A stretch of DNA of 64,000 nucleotides, taken from the NCBI GenBank assembly GCA_030425505.1, contig JAUIAB010000016.1, positions 1-64,000 of the forward strand. The letters run 5' to 3'. Each line of letters begins with the position of its first letter. Within the stretch, counting starts at the first letter, position 1. The DNA comes from Bacteroidia bacterium (GTDB lineage Bacteria; Bacteroidota; Bacteroidia; Cytophagales; Flammeovirgaceae). This document shows, in pieces, positions 1 to 64,000 of this stretch. The notes below the pieces were generated by a model. It searched no databases, was not told the origin of the DNA, and was given only the letters and a program-made list of their open reading frames with translations. A program made the position numbers and the translations under genes.

Positions 1-166
1 CTTCCATAGCTCCTCCCCTATATACATAGCCCAAATCTCCTGGACGCAAAGGCTCACAGTACTCCTGTGAGAATCCAGCACTCTTCATAGACTGGGAGTA
101 ACTGAAAAATGATATGGCTGTTAAAAAACAAACTAGTATTAGCTGGATTAGTATGCCTCTATTCAT
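1..166 (-). CDS. N-terminal part of an unrecognised secreted protein (runs off window)
   Basis: An open frame reads leftward from an ATG at 166 to the window edge without a stop, giving 55 codons. It begins MNRGILIQLILVCFLTAIS and continues through FFSYSQS, which is a typical signal peptide (one charged residue, a hydrophobic core, cleavage near SYSQ). The mature part seen (SAGFSQEYCEPLRPGDLGYV) matches no family I recognise. The protein is therefore probably exported, but most of it lies outside the window. The gene was found by reading the strand directly and has no homology support. Confidence 0.6.
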   Translation of the reverse strand, partial: MNRGILIQLILVCFLTAISFFSYSQSMKSAGFSQEYCEPLRPGDLGYVYRGGAME

Positions 167-297
167 ATTTTTATGTGTTTTTACCTTTCTTACGTTTCTT
201 TCCTATAAAGAATAGCCTTGGAACTGGTTGTTAAATTTACTTAATAGATAAAATTAGAAAAACTTATATCATTTTACAAACGTATAAAAAAAATCTA

Positions 298-1314
298 TCA
301 ATCAACAAGTTCTTGCAAGCACTTTATCCATACAGAGCTATCATTTAGGCTTTCTACAAGATCCCACTCCTCTCCTCCTGCTTCTATGAAATCTTCTTTG
401 TATTCTTCTCCCACTTCGATTGTTGTTTCCAGACAATCGGAAATAAATGCTGGAGAAAATGCTAGTATTCTTTTTTTGTTCTTTTTTACTAATTCTTTTA
501 ATACATCTTCCGTATAGGGCTTTATCCACGGATCTTTACCTAACCTAGACTGAAAGCATACAGTATAATCTTTTTCAGAAAGGTCAAGTTCTAGTGCTAG
601 TAATTGAGACGTCTCAAAGCAGGCTGAACGATAACAATAGTGGTTCATTGCTGGGTTGGAGCTACAGGTTTCATTTTTAAGTTGGCAGCAATATGAAGTA
701 GCCGCTTTTATAATTTGCCTCTCTGGCAAACCGTGATAACTAAAAATGACATGGTCGTATTTTTTTTCATCTAACCTCTTTTTTCCTTTTTCTGCAAAAG
801 CTTTAATGAAAAGTGGATGACTGTGGTAAGACAACACGAATTTAATATTGGGTATAACCTGCCATCCCTTTACTATTTCCATCACTTTATCCGCTACAGA
901 GCCTGAGGTTGCTGATGCATATTGAGGGAATAAAGAGACCACAGTGATTTCACTAACATTCTCATTATTAAGCTCTTCTAAAGAAGATTGGATTCTCGGG
1001 TTTTGGTATCTCATCCCTAAAGCAACAAGGTACTCATCTCCTAACTCTTTTTGAAGAAGTTGTTTAACTCTTTTCCCATAGTGATAAAGAGGAGAACCAT
1101 TTTCTGTCCATAGCTTTTTATATTCTTTTGCTGATTTAGAAGCCCTAAAAGGGGCAATTATCAAGTTCACCAGCATCCAACGTAAAACTCTAGGAATATC
1201 TATTACTCGCTTATCAGAGAGAAATTCCCTCAAGTACTTTCTTACGTCTTTAACTCTTGGGCTATCAGGAGTCCCAAGATTTACTAATAATACTCCTTTT
1301 TTAGGCTTGCTCAT
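298..1314 (-). CDS. hemH: Ferrochelatase
   Basis: This enzyme inserts Fe2+ into protoporphyrin IX, the last step of the protohaem pathway. The 338-residue length is normal. The N-terminal GVLLVNLGTPDSP signature and the SYHGLPERQ motif carrying the metal-binding His (about residue 194) are present, followed by FQSRLGKDPWIKPYTED and a SDCLETTIE segment with the conserved Glu. Between residues 209 and 232 there are five cysteines (CC, then C217, C227, C232), more than in textbook single-domain enzymes. They could bind a metal or cluster, but this is not demonstrated. The gene stands alone, with a divergent membrane-protein gene upstream. Family assignment is very secure. Confidence 0.97.
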   Translation of the reverse strand: MSKPKKGVLLVNLGTPDSPRVKDVRKYLREFLSDKRVIDIPRVLRWMLVNLIIAPFRASKSAKEYKKLWTENGSPLYHYGKRVKQLLQKELGDEYLVALGMRYQNPRIQSSLEELNNENVSEITVVSLFPQYASATSGSVADKVMEIVKGWQVIPNIKFVLSYHSHPLFIKAFAEKGKKRLDEKKYDHVIFSYHGLPERQIIKAATSYCCQLKNETCSSNPAMNHYCYRSACFETSQLLALELDLSEKDYTVCFQSRLGKDPWIKPYTEDVLKELVKKNKKRILAFSPAFISDCLETTIEVGEEYKEDFIEAGGEEWDLVESLNDSSVWIKCLQELVD

Positions 1315-1564
1315 TAATTGAATTTTTCAAACGTGAAAACTCTCATGCAGTGCTTTTTGTTTGTGCAATCACTATATTTTCTGAGTAAGGCTTTCCTTCC
1401 GTATTTAACCTAAACATTCGCTTTATCTGCAATTGTGAAATTAGCTGTAATTTCTTCTATTTTTATTCGAATTTCTATTTTATTGCTTTTCTCTAAAAAA
1501 GAGAATGTCTTGTAATTATATTTGTGCTTTTATTCATTTTCAAAGCTTTGTACTTTACTAGTTG

Positions 1565-2623
1565 ATGGAGTTAAAAAACTCAAAGGTTTTAAAATCTTTA
1601 AATCCCAGAAAAATATTAATCCCAGTTCTTATTGGAGTAATAGTGGTGGTTTTACTTCTATTTTCTGGTGATGACATCAATTATGAGCAGGTTATTAGTA
1701 GCCTAAAAAATGCTAATATTTTCTGGGTTATTGCTGCTTTTGCTGTCCTTTTGTTTAGGGATTTGGGCTATATGTACCGAATTAGGCATCTTACCAAAAA
1801 GGGCTTAAGTTGGCTATCCAGCTTTTTTGTGATCTTCTTGTGGGAATTCGCTTCCGCAGTAACCCCGTCTGTGGTTGGAGGCACAGCAATTGCTGTATTT
1901 ATTCTTAATAAAGAAGGCATTTCCTTTGGAAAGTCTTTATCTTATGTTATTCTGACAGCTGCTTTTGATAACCTTTTTTTTGTTATTGCCTCTGTCTTAG
2001 TTTTAATTTTTGTTCCTTTTGAAATCTTCCCAAACTTAGAAAATTTTACATCAGCAGGGTTTAACTTTCCTCTTAAGACTGCCTTTGCTATAAGTGTATC
2101 TCTAATTGCTGTTTATACCTTTCTCATGATTTATGGTTTATTTATCAAACCAAAAGGATTTAAATGGCTTTTGGTAAAGTTTACTTCTAACCGTATTTTA
2201 AAAAGGTTTAGAAATACTGCTCTCCAAAGTGGCGATGATATGATTATTGCCTCAGAAATGATCAAAGGAGAAAACTGGAAATACTGGCTTAAAGCTTCTA
2301 TATCTACTGTTTTTATTTGGAGTGCTCGCTACCTGATGGTTAATTGTCTAATCGCTGCTTTTACTGGCATAAACCTCATAGATCATCTTATTATTTTTTC
2401 GAGGCAAATCATCATGTGGATTGTGATGTTAATCTCCCCGACTCCTGGCAGTGCTGGAGCTGCTGAGGTCACTTTTCGGTTGTTTTTTGGTGAGTTTTTT
2501 CAGGTTGCAGGTCTTGTACTTGCTGTAGCTATTTTCTGGAGAATTTTTACTTATTATGCTTATTTATTGGCAGGAGTACTGGTATTACCTAGATGGATGC
2601 GAAGAACTTTTTTAAAAAAATAG
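1565..2623 (+). CDS. Lysylphosphatidylglycerol synthase TM-region / UPF0104 family membrane protein
   Basis: This is an integral inner-membrane protein of about 352 residues with roughly eight hydrophobic segments. It resembles the flippase-like half of MprF (also called the YbhN or UPF0104 family) without the aminoacyl-transferase domain. The C-terminal motif SPTPGSAGAAEVTFRLFF matches the conserved PTPGG-x-G-x-x-E signature of that family. A TTG lies one codon upstream, but the ATG at 1565 is the better start. In this family such proteins move or tolerate lipids; the substrate here is unknown. The SPOR-protein gene on the other strand converges on it, with 6 bases between the two coding ends. 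Confidence 0.85.
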   Translation: MELKNSKVLKSLNPRKILIPVLIGVIVVVLLLFSGDDINYEQVISSLKNANIFWVIAAFAVLLFRDLGYMYRIRHLTKKGLSWLSSFFVIFLWEFASAVTPSVVGGTAIAVFILNKEGISFGKSLSYVILTAAFDNLFFVIASVLVLIFVPFEIFPNLENFTSAGFNFPLKTAFAISVSLIAVYTFLMIYGLFIKPKGFKWLLVKFTSNRILKRFRNTALQSGDDMIIASEMIKGENWKYWLKASISTVFIWSARYLMVNCLIAAFTGINLIDHLIIFSRQIIMWIVMLISPTPGSAGAAEVTFRLFFGEFFQVAGLVLAVAIFWRIFTYYAYLLAGVLVLPRWMRRTFLKK

Positions 2624-2629
2624 TTTCTA

Positions 2630-3358
2630 TTAATGCTGAACCAGGAATGCCTCTCTTTCATCTTCATTTCTTGCTCTTTGTTTAAAGTTTTCGCAATACG
2701 TTTCTGCCTGACTTTTGTCTTTTAAGGAGCCATACACTAAAGCGTAGTATTTTTGCCCATCTACCTCTTTTACTTTTATATAGGTGTTGTACATTTTATA
2801 GTATTCTTTAAATTTTTTTGCCTCTTTTAACGCATGGCATAAAGTTGAAAAGGCATACACTTGTACGCCCCATCCGTTCTTTCCTAACTTTCTTAAGTCA
2901 TTGATGTAATAGCTTGCATTTGTTTCAAGGCTCATATCATTTTCCAGGCATGGTTCATCTACGGAGTAACTGTCATGAGATACTATATCCTCTTCTTCAT
3001 TCTCTTGAGTACTATCTGAAATTTCGCCATCTTCTTCTTGCTGTTTTATCATTACTTGGTTTTTCAACTGTTCAAGCTGCTGGTGCAGTTCTGCTGAATC
3101 TGCTCTTGTTCTCTCTAATTGGTCTCTTAAGTTAATATTCTCTTCGCTTAGTTGAGCCTTCTCTTTTTTGAGTTGATCTATATCCATTTGTAGAAGTTCA
3201 TTTTCTGACTTAAGCTTTTGAGAAACCTCTTTCAATGACTTTACTTGCTTTTTCAGCACCCCCTTAGATTGACCAAATGCATTTTGCATCAAGCAAATAC
3301 TTAAACCTAAAACTATTATTGTAGCTTTTAGACTAAAAGTTAATAATTGTGTTTTCAT
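2630..3358 (-). CDS. Secreted coiled-coil protein with C-terminal SPOR-like domain
   Basis: The 242-residue protein starts with a signal peptide (MKTQLLTFSLKATIIVLG, cleavage after NAFGQ). A long charged coiled coil (about residues 35-105, rich in K, E, L and Q) and an acidic linker follow. The end (WGVQVYAFSTLCHALKEAKK, then KYYALVYGSLKDKSQAETYC) has the beta-alpha-beta pattern of a SPOR domain. SPOR domains bind denuded peptidoglycan, so a periplasmic role at the wall or division site is likely. That role is inferred from the fold and not shown for this gene. Confidence 0.75.
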   Translation of the reverse strand: MKTQLLTFSLKATIIVLGLSICLMQNAFGQSKGVLKKQVKSLKEVSQKLKSENELLQMDIDQLKKEKAQLSEENINLRDQLERTRADSAELHQQLEQLKNQVMIKQQEEDGEISDSTQENEEEDIVSHDSYSVDEPCLENDMSLETNASYYINDLRKLGKNGWGVQVYAFSTLCHALKEAKKFKEYYKMYNTYIKVKEVDGQKYYALVYGSLKDKSQAETYCENFKQRARNEDEREAFLVQH

Positions 3359-3476
3359 ATTTTTATTGTGTTGTTTACTTTTTTGCAGTTAAGATAATAA
3401 TCTAATTATTAAGATGTTAACTGTAATCCGTTATTTTAGCACTAAGTAATGGTTTCTAGCTTAAAAATTTACAGTA

Positions 3477-4751
3477 ATGACTTCTTTTTTTTCTACCAAT
3501 AGAAATTTGGTTAGGGTATTATTAGTTCTGAACATTTCTTTTTTGTCTTTTTCTTGTAATAAAAAAGAAAGTGGTTCTAGTGAAGTAACCGTTAAGTCCC
3601 CAGTTGAACATGCCCAGAAACTTTGTAAGAAGTTTATTATCGCAGATGGGCATGTCGATTTACCTTATCGATTGACTATTGAAATGTTTAAGTTCAAGAA
3701 AATTCTGGAAGATGTCTCTCAAAGAACTGAAAAAGGAAACTTTGATTATGTAAGAGCAAAAGAAGGAGGCTTAGATGCTCCATTTATGTCTATTTATGTT
3801 CCTTCCAGATATCAAAAAACGGGTGGTGCAAAAGCTTATGCAGACTCACTCATTGATATGATGGAGAATTTATGTGAAAAACATCCTGATAAATTTTCTA
3901 TAGCTCGCTCAACTAAGGAGGTAAAAGAAAATTTCCAAAAAGGCATATTATCCATGCCTTTAGGAATGGAAAACGGGGCTCCTATCGAAAATGAAATCAA
4001 TAATGTAAAATACTTTTTTGATAGGGGGATACGCTACATCACACTCACACACAGTAAGGATAATCAGATTTGCGACTCTTCGTATGATACTACGCGTACC
4101 TGGAATGGTCTTAGTGCATTTGGAGAGCATGTCTTAATGGAAATGAATAAGGTGGGCATCATGGTAGATGTTTCTCACATTTCGGATAGTGCTTTTTATG
4201 ATGTAATGAGAATTACCAAAGCTCCTGTTATCGCCTCGCACTCTTCTTTACGGCATTTCACTCCTGGTTTTGAAAGAAATATGAACGATGATATGCTTAA
4301 AGTTCTTGCTAAAAACCAAGGTGTTATCATGATTAATTTTGGCTCTACTTTCATTGAGCATGGGCTAAGAAAAAAATCGAATGATGCAAAAAAGCATTTA
4401 GCAGAATATAGAAAAGAAAATGGGCTGACTGAGAAGGATTCAACATATAAAGCTTATAGCGATGCCTATTGGAAGAAGCAAAATTTATATTCAACTGTCG
4501 AAAAAGTAGCAGACCATATTGATCATGTGGTGAAGTTGGTTGGTGTTGATTATGTAGGTTTTGGCTCTGATTTTGATGGTGTTGGAGATTCACTACCAGA
4601 AGGTCTTAAAGATGTTTCAAAGTACCCTAACTTGATTGCCGAGCTTCTCAAACGTGGTTATTCTGAGGAAGATATTGAAAAAATATGTTACAAAAACCTA
4701 TTCAGAGTTTGGGATAAAGTAGAGCAAGTTGCTAAAACAGACCATGTCTGA
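3477..4751 (+). CDS. Membrane dipeptidase (peptidase M19), lipoprotein
   Basis: This is a zinc dipeptidase of the renal-dipeptidase family, 424 residues. The N-terminus is a lipoprotein signal (LNISFLSFSCNKK, lipobox Cys). Metal-ligand motifs are visible in order: ADGHVDLPYR, the bridging-Glu segment LGMENGAPI, VDVSHIS, IASHSS and GSDFDGVGD. It probably hydrolyses dipeptides on the periplasmic side of a membrane. Its last residues (TDHV) and stop codon lie inside the first copy of the repeated leader element at 4736-4829, so the original C-terminus may have been replaced when that element arrived. porZ starts 78 bases downstream. Confidence 0.93.
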   Translation: MTSFFSTNRNLVRVLLVLNISFLSFSCNKKESGSSEVTVKSPVEHAQKLCKKFIIADGHVDLPYRLTIEMFKFKKILEDVSQRTEKGNFDYVRAKEGGLDAPFMSIYVPSRYQKTGGAKAYADSLIDMMENLCEKHPDKFSIARSTKEVKENFQKGILSMPLGMENGAPIENEINNVKYFFDRGIRYITLTHSKDNQICDSSYDTTRTWNGLSAFGEHVLMEMNKVGIMVDVSHISDSAFYDVMRITKAPVIASHSSLRHFTPGFERNMNDDMLKVLAKNQGVIMINFGSTFIEHGLRKKSNDAKKHLAEYRKENGLTEKDSTYKAYSDAYWKKQNLYSTVEKVADHIDHVVKLVGVDYVGFGSDFDGVGDSLPEGLKDVSKYPNLIAELLKRGYSEEDIEKICYKNLFRVWDKVEQVAKTDHV

Positions 4752-4829
4752 TTTAAAATTGAGGCACACAAGAAGCAATATATGTAAGATGCGTACCAAA
4801 CAAAAAGGCAGGTCTCAAACTTTAAATAA
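4736..4829 (+). promoter_or_regulatory. Leader element copy A, upstream of porZ
   Basis: First of four related elements of about 95 bp (others at 7131, 19772 and 48214). Shared landmarks in order are AACAGACCATGTCTGATTTA, AAATTGAGGCACAC, a GAAG, a TACCAAACAAA block, GGCAGGTC and an AAA-rich TTTAAA arm directly before the ATG. Copy A is the most diverged. Its GGCACAC arm pairs imperfectly with GCGTACC, and one base is missing relative to copies B-D, so the downstream reading frame differs. It overlaps the end of the dipeptidase gene. Confidence 0.75.
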
Positions 4830-7052
4830 ATGAGGTTTCTTTTACTATTTGTTCTATTTCATATTCAGGTTTTGGGTCAAGATATACCCTTGAAAACCTG
4901 GAGAACTCACTTTTCTTATTTTAGTGCTAAGAATATTGCTATTTCTGACAGTAAAGTTTTTTGTGCTACCTCTAATGGATTTTTTAGTGTTGATAGAGAG
5001 ACAAATGAGATGAGAGTTCTTTCTAAAATAGATGGACTCCATGGCTCTGTTGTGGATCAAATTGCCTATTACCCAAGCTTAAATATATTGCTTGCTATAT
5101 ATGACAATGGTAATATTGATTTTATTACAGAAGAGGGTATTATTGAAAGCTCTGTTATTCAGGAAAGTGACTTTAACGACAAGAAAATAAATCAGATAAC
5201 TTTTTTTGAAGATCTGGCTTTTTTGTCTACTGCTTTTGGAGTGGTTGTTTATGACCTAACTAATTTCTCCGTTAAAGAATCTTATCTTAGTCTTGGGGAA
5301 AATGCTAGTCAAATAAAGGTTTTTAGCAGCTCGGTTTTGAATGATAGTATTTACCTAGGTACTAGAAATGGTATCTTATCCGCAAGCTTAGCAAGTAATA
5401 TCAACCGCCAAGACTATCGTAATTGGTCTTCTACTCAGCTACCTGGTAATAGCCATACGGTCTCACTCATGATTTTGGTTGATAACAGGCTTCTTGTTAT
5501 CAACCTGGAAGGTCAAGTTTTCACTTATGTAAATGGTGATATTAATCTTTTAGAAACCCCAAGTTTCAATAATGTATCTTCTTTGCAATTTTCTAATAAT
5601 CAAATCATTATATGCGATAAAGAAAAAGTGTATAAAAGCAGCCTAGATTTAGTTTTTCAAGAAGTTGAAAACGAAAATATTGTAGCTCCAGTGGAGGCTT
5701 TAGTTGATACTAATGGATTTTTGTGGGTTGCTGATTCTACAATGGGTTTGATTAATATCAGTTCTAATGAAAAATTTATCCCTAATGGAGCTCTCTCTCA
5801 AGATATTCTCTCTATTGACTTTTTTAATGGCAAAATAGTTACAACTCAAGGCAATTTTTTAAATGGAGAAAACTCGCTCTTTCCTGAAGGTTTTTCCCTT
5901 TTTGATAAAGGGTCGTGGAGTCATTTTACTAATACTTACCAAAACTCTGCTATCACGCCAATCCCTGAAGTCGATGCTATATCTTGTAGTTTCTACGATA
6001 CTGAAAGCGACTACTATTATTTCGGTTCAAGAAGCAGTATTTTAAAATGGAAGGAGGAAGATAATTCCTTTGATATTGTAAGAAGAGAATCCTTTGAAGG
6101 TTTGGGTAACGATGATGCGATTCTTACAGACATCAATAAGGATAAGAATCAGGTTTTTTGGGCAACAATAACCAATTCTAACGATGCTTTTATCTATCAA
6201 AGCAGCAATGCGGTAATATGGTCTCCATTTTATTTAAACAATCTTTCAAATTATAAGCCAAAGCAATTACTAGTTGATGATTTTAACCAAAAATGGATGA
6301 TAAGTGAGCAAAGACAGCTTATTGTTTTCAATAATGAAGGAGTTTACAGAGCATTTTCAAGAAATGTTAACTCTGGTAATCTGCCCAATAGTATTGTAAA
6401 TGATATGGTTAAAGACTTTAACGGTAGTTTATGGATAGGCACAGACGAAGGCATTGCTGTCTTCATTAATCCAGCAGATGTTTTAACAAATACTCCCTCT
6501 GATATTTTTACTCCAAGGTTTGAAGGAAGACCTCTCCTTCAGGATGAAACTGTTTTAAGCATTGCCATTGATGGAGCAAACAGAAAGTGGATCGGCACTA
6601 ATAATGGTGCATGGCTTTTTTCACCTGATGGCTCAACTTTGGTTGAATATTTTAATTCAGAAAATAGCCCCCTACCCTCTGATAAAATCAATGCAATATC
6701 TATTAACCCAATCAGCGGTGAAGTTTTCTTTTCAACTAGTAAAGGACTTGTTTCATTTAGAAGCGATGCCACGAGTCTAGTAAATGCTTCCTCTGCTAAA
6801 ATATTCCCTAACCCAGTTTATCCAAACTTTAGCGGCACTATTGGGATTACAGGTGTTCCTAATAATTCTGTAGTTAAGATTACGGACATCTCTAATAACC
6901 TTATTTGGGAAACTACTGCTAATGGCACTACTGCTACCTGGAGGTTAACTGATTTAAATGGTAACACAGTAAGTTCTGGCATTTATTTGGTTTATAGTGC
7001 TTCTAATGATGGTCTATTAAAGTTTTCTGGTAAGATTGCTGTCATTCGCTAA
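4830..7052 (+). CDS. porZ: T9SS component PorZ (propeller protein with sorting tail)
   Basis: PorZ is a surface protein of the type IX secretion system. In Porphyromonas gingivalis it works with the PorU sortase and binds A-LPS, the lipid that is attached to exported cargo. This 740-residue protein starts with a signal peptide (MRFLLLFVLFHIQVLGQ). It contains two-component-regulator-type beta-propeller repeats (for example LWIGTDEGIAVF and RKWIGTNNGAWLFSPDG) and ends in a T9SS sorting domain (AKIFPNPV through SSGIYLVY to KIAVIR). The length and architecture match PorZ. The repeated leader element A abuts the start codon, and a hairpin terminator follows at 7070. Confidence 0.88.
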   Translation: MRFLLLFVLFHIQVLGQDIPLKTWRTHFSYFSAKNIAISDSKVFCATSNGFFSVDRETNEMRVLSKIDGLHGSVVDQIAYYPSLNILLAIYDNGNIDFITEEGIIESSVIQESDFNDKKINQITFFEDLAFLSTAFGVVVYDLTNFSVKESYLSLGENASQIKVFSSSVLNDSIYLGTRNGILSASLASNINRQDYRNWSSTQLPGNSHTVSLMILVDNRLLVINLEGQVFTYVNGDINLLETPSFNNVSSLQFSNNQIIICDKEKVYKSSLDLVFQEVENENIVAPVEALVDTNGFLWVADSTMGLINISSNEKFIPNGALSQDILSIDFFNGKIVTTQGNFLNGENSLFPEGFSLFDKGSWSHFTNTYQNSAITPIPEVDAISCSFYDTESDYYYFGSRSSILKWKEEDNSFDIVRRESFEGLGNDDAILTDINKDKNQVFWATITNSNDAFIYQSSNAVIWSPFYLNNLSNYKPKQLLVDDFNQKWMISEQRQLIVFNNEGVYRAFSRNVNSGNLPNSIVNDMVKDFNGSLWIGTDEGIAVFINPADVLTNTPSDIFTPRFEGRPLLQDETVLSIAIDGANRKWIGTNNGAWLFSPDGSTLVEYFNSENSPLPSDKINAISINPISGEVFFSTSKGLVSFRSDATSLVNASSAKIFPNPVYPNFSGTIGITGVPNNSVVKITDISNNLIWETTANGTTATWRLTDLNGNTVSSGIYLVYSASNDGLLKFSGKIAVIR

Positions 7053-7069
7053 ATAGCTTAAATTCTCTT

Positions 7070-7094
7070 AAAAGGATTTGAAGATCTTTTTTTG
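7070..7094 (+). terminator. Intrinsic terminator after porZ
   Basis: AAAAGGAT, loop TTGAAG, then ATCTTTTTTT forms a short stem (one G-T pair) followed by a run of T. It lies 18 bases after the porZ stop and separates porZ from leader element B, so lptF/G probably has its own promoter. Confidence 0.6.
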
Positions 7095-7130
7095 TATGTA
7101 TTTTTATTTTTTGTTTGAAATAAGTAGATA

Positions 7131-7224
7131 AAAGAGACCATGTCTGATTTAAAATTGAGGCACACACGAAGTAAGGACTAAGATGTGTGCCAAACAAACT
7201 AGACAGGTCACAAATTTTAATCAC
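7131..7224 (+). promoter_or_regulatory. Leader element copy B, upstream of lptF/G
   Basis: Second copy of the leader element, ending one base before the ATG at 7225. The inner hairpin is perfect here: GGCACAC at about 7160 pairs with GTGTGCC at about 7183 around a loop of roughly 20 bases. An outer inverted repeat, TGATTTAAAATTG against CAAATTTTAATCA, brackets it. GACC near 7136 is complementary to GGTC near 7206, a pairing that crosses the outer repeat. Confidence 0.8.
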
Positions 7225-8655
7225 ATGAAAAGGGTTGACAAGTTGATTTTAAGGGCTTTTTCAGGGCCTTTCGTTCTCGTTTTTGCGGTGATACTATTTA
7301 TTTTTCTTACTCAGTATATGATTAAGAATTTTAAATATTTTGTGGGGAAAGATTTAGGTTTTGATGTATTTGGAGAGCTCTTTTTCTACTTTTCGTTGGT
7401 AATGGTTCCCTTGGCCTTGCCTCTTGCTATTCTCTTTTCTTCTTTGATGACATTTGGAAACCTAGGGCAGCACTCTGAGCTAACTGCTTTGAAAAGTGCT
7501 GGTATTTCTTTAACAAGAATGTTGATCCCTGTTGGAGTAGTTGTGGTTATTATCACTGGACTATCTCTATTATACAATGATAGAGTGGTTCCATATGCTA
7601 ACTTGAAGGCATACCGGTTATTGTATGACATAAAACAAAAAAAACCTACCCTTGATATCGAAGAAGGTGCTTTTTATAATGGAATTGAAGGCTATAGTAT
7701 AAAAGTAGATAAGAAGTTAGATGATGATCGATCTCTAGAGGGAGTTATGATTTACAACCATGAGAAAAAGAAAGGAAATAAGGAAGTAATTATCGCTAAA
7801 AAAGGCGTTATGGATAATGTTTCTGGTGGTGATTTTTTAAAATTTACTTTACTAGATGGGGAGTCTTTTTCGGAAATTAAATCTAAAAACAAAAATAATT
7901 TAAAAGCTGTAGAATACGTCAGAAATAAGTTCGACTCTGGAGTAATTTACTTTGACCTCTCCTCTTTTGCTCTCAAAGAAACAAGGGAAGATTTATTCAA
8001 AGGGCACAATATCATGAAACGAGAGGCTGCACTTATAGTAGAAAAAGATTCTTTAGTAAATGTCTATCAGCATCAAAAAGATGAGTTTACTAGTGATATT
8101 ATGAGCTTTTTTACTTTTTACAAAACTTCTACTATAGACTCTACCGAGCAATTACATCAAAAACAGCTTCTTGCAAAAAGCATTGCTCCTAATCTTGATT
8201 CTGATAAATCTAAGTATAGAATTTATCTAAATGCTGTAAACCGTGCAAATACTATACAAAGTAAACTAAAAGCTAGAAAGAAAAGAGAAACACACCAGGA
8301 TAGAACTATTGTGGATTATGCAATGAATATCTATAAAAGATATACCCAAGCTATTGCTATTTTGGTGATGTTTTTGATCGGCGCACCTTTAGGTGCAATT
8401 ATTAAAAAGGGTGGATTGGGGATTCCTGTACTTGTTTCTGTCGTTTTTTTCGTCATTTACTATATTACTTCTATTTCTGGAGATCGCCTAGCTAAAGAGT
8501 TTGTTCTAGAACCAGTATGGGGTTCTTGGGGAGCTAATATTATTTTATTTGTTATTGGAGTTTTCCTTTTTATCCAGGCGTATCGAGATGTTCGTCTTTT
8601 TGATAAGGATTATTATACGATAATTCTGAACAAGTTATTTTCAAAAAAGAGCTAA
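7225..8655 (+). CDS. LptF/LptG family LPS-export permease
   Basis: YjgP/YjgQ-type permease of the LptB2FG transporter, which extracts LPS from the inner membrane. Reading from 7225 it has 476 residues. Three N-terminal membrane helices are visible (around FVLVFAVILFIFLTQYM, VMVPLALPLAILFSSLM and ILIPVGVVVVIITG in spirit), then a large soluble region (about residues 125-360) and three C-terminal helices. An upstream in-frame ATG at 7183 would add MCAKQTRQVTNFNH, but those codons are leader repeat. The same stretch has a stop in copy C and a different frame in copy A, so I place the start at 7225. I cannot say whether it is LptF or LptG. Confidence 0.9.
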   Translation: MKRVDKLILRAFSGPFVLVFAVILFIFLTQYMIKNFKYFVGKDLGFDVFGELFFYFSLVMVPLALPLAILFSSLMTFGNLGQHSELTALKSAGISLTRMLIPVGVVVVIITGLSLLYNDRVVPYANLKAYRLLYDIKQKKPTLDIEEGAFYNGIEGYSIKVDKKLDDDRSLEGVMIYNHEKKKGNKEVIIAKKGVMDNVSGGDFLKFTLLDGESFSEIKSKNKNNLKAVEYVRNKFDSGVIYFDLSSFALKETREDLFKGHNIMKREAALIVEKDSLVNVYQHQKDEFTSDIMSFFTFYKTSTIDSTEQLHQKQLLAKSIAPNLDSDKSKYRIYLNAVNRANTIQSKLKARKKRETHQDRTIVDYAMNIYKRYTQAIAILVMFLIGAPLGAIIKKGGLGIPVLVSVVFFVIYYITSISGDRLAKEFVLEPVWGSWGANIILFVIGVFLFIQAYRDVRLFDKDYYTIILNKLFSKKS

Positions 8656-8674
8656 TTTCTAAACTTTTATTCTA

Positions 8675-10180
8675 CTAAAAAGGCGGATCATCATCATCGC
8701 TTTCGTCAGGAGTATCATTGTTGATCTTGCTACTTAAAGTAAGTTTCTGAAACCCAGAAGGAACATCATCATCTCCAAAGAATGTGTTGTGTTCCCAATC
8801 GGTAAATTTTGTAAACTCGCCAATGAACTTAAGCGGAACATTTAGTAGCGCACCATTTCTATGTTTTGCAATAATTACTTCGCCCATACCCTGAACTGGA
8901 TTACCTGACTCGTCTTCAGTAATCCCATAGTACTCAGGTCGATACAAAAATATTACCATATCCGCATCTTGCTCAATAGATCCAGACTCTCTTAGATCAG
9001 ACAGTTGCGGTTTCTTGTCTCCTCCCCTAACTTCTACTGCTCTACTCAACTGAGAAAGAGCAATGACTGGTACATTTAGTTCCTTAGCTATTTGCTTCAA
9101 CGAACGAGAAATCATAGCAATTTCCTGCTCTCTATTTCCTGAGTTTTTAGATCCCGCCGTCATTAATTGCAGGTAGTCTACAATTATCATTTCTATATTA
9201 TGCTGAGCCTTAAGCCTTCTAGCTTTTGCTCTAAGTTCCAGAACTGATAGCGCAGGTGTATCATCTATAAATATCGGAGAATCAGTAAGTTTTGTAGTCT
9301 TATTCACAAACTTGCTCCATTCAAACTCTGAAAGTTGCCCCGTTTTAAGCTTTGCACTTTCTATTTCTGCCTCGGCAGAAATAAGTCGTTTTACCAATTG
9401 AGTAGATGCCATTTCCAAAGAGAAAAAAGCAATTGGTCTATTGAACTCTACTGCAGCATTTCTCATAGCAGAAAGCACAAAGGCCGTCTTACCCATACCT
9501 GGTCGAGCTGCAAAAATGATCAGGTCTGACTTTTGCCAACCCGATGTAGCTCTATCTAACTCAGAAAAGCCTGATGGTATTCCTGTTAGTCCATCTTTAT
9601 GGTCACGAAGCGTTTCCATCTCTTTTACTACTTCATTCATCAGATTGGGTAAGCTGGAGTAGCTTCGCCTCAAATTCAACTCAGAAACTTCAAAAAGAGA
9701 CTGTTCTGTTTTATCCAGCAACTCAAATACATCCGTTGTGTCTTCAAAAGCATCTCTAAGCGTTTCGTTAGAAATCTGTATTAAGTCTCGCTTAATAGAG
9801 TGCTGCTGCAAAAGTCTCGTGTGGTAGACAATATTGGCTGAGGAATTTACCCTATGCGTAAGCTGGGTAATATAATAAGCTCCACCAGCGAGTTCTAGTT
9901 CTCCGTTAGACCTTAGCTGGCTAGTAACGGTTAAAATGTCTATCGGCTCAGACTGAGAAAAAAGAGTCTTTATTGCTCCGAAAATATATTGATGTGCGTC
10001 TTTATAAAAAGTTGATTCCTGCAGAATTTCAATAACTTCTGTCAGAGCTTCTTTTTCTATCATCATAGCTCCCAAAACTGCCTGCTCTAGCTCTATATCA
10101 TAAGGCATCTTTTTACCCAGCTGAGAAAGATCTGTTCCCCTCGCGCTCTTCTTTGCTATTGTAGATGTTTTTTCAGCCAT
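8675..10180 (-). CDS. dnaB: Replicative DNA helicase DnaB
   Basis: Hexameric helicase that unwinds DNA at the replication fork, 501 residues. The N-terminal DnaB domain (about 25-130, MPYDIELEQAVLGAMM) is followed by a linker and the RecA-like ATPase. That domain has Walker A ARPGMGKT (225-232), a Walker B IIVDYLQLM near 330, and the DnaB motifs SLEMASTQLVKRL and LSQLSRAVE. There is no intein. The C-terminus is a short acidic tail (DESDDDDPPF). It converges with lptF/G, 19 bases apart. Confidence 0.97.
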   Translation of the reverse strand: MAEKTSTIAKKSARGTDLSQLGKKMPYDIELEQAVLGAMMIEKEALTEVIEILQESTFYKDAHQYIFGAIKTLFSQSEPIDILTVTSQLRSNGELELAGGAYYITQLTHRVNSSANIVYHTRLLQQHSIKRDLIQISNETLRDAFEDTTDVFELLDKTEQSLFEVSELNLRRSYSSLPNLMNEVVKEMETLRDHKDGLTGIPSGFSELDRATSGWQKSDLIIFAARPGMGKTAFVLSAMRNAAVEFNRPIAFFSLEMASTQLVKRLISAEAEIESAKLKTGQLSEFEWSKFVNKTTKLTDSPIFIDDTPALSVLELRAKARRLKAQHNIEMIIVDYLQLMTAGSKNSGNREQEIAMISRSLKQIAKELNVPVIALSQLSRAVEVRGGDKKPQLSDLRESGSIEQDADMVIFLYRPEYYGITEDESGNPVQGMGEVIIAKHRNGALLNVPLKFIGEFTKFTDWEHNTFFGDDDVPSGFQKLTLSSKINNDTPDESDDDDPPF

Positions 10181-10438
10181 GATACATTTTTATAGAATAT
10201 AAAATTAAAGAATTACCTAGACTCTATGAGATAATTTCACAAGAAATTACAGTAAGCTTAAGGTTGGTAGAAATACAAACTTAGTTTTTGTACAGTTAAC
10301 TTAATCGCACTTTGTGAAAAGTCGAAACCTTCTATAGATTACTGCTCAACAGATAAGTATTTTCATTTCAAATTATTAAACCTAATTTTTTGACTTTATT
10401 TTAGCTGTTTATTAATGTAAACTTTAATTAGAGTAAAC

Positions 10439-11026
10439 TTGAATCAGGAAATAGTAAATAAGCAAAGGGTTTTAATCATTAACCCTACGAATACCTCTTC
10501 AATAGGGAATATGTTTAAGTTTATTATGGCTAATGTAAAAAGACCAGTAAATTCCTACTCTGAGCCTAATGATACAGATGCTCCTACTGTATTTTTTGAA
10601 TACAACTTAAATAACAGGTCAAATTCTTCTCTAGATGCTGTAAAAAGCTTCTTTCCGCATATTGTTTTAATAAGTCCTTTGAATGGTAAAGAGTTAAGTT
10701 CAGAGGAAGAAAATTTATTTCAACATATATTTTCTGCAATTCCTAAAGCAGGCTTTCTGCTTTACTTTTCAAAAGATAAAGCCTTAAGCAAAATAGAGAA
10801 AAAAGCAGATCTACATCCAGATGCAACTATTGTCAAATATTCTACGGCTAAGGTTAAAGATAAAGAGACGAAAAAAGACCTAGAAGAAAAGGGGGTTGAT
10901 TCTGATCAAAGTGGAGGGTTGATTGCACTATGTGATCATATGATAGTTAACCAAGAAAAAGTGCTGATGTCTATTGCTAATTTTGCCAAGGAAAGTAACC
11001 AAAATATAAACTTTGCCAACGCTTAA
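10439..11026 (+). CDS. Unrecognised soluble protein, 195 residues
   Basis: I do not recognise this family. The frame opens with TTG at 10439 (NQEIVNKQRVLIINPTN) and the next ATG is about 23 codons later, so a TTG start is likely if the N-terminal strand RVLIIN is to be kept. The sequence alternates strands and helices (VLIIN, HIVLISPLNG, AGFLLYFSKD, GGLIALCDHMI) like a Rossmann or Mur-ligase-type fold, with no signal peptide or membrane segment. It is probably cotranscribed with the rhodanese gene 25 bases downstream. Confidence 0.75.
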   Translation: MNQEIVNKQRVLIINPTNTSSIGNMFKFIMANVKRPVNSYSEPNDTDAPTVFFEYNLNNRSNSSLDAVKSFFPHIVLISPLNGKELSSEEENLFQHIFSAIPKAGFLLYFSKDKALSKIEKKADLHPDATIVKYSTAKVKDKETKKDLEEKGVDSDQSGGLIALCDHMIVNQEKVLMSIANFAKESNQNINFANA

Positions 11027-11051
11027 ACCTTCTTCCTAAGATTAGAATCAA

Positions 11052-11399
11052 ATGATAAAAAAACTATTTAGCCTATTTCAAGGAGAAAAGCTTTACAAAG
11101 ACTTGGATGACGAAGAGTTTCAGAGAGCCCTTACTGCAGCATCAAAACCAGTAGTATTAGATGTTAGGTCTAAGCCTGAGTTTGATGAAATAAAAATCCC
11201 GAATGCACTCAATATAGATATTCACAATCCTAAGTTTACGGAAAGAATTAAACATCTGGATAAAGACAAATTCTACTTTGTCCATTGCAGAACAGGCAAT
11301 AGAAGTAAAAGAGCGTGTAAAAAAATGATTAAAGCAGGTTTTAAAAATATATATAATCTTAAAGGAGGAATTAACGTATACTCTGGCAAAGTAGTATAA
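11052..11399 (+). CDS. Single-domain rhodanese-like protein
   Basis: A 115-residue protein that is essentially one rhodanese domain. The segment VVLDVRSKPEFDEIKIPNAL and the active-site loop HCRTGNRSKRA with catalytic Cys are intact. Such proteins carry sulfur as a cysteine persulfide; the acceptor is unknown. No signal peptide is present, so it is cytoplasmic. It sits between the unrecognised 195-residue gene and aat with short gaps, suggesting one transcript. Confidence 0.92.
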   Translation: MIKKLFSLFQGEKLYKDLDDEEFQRALTAASKPVVLDVRSKPEFDEIKIPNALNIDIHNPKFTERIKHLDKDKFYFVHCRTGNRSKRACKKMIKAGFKNIYNLKGGINVYSGKVV

Positions 11400-11429
11400 T
11401 ATTAAAAGTAGAACATCTCTTTTTTATTC

Positions 11430-12143
11430 ATGCCCGTATTTCAACTTGATGATCATGAAATTGCTTTCCCTCCCCCCTACCTTGCTGATGAAAACGGTCT
11501 CTTAGCTGTTGGAGGAGATCTCTCCCCCCAACGCCTCGTAGAAGGATACAAATTAGGAATTTTCCCTTGGTATAATCCTGATGAGCCAATTTTATGGTGG
11601 TCACCAGATCCGAGGTTTGTTTTGTATCCTAATGAAATCAAAATCTCTAAAAGTATGAAGCAGATCTTACGATCGGATCGATTTCAAGTGACTTTCGATC
11701 AGGATTTTATAGGTGTGATCAGTGGCTGTAAAGAAGCCCACCGACCAGGTCAACCAGGCACATGGATTTCTGATGAAATTATTGAAGCATACAGTACTTT
11801 ACACCAAAAAGGCTTCATTCACTCGGTAGAAGTATGGCAGAAAAATAAGTTAGTGGGCGGTTTGTATGGGGGCTGTATTGGATCTTGCTTTTTTGGAGAG
11901 TCTATGTTTTCTAAAGTAAGTAATGCCTCTAAGACAGGATTTATTATTCTCGTACAAAATCTGCAAAAGCATGGCTTTGAACTCATTGACTGCCAAGTAC
12001 ACAGCTCTCATTTAGAAAGCTTGGGAGCAAAAAATATAAGTAGAGAAGCTTTCTTGAAATATATTTTTCATTCTAAGAATAAAAAATTAGAAAAAATTAG
12101 TTGGGGGAAAAGTTTTAGTGGTAGGTTTTATTTTGGTAATTGA
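11430..12143 (+). CDS. aat: Leucyl/phenylalanyl-tRNA-protein transferase
   Basis: Transfers Leu or Phe from aminoacyl-tRNA to proteins with N-terminal Arg or Lys, marking them for ClpAP degradation (N-degron pathway). The 237-residue length fits. Motifs include [42 protein letters not shown] (split over residues 40-65), a [12 protein letters not shown] segment and [19 protein letters not shown]. The start ATG ([10 protein letters not shown]) is clear. It lies 30 bases after the rhodanese gene. Confidence 0.97.
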
Positions 12144-12300
12144 CACTTTAAAATAATATTAGATTTCTCTATATTTAAGCATTTAGTAAAACAGATAACT
12201 ATTTAGATTTCTATAAGAAATTAACAATCATTTTTCTGAACTAAAAGGCGTTAACTGAAAAGCCCAAATAGAGTAGGTGTTTACAAAAACTATGTTCACA

Positions 12301-15300
12301 ATGAAAAAAAAACTTTATTTTCTAAATAGCCTATTTAAGTTTCTATTTTTTCTCTTTCCGTTTTCACTTATAAATGCTTTAATTTTGGCGCAAGGAGGTA
12401 ATTATTTTGCTCCTAATGCTCCCAGAAATAATGGGAATTGGAATACTTTTATTGGGGTAGAAGCAGGACGTAATAATATAAGGGGAGATCAAAATACATT
12501 TATTGGATCAGAAGCAGGAAAAAATAATACTACTGGACGATGGAATACTTTTATTGGGGAAGAGACAGGTTATAGTAATACTTCGGGAAATAGTAATACA
12601 TTTATGGGATCAGAAGCAGGCCATAGTAATACCTCTGGGTATCGCAATACATATATAGGAATTGAGGCCGGTGAAAATAATACTACAGGACAGTGGAATA
12701 CATTTATTGGGTCACGAGCAGGCATTAGCAATGCCACGGGTAGAAATAATACATTTTTAGGCTCAGATGCTGGTTTAAATAATAGTACTGGAAGTTATAA
12801 CATTTTCATAGGCTATGAAGCAGGGCTCAATGAAAACGGATCTAATAAGCTATTTATTGCCAACTCTAGGAGCAATACTCTTATTTATGGAGATTTTAGT
12901 AGTGAGAGAGTGGGAATAAATACTACTTCTCCAGGAAACACATTAGACGTTGCTGGTGGAATTGATATAAATAATTATATACGACATAATGGAGATGAAA
13001 ACACCTATTTAGGCTTTTCAGGTAATAATGAGTTTAGAATATACACCAATGGCAGCAACAGTTTAACTGTCAAATCTACTGGAAGAGTTGGTTTAGGGAC
13101 ATCTTCTCCAACAGAGAACCTACATGTCATTGGAGCTATAAGAATAGGAATCAATAATTTTGATAACCCTGGTACCATTCGCTGGACAGGAGAAGACTTT
13201 GAAGGTTATGATGGGGATGGATGGCGGTCCTTTACCTCTATCTTCCAATTACCCAATCAGGGTTCAGGCAACCTTTTCATCGGACAGGATGCAGGAGCTA
13301 ATAACCAACCTTCTGATGTAGATAGTCAGGGTAATTACAATACTTTTGTAGGTTACGGTGCTGGTAGAAATAATACAGTTGGAAGATATAGTACATTCCT
13401 TGGAGAAGAAGCAGGCTTTTCCAATACAACGGGTGCTGCAAACACATTTCAGGGTAGACAGTCTGGGTTAAATAATACTGAAGGAAATGGAAATACATTT
13501 CAGGGGCATCATTCAGGCTTTTCTAATGTATTAGGGTCTTATAACCTCTATTTAGGCAGGAAATCTGGGTTTTCTAACCAGGAGGGGTCGCATAATGTGT
13601 TTTTAGGCAATGAAGCGGGTTACAATGAGCTTGGATCTCACAAACTATATATTGCTAATGAGAGAGACAATACTCTGATCTATGGGGAGTTTGCTCATGA
13701 TAATGTACTGGCCGGAGTTGGAGTTGGCACGCAAGACCTTCCAGAGATGTTCAATGTGAGTGGAGCTCTACATATAGGCAATAGCCGCAACCAAACCTCT
13801 GGCACCATCCGCTGGACAGGAGAAGATTTTGAAGGATACGATGGTAATCAATGGAGAACTTTTACAGGCAAATACGACTATGGAGAAGGAAACTACTTTG
13901 CTGGACTTGATGCAGGTTCTAATGTAGAAGCTAATATAGACCTGCTCACAGGCTTGTATAACACTTTTGTAGGTGCAAGTTCAGGAAATAATACCACTAC
14001 AGGAGTTTACAACACCTTTTTAGGCTATCAGTCTGGTTTTAGTAGTACCGTAGGCACAGAAAACACCTTCTTGGGTTATCGCTCAGGAAGGAATAGTACT
14101 GGTTCTCGGAACACCTATGTTGGCTACCATGCAGGAATCAACAATGATCAGGGCTCAGGGAATGTATTCATAGGCTATGGCGCAGGTGCAGAGGAAGCTA
14201 GATCCAATAGGTTGCATATTGCCAATAATACTAATAGCACCTTAATCTATGGAGAGTTTAGTAATGGGGATACTCCAGGTGCAGTAGGTATAGGCACACA
14301 GAACCTATTGGAAACATTAAATTTGGATGGGGCACTACGATTGGGAGGGAATAGAAATCAGGAGCCTGGAACGCTTCGCTGGAATGTAGAGGCAAGTGAC
14401 TTTGAAGGCTATGACGGAGAAGGCTGGAAAAGCCTGACGAGTAACCTATTGCAACTAGCTGACAATCAGCTGAGCATAGGCAATGGAAATAGTGTAGATC
14501 TATCGGTACTAGTAGAGGATGGAGATAGTGACCCAGAGAATGAGCGCATTAGTACCTTTCTCTTGGATGGCACGGAACTACGAATTACAGAAGGAGCAGA
14601 AACTCGTCTGGTAGACTTTGAAGAGATGATCCTAGAGAGAGTCCAGGGATGGTCTGTATCGGAGGATAACTTATTATTTGCCCAGAGTGGCAATATAGGC
14701 ATAGGTACGGAAGAAAACCCGATAAGAGCAAAGCTAGAGGTGATTGGTGGAGATGTATTGTTTGCTTCCAGATATGCCCAAAGGGGTAATGAGCTACGAG
14801 CAGAATACATGCGTTGGGTAAGTGATAAATCCGCATTTAGAGCGGGGCGTCCAGATGGAAATGCATGGGATAATGGAAGGATAGGAAGGTTTTCTTTTGC
14901 AGTAGGTAGAGGGACCGTAGCAAGTGGAGAGTACACATCTGCTTTTGGAGCAAGGACAAGTGCTACAGCATATGCTGCTACTTCTTTTGGGGAGTACAGC
15001 AGAGCAGAGGGACAAGGCTCAGTATCTTTTGGTAGCTACAGTGAGGCAAGAGGAGATTACTCAGTAGTATTTGGAGAAAGGGTAAATGCAAATAGTTATG
15101 GGTCTGTTGTATTTGGCAGGTATAATACTATGCAAGAATCTTCTAGGAATAGCTGGGAAGAAGAAGATTATTTATTAGTAGTAGGTAACGGTGTAGACGA
15201 AAACAATAGAAACAATGCTTTATCGCTATACAAAAATGGTAATTTAGAAATGAATGGAGCATATCCTTTTGATGAAGACCGAGATGGAATAGATGAAATG

Positions 15301-16242
15301 CTACCAAACCAATTTTCCTGGAACTCTTCTAGAGGCAGTATGCGTCTGAATGCACTCGTCACACCGTTAGAAGAACAAGAAGGTTTCGGATCCATATCTG
15401 TAGGAAGACAAACAACAAGTGAAGGATGGTTTTCTGCTGCTTTTGGAGATAATGTATCTTCTGAAAATAGAACCTCTTTCGTTGTAGGTGCATATAATGA
15501 ATTAGATGAGGAGGGCAATCCTGGAAATGATCAGCCTGATGATTATATTTTTGCGATTGGAAATGGTTCTGAAGGAAGAAGGTCTAATGCTGTGACTGTT
15601 TTGAGAAATGGGAATACAGATATCAATGGAAATGTCACTGTTGAAAACCTTATCAATAATTCTGATAGGAGATATAAAAAGAATATCAACAAATTAAAAT
15701 CACCATCAAAGTTAGGTAAGCTGAATGGGGTGCAGTATAATTTAAAGAAAAGCAAAGATGATAGGCTTGAGTTTGGTTTTATTGCACAAGAACTACAAAA
15801 AGTTTACCCTAATTTAGTATACGAGGATAAAAAAGGCTATTTAGGAGTAAATTATGTTGGATTAATCCCTCTGCTTACGGAAGCCTACAAAGAGTTGAAA
15901 AGTGATTACCAAGAACTAAAAAATGAGTTTGAGGAATTGAAATCGAAAAGTAGTCTAAAAGAAGACTGGTTAAAAATAAAGAAGGCTAAACTGTTCCAAA
16001 ATAGACCAAATCCATTTACTGAAAATACAACAATAGAGTTTGTTCTTCCAGAAGATATTCAAAAGGCAGAATTATATATCTATAACATGAATGGTCAACA
16101 GTTAAGAAGCTACTCGATCAACCAAAGGGGAAACGGAGCAGTAGAAATTCACGGAGGAGAGTTGAAAGCAGGCATGTATTTATACAGCCTTATTGCAGAT
16201 GACGAAGAAATAGGAACTGAAAGAATGATTCTAACAAGATAA
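12301..16242 (+). CDS. Giant repeat protein: YadA-like beta-roll, S74 chaperone domain, T9SS sorting tail
   Basis: About 1313 residues from the ATG at 12301 (MKKKLYFLNSLFKFLFFLF); a GTG at 12277 and an ATG at 12292 are alternative starts. After the signal peptide come three modules of 14-16-residue repeats of the type NTFIGxxAGxNNTTG. Each module closes with a WTGEDFEGYDG-like motif. YadA-head-like repeats follow (SFAVGRG, TSAFGAR, SVSFGSY, SVVFGER). Next are a peptidase S74 domain (SDRRYKKNINKL to GYLGVNYVGLIPLLTEAYK), a coiled coil, and a T9SS sorting tail (NRPNPFTENTTIEF to MYLYSLI). It is probably a trimeric fibre exported by T9SS; its target is unknown. S74 domains normally cleave themselves at the Ser of SDxR, here encoded at 15661. 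Confidence 0.85.
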   Translation: MKKKLYFLNSLFKFLFFLFPFSLINALILAQGGNYFAPNAPRNNGNWNTFIGVEAGRNNIRGDQNTFIGSEAGKNNTTGRWNTFIGEETGYSNTSGNSNTFMGSEAGHSNTSGYRNTYIGIEAGENNTTGQWNTFIGSRAGISNATGRNNTFLGSDAGLNNSTGSYNIFIGYEAGLNENGSNKLFIANSRSNTLIYGDFSSERVGINTTSPGNTLDVAGGIDINNYIRHNGDENTYLGFSGNNEFRIYTNGSNSLTVKSTGRVGLGTSSPTENLHVIGAIRIGINNFDNPGTIRWTGEDFEGYDGDGWRSFTSIFQLPNQGSGNLFIGQDAGANNQPSDVDSQGNYNTFVGYGAGRNNTVGRYSTFLGEEAGFSNTTGAANTFQGRQSGLNNTEGNGNTFQGHHSGFSNVLGSYNLYLGRKSGFSNQEGSHNVFLGNEAGYNELGSHKLYIANERDNTLIYGEFAHDNVLAGVGVGTQDLPEMFNVSGALHIGNSRNQTSGTIRWTGEDFEGYDGNQWRTFTGKYDYGEGNYFAGLDAGSNVEANIDLLTGLYNTFVGASSGNNTTTGVYNTFLGYQSGFSSTVGTENTFLGYRSGRNSTGSRNTYVGYHAGINNDQGSGNVFIGYGAGAEEARSNRLHIANNTNSTLIYGEFSNGDTPGAVGIGTQNLLETLNLDGALRLGGNRNQEPGTLRWNVEASDFEGYDGEGWKSLTSNLLQLADNQLSIGNGNSVDLSVLVEDGDSDPENERISTFLLDGTELRITEGAETRLVDFEEMILERVQGWSVSEDNLLFAQSGNIGIGTEENPIRAKLEVIGGDVLFASRYAQRGNELRAEYMRWVSDKSAFRAGRPDGNAWDNGRIGRFSFAVGRGTVASGEYTSAFGARTSATAYAATSFGEYSRAEGQGSVSFGSYSEARGDYSVVFGERVNANSYGSVVFGRYNTMQESSRNSWEEEDYLLVVGNGVDENNRNNALSLYKNGNLEMNGAYPFDEDRDGIDEMLPNQFSWNSSRGSMRLNALVTPLEEQEGFGSISVGRQTTSEGWFSAAFGDNVSSENRTSFVVGAYNELDEEGNPGNDQPDDYIFAIGNGSEGRRSNAVTVLRNGNTDINGNVTVENLINNSDRRYKKNINKLKSPSKLGKLNGVQYNLKKSKDDRLEFGFIAQELQKVYPNLVYEDKKGYLGVNYVGLIPLLTEAYKELKSDYQELKNEFEELKSKSSLKEDWLKIKKAKLFQNRPNPFTENTTIEFVLPEDIQKAELYIYNMNGQQLRSYSINQRGNGAVEIHGGELKAGMYLYSLIADDEEIGTERMILTR
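12430..14430 (+). repeat. Coding repeats: three modules of 42-48-bp units
   Basis: Within the giant protein gene, units reading AATACxTTTATxGG...GCAGG...AATAATACTACxGG recur many times in three blocks (about 12430-12860, 13270-13640 and 13890-14200). Each block is followed by an ending with CTTATTTATGG-like sequence and a conserved RWTGEDFEGYDG or RWNVEASDFEGYDG coding motif (about 13180, 13810 and 14380). The units are diverged at silent sites. The protein pattern is therefore under selection, although slippage or recombination could still change the copy number. Confidence 0.85.
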
Positions 16243-16248
16243 ATACAC

Positions 16249-16288
16249 GATCTCTCTTAGCATTTTAAATCTAAGAGAGGTCTTTCTT
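16249..16288. terminator. Bidirectional terminator between the giant repeat gene and ugd
   Basis: GATCTCTCTTAG and CTAAGAGAGGTC form a 12-bp stem with one G-T pair around a 10-base AT loop, followed by TTTCTT. It lies between convergent genes and could stop transcription from both. Confidence 0.65.
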
Positions 16289-17609
16289 AAGTAAAATCAG
16301 GCTTAACAACTCTCCTACCAATGCTCTCATAATAAAAGCCATGATTTTCCATAATATCTAATCGATAAAGATTTCGCCCGTCAAATATTACTTTTTCATT
16401 CATCAATTCTTCCATATAGTGAAAATCAGGTGTGCGGAAAATGCTCCACTCTGTCATAATAGCTAGTGCATCTGCTTCTTTTAGCACATCATATCTATGA
16501 TCGCAGATTTCTATTTTATCTCCATAAATCTTTTTTGCATTCTCAGAAGCCTCGGGATCAAATGCTTTAACTTTTGCTCCCATTTCCAATAAACTATCTA
16601 TGGTATAAAGAGCTGGTGCTTCTCTTAAATCATCTGTATTTGGCTTAAATGCCAAACCCCAAACTGCTATTACCTTATCTTTTAGATCGCCTTGGTAGTA
16701 CTTTTTTATTTTTTCCGCAACCGCTAGTCGCTGGCTATTATTAACCTGAATAACTGAGTTTAAAACTTTAAAATCGTAGTTATTATCTACTGCCGTTTTT
16801 CCTAGTGCCAAAACATCTTTTGGGAAACAACTTCCTCCATAACCTACACCTGGGAACAAAAAGCGATTACCAATTCTTTTATCGCTTGACATTCCTTTAC
16901 GCACATGATCTACATCTGCGCCTACTTTCTCACAAAGATTTGCAACTTCATTCATAAATGTAATACGAGTAGCTAAGTATGAATTGGCAGCATACTTCGT
17001 CATCTCAGCAGATCTTTCATCCATAAAATGGATAGGATTACCTTGCCTTACAAAAGGTTCGTAAAGCATCTCCATATTTTTTCTAGCTAATTCTGATGAA
17101 GTCCCAATCACAACTCTGTCTGGCTTTAAGAAATCTTCTATTGCTGCTCCTTCCCTCAGAAACTCAGGGTTTGCTACAACATCAAAATCGCAGGAAGCAT
17201 GCTTGCTTATCGCTTCTCTTACCTTTTCAGCAGTACCAACAGGGACGGTACTTTTATCAACAATAATTTTATATTCTGTGATTAACTTCCCTATCTCTTC
17301 AGCAACATTTAACACATAACTCAGATCTGCAGACCCATCTTCTCCTGGAGGAGTTGGTAGTGCTAAAAAAATGATATCACTCTTTTCTACAGCTTCCTCT
17401 AAAGAAGTAGTAAAATTTAATCGGTTATCTTCCTGATTTCTTTCAAATAAATTAGCTAATCCAGGCTCATATATTGTCACTTCTCCACCCTGCAAGCGCT
17501 TTACCTTCTCTTCATCTATGTCTACACATATTACCTTATTACCTGTCTCCGCAAAGCAAGTACCTGATACTAAACCCACATACCCCGTTCCTATAACTGC
17601 TAAATTCAT
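16287..17609 (-). CDS. ugd: UDP-glucose 6-dehydrogenase
   Basis: Oxidises UDP-glucose to UDP-glucuronate with two NAD+, supplying precursors for capsule, exopolysaccharide or LPS sugars. The 440 residues show the N-terminal NAD fold (AVIGTGYVGLVSG, 4-16), EPGL, STVPVGTAEKV, NPEFLREGAAIEDF, the central KYAANSYLATRI, and the catalytic Cys in GVGYGGSCFPKDV (C261). The C-terminal UDP-binding segment (WGLAFKPNTDDLREAP) is intact. The gene stands alone. A UDP-N-acetyl-mannosamine dehydrogenase is a less likely alternative. Confidence 0.94.
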   Translation of the reverse strand: MNLAVIGTGYVGLVSGTCFAETGNKVICVDIDEEKVKRLQGGEVTIYEPGLANLFERNQEDNRLNFTTSLEEAVEKSDIIFLALPTPPGEDGSADLSYVLNVAEEIGKLITEYKIIVDKSTVPVGTAEKVREAISKHASCDFDVVANPEFLREGAAIEDFLKPDRVVIGTSSELARKNMEMLYEPFVRQGNPIHFMDERSAEMTKYAANSYLATRITFMNEVANLCEKVGADVDHVRKGMSSDKRIGNRFLFPGVGYGGSCFPKDVLALGKTAVDNNYDFKVLNSVIQVNNSQRLAVAEKIKKYYQGDLKDKVIAVWGLAFKPNTDDLREAPALYTIDSLLEMGAKVKAFDPEASENAKKIYGDKIEICDHRYDVLKEADALAIMTEWSIFRTPDFHYMEELMNEKVIFDGRNLYRLDIMENHGFYYESIGRRVVKPDFT

Positions 17610-17772
17610 TAAAATTATTTTTTAGAAGCCTTTGAGCAAACTATTCTATTTTTGACTGGTAAAGATATTTGTTAGTTTTTTTGAATAATAAACTATTTGC
17701 AAAAAAATGGATTATTACTGTTGGTATTTCGTTTCATCTAATAAGGTAGATTTGTCAATTAATTTTTAATTA

Positions 17773-19752
17773 GTGTCACTCAAAAAAATCTTTCTCTTTT
17801 TTTTCGTATTTAGTATTAGCAATTATTTAAATGCTCAAATACTATCTCCTGCTAAGTGGTCTCATTATTCTGAACCTAAAAATCCACAACCAAGCGATAC
17901 GGTTACATTTTATTTTAGTGCTTCTATAGATGAAGGTTGGTACTTGTACTCCAGCGATTTTGATCCAGACTTGGGACCTTTAGTAACCACATTTTCATTT
18001 GAGAAAAATGAAAGCCTTCAACTGGTTGGAGATATAGTTCCAGTTTCTCCAAAAAAGAAATACGATAGTCTCTGGGAAGGTGAATTCACTTTTTTTACCC
18101 AAAAAGCATTATTCAAGCAAAAAGCTGTTTTATCTGATATCAACACTGAAGTTAAAGTAAATGTAAGCTACCAGGTTTGTACCGAAATAGATGGTAAATG
18201 CATTCCAGGACAGCATGACTTCACCTTTTTTACCTCTAACACTAAGGCTTCAAGTACTCCTTCCATTACTGAAGATGCCCAAGGAAACAATACGTATTCT
18301 ACTGGTGATGACTCATTAATTTCCTTTATACTTTTTGCTTTTCTGTTTGGAATAGCTGCAGTTTTTACTCCCTGTGTATTTCCAATGCTGCCCATTACGG
18401 TTTCTTTTTTCACCAAGCAGTCTGAAAAGAAAATGGGAGGAATAAAAAACGGAATTTTATACGGTTTATCCATTGTAGTCATCTACACTCTTATAGGAGT
18501 AATCATCGCCCCTATTGCTGGCCCTACCTTTGCCAATACGATAAGTACTCACTGGATTCCCAACCTTTTATTTTTTATTGTCTTTTTTGCTTTTGGGTTA
18601 TCCTTCCTGGGAATGTTCGAGCTAACTCTACCTAGCAGCCTAGTAACTAAAATAGATGCTAAATCAGAAAAAGGAGGGTTTTTAGGTATCTTTTTTATGG
18701 CACTTACCCTAATTGTAGTGTCTTTTTCTTGTACTGGACCTTTGGTTGGAAGCATCCTTGTTGCATCGGCAGGAGGAGAAATAGTAAAACCCATGCTTGG
18801 GATGCTAGCCTTTTCTATAGCCTTTGCCTTTCCATTTACTCTTTTTGCTATTTTCCCACAGTGGATGAACAAATTACCAAAATCAGGCGGATGGCTTAAC
18901 GGCATCAAAGTAACTTTGGGCTTTTTAGAAATAGCTCTTTCTCTTAAATTCCTCAGCATGATAGACTTGGTTTATCATCTCAACATCTTAGATAGAGATA
19001 TAATGATTGCTATTTGGATCGCTTTATCCATACTATTAGGTCTGTACTACCTTGGAAAAATTAGATTATCTCACGATTCTCCATCAGATACTATCTCAGT
19101 GGGAAAACTCTTGTTGGCATTATTTTGCTTTTCATTCGCTATTTATATGATCCCTGGAATGTTTGGGGCTTCACTTAATGCACTGTCGGGTATACTTCCT
19201 CCAAAAACAAGAAGTAGCTTTGATTTAGAAAAAATTATTACCAGCAAAACGCTTACAAATACTACAAAAAGTGAAGCCCAAAAAGAAATAGCTCATGGAG
19301 ACTTGTTTGAACTTCCTCATGGGCTAAAAGGTTTTTTTGATTACCAACAAGCATTAAACGTCGCAAAAGAGTCTAACAAGCCCTTATTCATCGACTTTAC
19401 TGGGCATGGCTGTGCCAACTGTAGAAAGATGGAAGACTATGTATGGGCAGATCCTAAAGTGCTGGATATTTTAAAAAAAGACTATGTCGTTCTGGCTCTT
19501 TACGTAGATGACCCCACTACCCTACCAAAAGAAAACTGGGTAAAATCTTCTTATGATGGTAAAACCAAAAGAACAATAGGTGAAGTAAATATGGATCTTC
19601 AAATCACAAAATTTAACAATAATGCCCAACCATTTTACATTTTGCTCAACCCAAAAAACGAAAAGCCAATTATCCCCCCAAGAGGATATAATTTAAATAT
19701 AGGCGAATTTGCTTCTTTTTTGAGAAAAGGATTAGCTAACTTCAAAAACTGA
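17773..19752 (+). CDS. dsbD: Thiol:disulfide interchange protein DsbD
   Basis: Moves reducing electrons from cytoplasmic thioredoxin across the inner membrane. It has 659 residues, starting at a GTG that directly precedes a signal peptide (SLKKIFLFFFVFSISNYLNAQ). The N-terminal DsbD-alpha-type domain has C136 and C143 (VCTEIDGKC). About eight membrane segments follow with the two redox cysteines in FTPCVFPMLP (C201) and SFSCTGPLVGS. The C-terminal thioredoxin-like domain has CANC in TGHGCANCRKM. All six redox cysteines are present. The ABC exporter follows, separated by leader element C. Confidence 0.94.
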   Translation: MSLKKIFLFFFVFSISNYLNAQILSPAKWSHYSEPKNPQPSDTVTFYFSASIDEGWYLYSSDFDPDLGPLVTTFSFEKNESLQLVGDIVPVSPKKKYDSLWEGEFTFFTQKALFKQKAVLSDINTEVKVNVSYQVCTEIDGKCIPGQHDFTFFTSNTKASSTPSITEDAQGNNTYSTGDDSLISFILFAFLFGIAAVFTPCVFPMLPITVSFFTKQSEKKMGGIKNGILYGLSIVVIYTLIGVIIAPIAGPTFANTISTHWIPNLLFFIVFFAFGLSFLGMFELTLPSSLVTKIDAKSEKGGFLGIFFMALTLIVVSFSCTGPLVGSILVASAGGEIVKPMLGMLAFSIAFAFPFTLFAIFPQWMNKLPKSGGWLNGIKVTLGFLEIALSLKFLSMIDLVYHLNILDRDIMIAIWIALSILLGLYYLGKIRLSHDSPSDTISVGKLLLALFCFSFAIYMIPGMFGASLNALSGILPPKTRSSFDLEKIITSKTLTNTTKSEAQKEIAHGDLFELPHGLKGFFDYQQALNVAKESNKPLFIDFTGHGCANCRKMEDYVWADPKVLDILKKDYVVLALYVDDPTTLPKENWVKSSYDGKTKRTIGEVNMDLQITKFNNNAQPFYILLNPKNEKPIIPPRGYNLNIGEFASFLRKGLANFKN

Positions 19753-19771
19753 AGTTCTAGGAAACAAAAAT

Positions 19772-19864
19772 GAAACAGGTCGTGTCTGATTTAAAATTGA
19801 GGCACACGAAGCAATAATTAAAGAGTGTGTCAAACAAACTAGATAGGTCACAAATTTTAAACAG
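19772..19864 (+). promoter_or_regulatory. Leader element copy C, upstream of the ABC exporter
   Basis: Third copy of the leader element, starting about 20 bases after the dsbD stop and ending at the ATG at 19865. The inner hairpin GGCACAC/GTGTGTC is kept with one G-T pair. The outer stem CTGATTTAAAATT/AATTTTAAACAG is 12 bp with one bulged A, and its 3' arm touches the start codon. In-frame TAG codons in CTAGATAG prevent translation of this copy as an extension of the gene. The GACC box is GGTC here. Confidence 0.8.
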
Positions 19865-21649
19865 ATGAAAGAGTTATCTCACTTAAATAAATACCTCTAT
19901 AAGTACAGGTATCGCCTTTTAATGGGTGTCGTATTTGTAGCTCTTTCCAATATTTTTGTAATCCTTCCTGCAAATCTTGTACGAAGCTCTTTAGACTTAA
20001 TACTTGAAACATTAAAAGAATTCAAAGCAGATTCAATCTCACTGGAAAGCAAAGAAGCAAATACATTTTTTAGCGACATCCTAAAGTATGGATTACTAAT
20101 CATTGGGATGGCTCTTGTTCAAGGAGTATTCCTTTTTTTCATGCGGCAGACCATTATAGTGGTTTCCAGGAAAATTGAATTTGACCTTAAAAATGAAATA
20201 TACCAACATTATCAAACGCTACCCATAAGCTTTTATAGAAAGAATAATACAGGAGATTTGATGGCAAGGATCTCGGAAGATGTTACCAAAGTCAGGATGT
20301 ACCTGGGACCTGCATTGATGTACGGGATTAATCTTATTATCACTTTCGGGCTGATAATAGGGTACATGCTAACCGTGAATGTTCGGCTTACATTTTACTC
20401 TCTCCTACCTTTGCCAATCCTTTCTTTAAGCATCTATTATGTAAATAATATTATCAATAAAAGATCGGAAGATATTCAAAAAGGCTTATCTAGCATGTCT
20501 ACCTTCGTGCAAGAAGCTTTTTCAGGAATTAGAGTCATCAAAGCATTTGTAAGAGAGAGTGACTCTATTTCAAAGTTCAATGACTCAAGTGACGACTACA
20601 AAAAAAAGTCATTAAAGCTCACTATGGTAGAAGCTCTATTTATGCCTTTGATAATGGTAATCATTGGACTTAGCCTTATCCTTACTATTTACATTGGAGG
20701 TTTAGAGGTGATAGAAGGAGATGCCACTACGGGTAATATTGCTGAGTTTATCATATACGTTAACCGATTAACCTGGCCAGTTACTGCTTTAGGGTGGATT
20801 ACCAGCATCATTCAAAGAGCTTCTGCCTCTCAAAAACGAATTAATGAATTTCTCAATGAGAAAAACGATATCATTTCTATTAAAAACACCACCTCTCCTA
20901 TTAGTGGCAAAATTCAATTTGAAAATATTTCTTTAACCTATCCCGAATCTGGGATTACAGCACTAGATGGTGTTTCTTTTGAAATTGAATCGGGAAAAAC
21001 GCTAGCAATATTAGGAAGTACCGGTTCAGGTAAAAGTACTGTAGCAAGCCTTATTTGCCGACTTTTTGATCCTTCTAGCGGGACAATTAGAATAGATGGC
21101 ACCAACTTGAAAGATTATGATATTTCCTTTTTAAGGAAACAGATAGGATACGTTCCTCAAGATGTCTTCCTGTTTTCTGATACAATTAAAAGCAATATAG
21201 CATTTGGAGGAGAGTCTTCCAGCGATGAGGAAATAACTAACATTGCTAAAGACGTAGACCTATACGATACCATCATCGAATTTCCTAAAAAGTTTGATAC
21301 CAAAGTTGGCGAAAGAGGAATCACCCTTTCTGGAGGTCAAAAACAGAGGGTATCCATAGCCAGAGCTTTACTTAATAACCCAAAAATACTTGTACTTGAT
21401 GATTCTCTTTCTGCAATAGATACACAGACAGAAGGAAGAATACTAAGAAACTTGAAAAAAGAACTCAATAAGAGTACTTCAATAATCATTTCGCACAGAG
21501 TATCTTCAGCAATGCTAGCTGATAAGATTATTATATTGGACAATGGAAAAGTTATCCAGTCTGGCACTCCCCAATCACTCCTTAAAGAAGAAGGCTATTA
21601 TAAAAACCTCTATTTAAAACAAACAGAAAACGAGGAAAGTATTTTATAG
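19865..21649 (+). CDS. ABC exporter, fused permease and ATPase (MsbA-like)
   Basis: A half-transporter of 594 residues that should work as a homodimer. Six membrane helices (about 1-310) precede the nucleotide-binding domain with Walker A GSTGSGKST (about 384), Q-loop YVPQDVFLFSDTI, signature LSGGQKQR (about 489), Walker B ILVLDDSLSAID and the switch His in IIISHRVS. The family includes the lipid A flippase MsbA and multidrug exporters, which sequence alone separates poorly. The shared leader element with lpxK, lptF/G and porZ favours a lipid A role, as inference. It converges with the TerB-like gene 7 bases away. Confidence 0.9.
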   Translation: MKELSHLNKYLYKYRYRLLMGVVFVALSNIFVILPANLVRSSLDLILETLKEFKADSISLESKEANTFFSDILKYGLLIIGMALVQGVFLFFMRQTIIVVSRKIEFDLKNEIYQHYQTLPISFYRKNNTGDLMARISEDVTKVRMYLGPALMYGINLIITFGLIIGYMLTVNVRLTFYSLLPLPILSLSIYYVNNIINKRSEDIQKGLSSMSTFVQEAFSGIRVIKAFVRESDSISKFNDSSDDYKKKSLKLTMVEALFMPLIMVIIGLSLILTIYIGGLEVIEGDATTGNIAEFIIYVNRLTWPVTALGWITSIIQRASASQKRINEFLNEKNDIISIKNTTSPISGKIQFENISLTYPESGITALDGVSFEIESGKTLAILGSTGSGKSTVASLICRLFDPSSGTIRIDGTNLKDYDISFLRKQIGYVPQDVFLFSDTIKSNIAFGGESSSDEEITNIAKDVDLYDTIIEFPKKFDTKVGERGITLSGGQKQRVSIARALLNNPKILVLDDSLSAIDTQTEGRILRNLKKELNKSTSIIISHRVSSAMLADKIIILDNGKVIQSGTPQSLLKEEGYYKNLYLKQTENEESIL

Positions 21650-21656
21650 TAGAATA

Positions 21657-22649
21657 CTAACCCTCATCTCTGAAAAGTAAGGTTCTCAGTTTAATTAGAT
21701 TTTCTTCTGTATTTGCCAGATAGTGAATACTTTCTATAACATTTTTTGGAACTTTGAGTAATTTCCCAGCTTTCTCTACTGCCTCCTTTTCTTCTGTTGT
21801 AAATCTACCATCTGCTTTAGACATCTTAATTGCAGTATAGATAAGCACTCTGCCAAAATTGATATTCTTATCACTTTTTAATTTATTAATAAGGCCTTCC
21901 AAATCGTTTAAAGATAAATTAAGGGCTAATATTTTATCTATTGTTTTCTCAGAAGTATTTGTTGGTACTGCAATATTTCTCAAATACCAATCTTTTTCAG
22001 GTTTTGATACCTCTCCATCTGCTCCAGCAATCATCATTAAGGCAGAGCCAAAATTATACTTAGCTTCTTCGCTCATCTGCTGGATGCCAAAAACCTGACG
22101 GATACTGTCATTTACTTCTTGCCAAATTGCCTGATCACCTTCTATAAAAATTCCTAAATCTTCCTCATCATCAGAGTTTACTTCAAATATTGATTTTCGT
22201 ATCACAGATATGGATCTCTCCGTATTGATAGCTCCTTCAATTGCTCTTGTAAAAAAAGCAGGGACGCCAAGTAATTCTGCTGCTTTCTCTACTGCCTCCT
22301 TTTCTTTCTCTGAGTAATCATCATCTGCAAATGACATTTTAATAGCATCGTACAAGAAAAGTTTCTTTAGGTTTAGATCATTATCTAATTCTATTTTTGT
22401 TAAAATTTCACTCAAATCTCCCTTTTCAAAATCAAATGCCTTTATTTTCTCAGTAAAATCCTCTGGAGAACCTATTGACTCACTGAACTCCTTAATTAGC
22501 CAATCCATTTCTGGTTTAGAGACTTCTCCATCAGAACCAGCGACAATCAGCAACGCATAGGCATAGTTCAACCAGCTATCGTATGATACTTTTCTATTAT
22601 CATACAAAGTTTTAGTAATTAATGACTCATGCCTAATTAAATTGTCCAT
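21657..22649 (-). CDS. Double TerB-like domain protein
   Basis: From the ATG at 22649 (MDNLIRHESLITKTL) the protein has 330 residues. A GTG at 22709 would add 20 residues but lies in probable promoter sequence. Two halves repeat the same pattern: AYALLIVAGSDGEVSKPEMDWLIKEF with IKMSFADDDYSEKEKEAVEKAAELL, and SALMMIAGADGEVSKPEKDWYLRN with IKMSKADGRFTTEEKEAVEKAGKLL. These are acidic helical motifs of the tellurite-resistance TerB family, probably metal-binding. No signal peptide is seen. No other ter gene is nearby, so a tellurite function should not be assumed. Confidence 0.8.
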   Translation of the reverse strand: MDNLIRHESLITKTLYDNRKVSYDSWLNYAYALLIVAGSDGEVSKPEMDWLIKEFSESIGSPEDFTEKIKAFDFEKGDLSEILTKIELDNDLNLKKLFLYDAIKMSFADDDYSEKEKEAVEKAAELLGVPAFFTRAIEGAINTERSISVIRKSIFEVNSDDEEDLGIFIEGDQAIWQEVNDSIRQVFGIQQMSEEAKYNFGSALMMIAGADGEVSKPEKDWYLRNIAVPTNTSEKTIDKILALNLSLNDLEGLINKLKSDKNINFGRVLIYTAIKMSKADGRFTTEEKEAVEKAGKLLKVPKNVIESIHYLANTEENLIKLRTLLFRDEG

Positions 22650-22751
22650 AAAAACATATAAAATGTTATTTAAAGATAAAGGAATTGAATTAACAAATCC
22701 TTTGCTCACGAATTAAATTTAGCTAGTTACTCAAAATAGCTAAAGATTATT

Positions 22752-22759
22752 TATCTTTG
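22752..22759 (+). promoter_or_regulatory. Promoter -7 box for rpsF operon
   Basis: TATCTTTG matches the Bacteroidota -7 consensus TAnnTTTG and lies 43 bases before the rpsF start. No clear TTG-type -33 box stands at the usual spacing. Confidence 0.55.
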
Positions 22760-22802
22760 CATTCTTTTTTAATTAATCAATGTCAAAATATTAATTTAAT
22801 TC

Positions 22803-23168
22803 ATGGAACAAAGACATTATGAGGCGGTTTTCATCCTAACACCCGTTTTATCTGAGCAACAGATGAAGGAAACTGTCGTAAAGTTCAAAGACTACCTTAA
22901 AGAAAAGGGAGCTGATGTTTATCACGAGGAAAATTGGGGGCTAAGGAAGTTAGCATATCCAATTGAGAAAAAATCAACAGGGTTTTATTGTTTGTTCGAG
23001 TTTAAAGCTACTCCAGAATTGATTCAAACTTTTGAAATAGAACTTTCAAGGGATGAGAAAATCATGCGATATTTAACCGTTAAGCTTGACAAATACGGTG
23101 TTGAGTATAACGAAAAAAGAAGAAAAGAATTAAAGAATAAAAAGGAGGTCAAAAAACAAGAAGCATAA
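22803..23168 (+). CDS. rpsF: Small ribosomal subunit protein bS6
   Basis: A 121-residue protein of the 30S subunit that pairs with bS18 on 16S rRNA. The start [21 protein letters not shown], the [18 protein letters not shown] segment and [20 protein letters not shown] are typical bS6. The charged Lys-rich tail is usual in Bacteroidota. It is the first gene of rpsF-rpsR-rplI; no ssb gene lies between rpsF and rpsR, in contrast to the Bacillus arrangement. Confidence 0.97.
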
Positions 23169-23170
23169 TC

Positions 23171-23428
23171 ATGACACTAGTTAACGAACCATTAAATAAA
23201 GATAGAGCTGCAAAGCAAAAGAAATACTGTAGGTTTAAGAGATATAGAATCAAGTATATTGATTACAAAGACCCGGATTTCTTGATACGATTCCTTAATG
23301 ACCAAGGCAAAATATTGCCTAGAAGACTTACAGGAACGAGCTTAAAGTATCAAAAAAAGGTAGCTACTGCTATAAAAAGAGCACGACAATTAGCTCTTAT
23401 ACCTTACGTAACCGATGGTTTAAAATAA
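23171..23428 (+). CDS. rpsR: Small ribosomal subunit protein bS18
   Basis: An 85-residue basic protein. KKKYCRF-like ([20 protein letters not shown]), [32 protein letters not shown] (read as motif over residues 45-75) and LALIPYV are diagnostic of bS18. It begins 2 bases after the rpsF stop, consistent with translational coupling. A Cys in the N-terminal part is shared with many bS18 proteins. Confidence 0.97.
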
Positions 23429-23440
23429 AGACTTTTTAAG

Positions 23441-23887
23441 ATGGATATTATATTAAAAGAAGATATTAAAGGGCTGGGATATAAAAATGATGTAGTAAAT
23501 GTAAAGCCAGGATATGGAAGGAATTATCTTATCCCTCAAGGCTATGCAATAATAGCTAGCAAGTCAAACATGAAAATGCACAAAGAAAATATTCGTCAGG
23601 CATCGCATAAAGCTGAAAAAATAAAAAACGAAGCGCAGGAGCTCGCAAGCAAAATTGGAGCTTTAGTACTTCCTATTTCTACTAAAGCTGGCGAGTCAGG
23701 AAAAATTTTCGGTGCAATTACTACAACACAAGTTGCTGAAGCTATTTCAAATAAAGGATTTGATATTGATAGAAAGAAAATTAATCTTCCTAGTAATATT
23801 AAAGAACTGGGTGAATATGAAGTAGAGTTAGACCTTCACAAAGAAGTAAAACATTCTATTAAAATTCAGGTTACTGCTGAAAACTAA
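23441..23887 (+). CDS. rplI: Large ribosomal subunit protein bL9
   Basis: A 148-residue 50S protein with the two usual lobes. The N-terminal domain MDIILKEDIKGLGYKNDVVN continues into VKPGYGRNYLIPQGYAI, the bL9 signature. A long connecting helix (about 45-75) and a C-terminal lobe ending in HSIKIQVTAEN follow. It is the last gene of the ribosomal operon, with a strong terminator directly downstream. Confidence 0.97.
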   Translation: MDIILKEDIKGLGYKNDVVNVKPGYGRNYLIPQGYAIIASKSNMKMHKENIRQASHKAEKIKNEAQELASKIGALVLPISTKAGESGKIFGAITTTQVAEAISNKGFDIDRKKINLPSNIKELGEYEVELDLHKEVKHSIKIQVTAEN

Positions 23888-23911
23888 TTACAACACTTTA
23901 TATTTTCAAAA

Positions 23912-23950
23912 AGCCACTTAATAAATACTATTAAGTGGCTTTTTTTATTT
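23912..23950 (+). terminator. Intrinsic terminator of the rpsF-rpsR-rplI operon
   Basis: AGCCACTTAATA and TATTAAGTGGCT form a perfect 12-bp stem with a 5-base loop, followed by TTTTTTATTTTT. It lies 25 bases after the rplI stop. Confidence 0.92.
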
Positions 23951-23995
23951 TTATCGAATACTACTTAACCATATCGAAATTATTATCAAATATTT

Positions 23996-24322
23996 ATGAC
24001 TTTAGAAGAAGCTCAAAAATCTGTAGATAAGTGGATTAAAGAATTTGGTGTAAGATACTTTAATGAACTTACAAATATGGCTATTCTTACAGAAGAAGTA
24101 GGTGAAGTAGCCAGAGTTATAGCTAGAAAATATGGAGAACAATCTTCTAAAAAAAGCGATCTAGAAAAGGAGTTAAGTGAAGAGCTAGCAGATGTCTTAT
24201 TCGTTATTATATGCATTGCTAACCAAACAGGCATAAATCTAACAGATGCTTTTATACAAAACCTGCAAAAAAAAACCACTCGAGATTCTTCAAGGCATAA
24301 GCAAAATAGCAAGCTTAAATAA
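23996..24322 (+). CDS. MazG-like nucleotide pyrophosphohydrolase
   Basis: A 108-residue all-helical protein of the MazG/dUTPase-like superfamily. These enzymes hydrolyse (d)NTPs to monophosphate and pyrophosphate. The Mg-binding pattern EExxE...ExxD is visible as TEEVGEVARVIARKYGE followed by LSEELADVLFVIICIAN. It is short like YpjD/MazG single-domain enzymes rather than full-length MazG. The substrate cannot be told from sequence. It follows the ribosomal terminator and is probably its own unit. Confidence 0.88.
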   Translation: MTLEEAQKSVDKWIKEFGVRYFNELTNMAILTEEVGEVARVIARKYGEQSSKKSDLEKELSEELADVLFVIICIANQTGINLTDAFIQNLQKKTTRDSSRHKQNSKLK

Positions 24323-24854
24323 ATCCCATCACTATTCCCCACTTATTCAATAATCCTTTTTTTAAGGAAGTTGAATTTCATTAAACCCAGAAACTATTTG
24401 TTACATTTAAACCCACTATATACTAATTTAAAATCATTTCTTTGTGATAGCTTATTTTCAATAAATTGATTAATACACTAAATAATTTTTGATAAAAGTC
24501 TTGTATAGGTAAAATAAATTGGCTAATTTAATAGTTCAATTAATTATCTATATACCCATCGCTAGCAATACATAAAAAGTAAATTTTTAACTTTTTTGTC
24601 TGTATTTACTAACTAATATTTAAGCACTAGTTAACTAATTATCTACCACCCGATAGAACTGTAAAAAAAGTTTTGAATGTTGTAAAGTTTTAGGGCTTTC
24701 ATCTTCGGGCTTATTATACTCTACTAAACCAACAAATAACCCAATTATCTACAATCAAATTGCGTCAAAATTAAGTTTTAGCGCTTCAATGGAGAAAATC
24801 CCTTCAAGCTTTAAATCTTAGAGTGTGTAATTTTTTAACCAAACCAAATTCAAT
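24323..24854. other. 532-bp intergenic region upstream of susC
   Basis: Very AT-rich and without an open frame of note. No repeat shared with the rest of the window and no convincing hairpin were seen, apart from a weak TCCTTTTTTTAAGGAAG palindrome near 24352 that might end the MazG-like transcript. It probably carries the promoter and any regulator site for the SusC/SusD operon, but I cannot point to a specific box. Confidence 0.5.
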
Positions 24855-27800
24855 ATGAAGCGAATTCTGTATTTGCTGCTCATCTTGCAGCTTTTCTATT
24901 CAAGTGCCTTTGCGCAAGAAAAATTGCTCTCAGGTAATGTAAAAGATGAAACAGGCACACCATTGCCTGGTGTAACAGTCCTGGTGAAAGGTACTACTAC
25001 TGGTACCATTACTGATGTTGATGGTAATTTTAGACTCAATGCGCCAGATGATGCCCAAATTTTAGTATTTCAATACATTGGCTATGTGACGAAAGAAATA
25101 CAAATTGGAACCCAGTCGACATTTAATACTTCTCTAACTACAGATACCAAACAGTTAGAAGAAGTTGTAGTTGTCGCTTACGGAGAACAAAAGAAAAAAG
25201 CCCTAACAGGAGCAGTTGGCGTAATTGATCAGGAAGTAATCAAAAACCAACAGGTTGTTACCGTTACAAGAGCATTACAAGGAACTACACCTGGAGTTAA
25301 TATTCTTACAGGATCTGGACAGCCTGGAGTTGGCCCTACTATAAGAGTAAGAGGAATTGGTTCCATAAATGCAAGCTCCTCTCCACTAATAGTGCTAGAC
25401 GGTATTGTTTTTAATGGAAATATAAATGCTATAAATCCCAATGACGTAGAATCTATTAATGTACTGAAAGATGCCTCTGCATCTGCGCTTTATGGGTCTC
25501 GAGCAGCTAACGGTGTATTACTAATCACAACCAAAGCCGGTCAAATTGGAAAAACGGATATTCAGGCAAGTGTTTCATATGGGGTTTCAGGAAGAGCTGT
25601 CAAAGAATATGACTTTGTCAGTGCAGAAGAATATATGAAACTAGCCTGGGAAGCACTGAAGTTTGAAGGGCAAGATGCTGGACTAGCAGATCCTGGTCAG
25701 TATGCTTCCGAAAGTTTGATAACCAATCTGGCTTATAACCCATATGGTGGGAATTACCCGCAACCAATTGATGCAAATGGAAACTTAGCTCCAGGAGCAA
25801 CACTATTATGGGAAACAGACTGGGAAAAGGAATTGATGCAAACAGATGCACAAAGGAAAGATGTATCTTTTTCAGTAAATGGAGGTAGCGACAAACTAAA
25901 ATACTTTGTATCAGGGTCTTACCTAGATCAGGAAGGGGCTGTTTTTACCTCTAAGTTTGAAAGATTTGTAGGTAGATTAAATCTGGATGCCAATTTAAAT
26001 AGCTGGCTTAATTTAGGTTTAAGAACTTCACTTTCTTACTCCGATCAAAACTTCCCAGATCAATCGGGAACTGGATTTACCAATAATGTAAATTTCATAC
26101 GGTCCATGTCTAGTATATATCCAATTTTCTTGAGAGATAATGATGGAAATTTAATACTTGATAATAATGACAATCCTCAGTTTGACTTTGGGAACGCTGT
26201 CCCAGGAAGATCTATAAATGTAAATAGACCTGTTCTAAAGCCTTCGAATTTATTAGCGGAAACTATTCTTAATGATCTGAGAAGAGAACGGTTCTACAAT
26301 ACATTTAATACCTACATGGAAATAGATTTCTTAAAAAACTTTACATTTAGAACAAACTTTGGATTAGAGAACTACCTAATAGATCAGCTAGATTACGATA
26401 ATCCTAATAATGGTGCTGGAGAGAATGTAAATGGTAGAGTTCTTCGCGAAAAGAACCTTACTACAAGCTGGACATGGTATAATAAACTTTCCTTTGAGAA
26501 AGAGTTTAATGATCACTATATCAATGCAATGGCTATAAGCGAGGCATACAATTACCGTTATGAACGTTTAGCAGGGCAAAAAACAAAATTCCCAACTTTT
26601 TATCCTATTAAAGAATTTGATGCAGGTGCTACTTTTGAGACCTTAAGCGGTTACACAGATCAAATTAGATTAGCCAGTTTTCTTGGTAAAGTTACTTATG
26701 CTTTCAAAGACAAGTATTTTGTTGATATTTCAAGTAGAATAGATGGTTCAAGCCGATTTATAAAAGAAGAGCGCCTAGGCTCATTTACATCTGTCGGTGG
26801 TTCCTGGATCATAAGTGATGAGGACTTTATGCCCGCTAATAATGTTATCAATTACTTGAAATTAAGGACATCCTACGGTGAAAGTGGAAATGAAAATTTA
26901 CTTGATCCTAACAATAGAAACTTACCTATTGCTTTTCCCTATGCTTATGTTTTTCAAACTGGCTATGATGATTTAGACAATACTGGTATTTTCTTTGCTA
27001 ATTTACCTGATCCTCTAATTAGTTGGGAAAAAATAAGAATGCTCAACATAGGGCTAGATTTTAGCTTACTAAATGATAGAGTCTCTGGTACATTAGAGTG
27101 GTATCAAAAAACAACGGAAGATTTAATTTTCAACCAACCACTTCCATTATCTGCCGGTTTTGCAAACTTTACAACAAATATTGGGGCAATGAGAAATACT
27201 GGGGTTGAGTTTGCATTAAATACCGTTAATGTAAAAAGTGCAACTGGTTTTCAATGGAATACTTCATTCAATATAACTTTTGAAAAAAATGAGATAACCG
27301 AGCTACCCCAAGGAGAAATAGTAGTTGGAAGTAAAAAGTGGCAAGTAGGTAAAAGTATCTATGATTTCTTTATACCAACTTATGCTGGGGTAGATCCAAA
27401 CGATGGGGCAGCAATGTGGCTTATGGACCAAAAAGATGAAGAAGGAAATATTATAGGACAAACCACCACTAAATTGTATGGTGATGCTACAGAGTACTAT
27501 CAGGGAAGTTCCTTACCAAAAGCAAGAGGGGGATTGATGAACAACTTATCTTACAAAGGTCTTGAGCTTTCATTCTTGATATCTTATAGCATAGGAGGGA
27601 AAATACTTGACTCAGATTATTCTAGTATGATGCATGGGTTTAATAATATGGGTTATCAGCTAAACGCAGATATACTCAATAGATGGCAAAACCCAGGAGA
27701 TATAACTGATGTTCCTAGGCTAAATACTAGTAACTCAGATGTTGCACAAAGATCTACTCGGTTTTTATTTGATAACTCTTATTTAAGGCTTAGGAATGTA

Positions 27801-28001
27801 ACCTTAGCATACAGTCTAGATAGATCTATTTTAGAGAGAACTAATTTGTTCAAATCAGCAAGAGTATTTGTACAAGCAGATAATTACCTGACAATTAATA
27901 AAAGACAAGGTCTTGATCCAGAACAAGCATTATCTGGAATTACAAATAATCAATCTACAGTGTTTAAAACGCTATCGGTAGGAGTCAATTTAGGTTTTTA
28001 A
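24855..28001 (+). CDS. SusC/RagA-type TonB-dependent outer-membrane transporter
   Basis: An outer-membrane barrel of 1048 residues that imports oligomers or other large nutrients with a SusD lid, powered by TonB. It has a signal peptide (YLLLILQLFYSSAFAQ), a carboxypeptidase-regulatory-like domain (about 22-100, PLPGVTVLVKGTTTG and TDVDGNFRL), and the plug domain with the family signature LKDASASALYGSRAANGV (about 200-220). A long barrel follows, ending in an aromatic-rich strand that terminates in Phe (LSVGVNLGF). No STN signalling domain precedes the plug, so direct sigma/anti-sigma signalling is unlikely. The substrate is unknown. Confidence 0.95.
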   Translation: MKRILYLLLILQLFYSSAFAQEKLLSGNVKDETGTPLPGVTVLVKGTTTGTITDVDGNFRLNAPDDAQILVFQYIGYVTKEIQIGTQSTFNTSLTTDTKQLEEVVVVAYGEQKKKALTGAVGVIDQEVIKNQQVVTVTRALQGTTPGVNILTGSGQPGVGPTIRVRGIGSINASSSPLIVLDGIVFNGNINAINPNDVESINVLKDASASALYGSRAANGVLLITTKAGQIGKTDIQASVSYGVSGRAVKEYDFVSAEEYMKLAWEALKFEGQDAGLADPGQYASESLITNLAYNPYGGNYPQPIDANGNLAPGATLLWETDWEKELMQTDAQRKDVSFSVNGGSDKLKYFVSGSYLDQEGAVFTSKFERFVGRLNLDANLNSWLNLGLRTSLSYSDQNFPDQSGTGFTNNVNFIRSMSSIYPIFLRDNDGNLILDNNDNPQFDFGNAVPGRSINVNRPVLKPSNLLAETILNDLRRERFYNTFNTYMEIDFLKNFTFRTNFGLENYLIDQLDYDNPNNGAGENVNGRVLREKNLTTSWTWYNKLSFEKEFNDHYINAMAISEAYNYRYERLAGQKTKFPTFYPIKEFDAGATFETLSGYTDQIRLASFLGKVTYAFKDKYFVDISSRIDGSSRFIKEERLGSFTSVGGSWIISDEDFMPANNVINYLKLRTSYGESGNENLLDPNNRNLPIAFPYAYVFQTGYDDLDNTGIFFANLPDPLISWEKIRMLNIGLDFSLLNDRVSGTLEWYQKTTEDLIFNQPLPLSAGFANFTTNIGAMRNTGVEFALNTVNVKSATGFQWNTSFNITFEKNEITELPQGEIVVGSKKWQVGKSIYDFFIPTYAGVDPNDGAAMWLMDQKDEEGNIIGQTTTKLYGDATEYYQGSSLPKARGGLMNNLSYKGLELSFLISYSIGGKILDSDYSSMMHGFNNMGYQLNADILNRWQNPGDITDVPRLNTSNSDVAQRSTRFLFDNSYLRLRNVTLAYSLDRSILERTNLFKSARVFVQADNYLTINKRQGLDPEQALSGITNNQSTVFKTLSVGVNLGF

Positions 28002-28020
28002 CAAAAAATACGATCTAATC

Positions 28021-29463
28021 ATGAAAAAGTTAATATATAAATATTCATTAATTATTGGATTACTGTTTTTCGCAACAAGTTGCGAAGATTATTTAGACGA
28101 GCCACAGCCAACATCAGCTATCCCTTACGAAAATGTTTTTTCTTCAGAAGCAGGAGTAGAAGCCTATTTTAATGGCATCTATAGAAATATGCGTCAACAG
28201 TGGCAAAATGATGTAGTAGGAAGCAGTACAGATACCTGGGGGTTAGTATCTCTCAACCTTGCAAGAATACTTAAAGGTGATGATATAACACTCCCTCTAA
28301 GTAGTTGGTACTTATTTGACTACCGTTATGAAAACCGAGAAGCAGTTTACAGAAGAACATTATTTGTATGGAGTTTTTTGTACGAAACAGTTAATCAGGC
28401 TAATATTTTGATTGATGGTGTTGAAAAATCTACAAGTCTATCAGAAGAAGCCTCTAATCGTTTTATTGCACAAGCTAGAGCTTTAAGAGCATGGGCATAT
28501 TTCGAATTAATACGAGAATACCAACATACTTATTCTTTTGATCCTAGTGCACCAGGAGTGCCAATATACAATGAGCCCGCTACTATAGACTCTAAGGGAA
28601 ATCCAAGAGGAACGGTAGAAGACGTTTATAACTTTATTGTAGATGATTTGGAGTATGCCGTGCAGCATTTAGGAGAATTCAGAACATTAAAAAGTAATAT
28701 CAATATAAATGTTGCAAATGGTCTTTTAGCTCGAGTATATCTGGAAATGCAAAACTGGGAAGGCGCAAGAGATGCAGCAGTTAGAGCCCGACAAGGATAC
28801 TCTTTGAGTGCCGAAACCTATTCGGATGGTTTTAATGATATTGCAAGCCCAGAGTGGATGTGGGGTTTTCCTCAAAGCCCTGACCAAACCATTTATTATG
28901 GTAATCATGCCTCTCATTTTAATCATTTAGTTCTTGGCTATAATTCTATTTTCATTAATGAAGAATTTGTAGCGCAATTTTCGCCAACAGATGTGAGAGC
29001 TCTCTTTATTGAGAATTTTTATGGAGTCGGAGGTCCTTACCGTTGGGTTACAGAAAAGTTTGCTATGAAAGAAGATTTCTCCGATGATTTTGTGATGATG
29101 CGAGTTGCTGAAATGTACTTAATCGAGGCAGAAGCTAAAGCAGAACTAGGAGACAATGCAGGTGCAGCTCAACTATTATTCGAGTTACAAAGCAATAGAG
29201 ACCCTCAGGCTGTAGCTTCGGGAAACTCTGATCGAGATTTGATCGACGAGATTCTTATTGAACGTCGAAAAGAACTTTATGGAGAATTTGGTGTGCATTT
29301 TCTTGATATAAAAAGGAGGCAACTACCTCTTATAAGAACGGGGAATCATCCGCCAGCCTTTATGTTTCAATTTCCTGCAAATGCAAATGAGTTTATTCTA
29401 AAAATCCCACAAAATGAAATAGACGCCAATGAAAATATATCGGATCAAGATCAGAATCCATAA
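28021..29463 (+). CDS. SusD/RagB family substrate-binding lipoprotein
   Basis: Surface lipoprotein of 480 residues that forms the lid of the SusC transporter 20 bases upstream. The lipobox is LLFFATSCED. The N-terminal SusD domain has NGIYRNMRQQW and the TPR-like ARALRAWAYFELIREYQH. The C-terminal RagB part has MRVAEMYLIEAEAKAELG and the family signature RRKELYGEFGVHFLDIKRR. The ligand cannot be deduced; no glycoside hydrolase lies next to the pair, so a polysaccharide target is not supported by context. Confidence 0.95.
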   Translation: MKKLIYKYSLIIGLLFFATSCEDYLDEPQPTSAIPYENVFSSEAGVEAYFNGIYRNMRQQWQNDVVGSSTDTWGLVSLNLARILKGDDITLPLSSWYLFDYRYENREAVYRRTLFVWSFLYETVNQANILIDGVEKSTSLSEEASNRFIAQARALRAWAYFELIREYQHTYSFDPSAPGVPIYNEPATIDSKGNPRGTVEDVYNFIVDDLEYAVQHLGEFRTLKSNININVANGLLARVYLEMQNWEGARDAAVRARQGYSLSAETYSDGFNDIASPEWMWGFPQSPDQTIYYGNHASHFNHLVLGYNSIFINEEFVAQFSPTDVRALFIENFYGVGGPYRWVTEKFAMKEDFSDDFVMMRVAEMYLIEAEAKAELGDNAGAAQLLFELQSNRDPQAVASGNSDRDLIDEILIERRKELYGEFGVHFLDIKRRQLPLIRTGNHPPAFMFQFPANANEFILKIPQNEIDANENISDQDQNP

Positions 29464-29554
29464 AATTGTGAGTCTGCACAACAGCTAACATATACTTATT
29501 TATGTACTAATTGTAGGCTCTATTACAATAGTAGATTACGCCTCTACTTTTTTG

Positions 29555-29592
29555 TGCTCGGATGCAAATATTTTGCATCTGAGCATTTTTTT
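29555..29592 (+). terminator. Intrinsic terminator after the susC-susD pair
   Basis: TGCTCGGATGCAAA and TTTGCATCTGAGCA form a stem of 14 bp with one G-T pair, followed by seven T. It stands 92 bases after the susD stop, so the symporter gene downstream needs its own promoter in 29593-29761. Confidence 0.9.
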
Positions 29593-29761
29593 AACCTCAT
29601 AAATAGGCGTATTCAATTTCAGTGTAATTAACATACAAACTGTCGTTTTTTAGACTATTGAATAGCCAATTTGGAAGATTTTTCTCTTAATGTGAAGATT
29701 TTTTTTTAAAATCACATTCTCAAAAAACTATTCATTATACTAATTAACTGAAACTCCAATA

Positions 29762-31456
29762 ATGGAAAACTTTTCTTTAAGCACTATTGACCTGGTACTC
29801 ATGATTTTGTATGTCGTACTAGTTATATGGTATGGACTCAAGCATGCAAAACAAAATAGCTCCGAAGAGTATTTTTTAGCTGGAAGAAATATGATATGGC
29901 CAGTAGTAGGTATATCTCTATTCGCTGCAAATATTTCAAGTACTACTTTGATTGGTCTTGCGGGAGATGCATATGATAGTGGTATAGCTGTATATAATTA
30001 TGAGTGGATGGCAGCCGTGGTACTAGTATTTTTTGCCATTTTCTTTCTCCCTTTCTACTTAAGGTCAAAGGTGTATACCATGCCTGAGTTTTTAGAGCGA
30101 AGGTATGATGCTAGATCTCGATACTATTTTTCTTTTGTAACTTTAGTTGGGAATGTTATAATAGACACAGCATCAGGTCTTTATGCTGGAAACTTAATTT
30201 TAAAAATTATCTTTCCCCAATTAGACTCCTGGATGATAATAGCCATGCTATCTATTGCCGCAGCTGCCTATACCATACCTGGCGGACTTTCTTCTGTAGT
30301 ACATACAGAAGTTGTTCAGGCAATTTTACTAATTGCAGGCTCTATTGTATTAACTGTTTTTTGCTTTGTAGAAATTGGTGGTTGGGACAATATGATGGAG
30401 GTTCTGAATCAGAAGTTTTCTTCTGGAACATTAAAAGAAGCTCCTGAAGAAATGCTTAGTTTGGTTAAGCCAACCACTGATCCTTCTATGCCTTGGACGG
30501 GTTTACTCTTTGGGGCTCCCCTACTCGGCTTTTATTTCTGGGCTAATAACCAATTTATGGTACAAAGAGTGCTTAGTGCTAAAGATCTTAATCATGGTAG
30601 ATGGGGTGCATTATTTGGAGGTTTATTAAAACTTCCGGTGCTATTCATCATGGTATTTCCAGGAATAGCAGCAATTGTCTTATTTTCTGATATTGACCTT
30701 ACCTTTTTAAACTACATGACTACTAATAGCGCAGGAGAAGAAGTAATTTGTGAAAACCTTGCCAATTGCCCTAATATGACCTATCCTGTTTTACTATTTA
30801 AGCTTTTGCCTACAGGGCTTTTGGGGTTAGTTCTTGCAGGATTATTAGCAGCTATGTCTTCCAGTATTAGTGCAACGCTTAATTCAGCTTCTACGCTAAT
30901 CACAATGGATTTCGTACAGAAGATTAACCCTAATTTGACGAGTAAACAGCTAGTACGTGTAGGGCAAATCTCCACTGTTGTTTTGGTGGTTTTAGCTGCT
31001 GCCTGGGCACCTCAAATCGAGAAATTTGGCTCTCTTTTTAAGTACCTACAGGATATACTAGGCTTGATTGCCCCTCCGGTAGTTGCAGTATTTATACTTG
31101 GGCTATTTTGGAAAAGAGCAAATGCTCAAGGGGCTTTTTCTAGTTTGATGGTTGGTTTTGCGATTGCAGTTTTCTTCGTTCTTTCTATGACTTATGATAT
31201 ATCCCCAGAGTTGAATAAAATACACTTTTTGCACAGAGCTCCAATCATAATGGTTATTTGTATGGCGGTTCAGGTTTTTGTAAGCTTAGCAACACCTAAG
31301 CCTTCTGAAGAAAAAACAGCTAGTTATGTATGGAAAAAAGAAATGTTTACTCAGGAAACAGAAGAGCTTAAAGGAATGTCCTGGTATAAAAATTATAGAA
31401 TTTTATCAGTGCTTCTATTAGTCATTACAGGAATTATAGTGGGTATTTTCTGGTAA
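29762..31456 (+). CDS. Sodium:solute symporter (SSS family)
   Basis: Inner-membrane sodium-coupled transporter of 564 residues with about 13-14 helices. The family pattern includes YFLAGRNMIWPVVGISLFAANISS, GLAGDAYDSG, the EFLERRYDARSRYYFS segment, and GLVLAGLLAAMSSSISATLNSASTL near 350-375. The sugar/inositol branch (SglT-like) is the closest I can suggest; other solutes remain possible. Its place between a SusC/SusD pair and an FAD oxidoreductase suggests that it carries the imported compound over the inner membrane, as inference. Confidence 0.92.
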   Translation: MENFSLSTIDLVLMILYVVLVIWYGLKHAKQNSSEEYFLAGRNMIWPVVGISLFAANISSTTLIGLAGDAYDSGIAVYNYEWMAAVVLVFFAIFFLPFYLRSKVYTMPEFLERRYDARSRYYFSFVTLVGNVIIDTASGLYAGNLILKIIFPQLDSWMIIAMLSIAAAAYTIPGGLSSVVHTEVVQAILLIAGSIVLTVFCFVEIGGWDNMMEVLNQKFSSGTLKEAPEEMLSLVKPTTDPSMPWTGLLFGAPLLGFYFWANNQFMVQRVLSAKDLNHGRWGALFGGLLKLPVLFIMVFPGIAAIVLFSDIDLTFLNYMTTNSAGEEVICENLANCPNMTYPVLLFKLLPTGLLGLVLAGLLAAMSSSISATLNSASTLITMDFVQKINPNLTSKQLVRVGQISTVVLVVLAAAWAPQIEKFGSLFKYLQDILGLIAPPVVAVFILGLFWKRANAQGAFSSLMVGFAIAVFFVLSMTYDISPELNKIHFLHRAPIIMVICMAVQVFVSLATPKPSEEKTASYVWKKEMFTQETEELKGMSWYKNYRILSVLLLVITGIIVGIFW

Positions 31457-31472
31457 CCAAAAAGTCTTTTTC

Positions 31473-32807
31473 ATGCATATAGTCATAATAGGTAATGGTA
31501 TTTCGGGTATAACTGCCGCCAGGAATATCCGAAAATTAAGTGACTATACCATTACAGTAATATCAGCAGAAACGGATCATTTTTTTTCGAGAACAGCTCT
31601 CATGTACATATACATGGGACACATGAAATACGAGCATACTAAGCCTTATGAAGATTGGTTTTGGAGTAAAAACAAAATAAACCTATTAAAGAAGTTTGTA
31701 GAAAAGGTAAATACAAACGAAAAAGAACTAGCCTTTTCAGATAAAACTAGTTTAAACTATGATAAGTTAATTATTGCCTGTGGCTCTACACCAAATAAGT
31801 TTGGCTGGCCAGGACAAGACGCTAAAGGTGTCCAGGGGCTATATAGTTATCAAGACTTGCAAAGTATGGAAGGCTATTCTAAAGGCTTGAAAAAAGCAGT
31901 GATTGTTGGAGGAGGTCTTATTGGTATAGAGATGGCAGAGATGTTTAATTCCAGAAATATTGATATCACTTTATTGGTTAGAGAAAGAAGTTACTGGGCT
32001 AATGTATTACCTCCCATAGAGTCTTCCATAATTAACGATGAAATTAGAGATCATAATATAGATTTAAGACTGGAAACAGAGTTGAAAGAAATAGTGGCTG
32101 ATAAAACTGGGAGAGTAAAGAAAATCATTACTTCCAAAAATGAAGAAATTAGCTGCCAGTTTGTTGGGCTCACAGCCGGAGTTAGACCTAATATCGATTT
32201 CTTGAAATCTAGTACTATTGGCACTGATAAAGGTATTTTAGTAAACCACTTCTTTGAAACAAATACAGAAGATGTTTATGCTATAGGAGATTGCGCTCAA
32301 TTTCAAAGCCCTATACCTGGCAGGAGACCAATAGAACAGGTATGGTACACTGGACGAATGCATGGAGAAACTCTCGCACAAACTATTTGTAGGGAAAAAA
32401 CGAAATATTCTCCAGGGGTATGGTTCAACTCCGCCAAATTTTTTAATATCGAATACCAAACATATGGAGATGTCTTTGCTCAAAATCCTGACCATATAGA
32501 TTCTCTTTATTGGAAACATCCTAAAGAAAAGAAGTGTATTCACATTGTTTACGATAAAGATTCTCTTGCAGTGAAAGGCATAAACGCTTTAGGGGTTAGG
32601 TTAAGGCATGAAGTATTTGATAAGTGGTTAAACACACAGCTGAAATTAGAATATATCGTTGAAAACTTCCAAGACGCTAATTTTGATCCAGAATTCTTCA
32701 AAACATACGAAAAAGATCTTTTGAGTATTTACCTAGATAAGTTTCCTAACTCTACTATAAAACTAAATAGGAAAAAGCGCTTTGCTGATTTCTTCCATTT
32801 TTCTTAA
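31473..32807 (+). CDS. NAD(P)/FAD-dependent oxidoreductase
   Basis: Pyridine-nucleotide-disulfide-oxidoreductase fold of 444 residues. The FAD motif is IVIIGNGISGITAARNI at the N-terminus, the NAD(P) motif is AVIVGGGLIGIEMAEMF near residue 150, and the second FAD motif is VYAIGDCAQF near 275. No redox-active CxxxxC pair follows the first motif, so it is not a disulfide reductase. It looks closer to NADH-dependent ferredoxin, rubredoxin or nitrite-reductase-type subunits. The electron acceptor is unknown. It starts 16 bases after the symporter gene and precedes the DUF1272 gene by 8 bases, forming one operon. Confidence 0.88.
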   Translation: MHIVIIGNGISGITAARNIRKLSDYTITVISAETDHFFSRTALMYIYMGHMKYEHTKPYEDWFWSKNKINLLKKFVEKVNTNEKELAFSDKTSLNYDKLIIACGSTPNKFGWPGQDAKGVQGLYSYQDLQSMEGYSKGLKKAVIVGGGLIGIEMAEMFNSRNIDITLLVRERSYWANVLPPIESSIINDEIRDHNIDLRLETELKEIVADKTGRVKKIITSKNEEISCQFVGLTAGVRPNIDFLKSSTIGTDKGILVNHFFETNTEDVYAIGDCAQFQSPIPGRRPIEQVWYTGRMHGETLAQTICREKTKYSPGVWFNSAKFFNIEYQTYGDVFAQNPDHIDSLYWKHPKEKKCIHIVYDKDSLAVKGINALGVRLRHEVFDKWLNTQLKLEYIVENFQDANFDPEFFKTYEKDLLSIYLDKFPNSTIKLNRKKRFADFFHFS

Positions 32808-32815
32808 ACTAAATC

Positions 32816-33106
32816 ATGCTAGAGATAAGACCCAATTGCGAAAACTGTGGTAAAGAATTGCCTTACAACTCTGAAAAAGCTATGATTTGCACCTTTGAGT
32901 GTACCTTCTGTAAAAACTGTGTTGAAAAGATTCTTTTTAATGTTTGTCCTAACTGTGGAGGAGGTTTTCAGCCAAGACCTGTTAGACCAAAAAAATTATT
33001 AGAAAAATACCCAGTAAGTAATAAAAAGATAGTTAAACCTATTGACCCTGAAGCTTTTGAAGTTTTACTAGAGATATACAAGAAAAAACCTGCTAATAAC
33101 CGATAA
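32816..33106 (+). CDS. DUF1272 zinc-ribbon-like small protein
   Basis: A 96-residue protein whose first 60 residues match DUF1272: MLEIRPNCENCGKELP, then MICTFECTFCKNCVEKIL and CPNCGGGFQPRPVRP. The three paired-Cys groups should bind zinc or another metal. Many family members occur as small stand-alone proteins of unknown function. It is the last gene of the symporter/oxidoreductase operon, which suggests a link to that pathway, but the role is unknown. Confidence 0.9.
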   Translation: MLEIRPNCENCGKELPYNSEKAMICTFECTFCKNCVEKILFNVCPNCGGGFQPRPVRPKKLLEKYPVSNKKIVKPIDPEAFEVLLEIYKKKPANNR

Positions 33107-33126
33107 TTTTCAATTAACACCTTTGT

Positions 33127-33309
33127 AACCTGAGTTCGATTAATTTTGCTTTTAAGGCTTGATTTAATAACATAGCTTGCCATCCTGAGCTTGATCCAGG
33201 ATCTAGAAGTTAGCGGATCAAGTCCGCAATGACATTTCTTTGTATAGAGTGTTGTCAAAAATAGATTTTTAAGACATGTTTGAACCATTTATAAAATCAA
33301 ACTCAGGTT
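33127..33309. mobile_element. MITE-like element with AACCTGAGTTyGATT inverted ends
   Basis: The ends AACCTGAGTTCGATTA (33127) and TAAAATCAAACTCAGGTT (to about 33308) are inverted repeats with one mismatch over 15 bp. The interior of about 150 bp has no coding sequence and holds another palindrome. The CCTGAGTT core of the ends resembles the ends of the element at 44790-44937. No clear target duplication was seen, so calling it mobile is inference. Confidence 0.5.
33178..33235. repeat. Dispersed-type palindromic repeat
   Basis: TGCCATCCTGAGCTTGATCC leads into AGGATCTAGAAGTTAGCGGA and TCAAGTCCGCAATGACA. CTTGATCC and GGATCAAG form inverted arms. The wording strongly resembles interspersed intergenic repeats common in many bacterial genomes. 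Only one copy is in this window, so its repetitive nature is recalled and not shown here. Confidence 0.5.
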
Positions 33310-33310
33310 T

Positions 33311-33356
33311 GAAAAAAGTAAAAGGATGTACCTTAAAATTCATAAAGCACATCCTT
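33311..33356 (-). terminator. Terminator of the minus-strand TPR gene
   Basis: On the minus strand AAGGATGT, a 19-base loop and ACATCCTT form an 8-bp stem followed by TTACTTTTTTC. It lies 25 bases after the stop of the TPR gene. Confidence 0.6.
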
Positions 33357-33380
33357 CAAGTAAATAGAAAATTGTAATAT

Positions 33381-34883
33381 CTATTTAGGTCTAACCCTAA
33401 TAGTTGTAGTTGTGTTGATCCAGCATCCAACTTTAATTTGCTTGCCTTTCTCATAGCCCTTATCCGCTAAAGTAAAGATATCAGTCATTGCAGGAAAGTA
33501 CTTCTGAGCTGTTGCCATTTTGCTTCTATCACCTGCTTTCGCATACATATCGTAAGCTGCAAGATATATAGCTGCCTGTTGAACAGGGTCTCCCTCATTA
33601 CATATGCTTCCACTGCCTAAATACAAATCTCCGACTAAAGTATATGCTTCTTTCTCTAGTTGAGGATCTAGTTCTGCTGCTTTTAGCGCATTGGATCTAG
33701 AAGCACTTCTTTGAGATTTTTTTGCATATATTTTTGCAATCTTTAAATACGATTCTGCTTGCTTTAAAGGATCTTCATCCAAAAGATCAATTGCTTTCTT
33801 TTTCCAGATAATTGCAGAGTCTAAATCATTATTGGCTAAGTGCTTATCAGAAAGAACAGAAGCTAAGCCGCCTGTTGGCTCTTTGGAAAAAACATTTCTT
33901 GCAGCAAAGATAAATAAAGGATCATCCGTACACTTAGCTTGTAGCATATACTTAAGTGCTTTCTTTGCTACTTCTAAATTATCTGGATTATTCTTTAGCT
34001 CATCCCCATACTTTTCTTTTACAAAATCGCATGTAATTTCAACTACTGAAGGAAGCAAACCATCTATTTTAGTTTTGGTATCCTCCCAAGTTGCTTTATC
34101 ATCCGTCTTTGGATCTTTAATATTGTTTTCTATTATACTGCTTATAAAATCATATTGATCCAACATCCAATCTTCATCATAAGAAACATACGTTTTATAG
34201 TTCTCAGAATTTTTAAGCTTTTCCAACTTTTGTTTTGCTTCACTTTTAGCAGCCGCATTTTTATCCCTTTCTGCTTTTTTAATCTTAATACCTAAATTTT
34301 TCTCCTTCGCCTGCATATTCTTTCCCTCAATTGTTAAGTTCATAGAAAGAACCATGTAATAGGTAAGGTTAGATTTATCGGTTTTATCCCCAGCTTCTTT
34401 TACAAGACCATCATAGAAGTCAAAAACTTCTTTTTTATTGAAGTCTTTTCTATCCTTTTTAAACGAGTACAGATATTTTCCTTGCGTTAATTTTAGATCA
34501 ATGGGATCATCTTTTTCAAAATTATTTTTAACTCTATTCTCATAAGCCTCTAGCAATTTATCCTGCCATTTTTTCTCCTCTTCTTTTTTCTTTTCTTTTG
34601 TTGCTTTTCTATATAGGTTGGAATAGATCTTTATAGCATATACATAAACATTTTTATGATACTGAGGTTGATCTTTCAACTTATCTTCATGAGCTAATAA
34701 CCAGTTTAAGGGCTCAACTGCATTCTTGTAGTCTTTCATTCTAACCCCATCCGATAGGAGCGCGTACTTTTCTTTAAAAGTTGAACCAAAATCTTCATCA
34801 CTGGTTGAAGTTTGTGCATTGGAGAAAGTTGAAATAAAAAGTAATACTCCAATAACTGTAATTATTCTGATATCCAATTTCAT
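33381..34883 (-). CDS. Secreted TPR-type repeat protein
   Basis: From the ATG at 34883 the product has 500 residues with a signal peptide (MKLDIRIITVIGVLLFISTF, then SNAQ). A longer frame from 34919 overlaps the upstream gene and would bury the signal peptide. The C-terminal half has helix pairs typical of tetratricopeptide repeats (for example DSAIIWKKKAIDLLDEDP, AESYLKIAKIYAKKSQR, AYTLVGDLYLGSG). The N-terminal half is very Lys-rich and charged. Genes of this kind often sit beside coaX and an outer-membrane protein in Bacteroidota. It is probably a periplasmic scaffold, function unknown. Confidence 0.82.
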   Translation of the reverse strand: MKLDIRIITVIGVLLFISTFSNAQTSTSDEDFGSTFKEKYALLSDGVRMKDYKNAVEPLNWLLAHEDKLKDQPQYHKNVYVYAIKIYSNLYRKATKEKKKEEEKKWQDKLLEAYENRVKNNFEKDDPIDLKLTQGKYLYSFKKDRKDFNKKEVFDFYDGLVKEAGDKTDKSNLTYYMVLSMNLTIEGKNMQAKEKNLGIKIKKAERDKNAAAKSEAKQKLEKLKNSENYKTYVSYDEDWMLDQYDFISSIIENNIKDPKTDDKATWEDTKTKIDGLLPSVVEITCDFVKEKYGDELKNNPDNLEVAKKALKYMLQAKCTDDPLFIFAARNVFSKEPTGGLASVLSDKHLANNDLDSAIIWKKKAIDLLDEDPLKQAESYLKIAKIYAKKSQRSASRSNALKAAELDPQLEKEAYTLVGDLYLGSGSICNEGDPVQQAAIYLAAYDMYAKAGDRSKMATAQKYFPAMTDIFTLADKGYEKGKQIKVGCWINTTTTIRVRPK

Positions 34884-34891
34884 CGTTTTGC

Positions 34892-36172
34892 TTAATTTAT
34901 TTTTCTTTTTAAAAACCAACTACTATTTATAGAAACGCCCAAAGAACAAGTTAAGTATGTTTCTTTCATCAGCTTACTATCATTGGGGTTAACAAAACCA
35001 TAACGAAATGCAAGGTTAATACTTGACAAACCCTTAGCTACAGGGAATCCTATACCAGCAGAAACACTAAAGTCGTCTACAAATTTATTCAACGTCTTTC
35101 CTGGAAACTCATCATAAGAAACACCTCCTCTGTACGCTACTCTCTTCCAGTAACTACTAGCAGAGGTGTAATCAGGTATATACTCTACTCCAAAACGATA
35201 AGAAGAAGTATTCCTGTAAAGATCTGCCGTCTCATCATCTTTTGAATTAGCCCAACCCTCATTTATGTAATCTAACTCAAAAAACAACTTATTATTTATC
35301 TCAAAAGAGGTTGCTAACGCCAACTTAGAAGGAAGCATAACATAAGACTTATTATCTACTAATGTAGTGTCCTCTGAAAGTGCTTCGCTGGAAAACACAT
35401 TTAACCTTTTTTGTGCTTTGAAAGCTTTTACTTTAAGCTTAGCCTCTGGAGTAAATACTAAACCAAAGTTTACATTAAAATTATCTTTTACTTTCTTTTT
35501 GAAGAATAAACCTGCATCAAACCCAAAACCTGAATAGTTATCTCTTTCAAAGAGACTTAAAATATACCGCCCTGTACTTCCCTGAAGTTTTGCCTGGGAC
35601 TCTCTTTCTATACTACCGAAAAATCTTTTTACTGTAAAACCTACGAAGCCATTTTTAAATATCTGAAAGCCATTTGAGAAAGCCATTTGAGAAATACCAC
35701 CAGAACCTGAATATATAGCTTCGCTAAAAGTAGCCGTTCCATCAACTCTGGATTGCTCTGCTGTACTAAAGTTGACTACACTATAAGGAGATAAACTAAC
35801 TTGTGATGTGAGCTTTTTGCTAATAGGAAAATTTAAACTAAAATGCTGCAAACCCGCTGAGTTATACCCTTGAGAACCCGAAGAGCTTTCTAGCTTCTTC
35901 AGTTCTCCTGTAACTCCAACATCAAATTGTGTGAACTTTGTATAAGGCAATAAAGCTGGATTTTGCAAGCCTGTAGAATAGATACTTGGATTAGCAAGTC
36001 CTACTCCACCCATACTTAGGTTACGAACATTATATGCTCTTACAACTTCTCCAAATCCATCGTAGGAATAGGGAGAAAAAGTCAGTTGTGAAAATGAGTT
36101 TGGCGAAAATAAAACCCATGTCAAAAGACATAACTGATACTTAAAACTTCTTTTGATAATACTCCAATACAC
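34892..36172 (-). CDS. Outer-membrane beta-barrel protein (FadL-like type)
   Basis: A 426-residue protein with an N-terminal signal (LLTWVLFSPNSFSQ). The mature start LTFSPYSYDGFGEVVRAYNVRNLSMGGVGLANPS (read over residues 30-63) resembles FadL/OmpP1-type barrels, in which an NPA-like motif (here GLQNPALLPY) follows. Many amphipathic strands come after it. Its start overlaps the coaX 3' end by 32 bases in another frame, so the two are translationally coupled. A hydrophobic-compound channel is one possibility; the ligand is unknown. Confidence 0.82.
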   Translation of the reverse strand: MYWSIIKRSFKYQLCLLTWVLFSPNSFSQLTFSPYSYDGFGEVVRAYNVRNLSMGGVGLANPSIYSTGLQNPALLPYTKFTQFDVGVTGELKKLESSSGSQGYNSAGLQHFSLNFPISKKLTSQVSLSPYSVVNFSTAEQSRVDGTATFSEAIYSGSGGISQMAFSNGFQIFKNGFVGFTVKRFFGSIERESQAKLQGSTGRYILSLFERDNYSGFGFDAGLFFKKKVKDNFNVNFGLVFTPEAKLKVKAFKAQKRLNVFSSEALSEDTTLVDNKSYVMLPSKLALATSFEINNKLFFELDYINEGWANSKDDETADLYRNTSSYRFGVEYIPDYTSASSYWKRVAYRGGVSYDEFPGKTLNKFVDDFSVSAGIGFPVAKGLSSINLAFRYGFVNPNDSKLMKETYLTCSLGVSINSSWFLKRKIN

Positions 36173-36872
36173 AATTAAGCCCTTCTAAAACTAGATGTTC
36201 ATTTACAAAAATGGGATGTTTTAATTTAGATTCAAAGAAAAGAGCATCTCCTCCGCAAATTATTATTTGAAAATGATCACAAACCTCTTTATACAAGGTA
36301 ATTAGAGCATTAACTTCATTGATTATTCCGTTAATTACACCAGACAAAATAGATTCTTTTGTTGATCTCCCAATAAAATAAGGTGTGTTTTCAGGGGAAA
36401 TTTCAGGTAGCGAGTTAGTAAAATGTGCAAGAGACTTCAAGCGAACTTTTAAACCAGGAGATATTGAGCCTCCCCAATGTTTTAGCTCTTTATCAATTAA
36501 GTCACAAGTAATACAAGTCCCAAAATCTAACACCAAATTATTACTGCTTGGGAACAAAGAATTAGCTCCAATCACTGCAGCCACTCTGTCTAAGCCTAGA
36601 GTGTTTGGCGTTTTATAGTAAGAAGCTATTGGGTAGTGTTCTAATGCAGTTTGAAAGGCGATTGAGTTATACCTTTTCAATTCATCAATTATAGCTGAAT
36701 CTATTTTTCCACTAGAAGAAGAAAAAATAAGATTTTCAGGACTTTCTTCTTCTAATATGGTTTTTAGTTGATGAAATTTTTCAAAGGAGTGAAAATTTTT
36801 AAGTAAATTATTAGAGAATAAGCCTAGTTTAATTCTTGAGTTTCCAATATCAATGACAGCATTAGCACTCAT
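36141..36872 (-). CDS. coaX: Type III pantothenate kinase
   Basis: Phosphorylates pantothenate in the first committed step of CoA synthesis. The 243 residues show the ASKHA fold: the phosphate-1 motif AVIDIGNSRIKLGLF at the N-terminus, TLGLDRVAAVIGAN with the catalytic Asp, LVLDFGTCITCDLID and GGSISPGLKVRLKSLAHFT. All are typical of CoaX and unlike CoaA. It overlaps the downstream outer-membrane protein gene and follows the DUF4249 gene by 3 bases, so all four minus-strand genes may be one operon. Confidence 0.95.
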   Translation of the reverse strand: MSANAVIDIGNSRIKLGLFSNNLLKNFHSFEKFHQLKTILEEESPENLIFSSSSGKIDSAIIDELKRYNSIAFQTALEHYPIASYYKTPNTLGLDRVAAVIGANSLFPSSNNLVLDFGTCITCDLIDKELKHWGGSISPGLKVRLKSLAHFTNSLPEISPENTPYFIGRSTKESILSGVINGIINEVNALITLYKEVCDHFQIIICGGDALFFESKLKHPIFVNEHLVLEGLNCVLEYYQKKF

Positions 36873-36875
36873 AAA

Positions 36876-37814
36876 CTATTCTATTACTTCTGGTTTAATG
36901 TAAACCACATTGCTGCCCGCAAAAACTCCTAAAGCTTTTTTGGAATCATCACTAGAAAGCAGATTGCTTTTTATCCTAGAATACTCTCCAATAAAATCTT
37001 CTCTTTGTTGTAAAATAATGGATTCAACATATTCGTAGTATTCTTTTGTAATTATTCTTACTTCAAGTAAAGCTATGTCCCAATTAAGCCAAAGAGGCAC
37101 ACCATTACCATATTCAATATCTATGATTGATGTTAAATCAACTGTTGAATTATTGAAAAAATCATTCTTTAGAATAATCCCATGCTTATTTCTTGGTATA
37201 GAAATTTCATCATAATCCAAAGTCATAAAAACTTTATAAGTAATTGGAGTAGAATCTGGTAAATAATCAACTATTGTAGGGTTTAGAGATAACTTAATAA
37301 AGTAGTATTTTTCTTGTTGTAAGTCATCTTCAATAGATAACTTTAATTTATGAGAATCATAACCGTATTTCTCTAAAGAAGCACTTAGTACTTTTGCTGT
37401 ATCTTTTGGTATATGATTTTCAGCATAAATAAACTCTGTGCTGTTATCATCTTCTGAATTGTAGGAAACATTCATTTCATAATGCAACCCTGCTTTTCCT
37501 TTTAAATCAGGGTTAGAAAACAAAGTCACTTCACCTTCTTTTTTGCCATATAACTCGTAAAAACCTTCCCTAAAACCCGCAAAGTTTTTAACAGTTACAA
37601 AAACCTTATCTGGATTTTTGAGTTTTTGATCGTCAGGGTTAAAAAAACCTTCATTTGTTCTACTTGCATCTATGTAAACCTTCAAGGTACTATCAGGCTC
37701 AAAAAAACTATGAATAACAGGTACTGAAGGAGCGCCACTGTCCAATAAAGCTTCTTCATCTAAGCAAGATACTAGCAATACGGATATAAGAAATAGATAA
37801 GCTCTTCTAGTCAA
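36876..37814 (-). CDS. DUF4249 family lipoprotein
   Basis: A 312-residue lipoprotein: MTRRAYLFLISVLLVSCLDE with lipobox Cys. The segment VPVIHSFFEPDSTLKVYIDASR is the DUF4249 start pattern, followed by beta-rich sequence (a carboxypeptidase-regulatory or Ig-like region) such as DKVFVTVKNFAG and YFIKLSLNPTIVDYLP. In many Bacteroidota DUF4249 genes pair with a TonB-dependent receptor; none is adjacent here. It is the first gene of the coaX operon. Function unknown. Confidence 0.85.
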   Translation of the reverse strand: MTRRAYLFLISVLLVSCLDEEALLDSGAPSVPVIHSFFEPDSTLKVYIDASRTNEGFFNPDDQKLKNPDKVFVTVKNFAGFREGFYELYGKKEGEVTLFSNPDLKGKAGLHYEMNVSYNSEDDNSTEFIYAENHIPKDTAKVLSASLEKYGYDSHKLKLSIEDDLQQEKYYFIKLSLNPTIVDYLPDSTPITYKVFMTLDYDEISIPRNKHGIILKNDFFNNSTVDLTSIIDIEYGNGVPLWLNWDIALLEVRIITKEYYEYVESIILQQREDFIGEYSRIKSNLLSSDDSKKALGVFAGSNVVYIKPEVIE

Positions 37815-38143
37815 TATCTCTAAACATTTTAATTTAATTTTATGACAATCAATAGGACTCTATGGTCAAGAAGTTTTTTACTGTTCCAAATTCCTACAAC
37901 AGAAAATTTGAGTTTCTTTATCAATCATAAACTTTCTAACTGAGAAACCCTACTCTACTATCATTACTATCTTTTAGTAATAACATAAATTTACGAATTA
38001 TCTTTTTACATTACATGGAATCCATGTGATGATTTCTTGAAAAAAAGCAGTAAAGAACTGATTATCAGAAACAAACTATATTCTTTATTGAAATTAATTA
38101 ACAGATTCTATTTAACTTAGTTTTTTTGCACTAAGAGATTTAC
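37815..38143. other. 329-bp divergent intergenic region (DUF4249 operon / smc)
   Basis: This AT-rich stretch must contain the promoters for both divergent units. I see no good TAnnTTTG box with a spaced -33 box, no repeat and no small open frame worth reporting. A CATGGAATCCATG palindrome at about 38014-38026 is the only notable short sequence. Confidence 0.45.
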
Positions 38144-41100
38144 ATGCTACTCACTAAACTAGAAATAAAGGGATTCAAAAGCTTTGGAGAAAAGGTAGTA
38201 TTTCATTTTGATAAAGGAGTAACCGCTGTTGTCGGTCCGAATGGAAGTGGTAAATCCAATGTAGTTGATGCCATTCGGTGGGTACTGGGAGAGCAAAAAA
38301 CTAAAGCTCTTCGCTCTGAGAAAATGGACAATATAATATTCAACGGTACTAAGAATAGAAAGCCGCTACAACTTGCAGAAGTTTCTATAAGTTTTAAAAA
38401 CACTAAAAACATACTACCAACAGAGTATGGAGAAGTTACCATAACACGAAAGTATTATCGCTCTGGAGAGTCAGAGTATTTATTAAATGGTGTTACCTGT
38501 CGACTGAAAGACATTCAGACGCTATTTATGGATACTGGAGTGGGGTCAGATAGCTATGCTATCATTGAACTCAAAATGGTAGATGAAATACTCAATGATG
38601 CTAATAATGCGAGGAGAACTTTATTCGAAGAAGCCGCAGGGATTTCAAAATTCAAAAAAAGGAAAAAAGAAACGCTTCGAAAGTTAGAAGAAACAGATTC
38701 TAACATTGAAAGAGTGGATGACTTACTCCATGAAATATCTAAAAACTTAAGATCTCTAGACAGGCAAGCAAAACAAGCAAAAAAGTATCTGGAAATCAAA
38801 GAAAAGTACAAAGAGCAAAGCATCACTTTAGCACAGAAAAAAACAAAGCATCAAATTGATAAACTAAACCAGCTGCAAGAAAAAATTCTTGTTGTAGAAA
38901 CAGAAGAAGTTGAAAATACAACTAAAGCTAATGATCTTGATAGCTGTGTAGAAAAGATAAAATTACAGATTTTAAACGAAGAAAAAACGCTTTCCAGCAG
39001 GCAAAAGACACTAAATGAACATGTAGAAAAAATTAGATCTATTGAAAGCCAAAAGCAGATAAAAAATGAAAAAATAAAACACCTATCTAGCCAAATAAAG
39101 AAGTTTCAAGAACAAAAACAACGCAACAAGAAAAATGTCATCTTCTTTTCAGAAAAAATTGAAAACCTACGAGAAAAAGAGGTTGAATTAGAAGAAAATA
39201 TAAAAACTGCTCAAGAACAGTACCTTGAAAAAGAAAAGAAGTTTAATAAAAAAGAGGAAAGCTTTTTAAAGCTTAAAGAAGAGGTAAACAAAGTGTCTAA
39301 CTCGCTAATAGCAAGCCAGCAAGATATTTCTCAAAATAACCGTGAATCAGAAACCAACCAAATAGAACTAGAAGCCCTAAAAAGAGAGTTAGAAAAATCC
39401 CAATCTCTGGAAAGTGAAAATATTCAAAATATCAAAGAGCTAGAAAGTACTCTCGAAAAAATAGAAACGTCTAGAAAAGCCTTTGATAAAACAATAGCAA
39501 CATTAGAAGAAAAGCTCAAAAAAAATATTGCTAATAAAGAGCAGATAAATGCTACTACAAAAAAAATAGAAGAAGAAAGGTATAACATACTTAGAGTTAT
39601 TGACTCTAAAGAACATGAGAAAAAACTGCTCAAGTCAATGATTGAAAACCTGGAAGGCTATCCAGAAGCAATCCGTTTTCTCAACAACCAGAAGAGTAAA
39701 TCAGAGAAAAAAGAAATACTAGCTGAAATAATTACCTGCGAGGAAAAGTATAGAACTGCTATAGAAAATTTCTTATCCGAAAAACTTAACTATATAATAG
39801 TAGAACAGCCCAAAGAAGCATTGGAATCGATTCAACTTTTGGCAGGGGCAGCAAAAGGGAAAGCTAACTTTTTCATTTTGAGCGAGATCCAAAACCAAAG
39901 CAATCACTCTCTTAATTCTGAAATAGAAGGTGCTATACCTGTTCTCCATATCATAAAGTTTGAAAAAAGATTTGAAAAGCTCATTCACTGGATATTTGAC
40001 AACGTGTATATTCTCAACGAAGACATAAGTAATATCCCTAGCGATAACAGCAAAACGTATATTAATAAGAACGGTAGCGTAATCAGAAAGCCTTCAATTA
40101 TTTCTGGAGGGTCTATAGGGCTGTTTGAGGGTAAAAAAATTGGTCGGACAAAATCATTAGAAAAAATAAATAAAGAGATTACTTCTCAGAAAGAGAAGCT
40201 TCATGAGCTAGAAAAAGTAATAAACTCTTACAAAGAAGAAGCTACATCTATACAAATAGACGAAGTTAAAAGTCAGCTTGACCATCATACAAAAGAGTTA
40301 AAAAAGGTATTAGAAGAACAAATAGTGCTAAAAACCAGACTTGAAAGCACAAGAGCTAATATGGATGGAGCAACTAATAATCAAAGCTTTTTGCTTCAAA
40401 AAATAGAAGCTGCCAATCAAAAAATGCAGGCTCTTTTACCAATTATTGAAAAGAAAAAAGAAGAGCTATCCAAAAGAGAAAAAGAGGTAAATCAGCTTAA
40501 ATTAGAACTTGAAAATCTATTATTAGAAAAAGATAAAATAAGGGACGAGTTCAATGAAGTGAAAATTGATCTCACAACTGCTAAAAGCAGATTAGAAATT
40601 AACTCTAATGAAATAAAAATAAATAATGAGCAGCTAGAACGTCTTCAAAAACAGCAAAAAGAAAATGATGAGGAGCTTGAAAAAGCACAAAAAGAATTAG
40701 AAGCAATTGATGATCAGTCCAATAGCGAAGAAAGTAACCTCATTGAACTTTACAAGGAGAAAAAAGATATTGAAGAAGGGGTTAATGAAATAGAAAGGCA
40801 ATACTATTCTTTAAAAGGGGAGCTTAATGAAGTAGAGAAAAGCATCAGAGACTTCCAAAGGGAAAAGGAGCAAAAGCAACAATTAAAATATGAACTGAAA
40901 GAAAAGCAAAGAGAGCTGGAAATTAAAATACAATCTATTCAGGAAAGAGTCTCTATTGAGTTTTCCATCAACTTAAATTCTTTAGAAGCAAAAGAAATAA
41001 GCATAGATATTGAGGAGCTGGAAGAAGAAGTGCAAAAAATAAAAGAGCAGCTGGAAAAAATTGGACCTGTGAACCATACTGCCATTGAGGTTCATAAGGA

Positions 41101-41665
41101 AATGCAGGAAAGACACGATTTTATTTCAAGCCAAAAAGATGACCTTAGCGAGGCAAAGGAATCATTAAATCAAACAATCAAAGAAATTGATATTGTTGCA
41201 AAAGAAAACTTTATAAAAGCCTACAAAGAAATACGAGAAAACTTCAAAGAAGTATTCCAGTCACTTTTCACTGAAGATGACGACTGTGATTTAGTTTTAT
41301 CTGATCTGGAAAATCCTTTAGAGTCTAAAATAGACATTATTGCAAGACCTAAGGGGAAAAAGCCGCTTACTATAAACCAACTCTCTGGTGGAGAAAAGAC
41401 GCTCACGGCAACAGCTCTATTATTTGCTATATATCTATTAAAACCTGCCCCTTTCTGTATATTTGATGAGGTAGATGCTCCACTTGATGATGCCAACATC
41501 GACAAGTTCAATAATATTATAAAAAAATTCTCGGCTAATTCACAGTTTATAATTGTGACGCATAATAAAAGAACAATGGCAAGCACTGATATAGTATATG
41601 GAGTTACTATGGCAGAACAAGGTATTACTACAGTCGTTCCTGTAGATCTGAGAGCTACTGCCTAA
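38144..41665 (+). CDS. smc: Chromosome segregation protein SMC
   Basis: Condensin ATPase of 1173 residues that organises and segregates chromosomes. The head N-half has Walker A GPNGSGKS (31-38) and the Q-loop region. Long coiled coils (about 170-500 and 660-1010) flank a hinge near 505-640. The C-head has the signature LSGGEKTLTATAL (about 1080) and Walker B FCIFDEVDAPLDD (about 1105), with IIVTHNKRTM as the His switch. The length is full. ScpA and ScpB genes are not in the window. It is probably cotranscribed with nfeD downstream. Confidence 0.97.
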   Translation: MLLTKLEIKGFKSFGEKVVFHFDKGVTAVVGPNGSGKSNVVDAIRWVLGEQKTKALRSEKMDNIIFNGTKNRKPLQLAEVSISFKNTKNILPTEYGEVTITRKYYRSGESEYLLNGVTCRLKDIQTLFMDTGVGSDSYAIIELKMVDEILNDANNARRTLFEEAAGISKFKKRKKETLRKLEETDSNIERVDDLLHEISKNLRSLDRQAKQAKKYLEIKEKYKEQSITLAQKKTKHQIDKLNQLQEKILVVETEEVENTTKANDLDSCVEKIKLQILNEEKTLSSRQKTLNEHVEKIRSIESQKQIKNEKIKHLSSQIKKFQEQKQRNKKNVIFFSEKIENLREKEVELEENIKTAQEQYLEKEKKFNKKEESFLKLKEEVNKVSNSLIASQQDISQNNRESETNQIELEALKRELEKSQSLESENIQNIKELESTLEKIETSRKAFDKTIATLEEKLKKNIANKEQINATTKKIEEERYNILRVIDSKEHEKKLLKSMIENLEGYPEAIRFLNNQKSKSEKKEILAEIITCEEKYRTAIENFLSEKLNYIIVEQPKEALESIQLLAGAAKGKANFFILSEIQNQSNHSLNSEIEGAIPVLHIIKFEKRFEKLIHWIFDNVYILNEDISNIPSDNSKTYINKNGSVIRKPSIISGGSIGLFEGKKIGRTKSLEKINKEITSQKEKLHELEKVINSYKEEATSIQIDEVKSQLDHHTKELKKVLEEQIVLKTRLESTRANMDGATNNQSFLLQKIEAANQKMQALLPIIEKKKEELSKREKEVNQLKLELENLLLEKDKIRDEFNEVKIDLTTAKSRLEINSNEIKINNEQLERLQKQQKENDEELEKAQKELEAIDDQSNSEESNLIELYKEKKDIEEGVNEIERQYYSLKGELNEVEKSIRDFQREKEQKQQLKYELKEKQRELEIKIQSIQERVSIEFSINLNSLEAKEISIDIEELEEEVQKIKEQLEKIGPVNHTAIEVHKEMQERHDFISSQKDDLSEAKESLNQTIKEIDIVAKENFIKAYKEIRENFKEVFQSLFTEDDDCDLVLSDLENPLESKIDIIARPKGKKPLTINQLSGGEKTLTATALLFAIYLLKPAPFCIFDEVDAPLDDANIDKFNNIIKKFSANSQFIIVTHNKRTMASTDIVYGVTMAEQGITTVVPVDLRATA

Positions 41666-41721
41666 AAGATCCAAAAGAAATAGTTAAATTGAACCATAGC
41701 AAGCTAAAGGAAAAGCCCTTT

Positions 41722-43053
41722 ATGAAAAATACAATTCTGTTTATAATAGCATTTTTACTTTCTGGCGCTACGATTGCGCAAAAGAAAATTCAGGTACTCA
41801 AAATAAGAGATGCGATAGATAAGCGAATGTCCAGATATGTAAGACTCGGGCTAGAAGAAGCTTTGAAGCAAAATGTAGATATGGTCATCATAGATATGGA
41901 TACCTATGGTGGAGCTGTCAATGATGCCGATAGCATACGAACACAAATACTTAATTTCCCAAAACCAATCCACGTATTTATCAACAAAAATGCTGCTTCG
42001 GCAGGAGCACTAATATCGATAGCATGCGATAGCATCTACATGGCAAAAGGAGCAACCATGGGGGCAGCAACAGTAGTCTCAGGAACGGATGGTTCTAAGG
42101 CTCCAGACAAATATCAGTCTTACATGAGAGGCATGATGCGGTCTACAGCTGAAGCAAAAGGAAGAAACCCTGAAATTGCTCAAGCTATGGTTGACGAAAA
42201 TATAGAAGTAGAAGGAATATCAAAGAAAGGAGAAGTGCTAACATTTACAGTAACGGAAGCCATAAAAAACAACTTCTGTGATGCAGAAGTTAGCAACATT
42301 GAAGAAGTTATTAAAAATAATAACATTGAAAACTACGAGTTAATAGAATACCAACCAGATACTATTGAGAAAATCATTTCCTTTTTCATGAATCCTTTTC
42401 TTAGTGGAATCTTGATACTCATCATATTGGGGGGAATATATTACGAACTACAAAGCCCAGGCATTGGATTTCCTTTAGCAGCAGCTATTATTGCTGGTCT
42501 TCTATACCTTACCCCTTACTACCTCAATGGGCTAGCTGAAAACTGGGAAATACTTCTGTTAGTTGTAGGGTTAATACTTATCGCTTTAGAAGTTTTTGTA
42601 ATTCCAGGTTTTGGAGTAGCTGGGATTTCTGGTATAACATGTACTGTGGGATCTTTAATCCTTATCATGTTAGATAACCAGTTTTTAAATTTCACCTTTG
42701 TGCCTTTGCCTAATATTACTAGAGCAATCCTTACTGTTCTTTCTGCGACATTTAGCGTAATACTTCTTATCCTAATTTCAGGGTCACGGATAGCAAATAG
42801 CCCAATTTTTGACAGAGTTTCGCTTCAAAAAACGCAAAGAAAAGAAGAAGGCTTTACTTCTAAATTTAACTCTAATGATATGGTAGGAAAAACTGGTGTT
42901 GCCTATACTGTGCTACGACCCGGGGGAACAGTAAAAATAGAAGGTCAACTCTATGATGCCTCTACAGAAAGTGCCTACATAGAAAAAGGCGAAGAAATAA
43001 TAGTCATTGGAGAAGAGGTTACTAGTCTTAAAGTAAGAAAGAAGAAAAAGTAA
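41722..43053 (+). CDS. NfeD-family membrane serine protease
   Basis: From the ATG at 41722 it has 443 residues with a signal peptide (MKNTILFIIAFLLSGATIAQ); a TTG at 41689 is an unlikely earlier start. The ClpP-like domain has the nucleophile region NKNAASAGALISIACDSIYM and the Lys helix around YMRGMMRSTAEAKGR. Four or five membrane helices (about 225-360) and a C-terminal OB-fold NfeD domain (about 375-440) follow. In other bacteria these proteins process stomatin partners; no stomatin gene is adjacent here. A copy of its last 60 coding bases lies at 44940-44999. Confidence 0.9.
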   Translation: MKNTILFIIAFLLSGATIAQKKIQVLKIRDAIDKRMSRYVRLGLEEALKQNVDMVIIDMDTYGGAVNDADSIRTQILNFPKPIHVFINKNAASAGALISIACDSIYMAKGATMGAATVVSGTDGSKAPDKYQSYMRGMMRSTAEAKGRNPEIAQAMVDENIEVEGISKKGEVLTFTVTEAIKNNFCDAEVSNIEEVIKNNNIENYELIEYQPDTIEKIISFFMNPFLSGILILIILGGIYYELQSPGIGFPLAAAIIAGLLYLTPYYLNGLAENWEILLLVVGLILIALEVFVIPGFGVAGISGITCTVGSLILIMLDNQFLNFTFVPLPNITRAILTVLSATFSVILLILISGSRIANSPIFDRVSLQKTQRKEEGFTSKFNSNDMVGKTGVAYTVLRPGGTVKIEGQLYDASTESAYIEKGEEIIVIGEEVTSLKVRKKKK

Positions 43054-43171
43054 ACTAGCTTAATAAATACTCTTTAGTTTCTAATACAGAGAGGAAAAAC
43101 ACTTCCCTAAGTACGCTAAATTTAGAAAATTAACTGTGAGGAAATTTTAAAAAGCCAGGTAAAGAAAGGAA

Positions 43172-44641
43172 ATGAATATAACAATTGAGAATATTATTCT
43201 AATAGGTTCAATACTGCTTCTTATTAGCATCATAGCAGGAAAAACTAGCTATCGTTTAGGTATACCTACACTATTACTTTTCTTGACGATTGGAATGCTA
43301 GCTGGTTCTGATGGAATTGGTGGCATTTATTTTGATAATCCTCAAATAACACAATTTATAGGTATAGTATCTCTTAACTTCATTTTATTCTCTGGAGGAT
43401 TAGATACAAGATGGAAGTCTGTAAAACCTGTTCTAAAAGAAGGAATAGCTTTATCAACAGCAGGGGTATTTCTAACTGCCATTAGCTTAGGATACTTTGT
43501 ACATTTTATTACAGGCTTTAGCTTGAATGAAAGCCTCCTTTTAGGGGCAATTGTTTCTTCTACAGATGCTGCAGCTGTATTTTCAATTTTACGAGGGAAA
43601 AACCTAACTCTTAAGAAAAACCTTAGACCTACTCTGGAACTGGAAAGTGGCAGTAATGATCCTATGGCATACGTTCTTACTATTGCTTTTCTTTCGTTAG
43701 TTCAAGAGCCAGAAAAAGATATTTTCTCTATAATTCCATTATTTTTCCTGCAAATGGTTATTGGAGGAGTATCTGGTTTCTTATTTGGCAAGCTGAGTAA
43801 AATAATAATCAATAAAATAAAACTAGACTTTGAAGGGCTATATCCCGTACTCACGATAGCACTTATGTTTATTACCTTTTCTGCAACAAATGCGGTAGAA
43901 GGAAATGGTTTTCTTGCAATTTATATCTGTTCGGTCTATTTGGGAAATCAAAATTTGATCTATAAAAAAACCATCATGCGAATGTTTGATGGTCTTGCTT
44001 GGTTAATGCAAATTGTGTTATTCCTTACATTAGGATTACTAGTTTTTCCAACTCAGATCATACCTTTTATGGGAGTAGGTTTATTGATCTCTATTTTTCT
44101 CATTTTAATTGCCAGACCGTTTGCAGTTTTCATCTCTCTTCTTCCATTCAAAATGAAATTGAGAAGAAAGTTTTATATTTCTTGGGTAGGATTAAGAGGT
44201 GCTGTACCAATCGTATTTGCTACATATCCATTATTGGCTGGGATAGATAAAGCAAATACAATTTTTAATATTGTATTTTTTGTTTCACTTACCTCTGTAC
44301 TAATACAAGGCACTACACTATTAATAATTGCTAAATGGTTAAATGTTGGAATATCTAAAAAAGATCAACCCTTATCTTCAGCTGATAAGTTATTTGCAGA
44401 ACACCCAAAAGCTATAATGAAAGAAATAGTAATAAAAGAAAATTCAACAGCAGCAGGATTGAAAATAATAGATTTAAACTTTCCGGATAATGCGATTATT
44501 GCCATAATAGAACGTGAAGGGAAACATCTAACTCCAAATGGTTCAACTGAAATTAAAGCTAACGATAAATTAGTGGTATTAACAGATAAAACCGAAGTAT
44601 TAAATGATGTATATGCTATATTAGAAACAGGTAAGTTATAA
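43172..44641 (+). CDS. CPA1-type potassium/proton antiporter with RCK-C domain
   Basis: Inner-membrane cation:proton antiporter of 489 residues. Twelve or so helices include FLTIGMLAGSDGIGG, LNFILFSGGLD and the core motif ILGAIVSSTDAAAVFS-like segment (residues 125-140). ESGSNDPMAYVLT carries the transport Asp. The C-terminal part (about 400-489, VIKENSTAAGLKIIDLNFP and LTPNGSTEIKANDKLVVLTD) is a TrkA-C/RCK-C ligand domain. This matches the NhaP2/CvrA type. K+ specificity is inferred from that architecture. The start ATG has 118 bases of spacer after nfeD. Confidence 0.9.
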   Translation: MNITIENIILIGSILLLISIIAGKTSYRLGIPTLLLFLTIGMLAGSDGIGGIYFDNPQITQFIGIVSLNFILFSGGLDTRWKSVKPVLKEGIALSTAGVFLTAISLGYFVHFITGFSLNESLLLGAIVSSTDAAAVFSILRGKNLTLKKNLRPTLELESGSNDPMAYVLTIAFLSLVQEPEKDIFSIIPLFFLQMVIGGVSGFLFGKLSKIIINKIKLDFEGLYPVLTIALMFITFSATNAVEGNGFLAIYICSVYLGNQNLIYKKTIMRMFDGLAWLMQIVLFLTLGLLVFPTQIIPFMGVGLLISIFLILIARPFAVFISLLPFKMKLRRKFYISWVGLRGAVPIVFATYPLLAGIDKANTIFNIVFFVSLTSVLIQGTTLLIIAKWLNVGISKKDQPLSSADKLFAEHPKAIMKEIVIKENSTAAGLKIIDLNFPDNAIIAIIEREGKHLTPNGSTEIKANDKLVVLTDKTEVLNDVYAILETGKL

Positions 44642-44710
44642 ACTTCTTGCTAACAAAAATTGACTTACCTCCGTTTACTTCTGATATTAATCAATTCAAG
44701 TACTATTGAC

Positions 44711-44789
44711 CTTGTTTACTGTTTAATCTGTTGGAGAACTATTTGAGAAAAAATTTGGCTTTGGAGTGGATGGTGATGGAACTATATCT
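44711..44789 (+). pseudogene. Fragment duplicated from the 3' end of the lipoprotein gene at 45125
   Basis: Bases 44739-44789 are identical over 51 bases to 45791-45841, which encode LFEKKFGFGVDGDGTIS. Weaker similarity extends left to about 44711 (CTTGTTTActG). The fragment has no start, and its frame runs into the adjacent inverted-repeat element. It is a gene remnant. Confidence 0.85.
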
Positions 44790-44937
44790 CCTGAGTTTGA
44801 CACGATTTTGATATAAGATACTGATGATGAAGTGTTTAAAAAATAGCTTTCAATATACAAATTTCTCAAAATCACCCCAAAAAACCCCTCTATTCATTGT
44901 ATAGCCACTTTTTCAAAAACTGCGTGTCAAACTCAGG
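44790..44937. mobile_element. 148-bp MITE-like element with perfect 15-bp inverted ends
   Basis: CCTGAGTTTGACACG at 44790-44804 is the exact reverse complement of CGTGTCAAACTCAGG at 44923-44937. The interior is AT-rich and has no coding frame. Flanking bases on the two sides come from two different genes, so no target duplication can be read. It is probably a non-autonomous transposon; the helper family is unknown. Confidence 0.75.
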
Positions 44938-44939
44938 GG

Positions 44940-44999
44940 GAAGAGATAATAGTCATTGGAGAAGAGGTTACTAGTCTTAAAGTAAGAAAGAAGAAAAAA
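44940..44999 (+). pseudogene. Fragment duplicated from the 3' end of nfeD
   Basis: Sixty bases match 42991-43050 with one substitution (GAAGAG for GAAGAA at the left end), covering the codons for EEIIVIGEEVTSLKVRKKKK without the stop. It begins two bases after the inverted-repeat element. The near-identity points to recent copying. Confidence 0.9.
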
Positions 45000-45124
45000 T
45001 ACACCTCTTATACAAGACAGTTAATCCTTTTAGGAAAACTTTAAAGATCTACTAGTAATAGTTTATATTTTATCCATAACATTTTCCCACTTTCCTTATA
45101 ATTGTATCATAAACGCAATTATAA

Positions 45125-45868
45125 ATGAATAAAATTCCATCTAAATCTTTTTTAATAACTCTGCTTATGTCTCTCATAACTTTAAGCTGTAGTAAAAATT
45201 CTAAAAACGATAAAATGGGGCTCATCGTTGATAGAAAAAACAGACTAACTCTTTATAAAGCTTTTAAAAATGATACGGAAGGGAACATGGTATTTCCTGG
45301 GAAAAACATTATGGGTAAAGAACGTGATTTTGAAAACACCTTTACAGATAATTTTGAATCTAATGGTCCATGGGTTATTGGAAATACAAAAGAATACTCT
45401 ATGTCCATTAGCGCTGGAAAATACCTTATAAAAAATAAAAGCGAGAAAGCTGCTCACTACAGTTACGTTCCCATGGGAGGAATTGAAAATAACAAAAACT
45501 GGGGAATTGAAGCATCTTTACAATCCATTGAAATTTCTAACGACCAAAGTTTTGGTCTCGTTTATGGAATGGATGAAACCTCTAATGATAAGAATGTTTT
45601 CTTCATTGACCCTATTAACAAAACCTTTTCCATTATAGCATTTGAAGATGAAAAATGGAATATAACAGAAAGTAGAAAAAATTGTGAAGTGGTGAATAAA
45701 GACAACAATACAATAAGGGTAGAAAATATTGATCAGTTCTGGTACTATTACATTAATGATAGTCTTGTTTATTGCAAACCTGCAGGAAAACTATTTGAGA
45801 AAAAATTTGGCTTTGGAGTGGATGGTGATGGAACTATATCTGTTAAGTATTTTAAAGTTCATTGGTAA
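45125..45868 (+). CDS. Lipoprotein with jelly-roll (DUF1080/LamG-like) domain
   Basis: A 247-residue lipoprotein (FLITLLMSLITLSCSKN, lipobox Cys). After a linker, residues about 80-247 have the alternating aromatic strands of a concanavalin-type jelly roll: NWGIEASLQSIEISND, FGLVYGMDE, FWYYYINDSLVYCKP, KKFGFGVDGDGTISVKYFKVHW. This resembles the 3-keto-disaccharide hydrolase/LamG group. No catalytic site can be identified, so it may only bind carbohydrate. A copy of its 3' end is present at 44711-44789. A terminator follows 8 bases after the stop. Confidence 0.75.
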   Translation: MNKIPSKSFLITLLMSLITLSCSKNSKNDKMGLIVDRKNRLTLYKAFKNDTEGNMVFPGKNIMGKERDFENTFTDNFESNGPWVIGNTKEYSMSISAGKYLIKNKSEKAAHYSYVPMGGIENNKNWGIEASLQSIEISNDQSFGLVYGMDETSNDKNVFFIDPINKTFSIIAFEDEKWNITESRKNCEVVNKDNNTIRVENIDQFWYYYINDSLVYCKPAGKLFEKKFGFGVDGDGTISVKYFKVHW

Positions 45869-45876
45869 CCCATAAA

Positions 45877-45907
45877 AAAAGCTACTGCGATAAGAACAGT
45901 AGCTTTT
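45877..45907. terminator. Bidirectional terminator between convergent genes
   Basis: AAAAGCTACTG and CAGTAGCTTTT form a perfect 11-bp stem with a 9-base loop. An A run precedes and a T run follows, so it can serve the lipoprotein gene on plus and the WYAP-repeat gene on minus. Confidence 0.88.
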
Positions 45908-45919
45908 AAATTAAAAAGA

Positions 45920-46426
45920 CTAATTCATTCCATCCATTTTCATCTTATTCCAAGGGTAACCTGGAGCATACCAGTATACATCTCCACTAGCCATAACTGC
46001 AACATACCTAGTATCGCCTTTAGGCTTGCAAAAAGCATCAAAACTAACTATTTCACCACTTGGTAAACCGTCTTTAGAAGATTCTTTCCAGTCAAACCCT
46101 GGTGCATTCCACCATATAGAGTTATCAGATAATACTACAATATATCTAACATCACTATCTATCTTGAGAAATGCTGTAGCATGTTTAACTTTAAAGCCAG
46201 AGGGCAAACCCTTTGTTTCCTTTTTCGTCCACCCATGATTTGGTGCATACCACCAAAGTGAATTATCCTCATTAACAGCAAAATATCTAGTATCTCCCTG
46301 TTTATTAAAATATGCACTTATAATTTTCATTTTTGAAGAGTTAGTCTCATTGATACCAATAGTTCTAAAGCTAAAAAAAGCACCACTAAAAGTTGCTACT
46401 GCAAATACAAATAATAATTTTCTCAT
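45920..46426 (-). CDS. Secreted WYAP-repeat protein (paralogue 1)
   Basis: From the ATG at 46426 the protein has 168 residues and a signal peptide (MRKLLFVFAVATFSGAFF). The rest is three repeats of about 38-40 residues, each with a DxRYxxV strand, a polar turn, then WWYAPxxxW or WYAPGYPW and a GLPSG turn. I do not recognise the family. The Trp-rich strand pattern is compatible with part of a beta-propeller or lectin fold. Its neighbour 46496-46924 is a paralogue without a signal peptide. The promoter box is at 46448-46455. Confidence 0.75.
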   Translation of the reverse strand: MRKLLFVFAVATFSGAFFSFRTIGINETNSSKMKIISAYFNKQGDTRYFAVNEDNSLWWYAPNHGWTKKETKGLPSGFKVKHATAFLKIDSDVRYIVVLSDNSIWWNAPGFDWKESSKDGLPSGEIVSFDAFCKPKGDTRYVAVMASGDVYWYAPGYPWNKMKMDGMN

Positions 46427-46447
46427 AAATATTATATTTTTCCCAAG

Positions 46448-46455
46448 CAAAAATA
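46448..46455 (-). promoter_or_regulatory. Promoter -7 box of WYAP paralogue 1
   Basis: The minus strand reads TATTTTTG, matching TAnnTTTG, 22 bases before the ATG. The surrounding TTTGCATTTTGTTATTTTTG is nearly the same as in front of paralogue 2, so the duplication included the promoter. Confidence 0.6.
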
Positions 46456-46495
46456 ACAAAATGCAAACAAAACAGAAAATTTATTTTTTTTGAGA

Positions 46496-46924
46496 TCAGC
46501 TCATACCATCCATTTTAATCTTATTCCAAGGATACCCTGGAGCATACCAAAAAGCTTCACCACTTTCCATCAACACAATATATCTAGTATCACCATTTGG
46601 CTTAGAAAATGCTTCAAAGCTAATAATATTACCACTTGGAAGCCCCTCTTTGGAGCTTTCTTTCCATTCATATCCAGGTGCATACCACCAAATAGAATTA
46701 TCAGATAATACCACTATATATCTAGTATCTGTTCCACCTTTTACAAACGCAGCAATGTGTTTAACTTCATAGTTATTTGGTAAACCGTCAATTTTATTTT
46801 TATTCCAGGGATAGTTTGGTGCATACCACCAAATGGAATCATCTTCTTTCACTGCTAAATATCTCGTTTCTCCATCTTTGTTAACGTAAGAACGAATAAA
46901 TTTTAACTTTTTAGATTCTATCAT
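46496..46924 (-). CDS. Cytoplasmic-type WYAP-repeat protein (paralogue 2)
   Basis: From the ATG at 46924 (MIESKKLKFIRSYVNKDGET) the protein has 142 residues; a longer frame from 46975 would include promoter sequence. It has three repeats of about 38 residues with DSIWWYAPNYPW, NSIWWYAPGYEW and EAFWYAPGYPW, spaced by DGLPNNYEVKHIAAF and EGLPSGNIISFEAF. It is close in sequence to the neighbour at 45920 but lacks a signal peptide. A pair with and without export signal is unusual. No homologue outside the pair is recognised. Confidence 0.72.
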   Translation of the reverse strand: MIESKKLKFIRSYVNKDGETRYLAVKEDDSIWWYAPNYPWNKNKIDGLPNNYEVKHIAAFVKGGTDTRYIVVLSDNSIWWYAPGYEWKESSKEGLPSGNIISFEAFSKPNGDTRYIVLMESGEAFWYAPGYPWNKIKMDGMS

Positions 46925-46952
46925 ATATTTTATTTTTAAAATAAGACTACGA

Positions 46953-46960
46953 CAAAAATA
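46953..46960 (-). promoter_or_regulatory. Promoter -7 box of WYAP paralogue 2
   Basis: The minus strand reads TTTTTG, 18 bases, then TATTTTTG, a fair -33/-7 pair for Bacteroidota. It lies 28 bases upstream of the ATG at 46924 and inside the longer alternative frame, which argues against that frame. Confidence 0.62.
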
Positions 46961-46975
46961 ACAAAATACAAACAA

Positions 46976-47602
46976 TTACAAAAATTGCTCTAAGTTGCCC
47001 AAACCCTCTCTAACAATCTCAAACTCACCATTCTCATATAAGACGACAGTTGATCCAATATTATTTCCATACCCTCCATCAATTACTAAGTCTACTACTT
47101 TCTCGTATTTTTCAAAAATTAAACTAGGGTCTGTGGAGTACTCTACAATATCATCCTCATCTTTAATGGATGTAGTAATAATTGGGTTTCCCAGCATTTC
47201 AACTAGTGTAAGAGGTATATTATGATCAGGCATTCGTATTCCCACTTGGTTTTTCTTGATATCCAATACTTTAGGGACATGAGAGCTCGCTTCTAATATG
47301 AAAGTAAAAGGTCCAGGTAATGCCTTCTTTAAAGTTTTATGAAGTGTATTATCAATACGTTTTACATATTCACTTGCCTCACTCAAGTCTTTACAAATGA
47401 AAGACAAATTAAGTTTATTCGGTTTTATAGACTTTATTAAGCAAAGCTTTTGGATAGCTTTTTTACTAAATAAACTACACCCCAATCCATAAACTGTATC
47501 TGTCGGGTAAATGATAACTCCATCTTTTTTTAAAATGGAAACCACCTGCTCTAGTCTGTTTTTTTGGGGGTTATCAGGGTTTATTTCTAATAAAACACTC
47601 AT
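46976..47602 (-). CDS. L-threonylcarbamoyladenylate synthase (Sua5/YrdC/YciO family)
   Basis: A YrdC-domain enzyme of 208 residues. Family members make threonylcarbamoyl-AMP from Thr, bicarbonate and ATP for t6A37 of tRNA. The motifs GVIIYPTDTVYGLGCS, KSIKPNKLNLSFICKDLSE, PGPFTFILEAS and VGIRMPDHNIPLTLVE are present. The KxR/SxN site is atypical (KPNKLN rather than KxRP), as in the YciO branch, so its t6A role is likely but not certain. It is 1 base from the gene upstream (47603), suggesting an operon. Confidence 0.9.
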   Translation of the reverse strand: MSVLLEINPDNPQKNRLEQVVSILKKDGVIIYPTDTVYGLGCSLFSKKAIQKLCLIKSIKPNKLNLSFICKDLSEASEYVKRIDNTLHKTLKKALPGPFTFILEASSHVPKVLDIKKNQVGIRMPDHNIPLTLVEMLGNPIITTSIKDEDDIVEYSTDPSLIFEKYEKVVDLVIDGGYGNNIGSTVVLYENGEFEIVREGLGNLEQFL

Positions 47603-48130
47603 TTATTCAAAAAATAAAGTTTGAATCTCCTTTTTTAGAAAATTCATTGCCATAGAAGTTTGGTTATCCTGTGTTGACAATATTTCATGCAATACTCTTT
47701 TAGAAAGTTCTGAGGAAGGAGCATCTTTTTGTACTTCCTCCTTCGACTGGTTTATAAGTTGTATTACATTTTCCTTTGCCTGTTGAATCATTACCCATGC
47801 CTCCTGACTCAAATAAATTTGCTGTGAGAAATTGTGAGCATATTCAGTTCTAATTTCTTCAATAGAAATTATTCTTAATTCCTCTGCAGTTAAATCAGCA
47901 TTTTTTAAGCGCAAAAACAAATTATCAGGAGTGATTCTCTCTAAAAATAAAACCATTCTTTCATAAGCTTGTAATCTTAACTTAAGGGTGGTATTGCTGC
48001 TCTCACTTTTGGATTGCAACTTAACCTCTTCCAATTTTTTATTTAAAAAAGACCTAATCACTAAAAAAAAACCATATACCACAACAATAATTGGTAGCGT
48101 GATTTTTACAATTTCAATTATTTCATTCAT
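47603..48130 (-). CDS. Membrane-anchored coiled-coil protein, unrecognised
   Basis: A 175-residue protein with one N-terminal membrane segment (IVKITLPIIVVVYGFFLVI) and a helical cytoplasmic body of charged residues (LKLRLQAYERMVLFLERITPDNLFLRL, EIRTEYAHNFSQQIYLS, AWVMIQQAKENVIQLINQ). I recall similar hypothetical proteins next to Sua5 genes in Bacteroidota but cannot name a function. Its stop touches the Sua5-type gene. lpxK diverges from it over a 180-base gap that contains leader element D. Confidence 0.8.
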   Translation of the reverse strand: MNEIIEIVKITLPIIVVVYGFFLVIRSFLNKKLEEVKLQSKSESSNTTLKLRLQAYERMVLFLERITPDNLFLRLKNADLTAEELRIISIEEIRTEYAHNFSQQIYLSQEAWVMIQQAKENVIQLINQSKEEVQKDAPSSELSKRVLHEILSTQDNQTSMAMNFLKKEIQTLFFE

Positions 48131-48213
48131 TTTTGACTAATAGCATATCAAATATAACTGCTGCTTTAGTTTATATTCATAGAAAATATCATAAATTATT
48201 AATTCACTAATAA

Positions 48214-48310
48214 ATGAAACAGACCATGCTTGATTTAAAACTGAGGAACACACGAAGCAGTGATTAAGATGTGTACCAAACAAACTAGGCAGGTCACAAA
48301 TTTTAAACAG
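48214..48310 (+). promoter_or_regulatory. Leader element copy D, upstream of lpxK
   Basis: Fourth copy of the leader element, ending at the ATG at 48311. AATGAAACAGACCATGCTTG begins it, and CAAACAAACTAGGCAGGTCA leads to CAAATTTTAAACAG before the ATG. The inner hairpin GGAACAC/GTGTACC has one mismatch. The outer inverted repeat TTTAAAA/TTTTAAA is kept. It shares its 3' 35 bases almost exactly with copy C. Confidence 0.8.
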
Positions 48311-49363
48311 ATGAAACTATTGAGAAAGCTTCTATATCCCCTATCAATTATTTACAACCTTATTACAACTCTAAGGAATTTTCTTTATAATAAAAAAATA
48401 CTATCCTCAGCACACTTTGAGATTCCTTTAATTAACGTAGGTAACCTTAGCGTAGGAGGGACAGGTAAAACTCCAATGGTGGAGTATATCATCAATCTTC
48501 TCTCTGATCAATTAGAAATAGCTGTGCTAAGCAGAGGATATAAAAGAAAAACTAAGGGCAATATCATAGCTCAACCCAATCATACTGCAAAAGACCTCGG
48601 AGATGAACCCTACCAAGTTTTTAAAAAATTGGGGCATAAAGTCGTTGTAGCTGTTGGAGAAGAAAGAGCATTAGCAATTCCTGAAATTTTATCTGAACAT
48701 CCTAATACTAAGGCAATTATCCTTGACGATGCTTTCCAACACAGAAGCATCTCCCCTAACCTAAATATTCTTCTTACTCCTTATTGCTCTCCTTTTTATA
48801 AAGACCTTCTTTTGCCCGCTGGAAACCTGAGAGAAAGTAGGGTAAATGCTAAAAGAGCAGACGTAATAGTAGTTACTAAATGTCCTCATAAATTATCGGA
48901 TGCTCAAAAAAACGCAATCAAAGAGAAGATTGCTCTCTATGCAAAAAAAGACATGCCTATTTTCTTTAGTCAGATTAGCTATGATATTCCTCAAAATGTA
49001 TTTACTTCTGAAAAAACAGAATCTGAAAACATACAAAATGACAGTGCTTTAGTAGTTACTGGAATTGCAGAATCTGAAAGTTTTCTAGAATATATTAAGG
49101 AAAGTTACAAAAAGTATAGCCACTTGAAATATTCTGACCACCACAATTATACGAATAGTGATATTCAAAACATTTTAAAGCGATTTAAAGAAACCCCTTG
49201 CAAGCATAAGTACTTAATTACTACAGAAAAGGATGCTGTAAAATTGAAAGAATTTGATAGTTTGAAAGAAATCTCATGTTTTTATATCCCTATAAAAACA
49301 AAATTAGCTGATCAAAAAAAATTTGACCAGCTAATTTTAAATTCTTTTACTAATATGCATTAG
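48311..49363 (+). CDS. lpxK: Tetraacyldisaccharide 4'-kinase
   Basis: Phosphorylates the 4' position of the lipid A disaccharide to give lipid IVA. Counted from the ATG at 48311 it has 350 residues. A longer frame from 48260 adds 17 residues encoded by leader repeat and is rejected. The P-loop NVGNLSVGGTGKTPMVEY lies near residue 40-57, followed by AVLSRGYKRKTKG, GDEPYQVFKKL, ILDDAFQHR (catalytic Asp region) and LLPAGNLRES. An N-terminal hydrophobic stretch fits its peripheral-membrane nature. Confidence 0.94.
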   Translation: MKLLRKLLYPLSIIYNLITTLRNFLYNKKILSSAHFEIPLINVGNLSVGGTGKTPMVEYIINLLSDQLEIAVLSRGYKRKTKGNIIAQPNHTAKDLGDEPYQVFKKLGHKVVVAVGEERALAIPEILSEHPNTKAIILDDAFQHRSISPNLNILLTPYCSPFYKDLLLPAGNLRESRVNAKRADVIVVTKCPHKLSDAQKNAIKEKIALYAKKDMPIFFSQISYDIPQNVFTSEKTESENIQNDSALVVTGIAESESFLEYIKESYKKYSHLKYSDHHNYTNSDIQNILKRFKETPCKHKYLITTEKDAVKLKEFDSLKEISCFYIPIKTKLADQKKFDQLILNSFTNMH

Positions 49364-49382
49364 GCTAAAGCCTGATTTTTTT
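49362..49382. terminator. Weak terminator between lpxK and a convergent gene
   Basis: AGGCTAAAGCCT gives a 4-bp stem with a TAAA loop, followed by GATTTTTTTA. The stem is short, so the call is tentative. Confidence 0.35.
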
Positions 49383-49740
49383 ATCCTCTTCTTCTAATTT
49401 TTGAAATATCAGGTCTTGGCTTAGGAGCAGGTAGGATAAAACCAACTAAGCTCACTGCTGACGCCCTTTCTAATGATGGAACAGGCAAAATGCCTTTGAA
49501 TTTTGTTGCCTTAATCTCTTTCTCTTTAAAACCTAAGCTTTGAAGCGCTTTTAATGCTGCCTTAGCATTACCATTAATCACAATACTTACACTTACGAAC
49601 TGTCCAGTTAAATTAGTCTGACCTTTCTCCCAAGAACTATATAGTGCTTTCAATGAAGGGTGAAGTTTGTTGAGTGATGTTTGAGAAAATCCTAAAGTAG
49701 TGATAGTCAAGAACGATAATACTAGTACTAGTTTTTTCAT
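49381..49740 (-). CDS. Small secreted protein, unrecognised
   Basis: From the ATG at 49740 it has 119 residues with a signal peptide (MKKLVLVLSFLTITTLGFSQ). The mature protein has a short domain (FVSVSIVINGNAKAALKALQ, SLGFKEKEIKATKFKGILPV) that resembles a beta-alpha-beta unit. It ends in a Pro/Arg-rich tail (PAPKPRPDISKIRRRG). A TTG two codons earlier is an unlikely start. No family is recognised. In other Bacteroidota similar short modules occur at the N-terminus of subtilisin-like secreted proteins; that parallel is a guess. Confidence 0.7.
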   Translation of the reverse strand: MKKLVLVLSFLTITTLGFSQTSLNKLHPSLKALYSSWEKGQTNLTGQFVSVSIVINGNAKAALKALQSLGFKEKEIKATKFKGILPVPSLERASAVSLVGFILPAPKPRPDISKIRRRG

Positions 49741-49909
49741 AGTCAATTAGTTTATAATTTAATTAAAATTGCAATTTAATAAAAAAATCACCTATTACAA
49801 AACCTCTAAAATTATTGTGCAATAGCAGCTTCTTAGAGTGATACATTTTTAGTATTTTGCAGACTCTTTTTAAAAAAGTGCATTAGCATATAGTTTATTA
49901 AAAATCTGA

Positions 49910-52423
49910 ATGGATAACACAGGAAACATTGTTTCGATAAGTATAGAGGATGAAATGCGTAGTGCCTATATCGATTATTCGATGTCGGTTATTATTTCCA
50001 GGGCACTACCAGATGTACGAGACGGTCTAAAACCAGTACACAGAAGGGTTTTATTCGGAATGTCTGAGCTTGGATTGGCTTACAACAGACCGTATAAAAA
50101 ATCTGCCCGTATTGTTGGGGAGGTTCTTGGTAAGTTTCATCCACACGGTGATGCATCCGTATACGATACCATGGTAAGAATGGCTCAAGAATGGTCGCTA
50201 AGATATACGCTAGTTGACGGTCAAGGTAATTTTGGTTCTATTGACAATGACCCACCAGCTGCGATGAGGTATACCGAAGCAAGACTGAGAGAGATTGCTG
50301 GAGAGATGTTAACTGATCTCAAAAAAGATACGGTAGACTTTCAACCAAACTTCGATGATTCCTTAAGTGAACCAACCGTTTTACCTGCAAAACTTCCAAA
50401 CTTATTAGTTAATGGTACTTCTGGAATTGCTGTTGGTATGGCAACAAATATGGCTCCTCACAACCTTTCTGAGGTTGTTGATGGTATCATCGCCTACATA
50501 GGTAATAATGAAATAACAATTGATGAACTTATCAATTACGTAAAAGCTCCTGATTTCCCAACTGGAGGGATAATCTATGGCTATGATGGCGTAATTAAAG
50601 CCTTTAAAGAAGGTAGGGGTAGAATTGTATTAAGAGGTGTTGCTGAAATAGAAGTAACAAAATTAGGGAAAGAGCAAATAGTTGTTACTGAAATCCCTTA
50701 TCAGGTTAACAAAGCGATGATGATTCAAAAAACTGCTGCTTTGGTTAACGAGAAAAAGTTGGAAGGAATTTCAGAAATAAGAGATGAATCTGACAGAAAA
50801 GGGATTCGAGTAGTGTATGAATTAAAAAGAGATGCGGTTACTGAGGTTGTTCTCAACCAACTTTACAAACATACTTCTCTTCAAACATCTTTTAGTGTTA
50901 ATAATGTTGCACTTGTAAAAGGTCGACCTGCGACTCTAAATCTTAAAGATCAAATTAAATACTTTGTCGAACACAGACATGAAGTTGTAGTAAGAAGGAC
51001 TGAGTTTGACTTAAAAGAAGCAGAGAAAAGGCTGCATATCTTAGAGGGCTATCTAAAAGCTCTGGATCACCTGGATGAAGTCATAGCTTTAATAAGAAAC
51101 TCAGCAGACCCTGAAGAAGCGAAGGCAGGTTTAATTGAAAAATTTGAATTTAGCGACATTCAGGCTAAAGCTATATTAGATTTAAGACTCCAGAGGTTAA
51201 CCGGTCTAGAAAGAGATAAGATCCAGGAAGAACATAAAGAAGTTACTCAGCTTGTTGCTAGCCTAAAAGAGATATTAGGCAGCGAAGTAATAAGGATGGA
51301 TATCATCAAAGATGAGCTGAGAGAGCTTAAAGTAAAATATGGAGACGAAAGGAGAAGCAAGATAGAACATAATGCTGAAGATCTAGATATAGAAGATATG
51401 ATAGCTGATGAGGAAATGGTTATTGCTATTTCACATCAGGGCTATATCAAAAGAACTCATTTAAAGGAATACAGACAGCAAGGAAGAGGTGGTGTAGGAT
51501 CAAGAGGTGCAGCATCTAAAGATGATGACTTCACTGAGCATTTATTTGTAGCGAGTAGCCATGAGTATCTTCTAATTTTTACTAAATTTGGTAAAGTTTT
51601 CTGGTTAAAAGCCTATAAAGTGCCTGAAGGAAGTAAGACTTCAAAAGGTAGACCTCTCCAAAACCTGATTCAAATTGATAAAGAAGATAAGGTACAAACT
51701 GTATTAAAAACTAGAAACCTTGGTGATGTAGATTATATCAATAATCACTATCTGGTTATGTGTACTGAAAAAGGGTTAGTTAAAAAGACTTCATTGGAAG
51801 CTTATTCGAGACCTCGCCAAAATGGTATTCAGGCAATTAATATCAATGAAGGAGATAATTTACTTTCTGTTCAGCTTACCAACGGAGATAGTGAGGTTAT
51901 ACTTGCTCTCAATAGTGGTAGAGCTATACGATTCCCTGAGGAGAAAGTAAGGGCAATGGGTAGAACTGCTACTGGTGTGAGAGGCATTTCGCTAGATGTA
52001 ACTTCTGAGCAAGTAGTTGGTCTGGTTTGTATGGAGCAAAATACCACAGAGACTTTATTGGTTGTCTCTGAAAACGGATACGGCAAAAGATCTAGTATAG
52101 AAGATTACCGTGTTACTAACCGAGGAGGAAAAGGAGTAAAAACACTACAAATCACAGAGAAAACCGGTCAACTTATTGGCATTCAAAGCGTTAATGACAC
52201 GGATGATCTGATGATCATCACAAAATCTGGTATTACTATTAGGACGGGAATAGAAAACCTTAGGGTAATGGGAAGAGCGACACAGGGAGTAAAACTGATT
52301 AGGCTTAACGATAATGACAATATATCTTCGATAACAAAAATAGACATTATTGAAGAAGAGGAGTCAGAAGAGTTAGAAAACAACACTCCAGCAAATGAGG
52401 AGGATGTAAACAATCAGGATTAA
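49910..52423 (+). CDS. gyrA: DNA gyrase subunit A
   Basis: The DNA-cutting subunit of gyrase, 837 residues. The start [20 protein letters not shown], the QRDR region [18 protein letters not shown] (77-94) and the catalytic Tyr in [15 protein letters not shown] (Y121) are clear. The GyrA box is present in the C-terminal domain as [12 protein letters not shown], so it is gyrase and not topoisomerase IV. The residue matching E. coli Ser83 is Ala (position 82) and the next is Ser. Six C-terminal blades follow, and the tail is acidic ([11 protein letters not shown]). Confidence 0.96.
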
Positions 52424-52451
52424 AAAACTTTTATTAATTAGTATCATGCTC

Positions 52452-52496
52452 AAATCCTACAAAAGTTGGGAAAACGAACCTTCTTTCGTAGGATTT
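52452..52496 (+). other. Hairpin downstream of gyrA
   Basis: AAATCCTAC and GTAGGATTT form a perfect 9-bp stem around a 27-base loop, 28 bases after the gyrA stop. There is no T run after it, so it is not a standard terminator. It may stabilise the 3' end or separate gyrA from the SCO1 gene. Confidence 0.5.
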
Positions 52497-52528
52497 CTAA
52501 ATTCACTTACCTGTAATACGGTTATACA

Positions 52529-53212
52529 ATGAAAAATGCTACTAAAATCATACTTCTTTCTATACTATTAATTTTACCAGTTGCCGTTTTTCTTTTTCTT
52601 AAATTCTTTGGGGTAAATCAATATGAGTTAAAGCTCATAGACCCTAAGAAGGAAAGTCAAAAATTACAGATTTACAATCCGAAAGCCGTAAATTGTGAAA
52701 GTAATAAAGTAGATAATGTTCATCAGATACCTCACTTTGAACTCACTACCCAAGAAAATAAGCCTTTCTCACAGAAGAATTTGAATAACAAGATTTATGT
52801 AGCTGACTTCTTTTTTACCAGATGTCCCACTATTTGTCTGGATATGACTTCTGAGTTGTTGAGAGTGCAGGACAAGTTTAAAGATAATCCAAAAGTCAAA
52901 ATAGTATCTCATAGTGTTGATCCAAAATATGATCAGCCCGAAGTACTTGCAAAATATGCTAAAGACTTTGGCATAGATACTAAAAAATGGACAATGCTCA
53001 CTGGCTCAAAAGAAAACATCTACGAGCTTGCCAGATGTGGGTATTTTATTGCAGTAAAGCCAAATGAGCAAGACTCTACTGACTTTATTCACAGCGATAA
53101 ACTAATCCTTGTAGATCAAAAAAAGAGAATAAGAGGTTATTATAGCGGTACAGATAGAAAAGATGTAGATCGACTTATTACTGAAATTCAACTTCTATTA
53201 AAAGAAAGCTAA
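52529..53212 (+). CDS. SCO1/SenC family copper chaperone
   Basis: A thioredoxin-fold copper-delivery protein of 227 residues for the CuA site of cytochrome oxidase. An N-terminal membrane anchor (IILLSILLILPVAVFLFL) holds it in the inner membrane facing the periplasm. The copper ligands are C99 and C103 in FTRCPTICLDM and H188 in FIHSDKLILVD. The next gene (DUF420) is a common neighbour in Bacteroidota cytochrome oxidase clusters, but no oxidase subunit gene lies in this window. Confidence 0.93.
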   Translation: MKNATKIILLSILLILPVAVFLFLKFFGVNQYELKLIDPKKESQKLQIYNPKAVNCESNKVDNVHQIPHFELTTQENKPFSQKNLNNKIYVADFFFTRCPTICLDMTSELLRVQDKFKDNPKVKIVSHSVDPKYDQPEVLAKYAKDFGIDTKKWTMLTGSKENIYELARCGYFIAVKPNEQDSTDFIHSDKLILVDQKKRIRGYYSGTDRKDVDRLITEIQLLLKES

Positions 53213-53246
53213 GCTGTAAAACGTAATCCAATAATTACTTTAGGAA

Positions 53247-53819
53247 ATGACAGAAAACCAGAGTAGAAAAAAATATTTATCCATTATTACAATAGTATCT
53301 ATTCTAATACCTATTGTAGTTGCCTTCTTAATGTTTTTGCCCAAAAATCAACAAAACACTCTGGATGTCTCCCTCCTACCCCACTTGCACGCCATTTTAA
53401 ATTCTGCTACTGCTATATGCTTAGTCCTTGGCTTCTATTTTATAAAACAGAGAAAGAGTTCTATTCATAAAGGCTTCATGCTCAGTGCTTTTATTTTCTC
53501 TTCTATCTTTTTAGTTTCTTATGTTACCTACCACTATTTTGGCGATCATACCATTTTTGGTGACTTAAATAATGACAAATTACTTTCTGAAGATGAAAAA
53601 GAGCAAGTTGTAGGTATACGGTTCATCTACTATTTTGTTTTGCTATCTCATATTTTACTAGCAGCTATTGTAGTTCCTCTTGTTCTTCTTGCCTTATACT
53701 ATGCTTTTAGTCAACAGTGGGCAAAACATAAAAAAGTTACTAAATGGACTTTCCCTGTGTGGCTTTATGTTGCTATCACAGGAGTAGTAGTGTATTTTAT
53801 GATTCAACCGTATTATTAA
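53247..53819 (+). CDS. DUF420 (YozB-like) membrane protein
   Basis: A 190-residue membrane protein with about five helices. The pattern LLPHLHAILNSATAICLVLGFYFIKQRK (residues 40-67), an IHKGFMLSAFIFSSIF segment and YYFVLLSHILLAAIVVPLVL is typical of DUF420, with conserved His in HLHAILN, IHKG and LSHILLA that could bind haem or copper. The gene follows SCO1 by 34 bases and is probably cotranscribed. A role in cytochrome oxidase assembly is inferred from that association. Confidence 0.9.
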   Translation: MTENQSRKKYLSIITIVSILIPIVVAFLMFLPKNQQNTLDVSLLPHLHAILNSATAICLVLGFYFIKQRKSSIHKGFMLSAFIFSSIFLVSYVTYHYFGDHTIFGDLNNDKLLSEDEKEQVVGIRFIYYFVLLSHILLAAIVVPLVLLALYYAFSQQWAKHKKVTKWTFPVWLYVAITGVVVYFMIQPYY

Positions 53820-53904
53820 AGTATAACCATTATTAACTATCTATCAGATTAAATCTTAACTATTACACATAATCTCTTTTGCAAGTAAAAAATTTACTTT
53901 TGCT

Positions 53905-54774
53905 ATGGTAAAAAAGAAATCACAAGCGGAATTCACAAAATGGTTTGGACCTCTTCTTGATGCCCTTAGAGACTTAGGTGATTCTGGGAAACCAAAGGAA
54001 GTATCGACAAAAATTGCAGAGAATTTAAAACTTAGTGATTCGATACTTGATGAGACATTAAGTTCAGGAACAAATAAATTTCATAATCAGGTAGCTTGGG
54101 CAAGACAATACCTTGTTTGGGATGGATTACTTGATTCTTCTAAACACGGTACATGGAAGCTTACTGAGAAAGGAAAAATAACTACATTAAATGAGGAACA
54201 ATCCCGAGAATTGTTTTTAAAATGGGTTGAAATTCATGCAAAAGCAAGAAAAGAGAAATCTGAAAAAACTATTATTAAGGAACAAGAGGCCTCCAAACCT
54301 ACAGATTTTGAAACTGATAGTAGTTCGGATTTGTTGGCTGTTCTTCAAAGTTTGTCGCCATCTGGATTTGAAAAATTATGTAGGGAGTTATTACGCGAAC
54401 ATAGTTTCGAAAATGTCGTTGTGACGGGCGGTTCGCATGATGGCGGAATTGACGGATACGGAACTCTAGAAATGAATCCATTTGTGAGTTTTAAGGTATT
54501 ATTCCAAGCTAAACGATACAAAGGTTCCGTCTCAAGAGCGCAAGTTGGAGACTTTAGAAATGCTATGATTGGAAGAGCCGAAAAAGGAATAATCTTGACA
54601 ACTGGGACTTTTACAAATGAAGCAATTAAAGAAGCCAATCGAGATGGAGCTCCACAAGTTGAACTTGTAGACGGTGAAAAGTTAATAATGATGTTTGAAA
54701 AAGTTGAACTCGGTTTGATCCCCAAAACTATTTACGAGATTGATTTTAATTACTTTAAGAGATTCATGGATTAA
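53905..54774 (+). CDS. Mrr-type restriction endonuclease
   Basis: A 289-residue stand-alone nuclease of the type IV (modified-DNA) Mrr group. The N-terminal Mrr_N winged-helix (about 10-95, PLLDALRDLGDSGKPKEVST) recognises DNA. The C-terminal Mrr_cat domain (about 145-270) has LSPSGFEKLCRELLREHSF, the catalytic Asp in HDGGIDGYG (D183) and QAK at 201-203 in place of ExK. VGDFRNAM and GIILTTGTFT complete the fold. No methylase or specificity gene is nearby. It marks the start of the accessory stretch and may be a defence gene against methylated foreign DNA. Confidence 0.92.
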   Translation: MVKKKSQAEFTKWFGPLLDALRDLGDSGKPKEVSTKIAENLKLSDSILDETLSSGTNKFHNQVAWARQYLVWDGLLDSSKHGTWKLTEKGKITTLNEEQSRELFLKWVEIHAKARKEKSEKTIIKEQEASKPTDFETDSSSDLLAVLQSLSPSGFEKLCRELLREHSFENVVVTGGSHDGGIDGYGTLEMNPFVSFKVLFQAKRYKGSVSRAQVGDFRNAMIGRAEKGIILTTGTFTNEAIKEANRDGAPQVELVDGEKLIMMFEKVELGLIPKTIYEIDFNYFKRFMD

Positions 54775-54882
54775 AGAACAGCTCTATTTATAAAACATTT
54801 GGCGATTGAGCTAATTTAAAGGATATTATATTCAATAAATATCGCATCGTTTGATAAGAAATTACTTTGGAATATTAAGGTT

Positions 54883-55302
54883 TTAATATACACTCTTATC
54901 CGCTGACTTTTTATTTTCAGGTTTATTATTCCATATGGTCAAGAATTGTCCTGTCGACATTTTACGAGCTGACTGCTTTGCTTTAAAAGCAATTTCGCCT
55001 TCAAAGAGTTGGCCTATTGTTTCAAACCAAAGTTGTAGCCAAACTCCAAAATGTATTTGCTCTATGGAATGGTTCATATTCTTATCAACGTTTATGTGTT
55101 TTGCTGATGGATTTCCTTTAAACTTTGCTATACCCAATAAGTTAGTTTCCCAAAAGTTAGTAAGTTTTTTAAGATGCTCTGGCCATTGTTCTTCAGAAAT
55201 ATGACTATTGAAAATTGAACCTAATAATTCATTTTTTCGAATTTTAGAATAAAATGTATGCACTAGTTTACTAATATCTTCACGGCTATTAATTGTCTTC
55301 AT
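54883..55302 (-). CDS. Group III truncated haemoglobin
   Basis: A 139-residue globin of the TrHbP/group 3 type. Typical segments are DISKLVHTFYSKIRKNELLGSIFN, the EQWPEHLKKLTNFWETNL helix and the proximal-His helix SIEQIHFGVWLQLWFETI. These proteins bind haem and O2 or NO and are thought to act in NO or oxidative stress. It overlaps no neighbour and stands 4 bases before the cupin gene stop, suggesting a two-gene operon with the cupin. Confidence 0.9.
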   Translation of the reverse strand: MKTINSREDISKLVHTFYSKIRKNELLGSIFNSHISEEQWPEHLKKLTNFWETNLLGIAKFKGNPSAKHINVDKNMNHSIEQIHFGVWLQLWFETIGQLFEGEIAFKAKQSARKMSTGQFLTIWNNKPENKKSADKSVY

Positions 55303-55306
55303 TGAA

Positions 55307-55651
55307 TTAAGATTTTTGAGCTACTTTTTTTACCCGATTGGCATCATCGAGTTTTGATAGCGTTAATCGCACAATACTGTCTTCTTTTGCTGTCAAATCG
55401 TGAGAAATATTACTTTCTAAAGTGATAACATCTCCTTTTTCGAGCGATATTATTTCACCTTCAACACCAAAATCTATTTTCCCTTCTAAAATATGAATAA
55501 TAATAGGAAGTGGAGCTTTATGCTCTTTCATTGTTTGTCTATTTTTTAATAGTATTCTAATTTCTTTTGAAAACGAAGTCTCCAAAATAACTTTAGTGAC
55601 AATTCGGTTATCATTGTAATCTAGATGTTTATTAAATGACTTAATATTCAT
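55307..55651 (-). CDS. Small cupin-domain protein
   Basis: A 114-residue single cupin. Motif 1 is partly kept as QTMKEHKAPLPIIIHILEGKIDFGV, and motif 2 as LEKGDVITLESNISHDLTAKED. Only some of the usual His/Glu metal ligands are present (H58-region and H95-region), so metal binding is uncertain. Proteins like this often sense or buffer small molecules. It is the first gene of the cupin-globin pair; a hairpin lies just upstream at 55686. Confidence 0.8.
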   Translation of the reverse strand: MNIKSFNKHLDYNDNRIVTKVILETSFSKEIRILLKNRQTMKEHKAPLPIIIHILEGKIDFGVEGEIISLEKGDVITLESNISHDLTAKEDSIVRLTLSKLDDANRVKKVAQKS

Positions 55652-55685
55652 TTTCGTTTTTTTTCAGGCTTGCAGCTAATGATTT

Positions 55686-55739
55686 AGCTATGAGCAGTAA
55701 CATCCTGCAGGGCACCATTGCTCATAGCTGTTGTTGGGC
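55686..55739. repeat. Imperfect attC-like hairpin
   Basis: AGCTATGAGCA and TGCTCATAGCT are perfect 11-bp inverted arms around a 22-base loop containing CCTGCAGG. GTTGGGC, matching the integron core form GTTRRRY, follows at 55733-55739. A matching RYYYAAC box is not clear on the other side, so it is at best a degenerate recombination site. It separates the cupin-globin pair from the chaperone pair. Confidence 0.4.
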
Positions 55740-55761
55740 AATCATTTTATATACATATCAA

Positions 55762-56061
55762 TTAGCCTTGGTCTTCGTACAACCGAAGTCTGTTTTTTAC
55801 GACATTTAATTCAGTTTGCAAATCATTGATCTTGTCCAATAAGTTTAACACAGCATCTACACCTTCCAGATTTATATTAAGATCTTTTTGCATCCGAACT
55901 ACTTTTTCAATAACACTAACTTTATCTTCATGAATAAAATTCGAATCTTCAACAGAAAGTATTTCAATGATATCAAAATCTTGTAATTCATAGAACAATG
56001 ACATTTCGATCTCATAGTGTATACTTAATTGCTCAATAGGGATTAATTTTTCTTTGTTCAT
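55762..56061 (-). CDS. CbpM-like chaperone modulator (MerR-HTH family)
   Basis: A 99-residue protein of the CbpM/MerR type. The N-terminal helix-turn-helix-like part ([24 protein letters not shown]) and the C-terminal helix ([22 protein letters not shown], here [19 protein letters not shown]) fit CbpM, which inhibits the DnaJ-like CbpA. Its ATG overlaps the stop of the DnaJ-type gene by 4 bases (ATGA), so the two are translationally coupled, as in the cbpAM operon. Confidence 0.85.
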
Positions 56062-56948
56062 TGGTGTCTTAATTTAGCTAGCTCATTAAATAATTCTTTT
56101 TCCTTTTCGCTTAGTTTGGTGGGTAGTTTTACATTATAAGTAATATACATATCTCCAAATTCACCCTCCTTTTTATAAACAGGGAACCCTTTACCTCTCA
56201 GTTTTACTTTTGTTCCGCTTTGCGTTTCGGGGCTTACTTTCAACTTTACTTTGCTATCAAATGTGTCAATTGTAGTTTCACCACCTAAAATTGCCTTGTA
56301 TAAATCAATGTCTACTGTAGTATATAAATTGTCTTTGTCCCGTTTGAATTTTGTATGATTAGCAATTGAAAATTTAAGAATCAAATCTCCCTTTGGCCCA
56401 CCATTTAACCCTTCACCTCCATATCCTTTTATTCGAATAATTTGTCCGTTTTTTACTCCGGCTGGAATTGTGAGGCGTATGTTCTTGCCGTTAACAGTTA
56501 GAGTGCGCTTATGTGTTTCATAAACATCTCTCAAGTCAAGATGTAATTCTGCATGAAAATCTTGGCCTTTAAACTTAATGTTACCCCCTCTTTTCCTTCC
56601 ACCACCGAACATAGATTCAAAAAAGTCGGAATAATCACTTCCTGAAAAACTACCCGAAGACTGGCCTTGAAAACCACTGCTAGATTGTTGCCTCTGTTGT
56701 TGCGCATTATCAAATTCATCAGCATGTTTCCAATCTTTTCCATATTTATCATATTTCTTGCGGTTTTCTGTGTTACTCAAAGCCTCATTGGCTTCATTAA
56801 TTTCTTTAAATTTTTTCTCAGCTTCCTTGTCATTAGGGTTTAAATCAGGATGGTATTTACGTGCCAATTTTCGGTAGGCTCTTTTTATTTCCTCCTGGGT
56901 GGAATTTTTTTCAATTCCCAGTATTTTATAATAGTCTATAAATGTCAT
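56058..56948 (-). CDS. cbpA: CbpA-type DnaJ co-chaperone
   Basis: A 296-residue J-domain protein. The J domain (1-70, [32 protein letters not shown], read as motif) has the HPD triad. A Gly/Gln/Ser-rich linker (about 78-110) and the DnaJ C-terminal substrate domain (about 120-290, [13 protein letters not shown]-like and [19 protein letters not shown]) follow. There is no CxxCxGxG zinc region, which separates it from DnaJ and matches CbpA. It works with DnaK and is likely controlled by CbpM just downstream. The symbol is a family-level choice. Confidence 0.88.
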
Positions 56949-57023
56949 TTATATTGTATTGCTTTGATAAAATAAATTAATGTATTAAATGTCACGTCCT
57001 AAAATACGGCTACGGTTTTAGCG

Positions 57024-57398
57024 CTAATTTAAATTAAAATTGTGCACCATATCAGGAGCATTAAAGTTTAAAGATAAATGCATTCGCTTATGATTATAAA
57101 TTTTGATTGCATTTTTTACAGCTCTCTTAGCATGTTCAAGGTTAGAGAAGCATTCATCGAGGTAGAATTCACCTTTCAAAATTCCGTTTACTCTTTCAGT
57201 CACAGTGTTTTCATAGCAGTGATTCTCTTCTGTCATGCTAATGAGCATTCCTTTATTCTTAAGGGCTTTTACGTATTGATTACTACAATATTGAATGCCT
57301 CTATCCGAATGGTGAATGGATTTTACGTGCTGCACTTTCTTTAGTACAGATTCAATCTTCTCTAAATTAATATTTTCAGGAACTCCCTGTAAAAGCAA
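57024..57398 (-). pseudogene. C-terminal fragment of an IS3-family transposase
   Basis: The frame keeps the last part of the DDE domain: HHSDRGIQYCSNQYVKALKNKG with the second Asp, and NCYENTVTERVNGILKGEF-like segment (CYENTVTERVNGILKGEF) with the catalytic Glu. IYNHKRMHLSLNFNAPD, the IS3 ending, is also intact. The first Asp and the whole N-terminal half, including orfA, are missing. It is therefore inactive. The right end joins directly to the start of a broken cation-diffusion gene. Confidence 0.88.
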
Positions 57399-57472
57399 GT
57401 AAAACCTACATTAATGAAAAAAGCGATTTTCAGGTTTCTTTCACCGCCTCCATGATCGTGATAATGTACCAT
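57398..57472 (-). pseudogene. N-terminal stub of a cation diffusion facilitator (CzcD-like)
   Basis: Reading from the ATG at 57472 gives MVHYHDHGGGERNLKIAFF and then INVGFT. The His-rich start plus NLKIAFFxNxxFT is the opening of CzcD-type zinc/cobalt transporters. After about 25 codons the similarity stops at the IS3 fragment. The rest of the gene is absent, apparently through an insertion and deletion. The call rests on motif memory. Confidence 0.7.
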
Positions 57473-57475
57473 AGA

Positions 57476-57826
57476 CTAAAGTTCAGATTTTGAGATCCAC
57501 TCTTTTGCTTTACTCGCATAATAATACAGGATGTCGTCATTAGTAAGTGGTTTCATGGCATTGGTCATTAGTTCGTGCCATTTCTTTTCTTCAACAATTG
57601 CTACCCGGTTCAACTTATTGGTATTTTGCAAATCGAATTTCACATCCCGCCAAAAAGCATGAGTTGTCCAACCTTCTAATTCTTTCATCTGAAAATACCA
57701 ATTGATTTTGTTATTTTTTTTTATCTTTTCTCTCAATACAGGGAGCATTTGGTCATAGTCTTTATCATTAAGCTTGCTTGTGGCAATCATGTAAATAATG
57801 TTTGCTTTTTCTTCTATCTGTATCAT
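57476..57826 (-). CDS. SpoIIAA-like STAS/SEC14-type protein
   Basis: A 116-residue protein that matches the SpoIIAA-like family (PF11964): IYMIATSKLNDKDYDQMLPVLREKI, then NWYFQMKELEGWTTHAFWRDVKFD and VAIVEEKKWHELMTN. These small proteins have a STAS/CRAL-TRIO-like fold and may bind lipids or other hydrophobic ligands; the role is unproven. It is the last gene of the minus-strand metal-efflux group, 36 bases after the adaptor gene. Confidence 0.86.
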   Translation of the reverse strand: MIQIEEKANIIYMIATSKLNDKDYDQMLPVLREKIKKNNKINWYFQMKELEGWTTHAFWRDVKFDLQNTNKLNRVAIVEEKKWHELMTNAMKPLTNDDILYYYASKAKEWISKSEL

Positions 57827-57862
57827 TTTGTTGTAGCTATTAATTAAATGAGTTTATTTCTC

Positions 57863-59077
57863 TTAATGCGAGTGTTTAGCTTCGCTTTTTTTCATTTCCG
57901 CCATCAGGTAGTAGGCGTTGTTCCAGGCAACTTTGGTTTTATCTGGTAATGGCTTTAATAGCTTAACCTCTATCCAGCCATCGTCTTTTGAATCCGTAAT
58001 AATCTCTACCGACTCAAACGTCCATTCGGTTTCTCTATTGTCGTTTTCCTTTTTGGCAGTGAACATGAAATACTTGTCGCCTTCCCGCACCACTCCGGCT
58101 TCCGTTAAGGCATAGCTTTGTATATCACTTATCATAATCTGACCTCTTACATACATTCCGGGAATCAACAAACCTTTTTTATTTTCAATCTCGGCATGGA
58201 GGTGTATGGCTTTGGGGTTTTTCTCAAAGGATTTACCTACAGAATAAATGGTGGCCTCAAGTTCTTTTTCAGGTAATGATTCAATGGAAAATCGCACTTT
58301 CTGTCCTTCCTTTACCTTGTGTATGTCCTTTTCAAATACCATTAAGTCCACATGAATGTGGTCAATATTCACGATTTCAAACATTACTGTTTGCGGTTGT
58401 ACATATTGTCCAGTTTTTACTTCCACCAATCGAATATGACCATCAAGTGGAGTAACCACCGGAATCTGCTCGTAAATTTCGCTTTTTAGTATTTTATCAA
58501 GGTTAAGCCTCATCAATTTTAGTTGTACTTCATAACCTTTCACTGTTCCTTTCATAGACTGGTAGTCGGCTTGCGTTTTCTGAAGCTCTTTTCCAGATCC
58601 CACCTTTTCTTCATAAAGTTTCCTTTGTCGCTGGTACTCTTTTTCCAAGTATTGAAGCTGGTTCCAACTGTTCACGTAGTTGGTTTGTAGCTTAATGAGG
58701 TCGGGATGGCTTAAATAGGCCAATACCTGCCCTTTGCTTACCTTATCACCTTCTATTACCTTGATGCTAGTAATGTTTGCTCCAATAATAGCTGTAACCG
58801 CAGCTTCGTTTTGAGGAGGCACTTTCAGTTGACCGTTGGCCTCTACATAGGAAGATATATTGCGAAAAGGCAATGTGTCCACCTTCATTGCAAGGGATTG
58901 AAATTGTTGTTCCGAAAAATGGACTTTGTCATGTCCTTCCCCATGTTCATGGTGTTCAGATTCTTTACCATTCTCATGGTCATGCCCTTCTTCGTTATGC
59001 CCAGAATTGCCACAGGCTGTCAGGAATAAGCTTGCTGTAAGCAGCAAAATGTATCTTTTTATATTATTTGTATTCAT
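57863..59077 (-). CDS. Heavy-metal RND efflux adaptor (CzcB/CusB-like)
   Basis: Periplasmic membrane-fusion protein of 404 residues. It is a lipoprotein (ILLLTASLFLTACGNSG) with a His/Glu-rich N-terminus (EEGHDHENGKESEHHEHGEG), which likely binds metal. The adaptor folds follow: a lipoyl-type half (VIEGDKVSKGQVLAYLSHPDL), a coiled hairpin (about 130-190), the second half (VVTPLDGHIRLVEVKTGQYV), a beta-barrel and a membrane-proximal domain. It links the RND pump encoded 38 bases upstream to an outer-membrane channel. The metal is addressed under the pump. Confidence 0.93.
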   Translation of the reverse strand: MNTNNIKRYILLLTASLFLTACGNSGHNEEGHDHENGKESEHHEHGEGHDKVHFSEQQFQSLAMKVDTLPFRNISSYVEANGQLKVPPQNEAAVTAIIGANITSIKVIEGDKVSKGQVLAYLSHPDLIKLQTNYVNSWNQLQYLEKEYQRQRKLYEEKVGSGKELQKTQADYQSMKGTVKGYEVQLKLMRLNLDKILKSEIYEQIPVVTPLDGHIRLVEVKTGQYVQPQTVMFEIVNIDHIHVDLMVFEKDIHKVKEGQKVRFSIESLPEKELEATIYSVGKSFEKNPKAIHLHAEIENKKGLLIPGMYVRGQIMISDIQSYALTEAGVVREGDKYFMFTAKKENDNRETEWTFESVEIITDSKDDGWIEVKLLKPLPDKTKVAWNNAYYLMAEMKKSEAKHSH

Positions 59078-59115
59078 TTTTTCTATGTTTTAATGTCTGC
59101 CTTTCGGCAAACAAA

Positions 59116-62100
59116 TTATTGACTAATAAGGTATTCCAGATTAATAATGGCCTGGTTATACTCGTTTAATGTATTGAGGTAATTGAATTTCAGTTCCAAT
59201 CCTTGATTCAGGTTTTGGAAATATTCCACATAATCTATGGCCTCATTCTCAAAGCTCTTTTGGGCATTGCCAATGATTAAGTTGGCCTGTGGAATGGCCT
59301 TGTATCTGTAATAACTCAAACTGCCCTGATATTTTAATACTTCCTGCAACTGCTGTTCGTATTGTCCTTGAAGAACAGTTGAGTAGTAACTAGCATTGCT
59401 TTCCGCCATTTGCTCTTTCAGTTTAGCAGATTTTATATTTGCCCTATAAGAGCTGTAAAACAAGGGAATGGTTATGACTGCCTGAACACCAGTAAAGCGA
59501 TCAGAGCCAGTGGCAATATCTCCGCTACCAGTTTGGCTTCCAATTAAGGATTGATTAAAATACCCTACTGATAATCCGGGTAGCATTTTGGCTGACTGCA
59601 CCGCCTTTTCAGCATTTGCAATATTAATCTGTTGTCTAGCATAAGCTAACAAGGGATTGTTGGTAAGTTGGGTGGAATCCTGAATATTGGCTATTCGCCT
59701 TTCGCCCAAAACATCCGGCATAAAACTTAAACCTGTTGTATCGTTCAGTAGTATTCTTAATTGTTTTTGCTGAATGGCAATGTCCGATGTAATAATTTTG
59801 AGTGCATTTTGGATTTCCATTACTCTGGTTTCTGCTGCTACCTTTTCTAGGTAACTGGATGCTTCCACTTCGTAACGGATAGTGGCTGCATGAAGAAAGC
59901 GGTCATAAATGGTGTCTTGGCACAACAACAACTTCTCTTTTTCCCTTAAGTATGCGAGTTGATACCAGCTTTGGCGTATGTCACGCTTCAGGCTGTTCAC
60001 CGTTAATGCCAGTTGCACCTGACTACCTTCTATTTTTTCTTTTGCCAGTTTGTGTTGGTTGGTATAGACCGTAGGAAAATCAAATTGCTGGTTCAGGTTA
60101 ATAGCCAAATCGTTTTCAAAGCTGTTGTATTGACCGTACTGTACGCCCACATTTGTCTTGCCAGGATTGAAGGCTGCTTTTTTTCCCTGTTTCTGTAACT
60201 CAATGTTGGTTTTGGCTACCTGTATATTACCGTTGTTAGATAACCCGATGGCAACAGCTTCTTCTAAAGTGGTAATGGTTTTGCTTTTTACATCCTGCGC
60301 TTTCAAGTCAGGAGATGAAAATAGTGAAAGTGCAGCAACAAGTAGTATTACAACAGTGGCTTTTGAAAATGGCACTTTAGTACTTCTCATTTCAACCCAT
60401 CGATATAAAATTGGTAACACAAAAAGTGTCAATAATGTAGCTGTTATCATTCCGCCAATAACTACAGTGGCAAGGGGTTGCTGTACTTCCGCTCCAGCAG
60501 AAGTAGATACCGCCATCGGTAAAAAGCCCAAAACGTCTGTTAATGCAGTAAGCAGAATGGGTCTTATTCGCCTTCTTGCCCCTAAAAAGATTCGTTCATT
60601 CAGACTGCTGACACCTTCTTCTTTTAATTCATTCCAGCTGCTGATCAGCACTAATCCGTTCAAAACAGCTACACCAAAGAGTACGATGAAGCCAACACCC
60701 GCAGAAATACTGAAAGGCATGTCACGCAGCCACAGGGAGAATATACCTCCAATAGCTGCCAATGGAATAGCCATGTATATCATCATAGATTGCTTGAAAG
60801 ATCTTAAAGCGAAGAATATCAGAAGAAATATCAATCCCAGAGCCATAGGGACTACTATCTGTAATCTCCTACTTGCTCGTTCCAAGTTCTCGAATGCTCC
60901 ACCATACCTAATGTAATAACCTGGAGGTAAGTCAAGCTGATCATCGAGCTTTTGTTGAATTTCTTCTACAAGGGATTTTATATCACGTCCCCTGACATTC
61001 ACACCAACATAAGTTCTACGGTTGGTATTGTCACGACTAATCTGCATAGGACCAGGTTGATAGCTGATGTTTGCAACCTCTTGCAATGGAATCTGTGAAC
61101 CATTGGGTAAATTGATGTACAGATTTTTAAGGTCGTCTATGCTTTTGCGATGCTGTTTATGTAGCCGAACTACCAAATCAAAACGTTTTTCTCCTTCAAA
61201 AATCACTCCTGCCTTTCCTCCTGCAAAAGCAGATTCAACTAGGGTATTCAAATCTGCCACATGAATGCCATACTGCGCCAGTTTATACCGGTTGTATTTG
61301 ATGGTCATTTGTGGTAGACCACTGGTTGCTTCTACTTTCATATCTGCCACTCCCTGTACTTTTGAGATTATCTTGCCAATTTCTTCGACTTTGGCAGCCA
61401 AAATGTCTAAATCTTCACCGAATAATTTAACAGCTATATCTTCTCTTACTCCGGTAAGCAGTTCGTTGAACCGCATCTCAATTGGCTGAGTGAACTCATA
61501 ATTTACTCCCAGAACCACACTTACTGCCTTTTTCATTTTTTCAACGAGTTCTTCCTTACTATTAGCCGATACCCATTCATTCTTTGGTTTAAGCAATACA
61601 ATACAGTCTCCAACGTCCATTGGCATTGGGTCGGTAGGAACATCTGCAACTCCAAAGCGTGTCATGGCGTGCTTGATTTCTGGAAAATTAGCAAGGAGAA
61701 TATTCTCGATTTTAGTAGATGTCTCAATGGATTCTGATAAGGAACTGCCCGGTTTCAGAATAATATGAAAAGCTAAGTCTCCTTCATCTAATTGAGGAAT
61801 GAACTCACCACCTAGTCGCAAAAAAGTAAATGCTGCCAGACCTAATAAAACCACAGCTGAAACAACGATCCATTTCGCTCTTTTCAATGCCTTGCCCAAT
61901 GTGGGTTCATAAATATTCTCCAACCAGATCACGAAGTGGTCGCCCCAAGAGGTTTTGTTCTTTTTACCCATTTGGATAAACAAGGCTGACATCATAGGAA
62001 CATAGGTGAGGCAAAGTATCATTACTCCTATCATGGCGAACATAAAGGTAAGTGCCATTGGCTGGAACATTTTACCTTCCACACCCTGCAATGCCAGTAT

Positions 62101-63486
62101 AGGAATAAATACTATAAGGATGATAAGCTGCCCAAAGAAAGCAGCATTCATCATCTTACTTGATGCAGAATAAGCCACTTCATTTCTCACCTTAGTATTA
62201 AGGTCTTGATTCTTCAATACTTTGTCATGCAACAGGAATACGGTTCCTTCTACAATAATTACCGCCCCGTCTACAATAATTCCGAAGTCAATAGCTCCTA
62301 AACTCATCAGGTTAGCCCACACGTCAAAAATATTCATTAAGATAAAGGCAAATAATAAAGAAAGGGGAATGGTTGAGGCTACGATTAACCCTCCTCTCCA
62401 GTTTCCAAGTAAGAACACTAAGACAAAGATCACAATTAAAGCCCCTTCCATGAGATTCTGACTTAGAGTGCTTGTGGTATTTGCAATTAAGGAGCTTCGG
62501 TCTAAAAGCGGCACTATACTTACGCCTTCGGGTAATGATTTTTGAATATCCTCGACCCGATTCTTTACTGCATTTATTACATTATTTGAGTTGGCTCCTT
62601 TCAGCATGAGTATCATGCCACCAACTGCTTCTCCCTTTCCGTCTTTTGTAAATGCGCCATATCGTATTGCTTTTCCGATCTGTACTATTGCAACATCCTT
62701 AATAGTTATGGGCAGACCATCTATATTTGTTACTACAATACTTTCAATGTCCTTTATACTTCGGGCTAGTCCTTCACCTCGAATAAAATTAGCATAGTGG
62801 TCTTTTTCTATATAAGCCCCACCGGTGTTCTGGTTGTTCTTTTCAAGGGCCGTAAAAATATCGGAAATGGTGAGTCCAATTGCTTTTAATTCATCTGGAT
62901 CAACAGCTACTTCGTACTGTTTGATATTACCGCCAAAGGCATTGACTTCCACCACACCTGGAACCATTGCCATTTGCCTGCGAACAATCCAATCTTGCAT
63001 GATACGCAAGTCTGCGGCGGAATAACGGAGCAGATAAGCAGAATCTACCTCTAGTGTATATTGGTATATTTCACCTAATCCAGTGGATATTGGTCCCATT
63101 GAAGGCTCGCCGAAACCTTGCGGGATTTTTTCTTTGACCTCCGTAAGTTTTTCGGCTACCAGTTGTCTGGGCAAATAGATTCCCATGTCATCTTCAAAAA
63201 CGATGGTTACTACTGATAGCCCAAAACGTGAAACAGAGCGTATTTCTGTAACGCCTGGAAGGTTGGCCATTGATACTTCAACGGGGTAGGTAACGAATTG
63301 CTCAATATCCTCTGTTCCTAGATTTGGAGCTTGTGTAATGACTTGTAACTGGTTATTAGTTATATCTGGCACAGCATCGAGCGGAACTTTGGTTATACTC
63401 CATATCCCCCCAATTATGAGAGCTATGGTAAGAAAACCAATGATCAGTTTGTTCTTTATCGAGAACGATATTATTTGATTGATCAT
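59116..63486 (-). CDS. CzcA-type heavy-metal RND pump fused to a TolC-like channel
   Basis: A 1456-residue fusion. Residues 1 to about 1035 are an HME-RND pump with twelve helices. TM4 has DFGIIVDGAVIIVE with D400, D406 and E413, the CzcA proton-relay set, which suggests Zn/Co/Cd or Ni rather than Cu/Ag. After a hydrophobic, signal-like stretch (ATVVILLVAALSLFSS, then PDLKAQ) comes an outer-membrane-factor part of about 400 residues with the TolC helical repeats (TLEEAVAIGLSNNGNIQVAK, PLLAYARQQINIANAEKAVQ). Such fusions are usual in Bacteroidota. A separate channel protein is therefore not needed in the operon. The protein may be processed at the linker. Confidence 0.94.
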   Translation of the reverse strand: MINQIISFSIKNKLIIGFLTIALIIGGIWSITKVPLDAVPDITNNQLQVITQAPNLGTEDIEQFVTYPVEVSMANLPGVTEIRSVSRFGLSVVTIVFEDDMGIYLPRQLVAEKLTEVKEKIPQGFGEPSMGPISTGLGEIYQYTLEVDSAYLLRYSAADLRIMQDWIVRRQMAMVPGVVEVNAFGGNIKQYEVAVDPDELKAIGLTISDIFTALEKNNQNTGGAYIEKDHYANFIRGEGLARSIKDIESIVVTNIDGLPITIKDVAIVQIGKAIRYGAFTKDGKGEAVGGMILMLKGANSNNVINAVKNRVEDIQKSLPEGVSIVPLLDRSSLIANTTSTLSQNLMEGALIVIFVLVFLLGNWRGGLIVASTIPLSLLFAFILMNIFDVWANLMSLGAIDFGIIVDGAVIIVEGTVFLLHDKVLKNQDLNTKVRNEVAYSASSKMMNAAFFGQLIILIVFIPILALQGVEGKMFQPMALTFMFAMIGVMILCLTYVPMMSALFIQMGKKNKTSWGDHFVIWLENIYEPTLGKALKRAKWIVVSAVVLLGLAAFTFLRLGGEFIPQLDEGDLAFHIILKPGSSLSESIETSTKIENILLANFPEIKHAMTRFGVADVPTDPMPMDVGDCIVLLKPKNEWVSANSKEELVEKMKKAVSVVLGVNYEFTQPIEMRFNELLTGVREDIAVKLFGEDLDILAAKVEEIGKIISKVQGVADMKVEATSGLPQMTIKYNRYKLAQYGIHVADLNTLVESAFAGGKAGVIFEGEKRFDLVVRLHKQHRKSIDDLKNLYINLPNGSQIPLQEVANISYQPGPMQISRDNTNRRTYVGVNVRGRDIKSLVEEIQQKLDDQLDLPPGYYIRYGGAFENLERASRRLQIVVPMALGLIFLLIFFALRSFKQSMMIYMAIPLAAIGGIFSLWLRDMPFSISAGVGFIVLFGVAVLNGLVLISSWNELKEEGVSSLNERIFLGARRRIRPILLTALTDVLGFLPMAVSTSAGAEVQQPLATVVIGGMITATLLTLFVLPILYRWVEMRSTKVPFSKATVVILLVAALSLFSSPDLKAQDVKSKTITTLEEAVAIGLSNNGNIQVAKTNIELQKQGKKAAFNPGKTNVGVQYGQYNSFENDLAINLNQQFDFPTVYTNQHKLAKEKIEGSQVQLALTVNSLKRDIRQSWYQLAYLREKEKLLLCQDTIYDRFLHAATIRYEVEASSYLEKVAAETRVMEIQNALKIITSDIAIQQKQLRILLNDTTGLSFMPDVLGERRIANIQDSTQLTNNPLLAYARQQINIANAEKAVQSAKMLPGLSVGYFNQSLIGSQTGSGDIATGSDRFTGVQAVITIPLFYSSYRANIKSAKLKEQMAESNASYYSTVLQGQYEQQLQEVLKYQGSLSYYRYKAIPQANLIIGNAQKSFENEAIDYVEYFQNLNQGLELKFNYLNTLNEYNQAIINLEYLISQ

Positions 63487-63588
63487 AATGAATTATTTTC
63501 TTATTAAATGAATACAGAAATATCTCTCCAGGTAAACCGAAAAGAGAAAAATAAATTGCTGTCTGGCTAACCTACCAGATACAATCAC

Positions 63589-64000
63589 TTAACAAGAAAA
63601 TGAGGGAGGTCCCCTGTTTGGGGAATTGTCTAATGGAGGGTATGAATATTGTACTGCAACTTCACAACTATATTCTGAGAGAGGTTTTCTTTGGTTTGTA
63701 AAGTTGAGTAAAGAAAAGAGTACGGCAACTATTTTAACTTTTGATAGCTGCTTGGTTAAATCGTTATTCTGGCTTGCTAGAATATAATGGCTGCTATGAC
63801 AATTATCGGCAGGGTGTTCTAGTTCACTAAGGATGCAAACGATTAAATCATAAATGTTTTCATCAAAGTGTCCTTCGTGAACAATATGGCCATGTTCGTA
63901 GCTGGGTTTTACATCGGGTTTATGTTTATGATGCTCGTGATGATGATGGGAAATATTTTGTTTCTCTCCAGTGGCTAATTCCTGACAATGGGGAATTAAG
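63589..64000 (-). CDS. His-rich protein upstream of the metal pump (5' end outside window)
   Basis: The frame is open from the window edge to a stop at 63589, at least 137 codons. It contains a His-rich run (SHHHHEHHKHK), a YEHGHIVHEGHFDENIYDLIVCIL segment (residues read in two pieces) and an end with SPNRGPPSFSC. No membrane segment is seen in the visible part. Similar small His-rich proteins often precede CzcA genes in Bacteroidota, possibly as periplasmic metal-binding or regulatory proteins. It lies 102 bases upstream of the pump gene and is probably in its operon. The start is outside the window. Confidence 0.8.
   Translation of the reverse strand, partial: LIPHCQELATGEKQNISHHHHEHHKHKPDVKPSYEHGHIVHEGHFDENIYDLIVCILSELEHPADNCHSSHYILASQNNDLTKQLSKVKIVAVLFSLLNFTNQRKPLSEYSCEVAVQYSYPPLDNSPNRGPPSFSC

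Follow-up and report, generated by a model that had tools for sequence, protein, structure and literature searches.

How can a fibre be secreted by means of a C-terminal tag that its own chaperone domain is predicted to cut away? This question is raised by one gene in the window, that is, the whole 64,000-nucleotide stretch of contig JAUIAB010000016.1 from a Bacteroidia bacterium (Flammeovirgaceae) that was analysed. The frame at 12301-16242 on the forward strand is open over 1313 codons and joins a Peptidase_S74 domain and a T9SS tail in one chain. The initial annotation had reasoned that S74 cutting would send the sorting tail away together with the chaperone, and this logic holds for a cut at Ser1121. 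The S74 domain and the T9SS type A sorting domain (CTD) are each known, and their combination is already in RefSeq under an S74-derived name, while literature searches, with most subscription papers outside their reach, returned no relevant paper on it.

The proposed order of beta-roll repeats, S74 domain and T9SS tail was borne out, for the latter two by Pfam and NCBIfam matches above their cut-offs (Table 1). Repeats of 17 residues fill the N-terminal half of the protein in three arrays, starting by residue 46, and appear in the DNA as a 51 bp periodicity at 12436-12722. The YadA_head profile (PF05658) matched residues 902-925 (E 1.8e-06, 28.6 bits against a cut-off of 25), Peptidase_S74 (PF13884) scored 56.7 bits (E 2.9e-15; cut-off 22), and the tail was recognised both by Por_Secre_tail (PF18962; residues 1236-1304, E 7e-07, above the curated cut-off) and by the T9SS type A family TIGR04183 of NCBIfam (E 8.7e-08, above cut-off). 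Head repeats are also found in the YadA-type (type Vc) trimeric autotransporters, an identity that we rejected because the anchor barrel is absent: profile searches detected none (NF033478 reached 17 bits against a cut-off of 750), and the C-terminus is instead a T9SS CTD.

Table 1. Features of the S74-CTD protein, in window coordinates, and the basis of each assignment
Feature	Coordinates	Strand	Basis
Coding sequence of S74-CTD protein, 1313 aa, ATG to stop	12301..16242	+	open frame
Sec signal peptide, residues 1-30 (MKKKLYFLNSLFKFLFFLFPFSLINALILA, cleaved before Q)	12301..12390	+	cleavage site inferred by eye from sequence
Beta-roll repeats, array 1, 17-residue units (GxNTFIGxEAGxNNTTG)	12436..12840	+	sequence repeats
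Beta-roll repeats, array 2, 17-residue units	13333..13620	+	sequence repeats
Beta-roll repeats, array 3, 17-residue units	13954..14190	+	sequence repeats
YadA-head-like repeats, residues 869-943	14905..15129	+	Pfam PF05658; weak match to Yersinia YadA head 1p9h
Pre-cut stalk, residues 1099-1120	15595..15660	+	within stretch aligning with MyRF stalk (7dc3, model residues 19-139)
Ser1121, predicted nucleophile, TCT codon	15661..15663	+	alignment with solved S74 chains
Lys1126, predicted general base	15676..15678	+	alignment with solved S74 chains
Peptidase_S74 / ICA core, residues 1121-1174	15661..15822	+	Pfam
ICA C-terminal helix, residues 1185-1217, predicted trimeric coiled coil	15853..15951	+	structure model
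T9SS type A sorting domain (Ig-like CTD), residues 1227-1313	15979..16239	+	Pfam, TIGR04183, structure model

The SDRRYKK motif is present with its dyad intact, and the Ser codon lies precisely where the initial annotation had placed it. Ser1121 and Lys1126 are the counterparts of the proven S74 catalytic pair, and the predicted cut is expected to fall between Asn1120 and Ser1121. In a profile of 50 tailed relatives, SDxxxK aligned with the corresponding positions of the phage fibre 6f45, the neck appendage protein 3gud and MyRF 7dc3. The latter has Ala at the Ser position, as expected since its structure was solved on S587A protein (PMC8326128). A monomer model of residues 1081-1313 reached a mean pLDDT of 87, and that of the region upstream of S74 was too poor for use (mean pLDDT 49). 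The first part of the model resembles the ICA domain and stalk of MyRF (7dc3; Z 10.1, 121 residues, 2.1 A) over residues 1099-1219. Towards its end the model resembles the CTDs of PorU (6za2, Z 10.8), mirolase (8qb1, Z 10.0) and PorZ (Z 9.7); Ig-like folds of many unrelated proteins reach similar Z, so that it is chiefly the sequence profiles that support the CTD assignment. Foldseek alone ranked the mirolase CTD first, and the ICA match was absent among its top rows. The coiled coil, described earlier as a separate module, is the C-terminal helix of the ICA domain itself, and the MyRF alignment extends over it. Profile, dyad and modelled fold together thus assign the protein to the S74/ICA family, and its CTD, putative signal peptide and the machinery of its genome assign it to T9SS type A cargo.

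This machinery comprises SprA, PorU in full length (1177 bits) and, above cut-off, three genes of the PorV family. In all, the genome carries seven S74 genes, some of them incomplete at the 5' end (one owing to a contig end), and SDxxxK is present in 7/7 and a terminal type A CTD likewise in 7/7, so that the combination is the rule in the source organism. It is not peculiar to the 12301-16242 protein, as six further genes share its domain order, far beyond chance. The database search for this architecture that the initial annotation had proposed found it to recur across Bacteroidota. A prophage origin was rejected in view of the neighbouring rhodanese, aat, UDP-glucose dehydrogenase and DsbD genes and of the absence of the CTD from the viral S74 ORFs examined. 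Elsewhere in the window, an AcrB-type RND pump and a TolC-type outer membrane efflux domain (OEP) are encoded in a single frame of 1456 residues (59116-63486, minus strand).

Phage S74 proteins such as endosialidase NF, the GA-1 neck appendage, the T5 L-fibre and the long tail fibre 6f45 share S74 and SDxxxK with the protein, but differ from it in that the CTD was not found among them: it was seen in 0/89 S74 ORFs from viral contigs, and of 951 phage records with a match to the S74-CTD query none covered 80% of it or both of its parts. The dyad occurred in 89/89 of the viral ORFs, a count that is biased by the motif being part of one of the two search patterns. In RefSeq, S74 and tail together, over 87-89% of the query, were found in entries named 'tail fiber domain-containing protein' after the S74 domain alone, such as WP_005863685.1 of Parabacteroides distasonis and WP_264793687.1 of Aureispira anguillae. 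On a plasmid of P. distasonis (NZ_OY725801.1, 103942-107065; locus L322), two nearby genes of that name have a glycosyltransferase gene between them.

To place the combination in a wider frame, 249 S74 ORFs that are intact at the C-terminus were gathered from named genomes, the family of the window and an evenly spread sample of the phylum. The CTD is present in 73 and absent from 176. Leaving out truncated ORFs, Ser...Lys is retained in 71/72 tailed and 172/174 tail-less ORFs, or in 54/55 and 113/115 of the clusters at 60%; the named genomes were surveyed with DNA patterns that lack SDxxxK, and the Pfam-based phylum sample may carry a mild motif bias because the profile starts at the Ser. Among 125 columns of the tailed ORFs (mean identity 31.5%), the most conserved are a Gly, followed by Lys1126 and Ser1121. 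In a 50-row alignment of tailed relatives, the S, D and K of S74 and the P, N and P of the CTD are invariant; by Pfam, all 50 rows contain S74 and 43 contain Por_Secre_tail. The idea that fusion to the CTD generally entails loss of the catalytic residues is thereby rejected. As both dyad and CTD are conserved, the ability to cut and the export tag are maintained in the same chain, which argues that the predicted cut is real and functional. The sole tailed ORF without the dyad (L161, minus strand, ORF offset 1417, genome G264) has EDARLR in place of SDxxxK, and might be a natural inactive case next to an active paralogue.

Owners of tailed S74 proteins include Bacteroidales, Flavobacteriales, Saprospiraceae, Chitinophagales and Cytophagales-type organisms. 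Within the even sample and the family of the window, the tailed kind occurs in 12/87 S74-bearing genomes, which are nearly always of one kind. SprA was found in all S74-bearing genomes checked (80/80), and the confinement of CTD-bearing S74 to SprA genomes is therefore not informative. When the tail label is mapped on the S74 domain phylogeny, the best tree has 24 changes against about 48 by shuffling, an exact number that is soft because the domain offers few columns, and well supported branches force at least 4 changes; the tail thus appears to have been gained or lost repeatedly. By a simple hydrophobicity rule, Sec-type signals are found on tailed and tail-less relatives alike. An iterated profile for an N-terminal domain matched 19/108 tail-less and 0/39 tailed ORFs, which is suggestive of a shared N-terminal domain marking the tail-less proteins. 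In T9SS-bearing Bacteroidota, the majority of S74 proteins (among them loci L088-L097 and L102-L130) carry a Sec-type signal and finish with the S74 helix; they lack a CTD and usually a lipobox too, so that S74 proteins do not in general need the CTD. Other arrangements were also seen, namely a C-terminal hydrophobic stretch ending in RQKRA behind S74 (L180, plus strand, ORF offset 950), which recalls the MYRF order of S74 before a membrane anchor, and a mid-protein S74 with long, unrelated C-terminal tails in Candidatus Dojkabacteria (L037, L055) and Candidatus Parcubacteria (L062).

Given these data, we propose that the gene product is a secreted fibre, trimeric and adhesin-like, which severs itself from its own export tag after export, a reading to which we assign an even chance. 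The chain would enter the periplasm by Sec, and PorV would then carry the still monomeric protein through the SprA translocon with the CTD in front, the route by which type A cargo, PorV-bound, leaves through the SprA pore (PMC10994853). Outside the cell, the S74/coiled-coil unit would drive trimerisation and thus assemble the Ser1121-Lys1126 site, in line with the trimer being required for S74 cutting (PMC8326128, PMC3742443). The cut before Ser1121 would then part the mature fibre, about 1090 residues long, from its S74-CTD piece. Trimerisation, cutting, its place outside the cell and release are all steps that we infer. The initial annotation had set release and prior secretion against each other; each outcome is retained here, but not as alternatives, as both would follow if the exported monomer cuts only after trimerising. 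It had also seen a puzzle in the order of cutting by S74 and PorU. A PorU cut would fall between S74 and the CTD, on the downstream side of the S74 site, and so would decide only the fate of the S74 piece, which PorU might anchor or discard. The freed fibre, ending at Asn1120, would carry nothing for PorU to anchor and be beyond its reach, so that the competition weighs less than had been supposed.

The nearest working analogue seems to be MYRF, and by this analogy the protein would work most like MYRF turned outward. Both have an S74/ICA domain in the middle of the protein with a beta-stalk before it and a helix after it, followed by a C-terminal localisation element that is, or here would be, severed from the working part. 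In MYRF, however, the anchor is an ER membrane helix, the working part is a transcription factor, and there is no prior secretion step. The Bdellovibrio MAT fibre Bd3182 is likewise a Sec-exported, trimeric bacterial fibre with S74 and SDxxxK, for which cutting at the same Ser was shown experimentally and the S782A mutant loses its localisation (PMC10769870), but it ends with S74 and lacks a T9SS tail. MAT fibres have a conserved beta-rich domain of about 130 residues behind the signal peptide, where the S74-CTD protein has its repeats beginning by residue 46. With type A cargo such as RgpB, RemA and AmyB, the protein shares the Sec signal and a type A CTD with the NxPNP motif and Ig-like fold; known cargo is cut by PorU beside the CTD, whereas the S74-CTD protein adds a predicted self-cutting site about 110 residues further in.

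Other readings of the same architecture have to be weighed. Trimerisation and cutting might occur outside as proposed, with the fibre held non-covalently on the S74-CTD piece, so that the cut would lock or mature a surface adhesin rather than release it. We consider this unlikely, even though the conserved dyad and the CTD would fit a cut and an anchor alike. Phage S74 fibres shed their chaperone after cutting. Likewise, the N-terminal trimer of MYRF departs from the C-terminal part once cut (PMC3742443), while static anchoring of type A cargo does occur (PMC12618676). Just as improbable, in our estimate, is that S74 merely trimerises a fibre that is never cut, with the CTD or linker blocking the reaction, PorU removing the CTD and the uncut fibre being anchored through its S74 end. 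In C. elegans MYRF-1, cutting is inhibited by a segment that lies immediately after the ICA helix (PMC12803276). A C-terminal neighbour can thus restrain the cut, which leaves room for a CTD-dependent brake, and the loss of the dyad in one tailed paralogue (L161) points the same way. However, Ser and Lys are as near-invariant in tailed as in tail-less proteins, and other S74 proteins remain uncut when their Ser is mutated to Ala, so that the Ser is needed for cutting. In addition, the helix end and linker at 1196-1231 lack [TEDN][GAS], although this motif describes a P. gingivalis-type PorU site and may not apply here; it occurs in 59/67 linkers of relatives, near chance for so common a dipeptide. 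PorU does anchor or free other type A cargo that has no S74, and Ser and Lys could be retained for reasons besides cutting, both of which are counterpoints to self-release.

The place of the cut is a further issue. T9SS cargo is generally held to fold in the periplasm (PMC10202324), which makes early trimerisation and cutting possible, and tail-less S74 proteins with Sec signals in T9SS-bearing genomes suggest that S74 fibres may use periplasmic or other routes. The fibre might accordingly stay in the periplasm or leave otherwise, with the T9SS exporting the S74-CTD piece alone, as waste or as a folding check. This we regard as still less probable, because retaining a CTD merely to export a by-product would be costly and the fibre would require another exit. 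A periplasmic cut would cost the fibre its export signal, yet dyad and CTD are kept together, and export, trimer and then cut is therefore the simplest order. Finally, the repeated gain and loss of the tail on the S74 tree would suit an S74-tipped adhesin to which domain shuffling has added a tail, with cut and export lacking any functional interplay; this seems very improbable, as the tailed state is consistent within genomes (of 7 genomes that have a tail and at least two sampled S74 genes, 5 are pure for it) and the dyad survives fusion to the CTD.

Self-release after export would, if true, explain how an oligomeric fibre gets through a translocon in which only a single CTD is held at a time. 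It would also make it possible to test cleanly whether T9SS cargo has to remain monomeric until it is outside. Here we tentatively suggest, short of an even chance, a third fate for T9SS cargo beside anchoring and release by PorU, namely single-chain export, assembly outside and self-release by S74, in which the trimer itself would prove that export is complete. It would constitute a bacterial parallel to MYRF, whose S74 cut removes a localisation element, and many of the entries named 'tail fiber domain-containing protein' may represent self-releasing surface fibres rather than phage remains.
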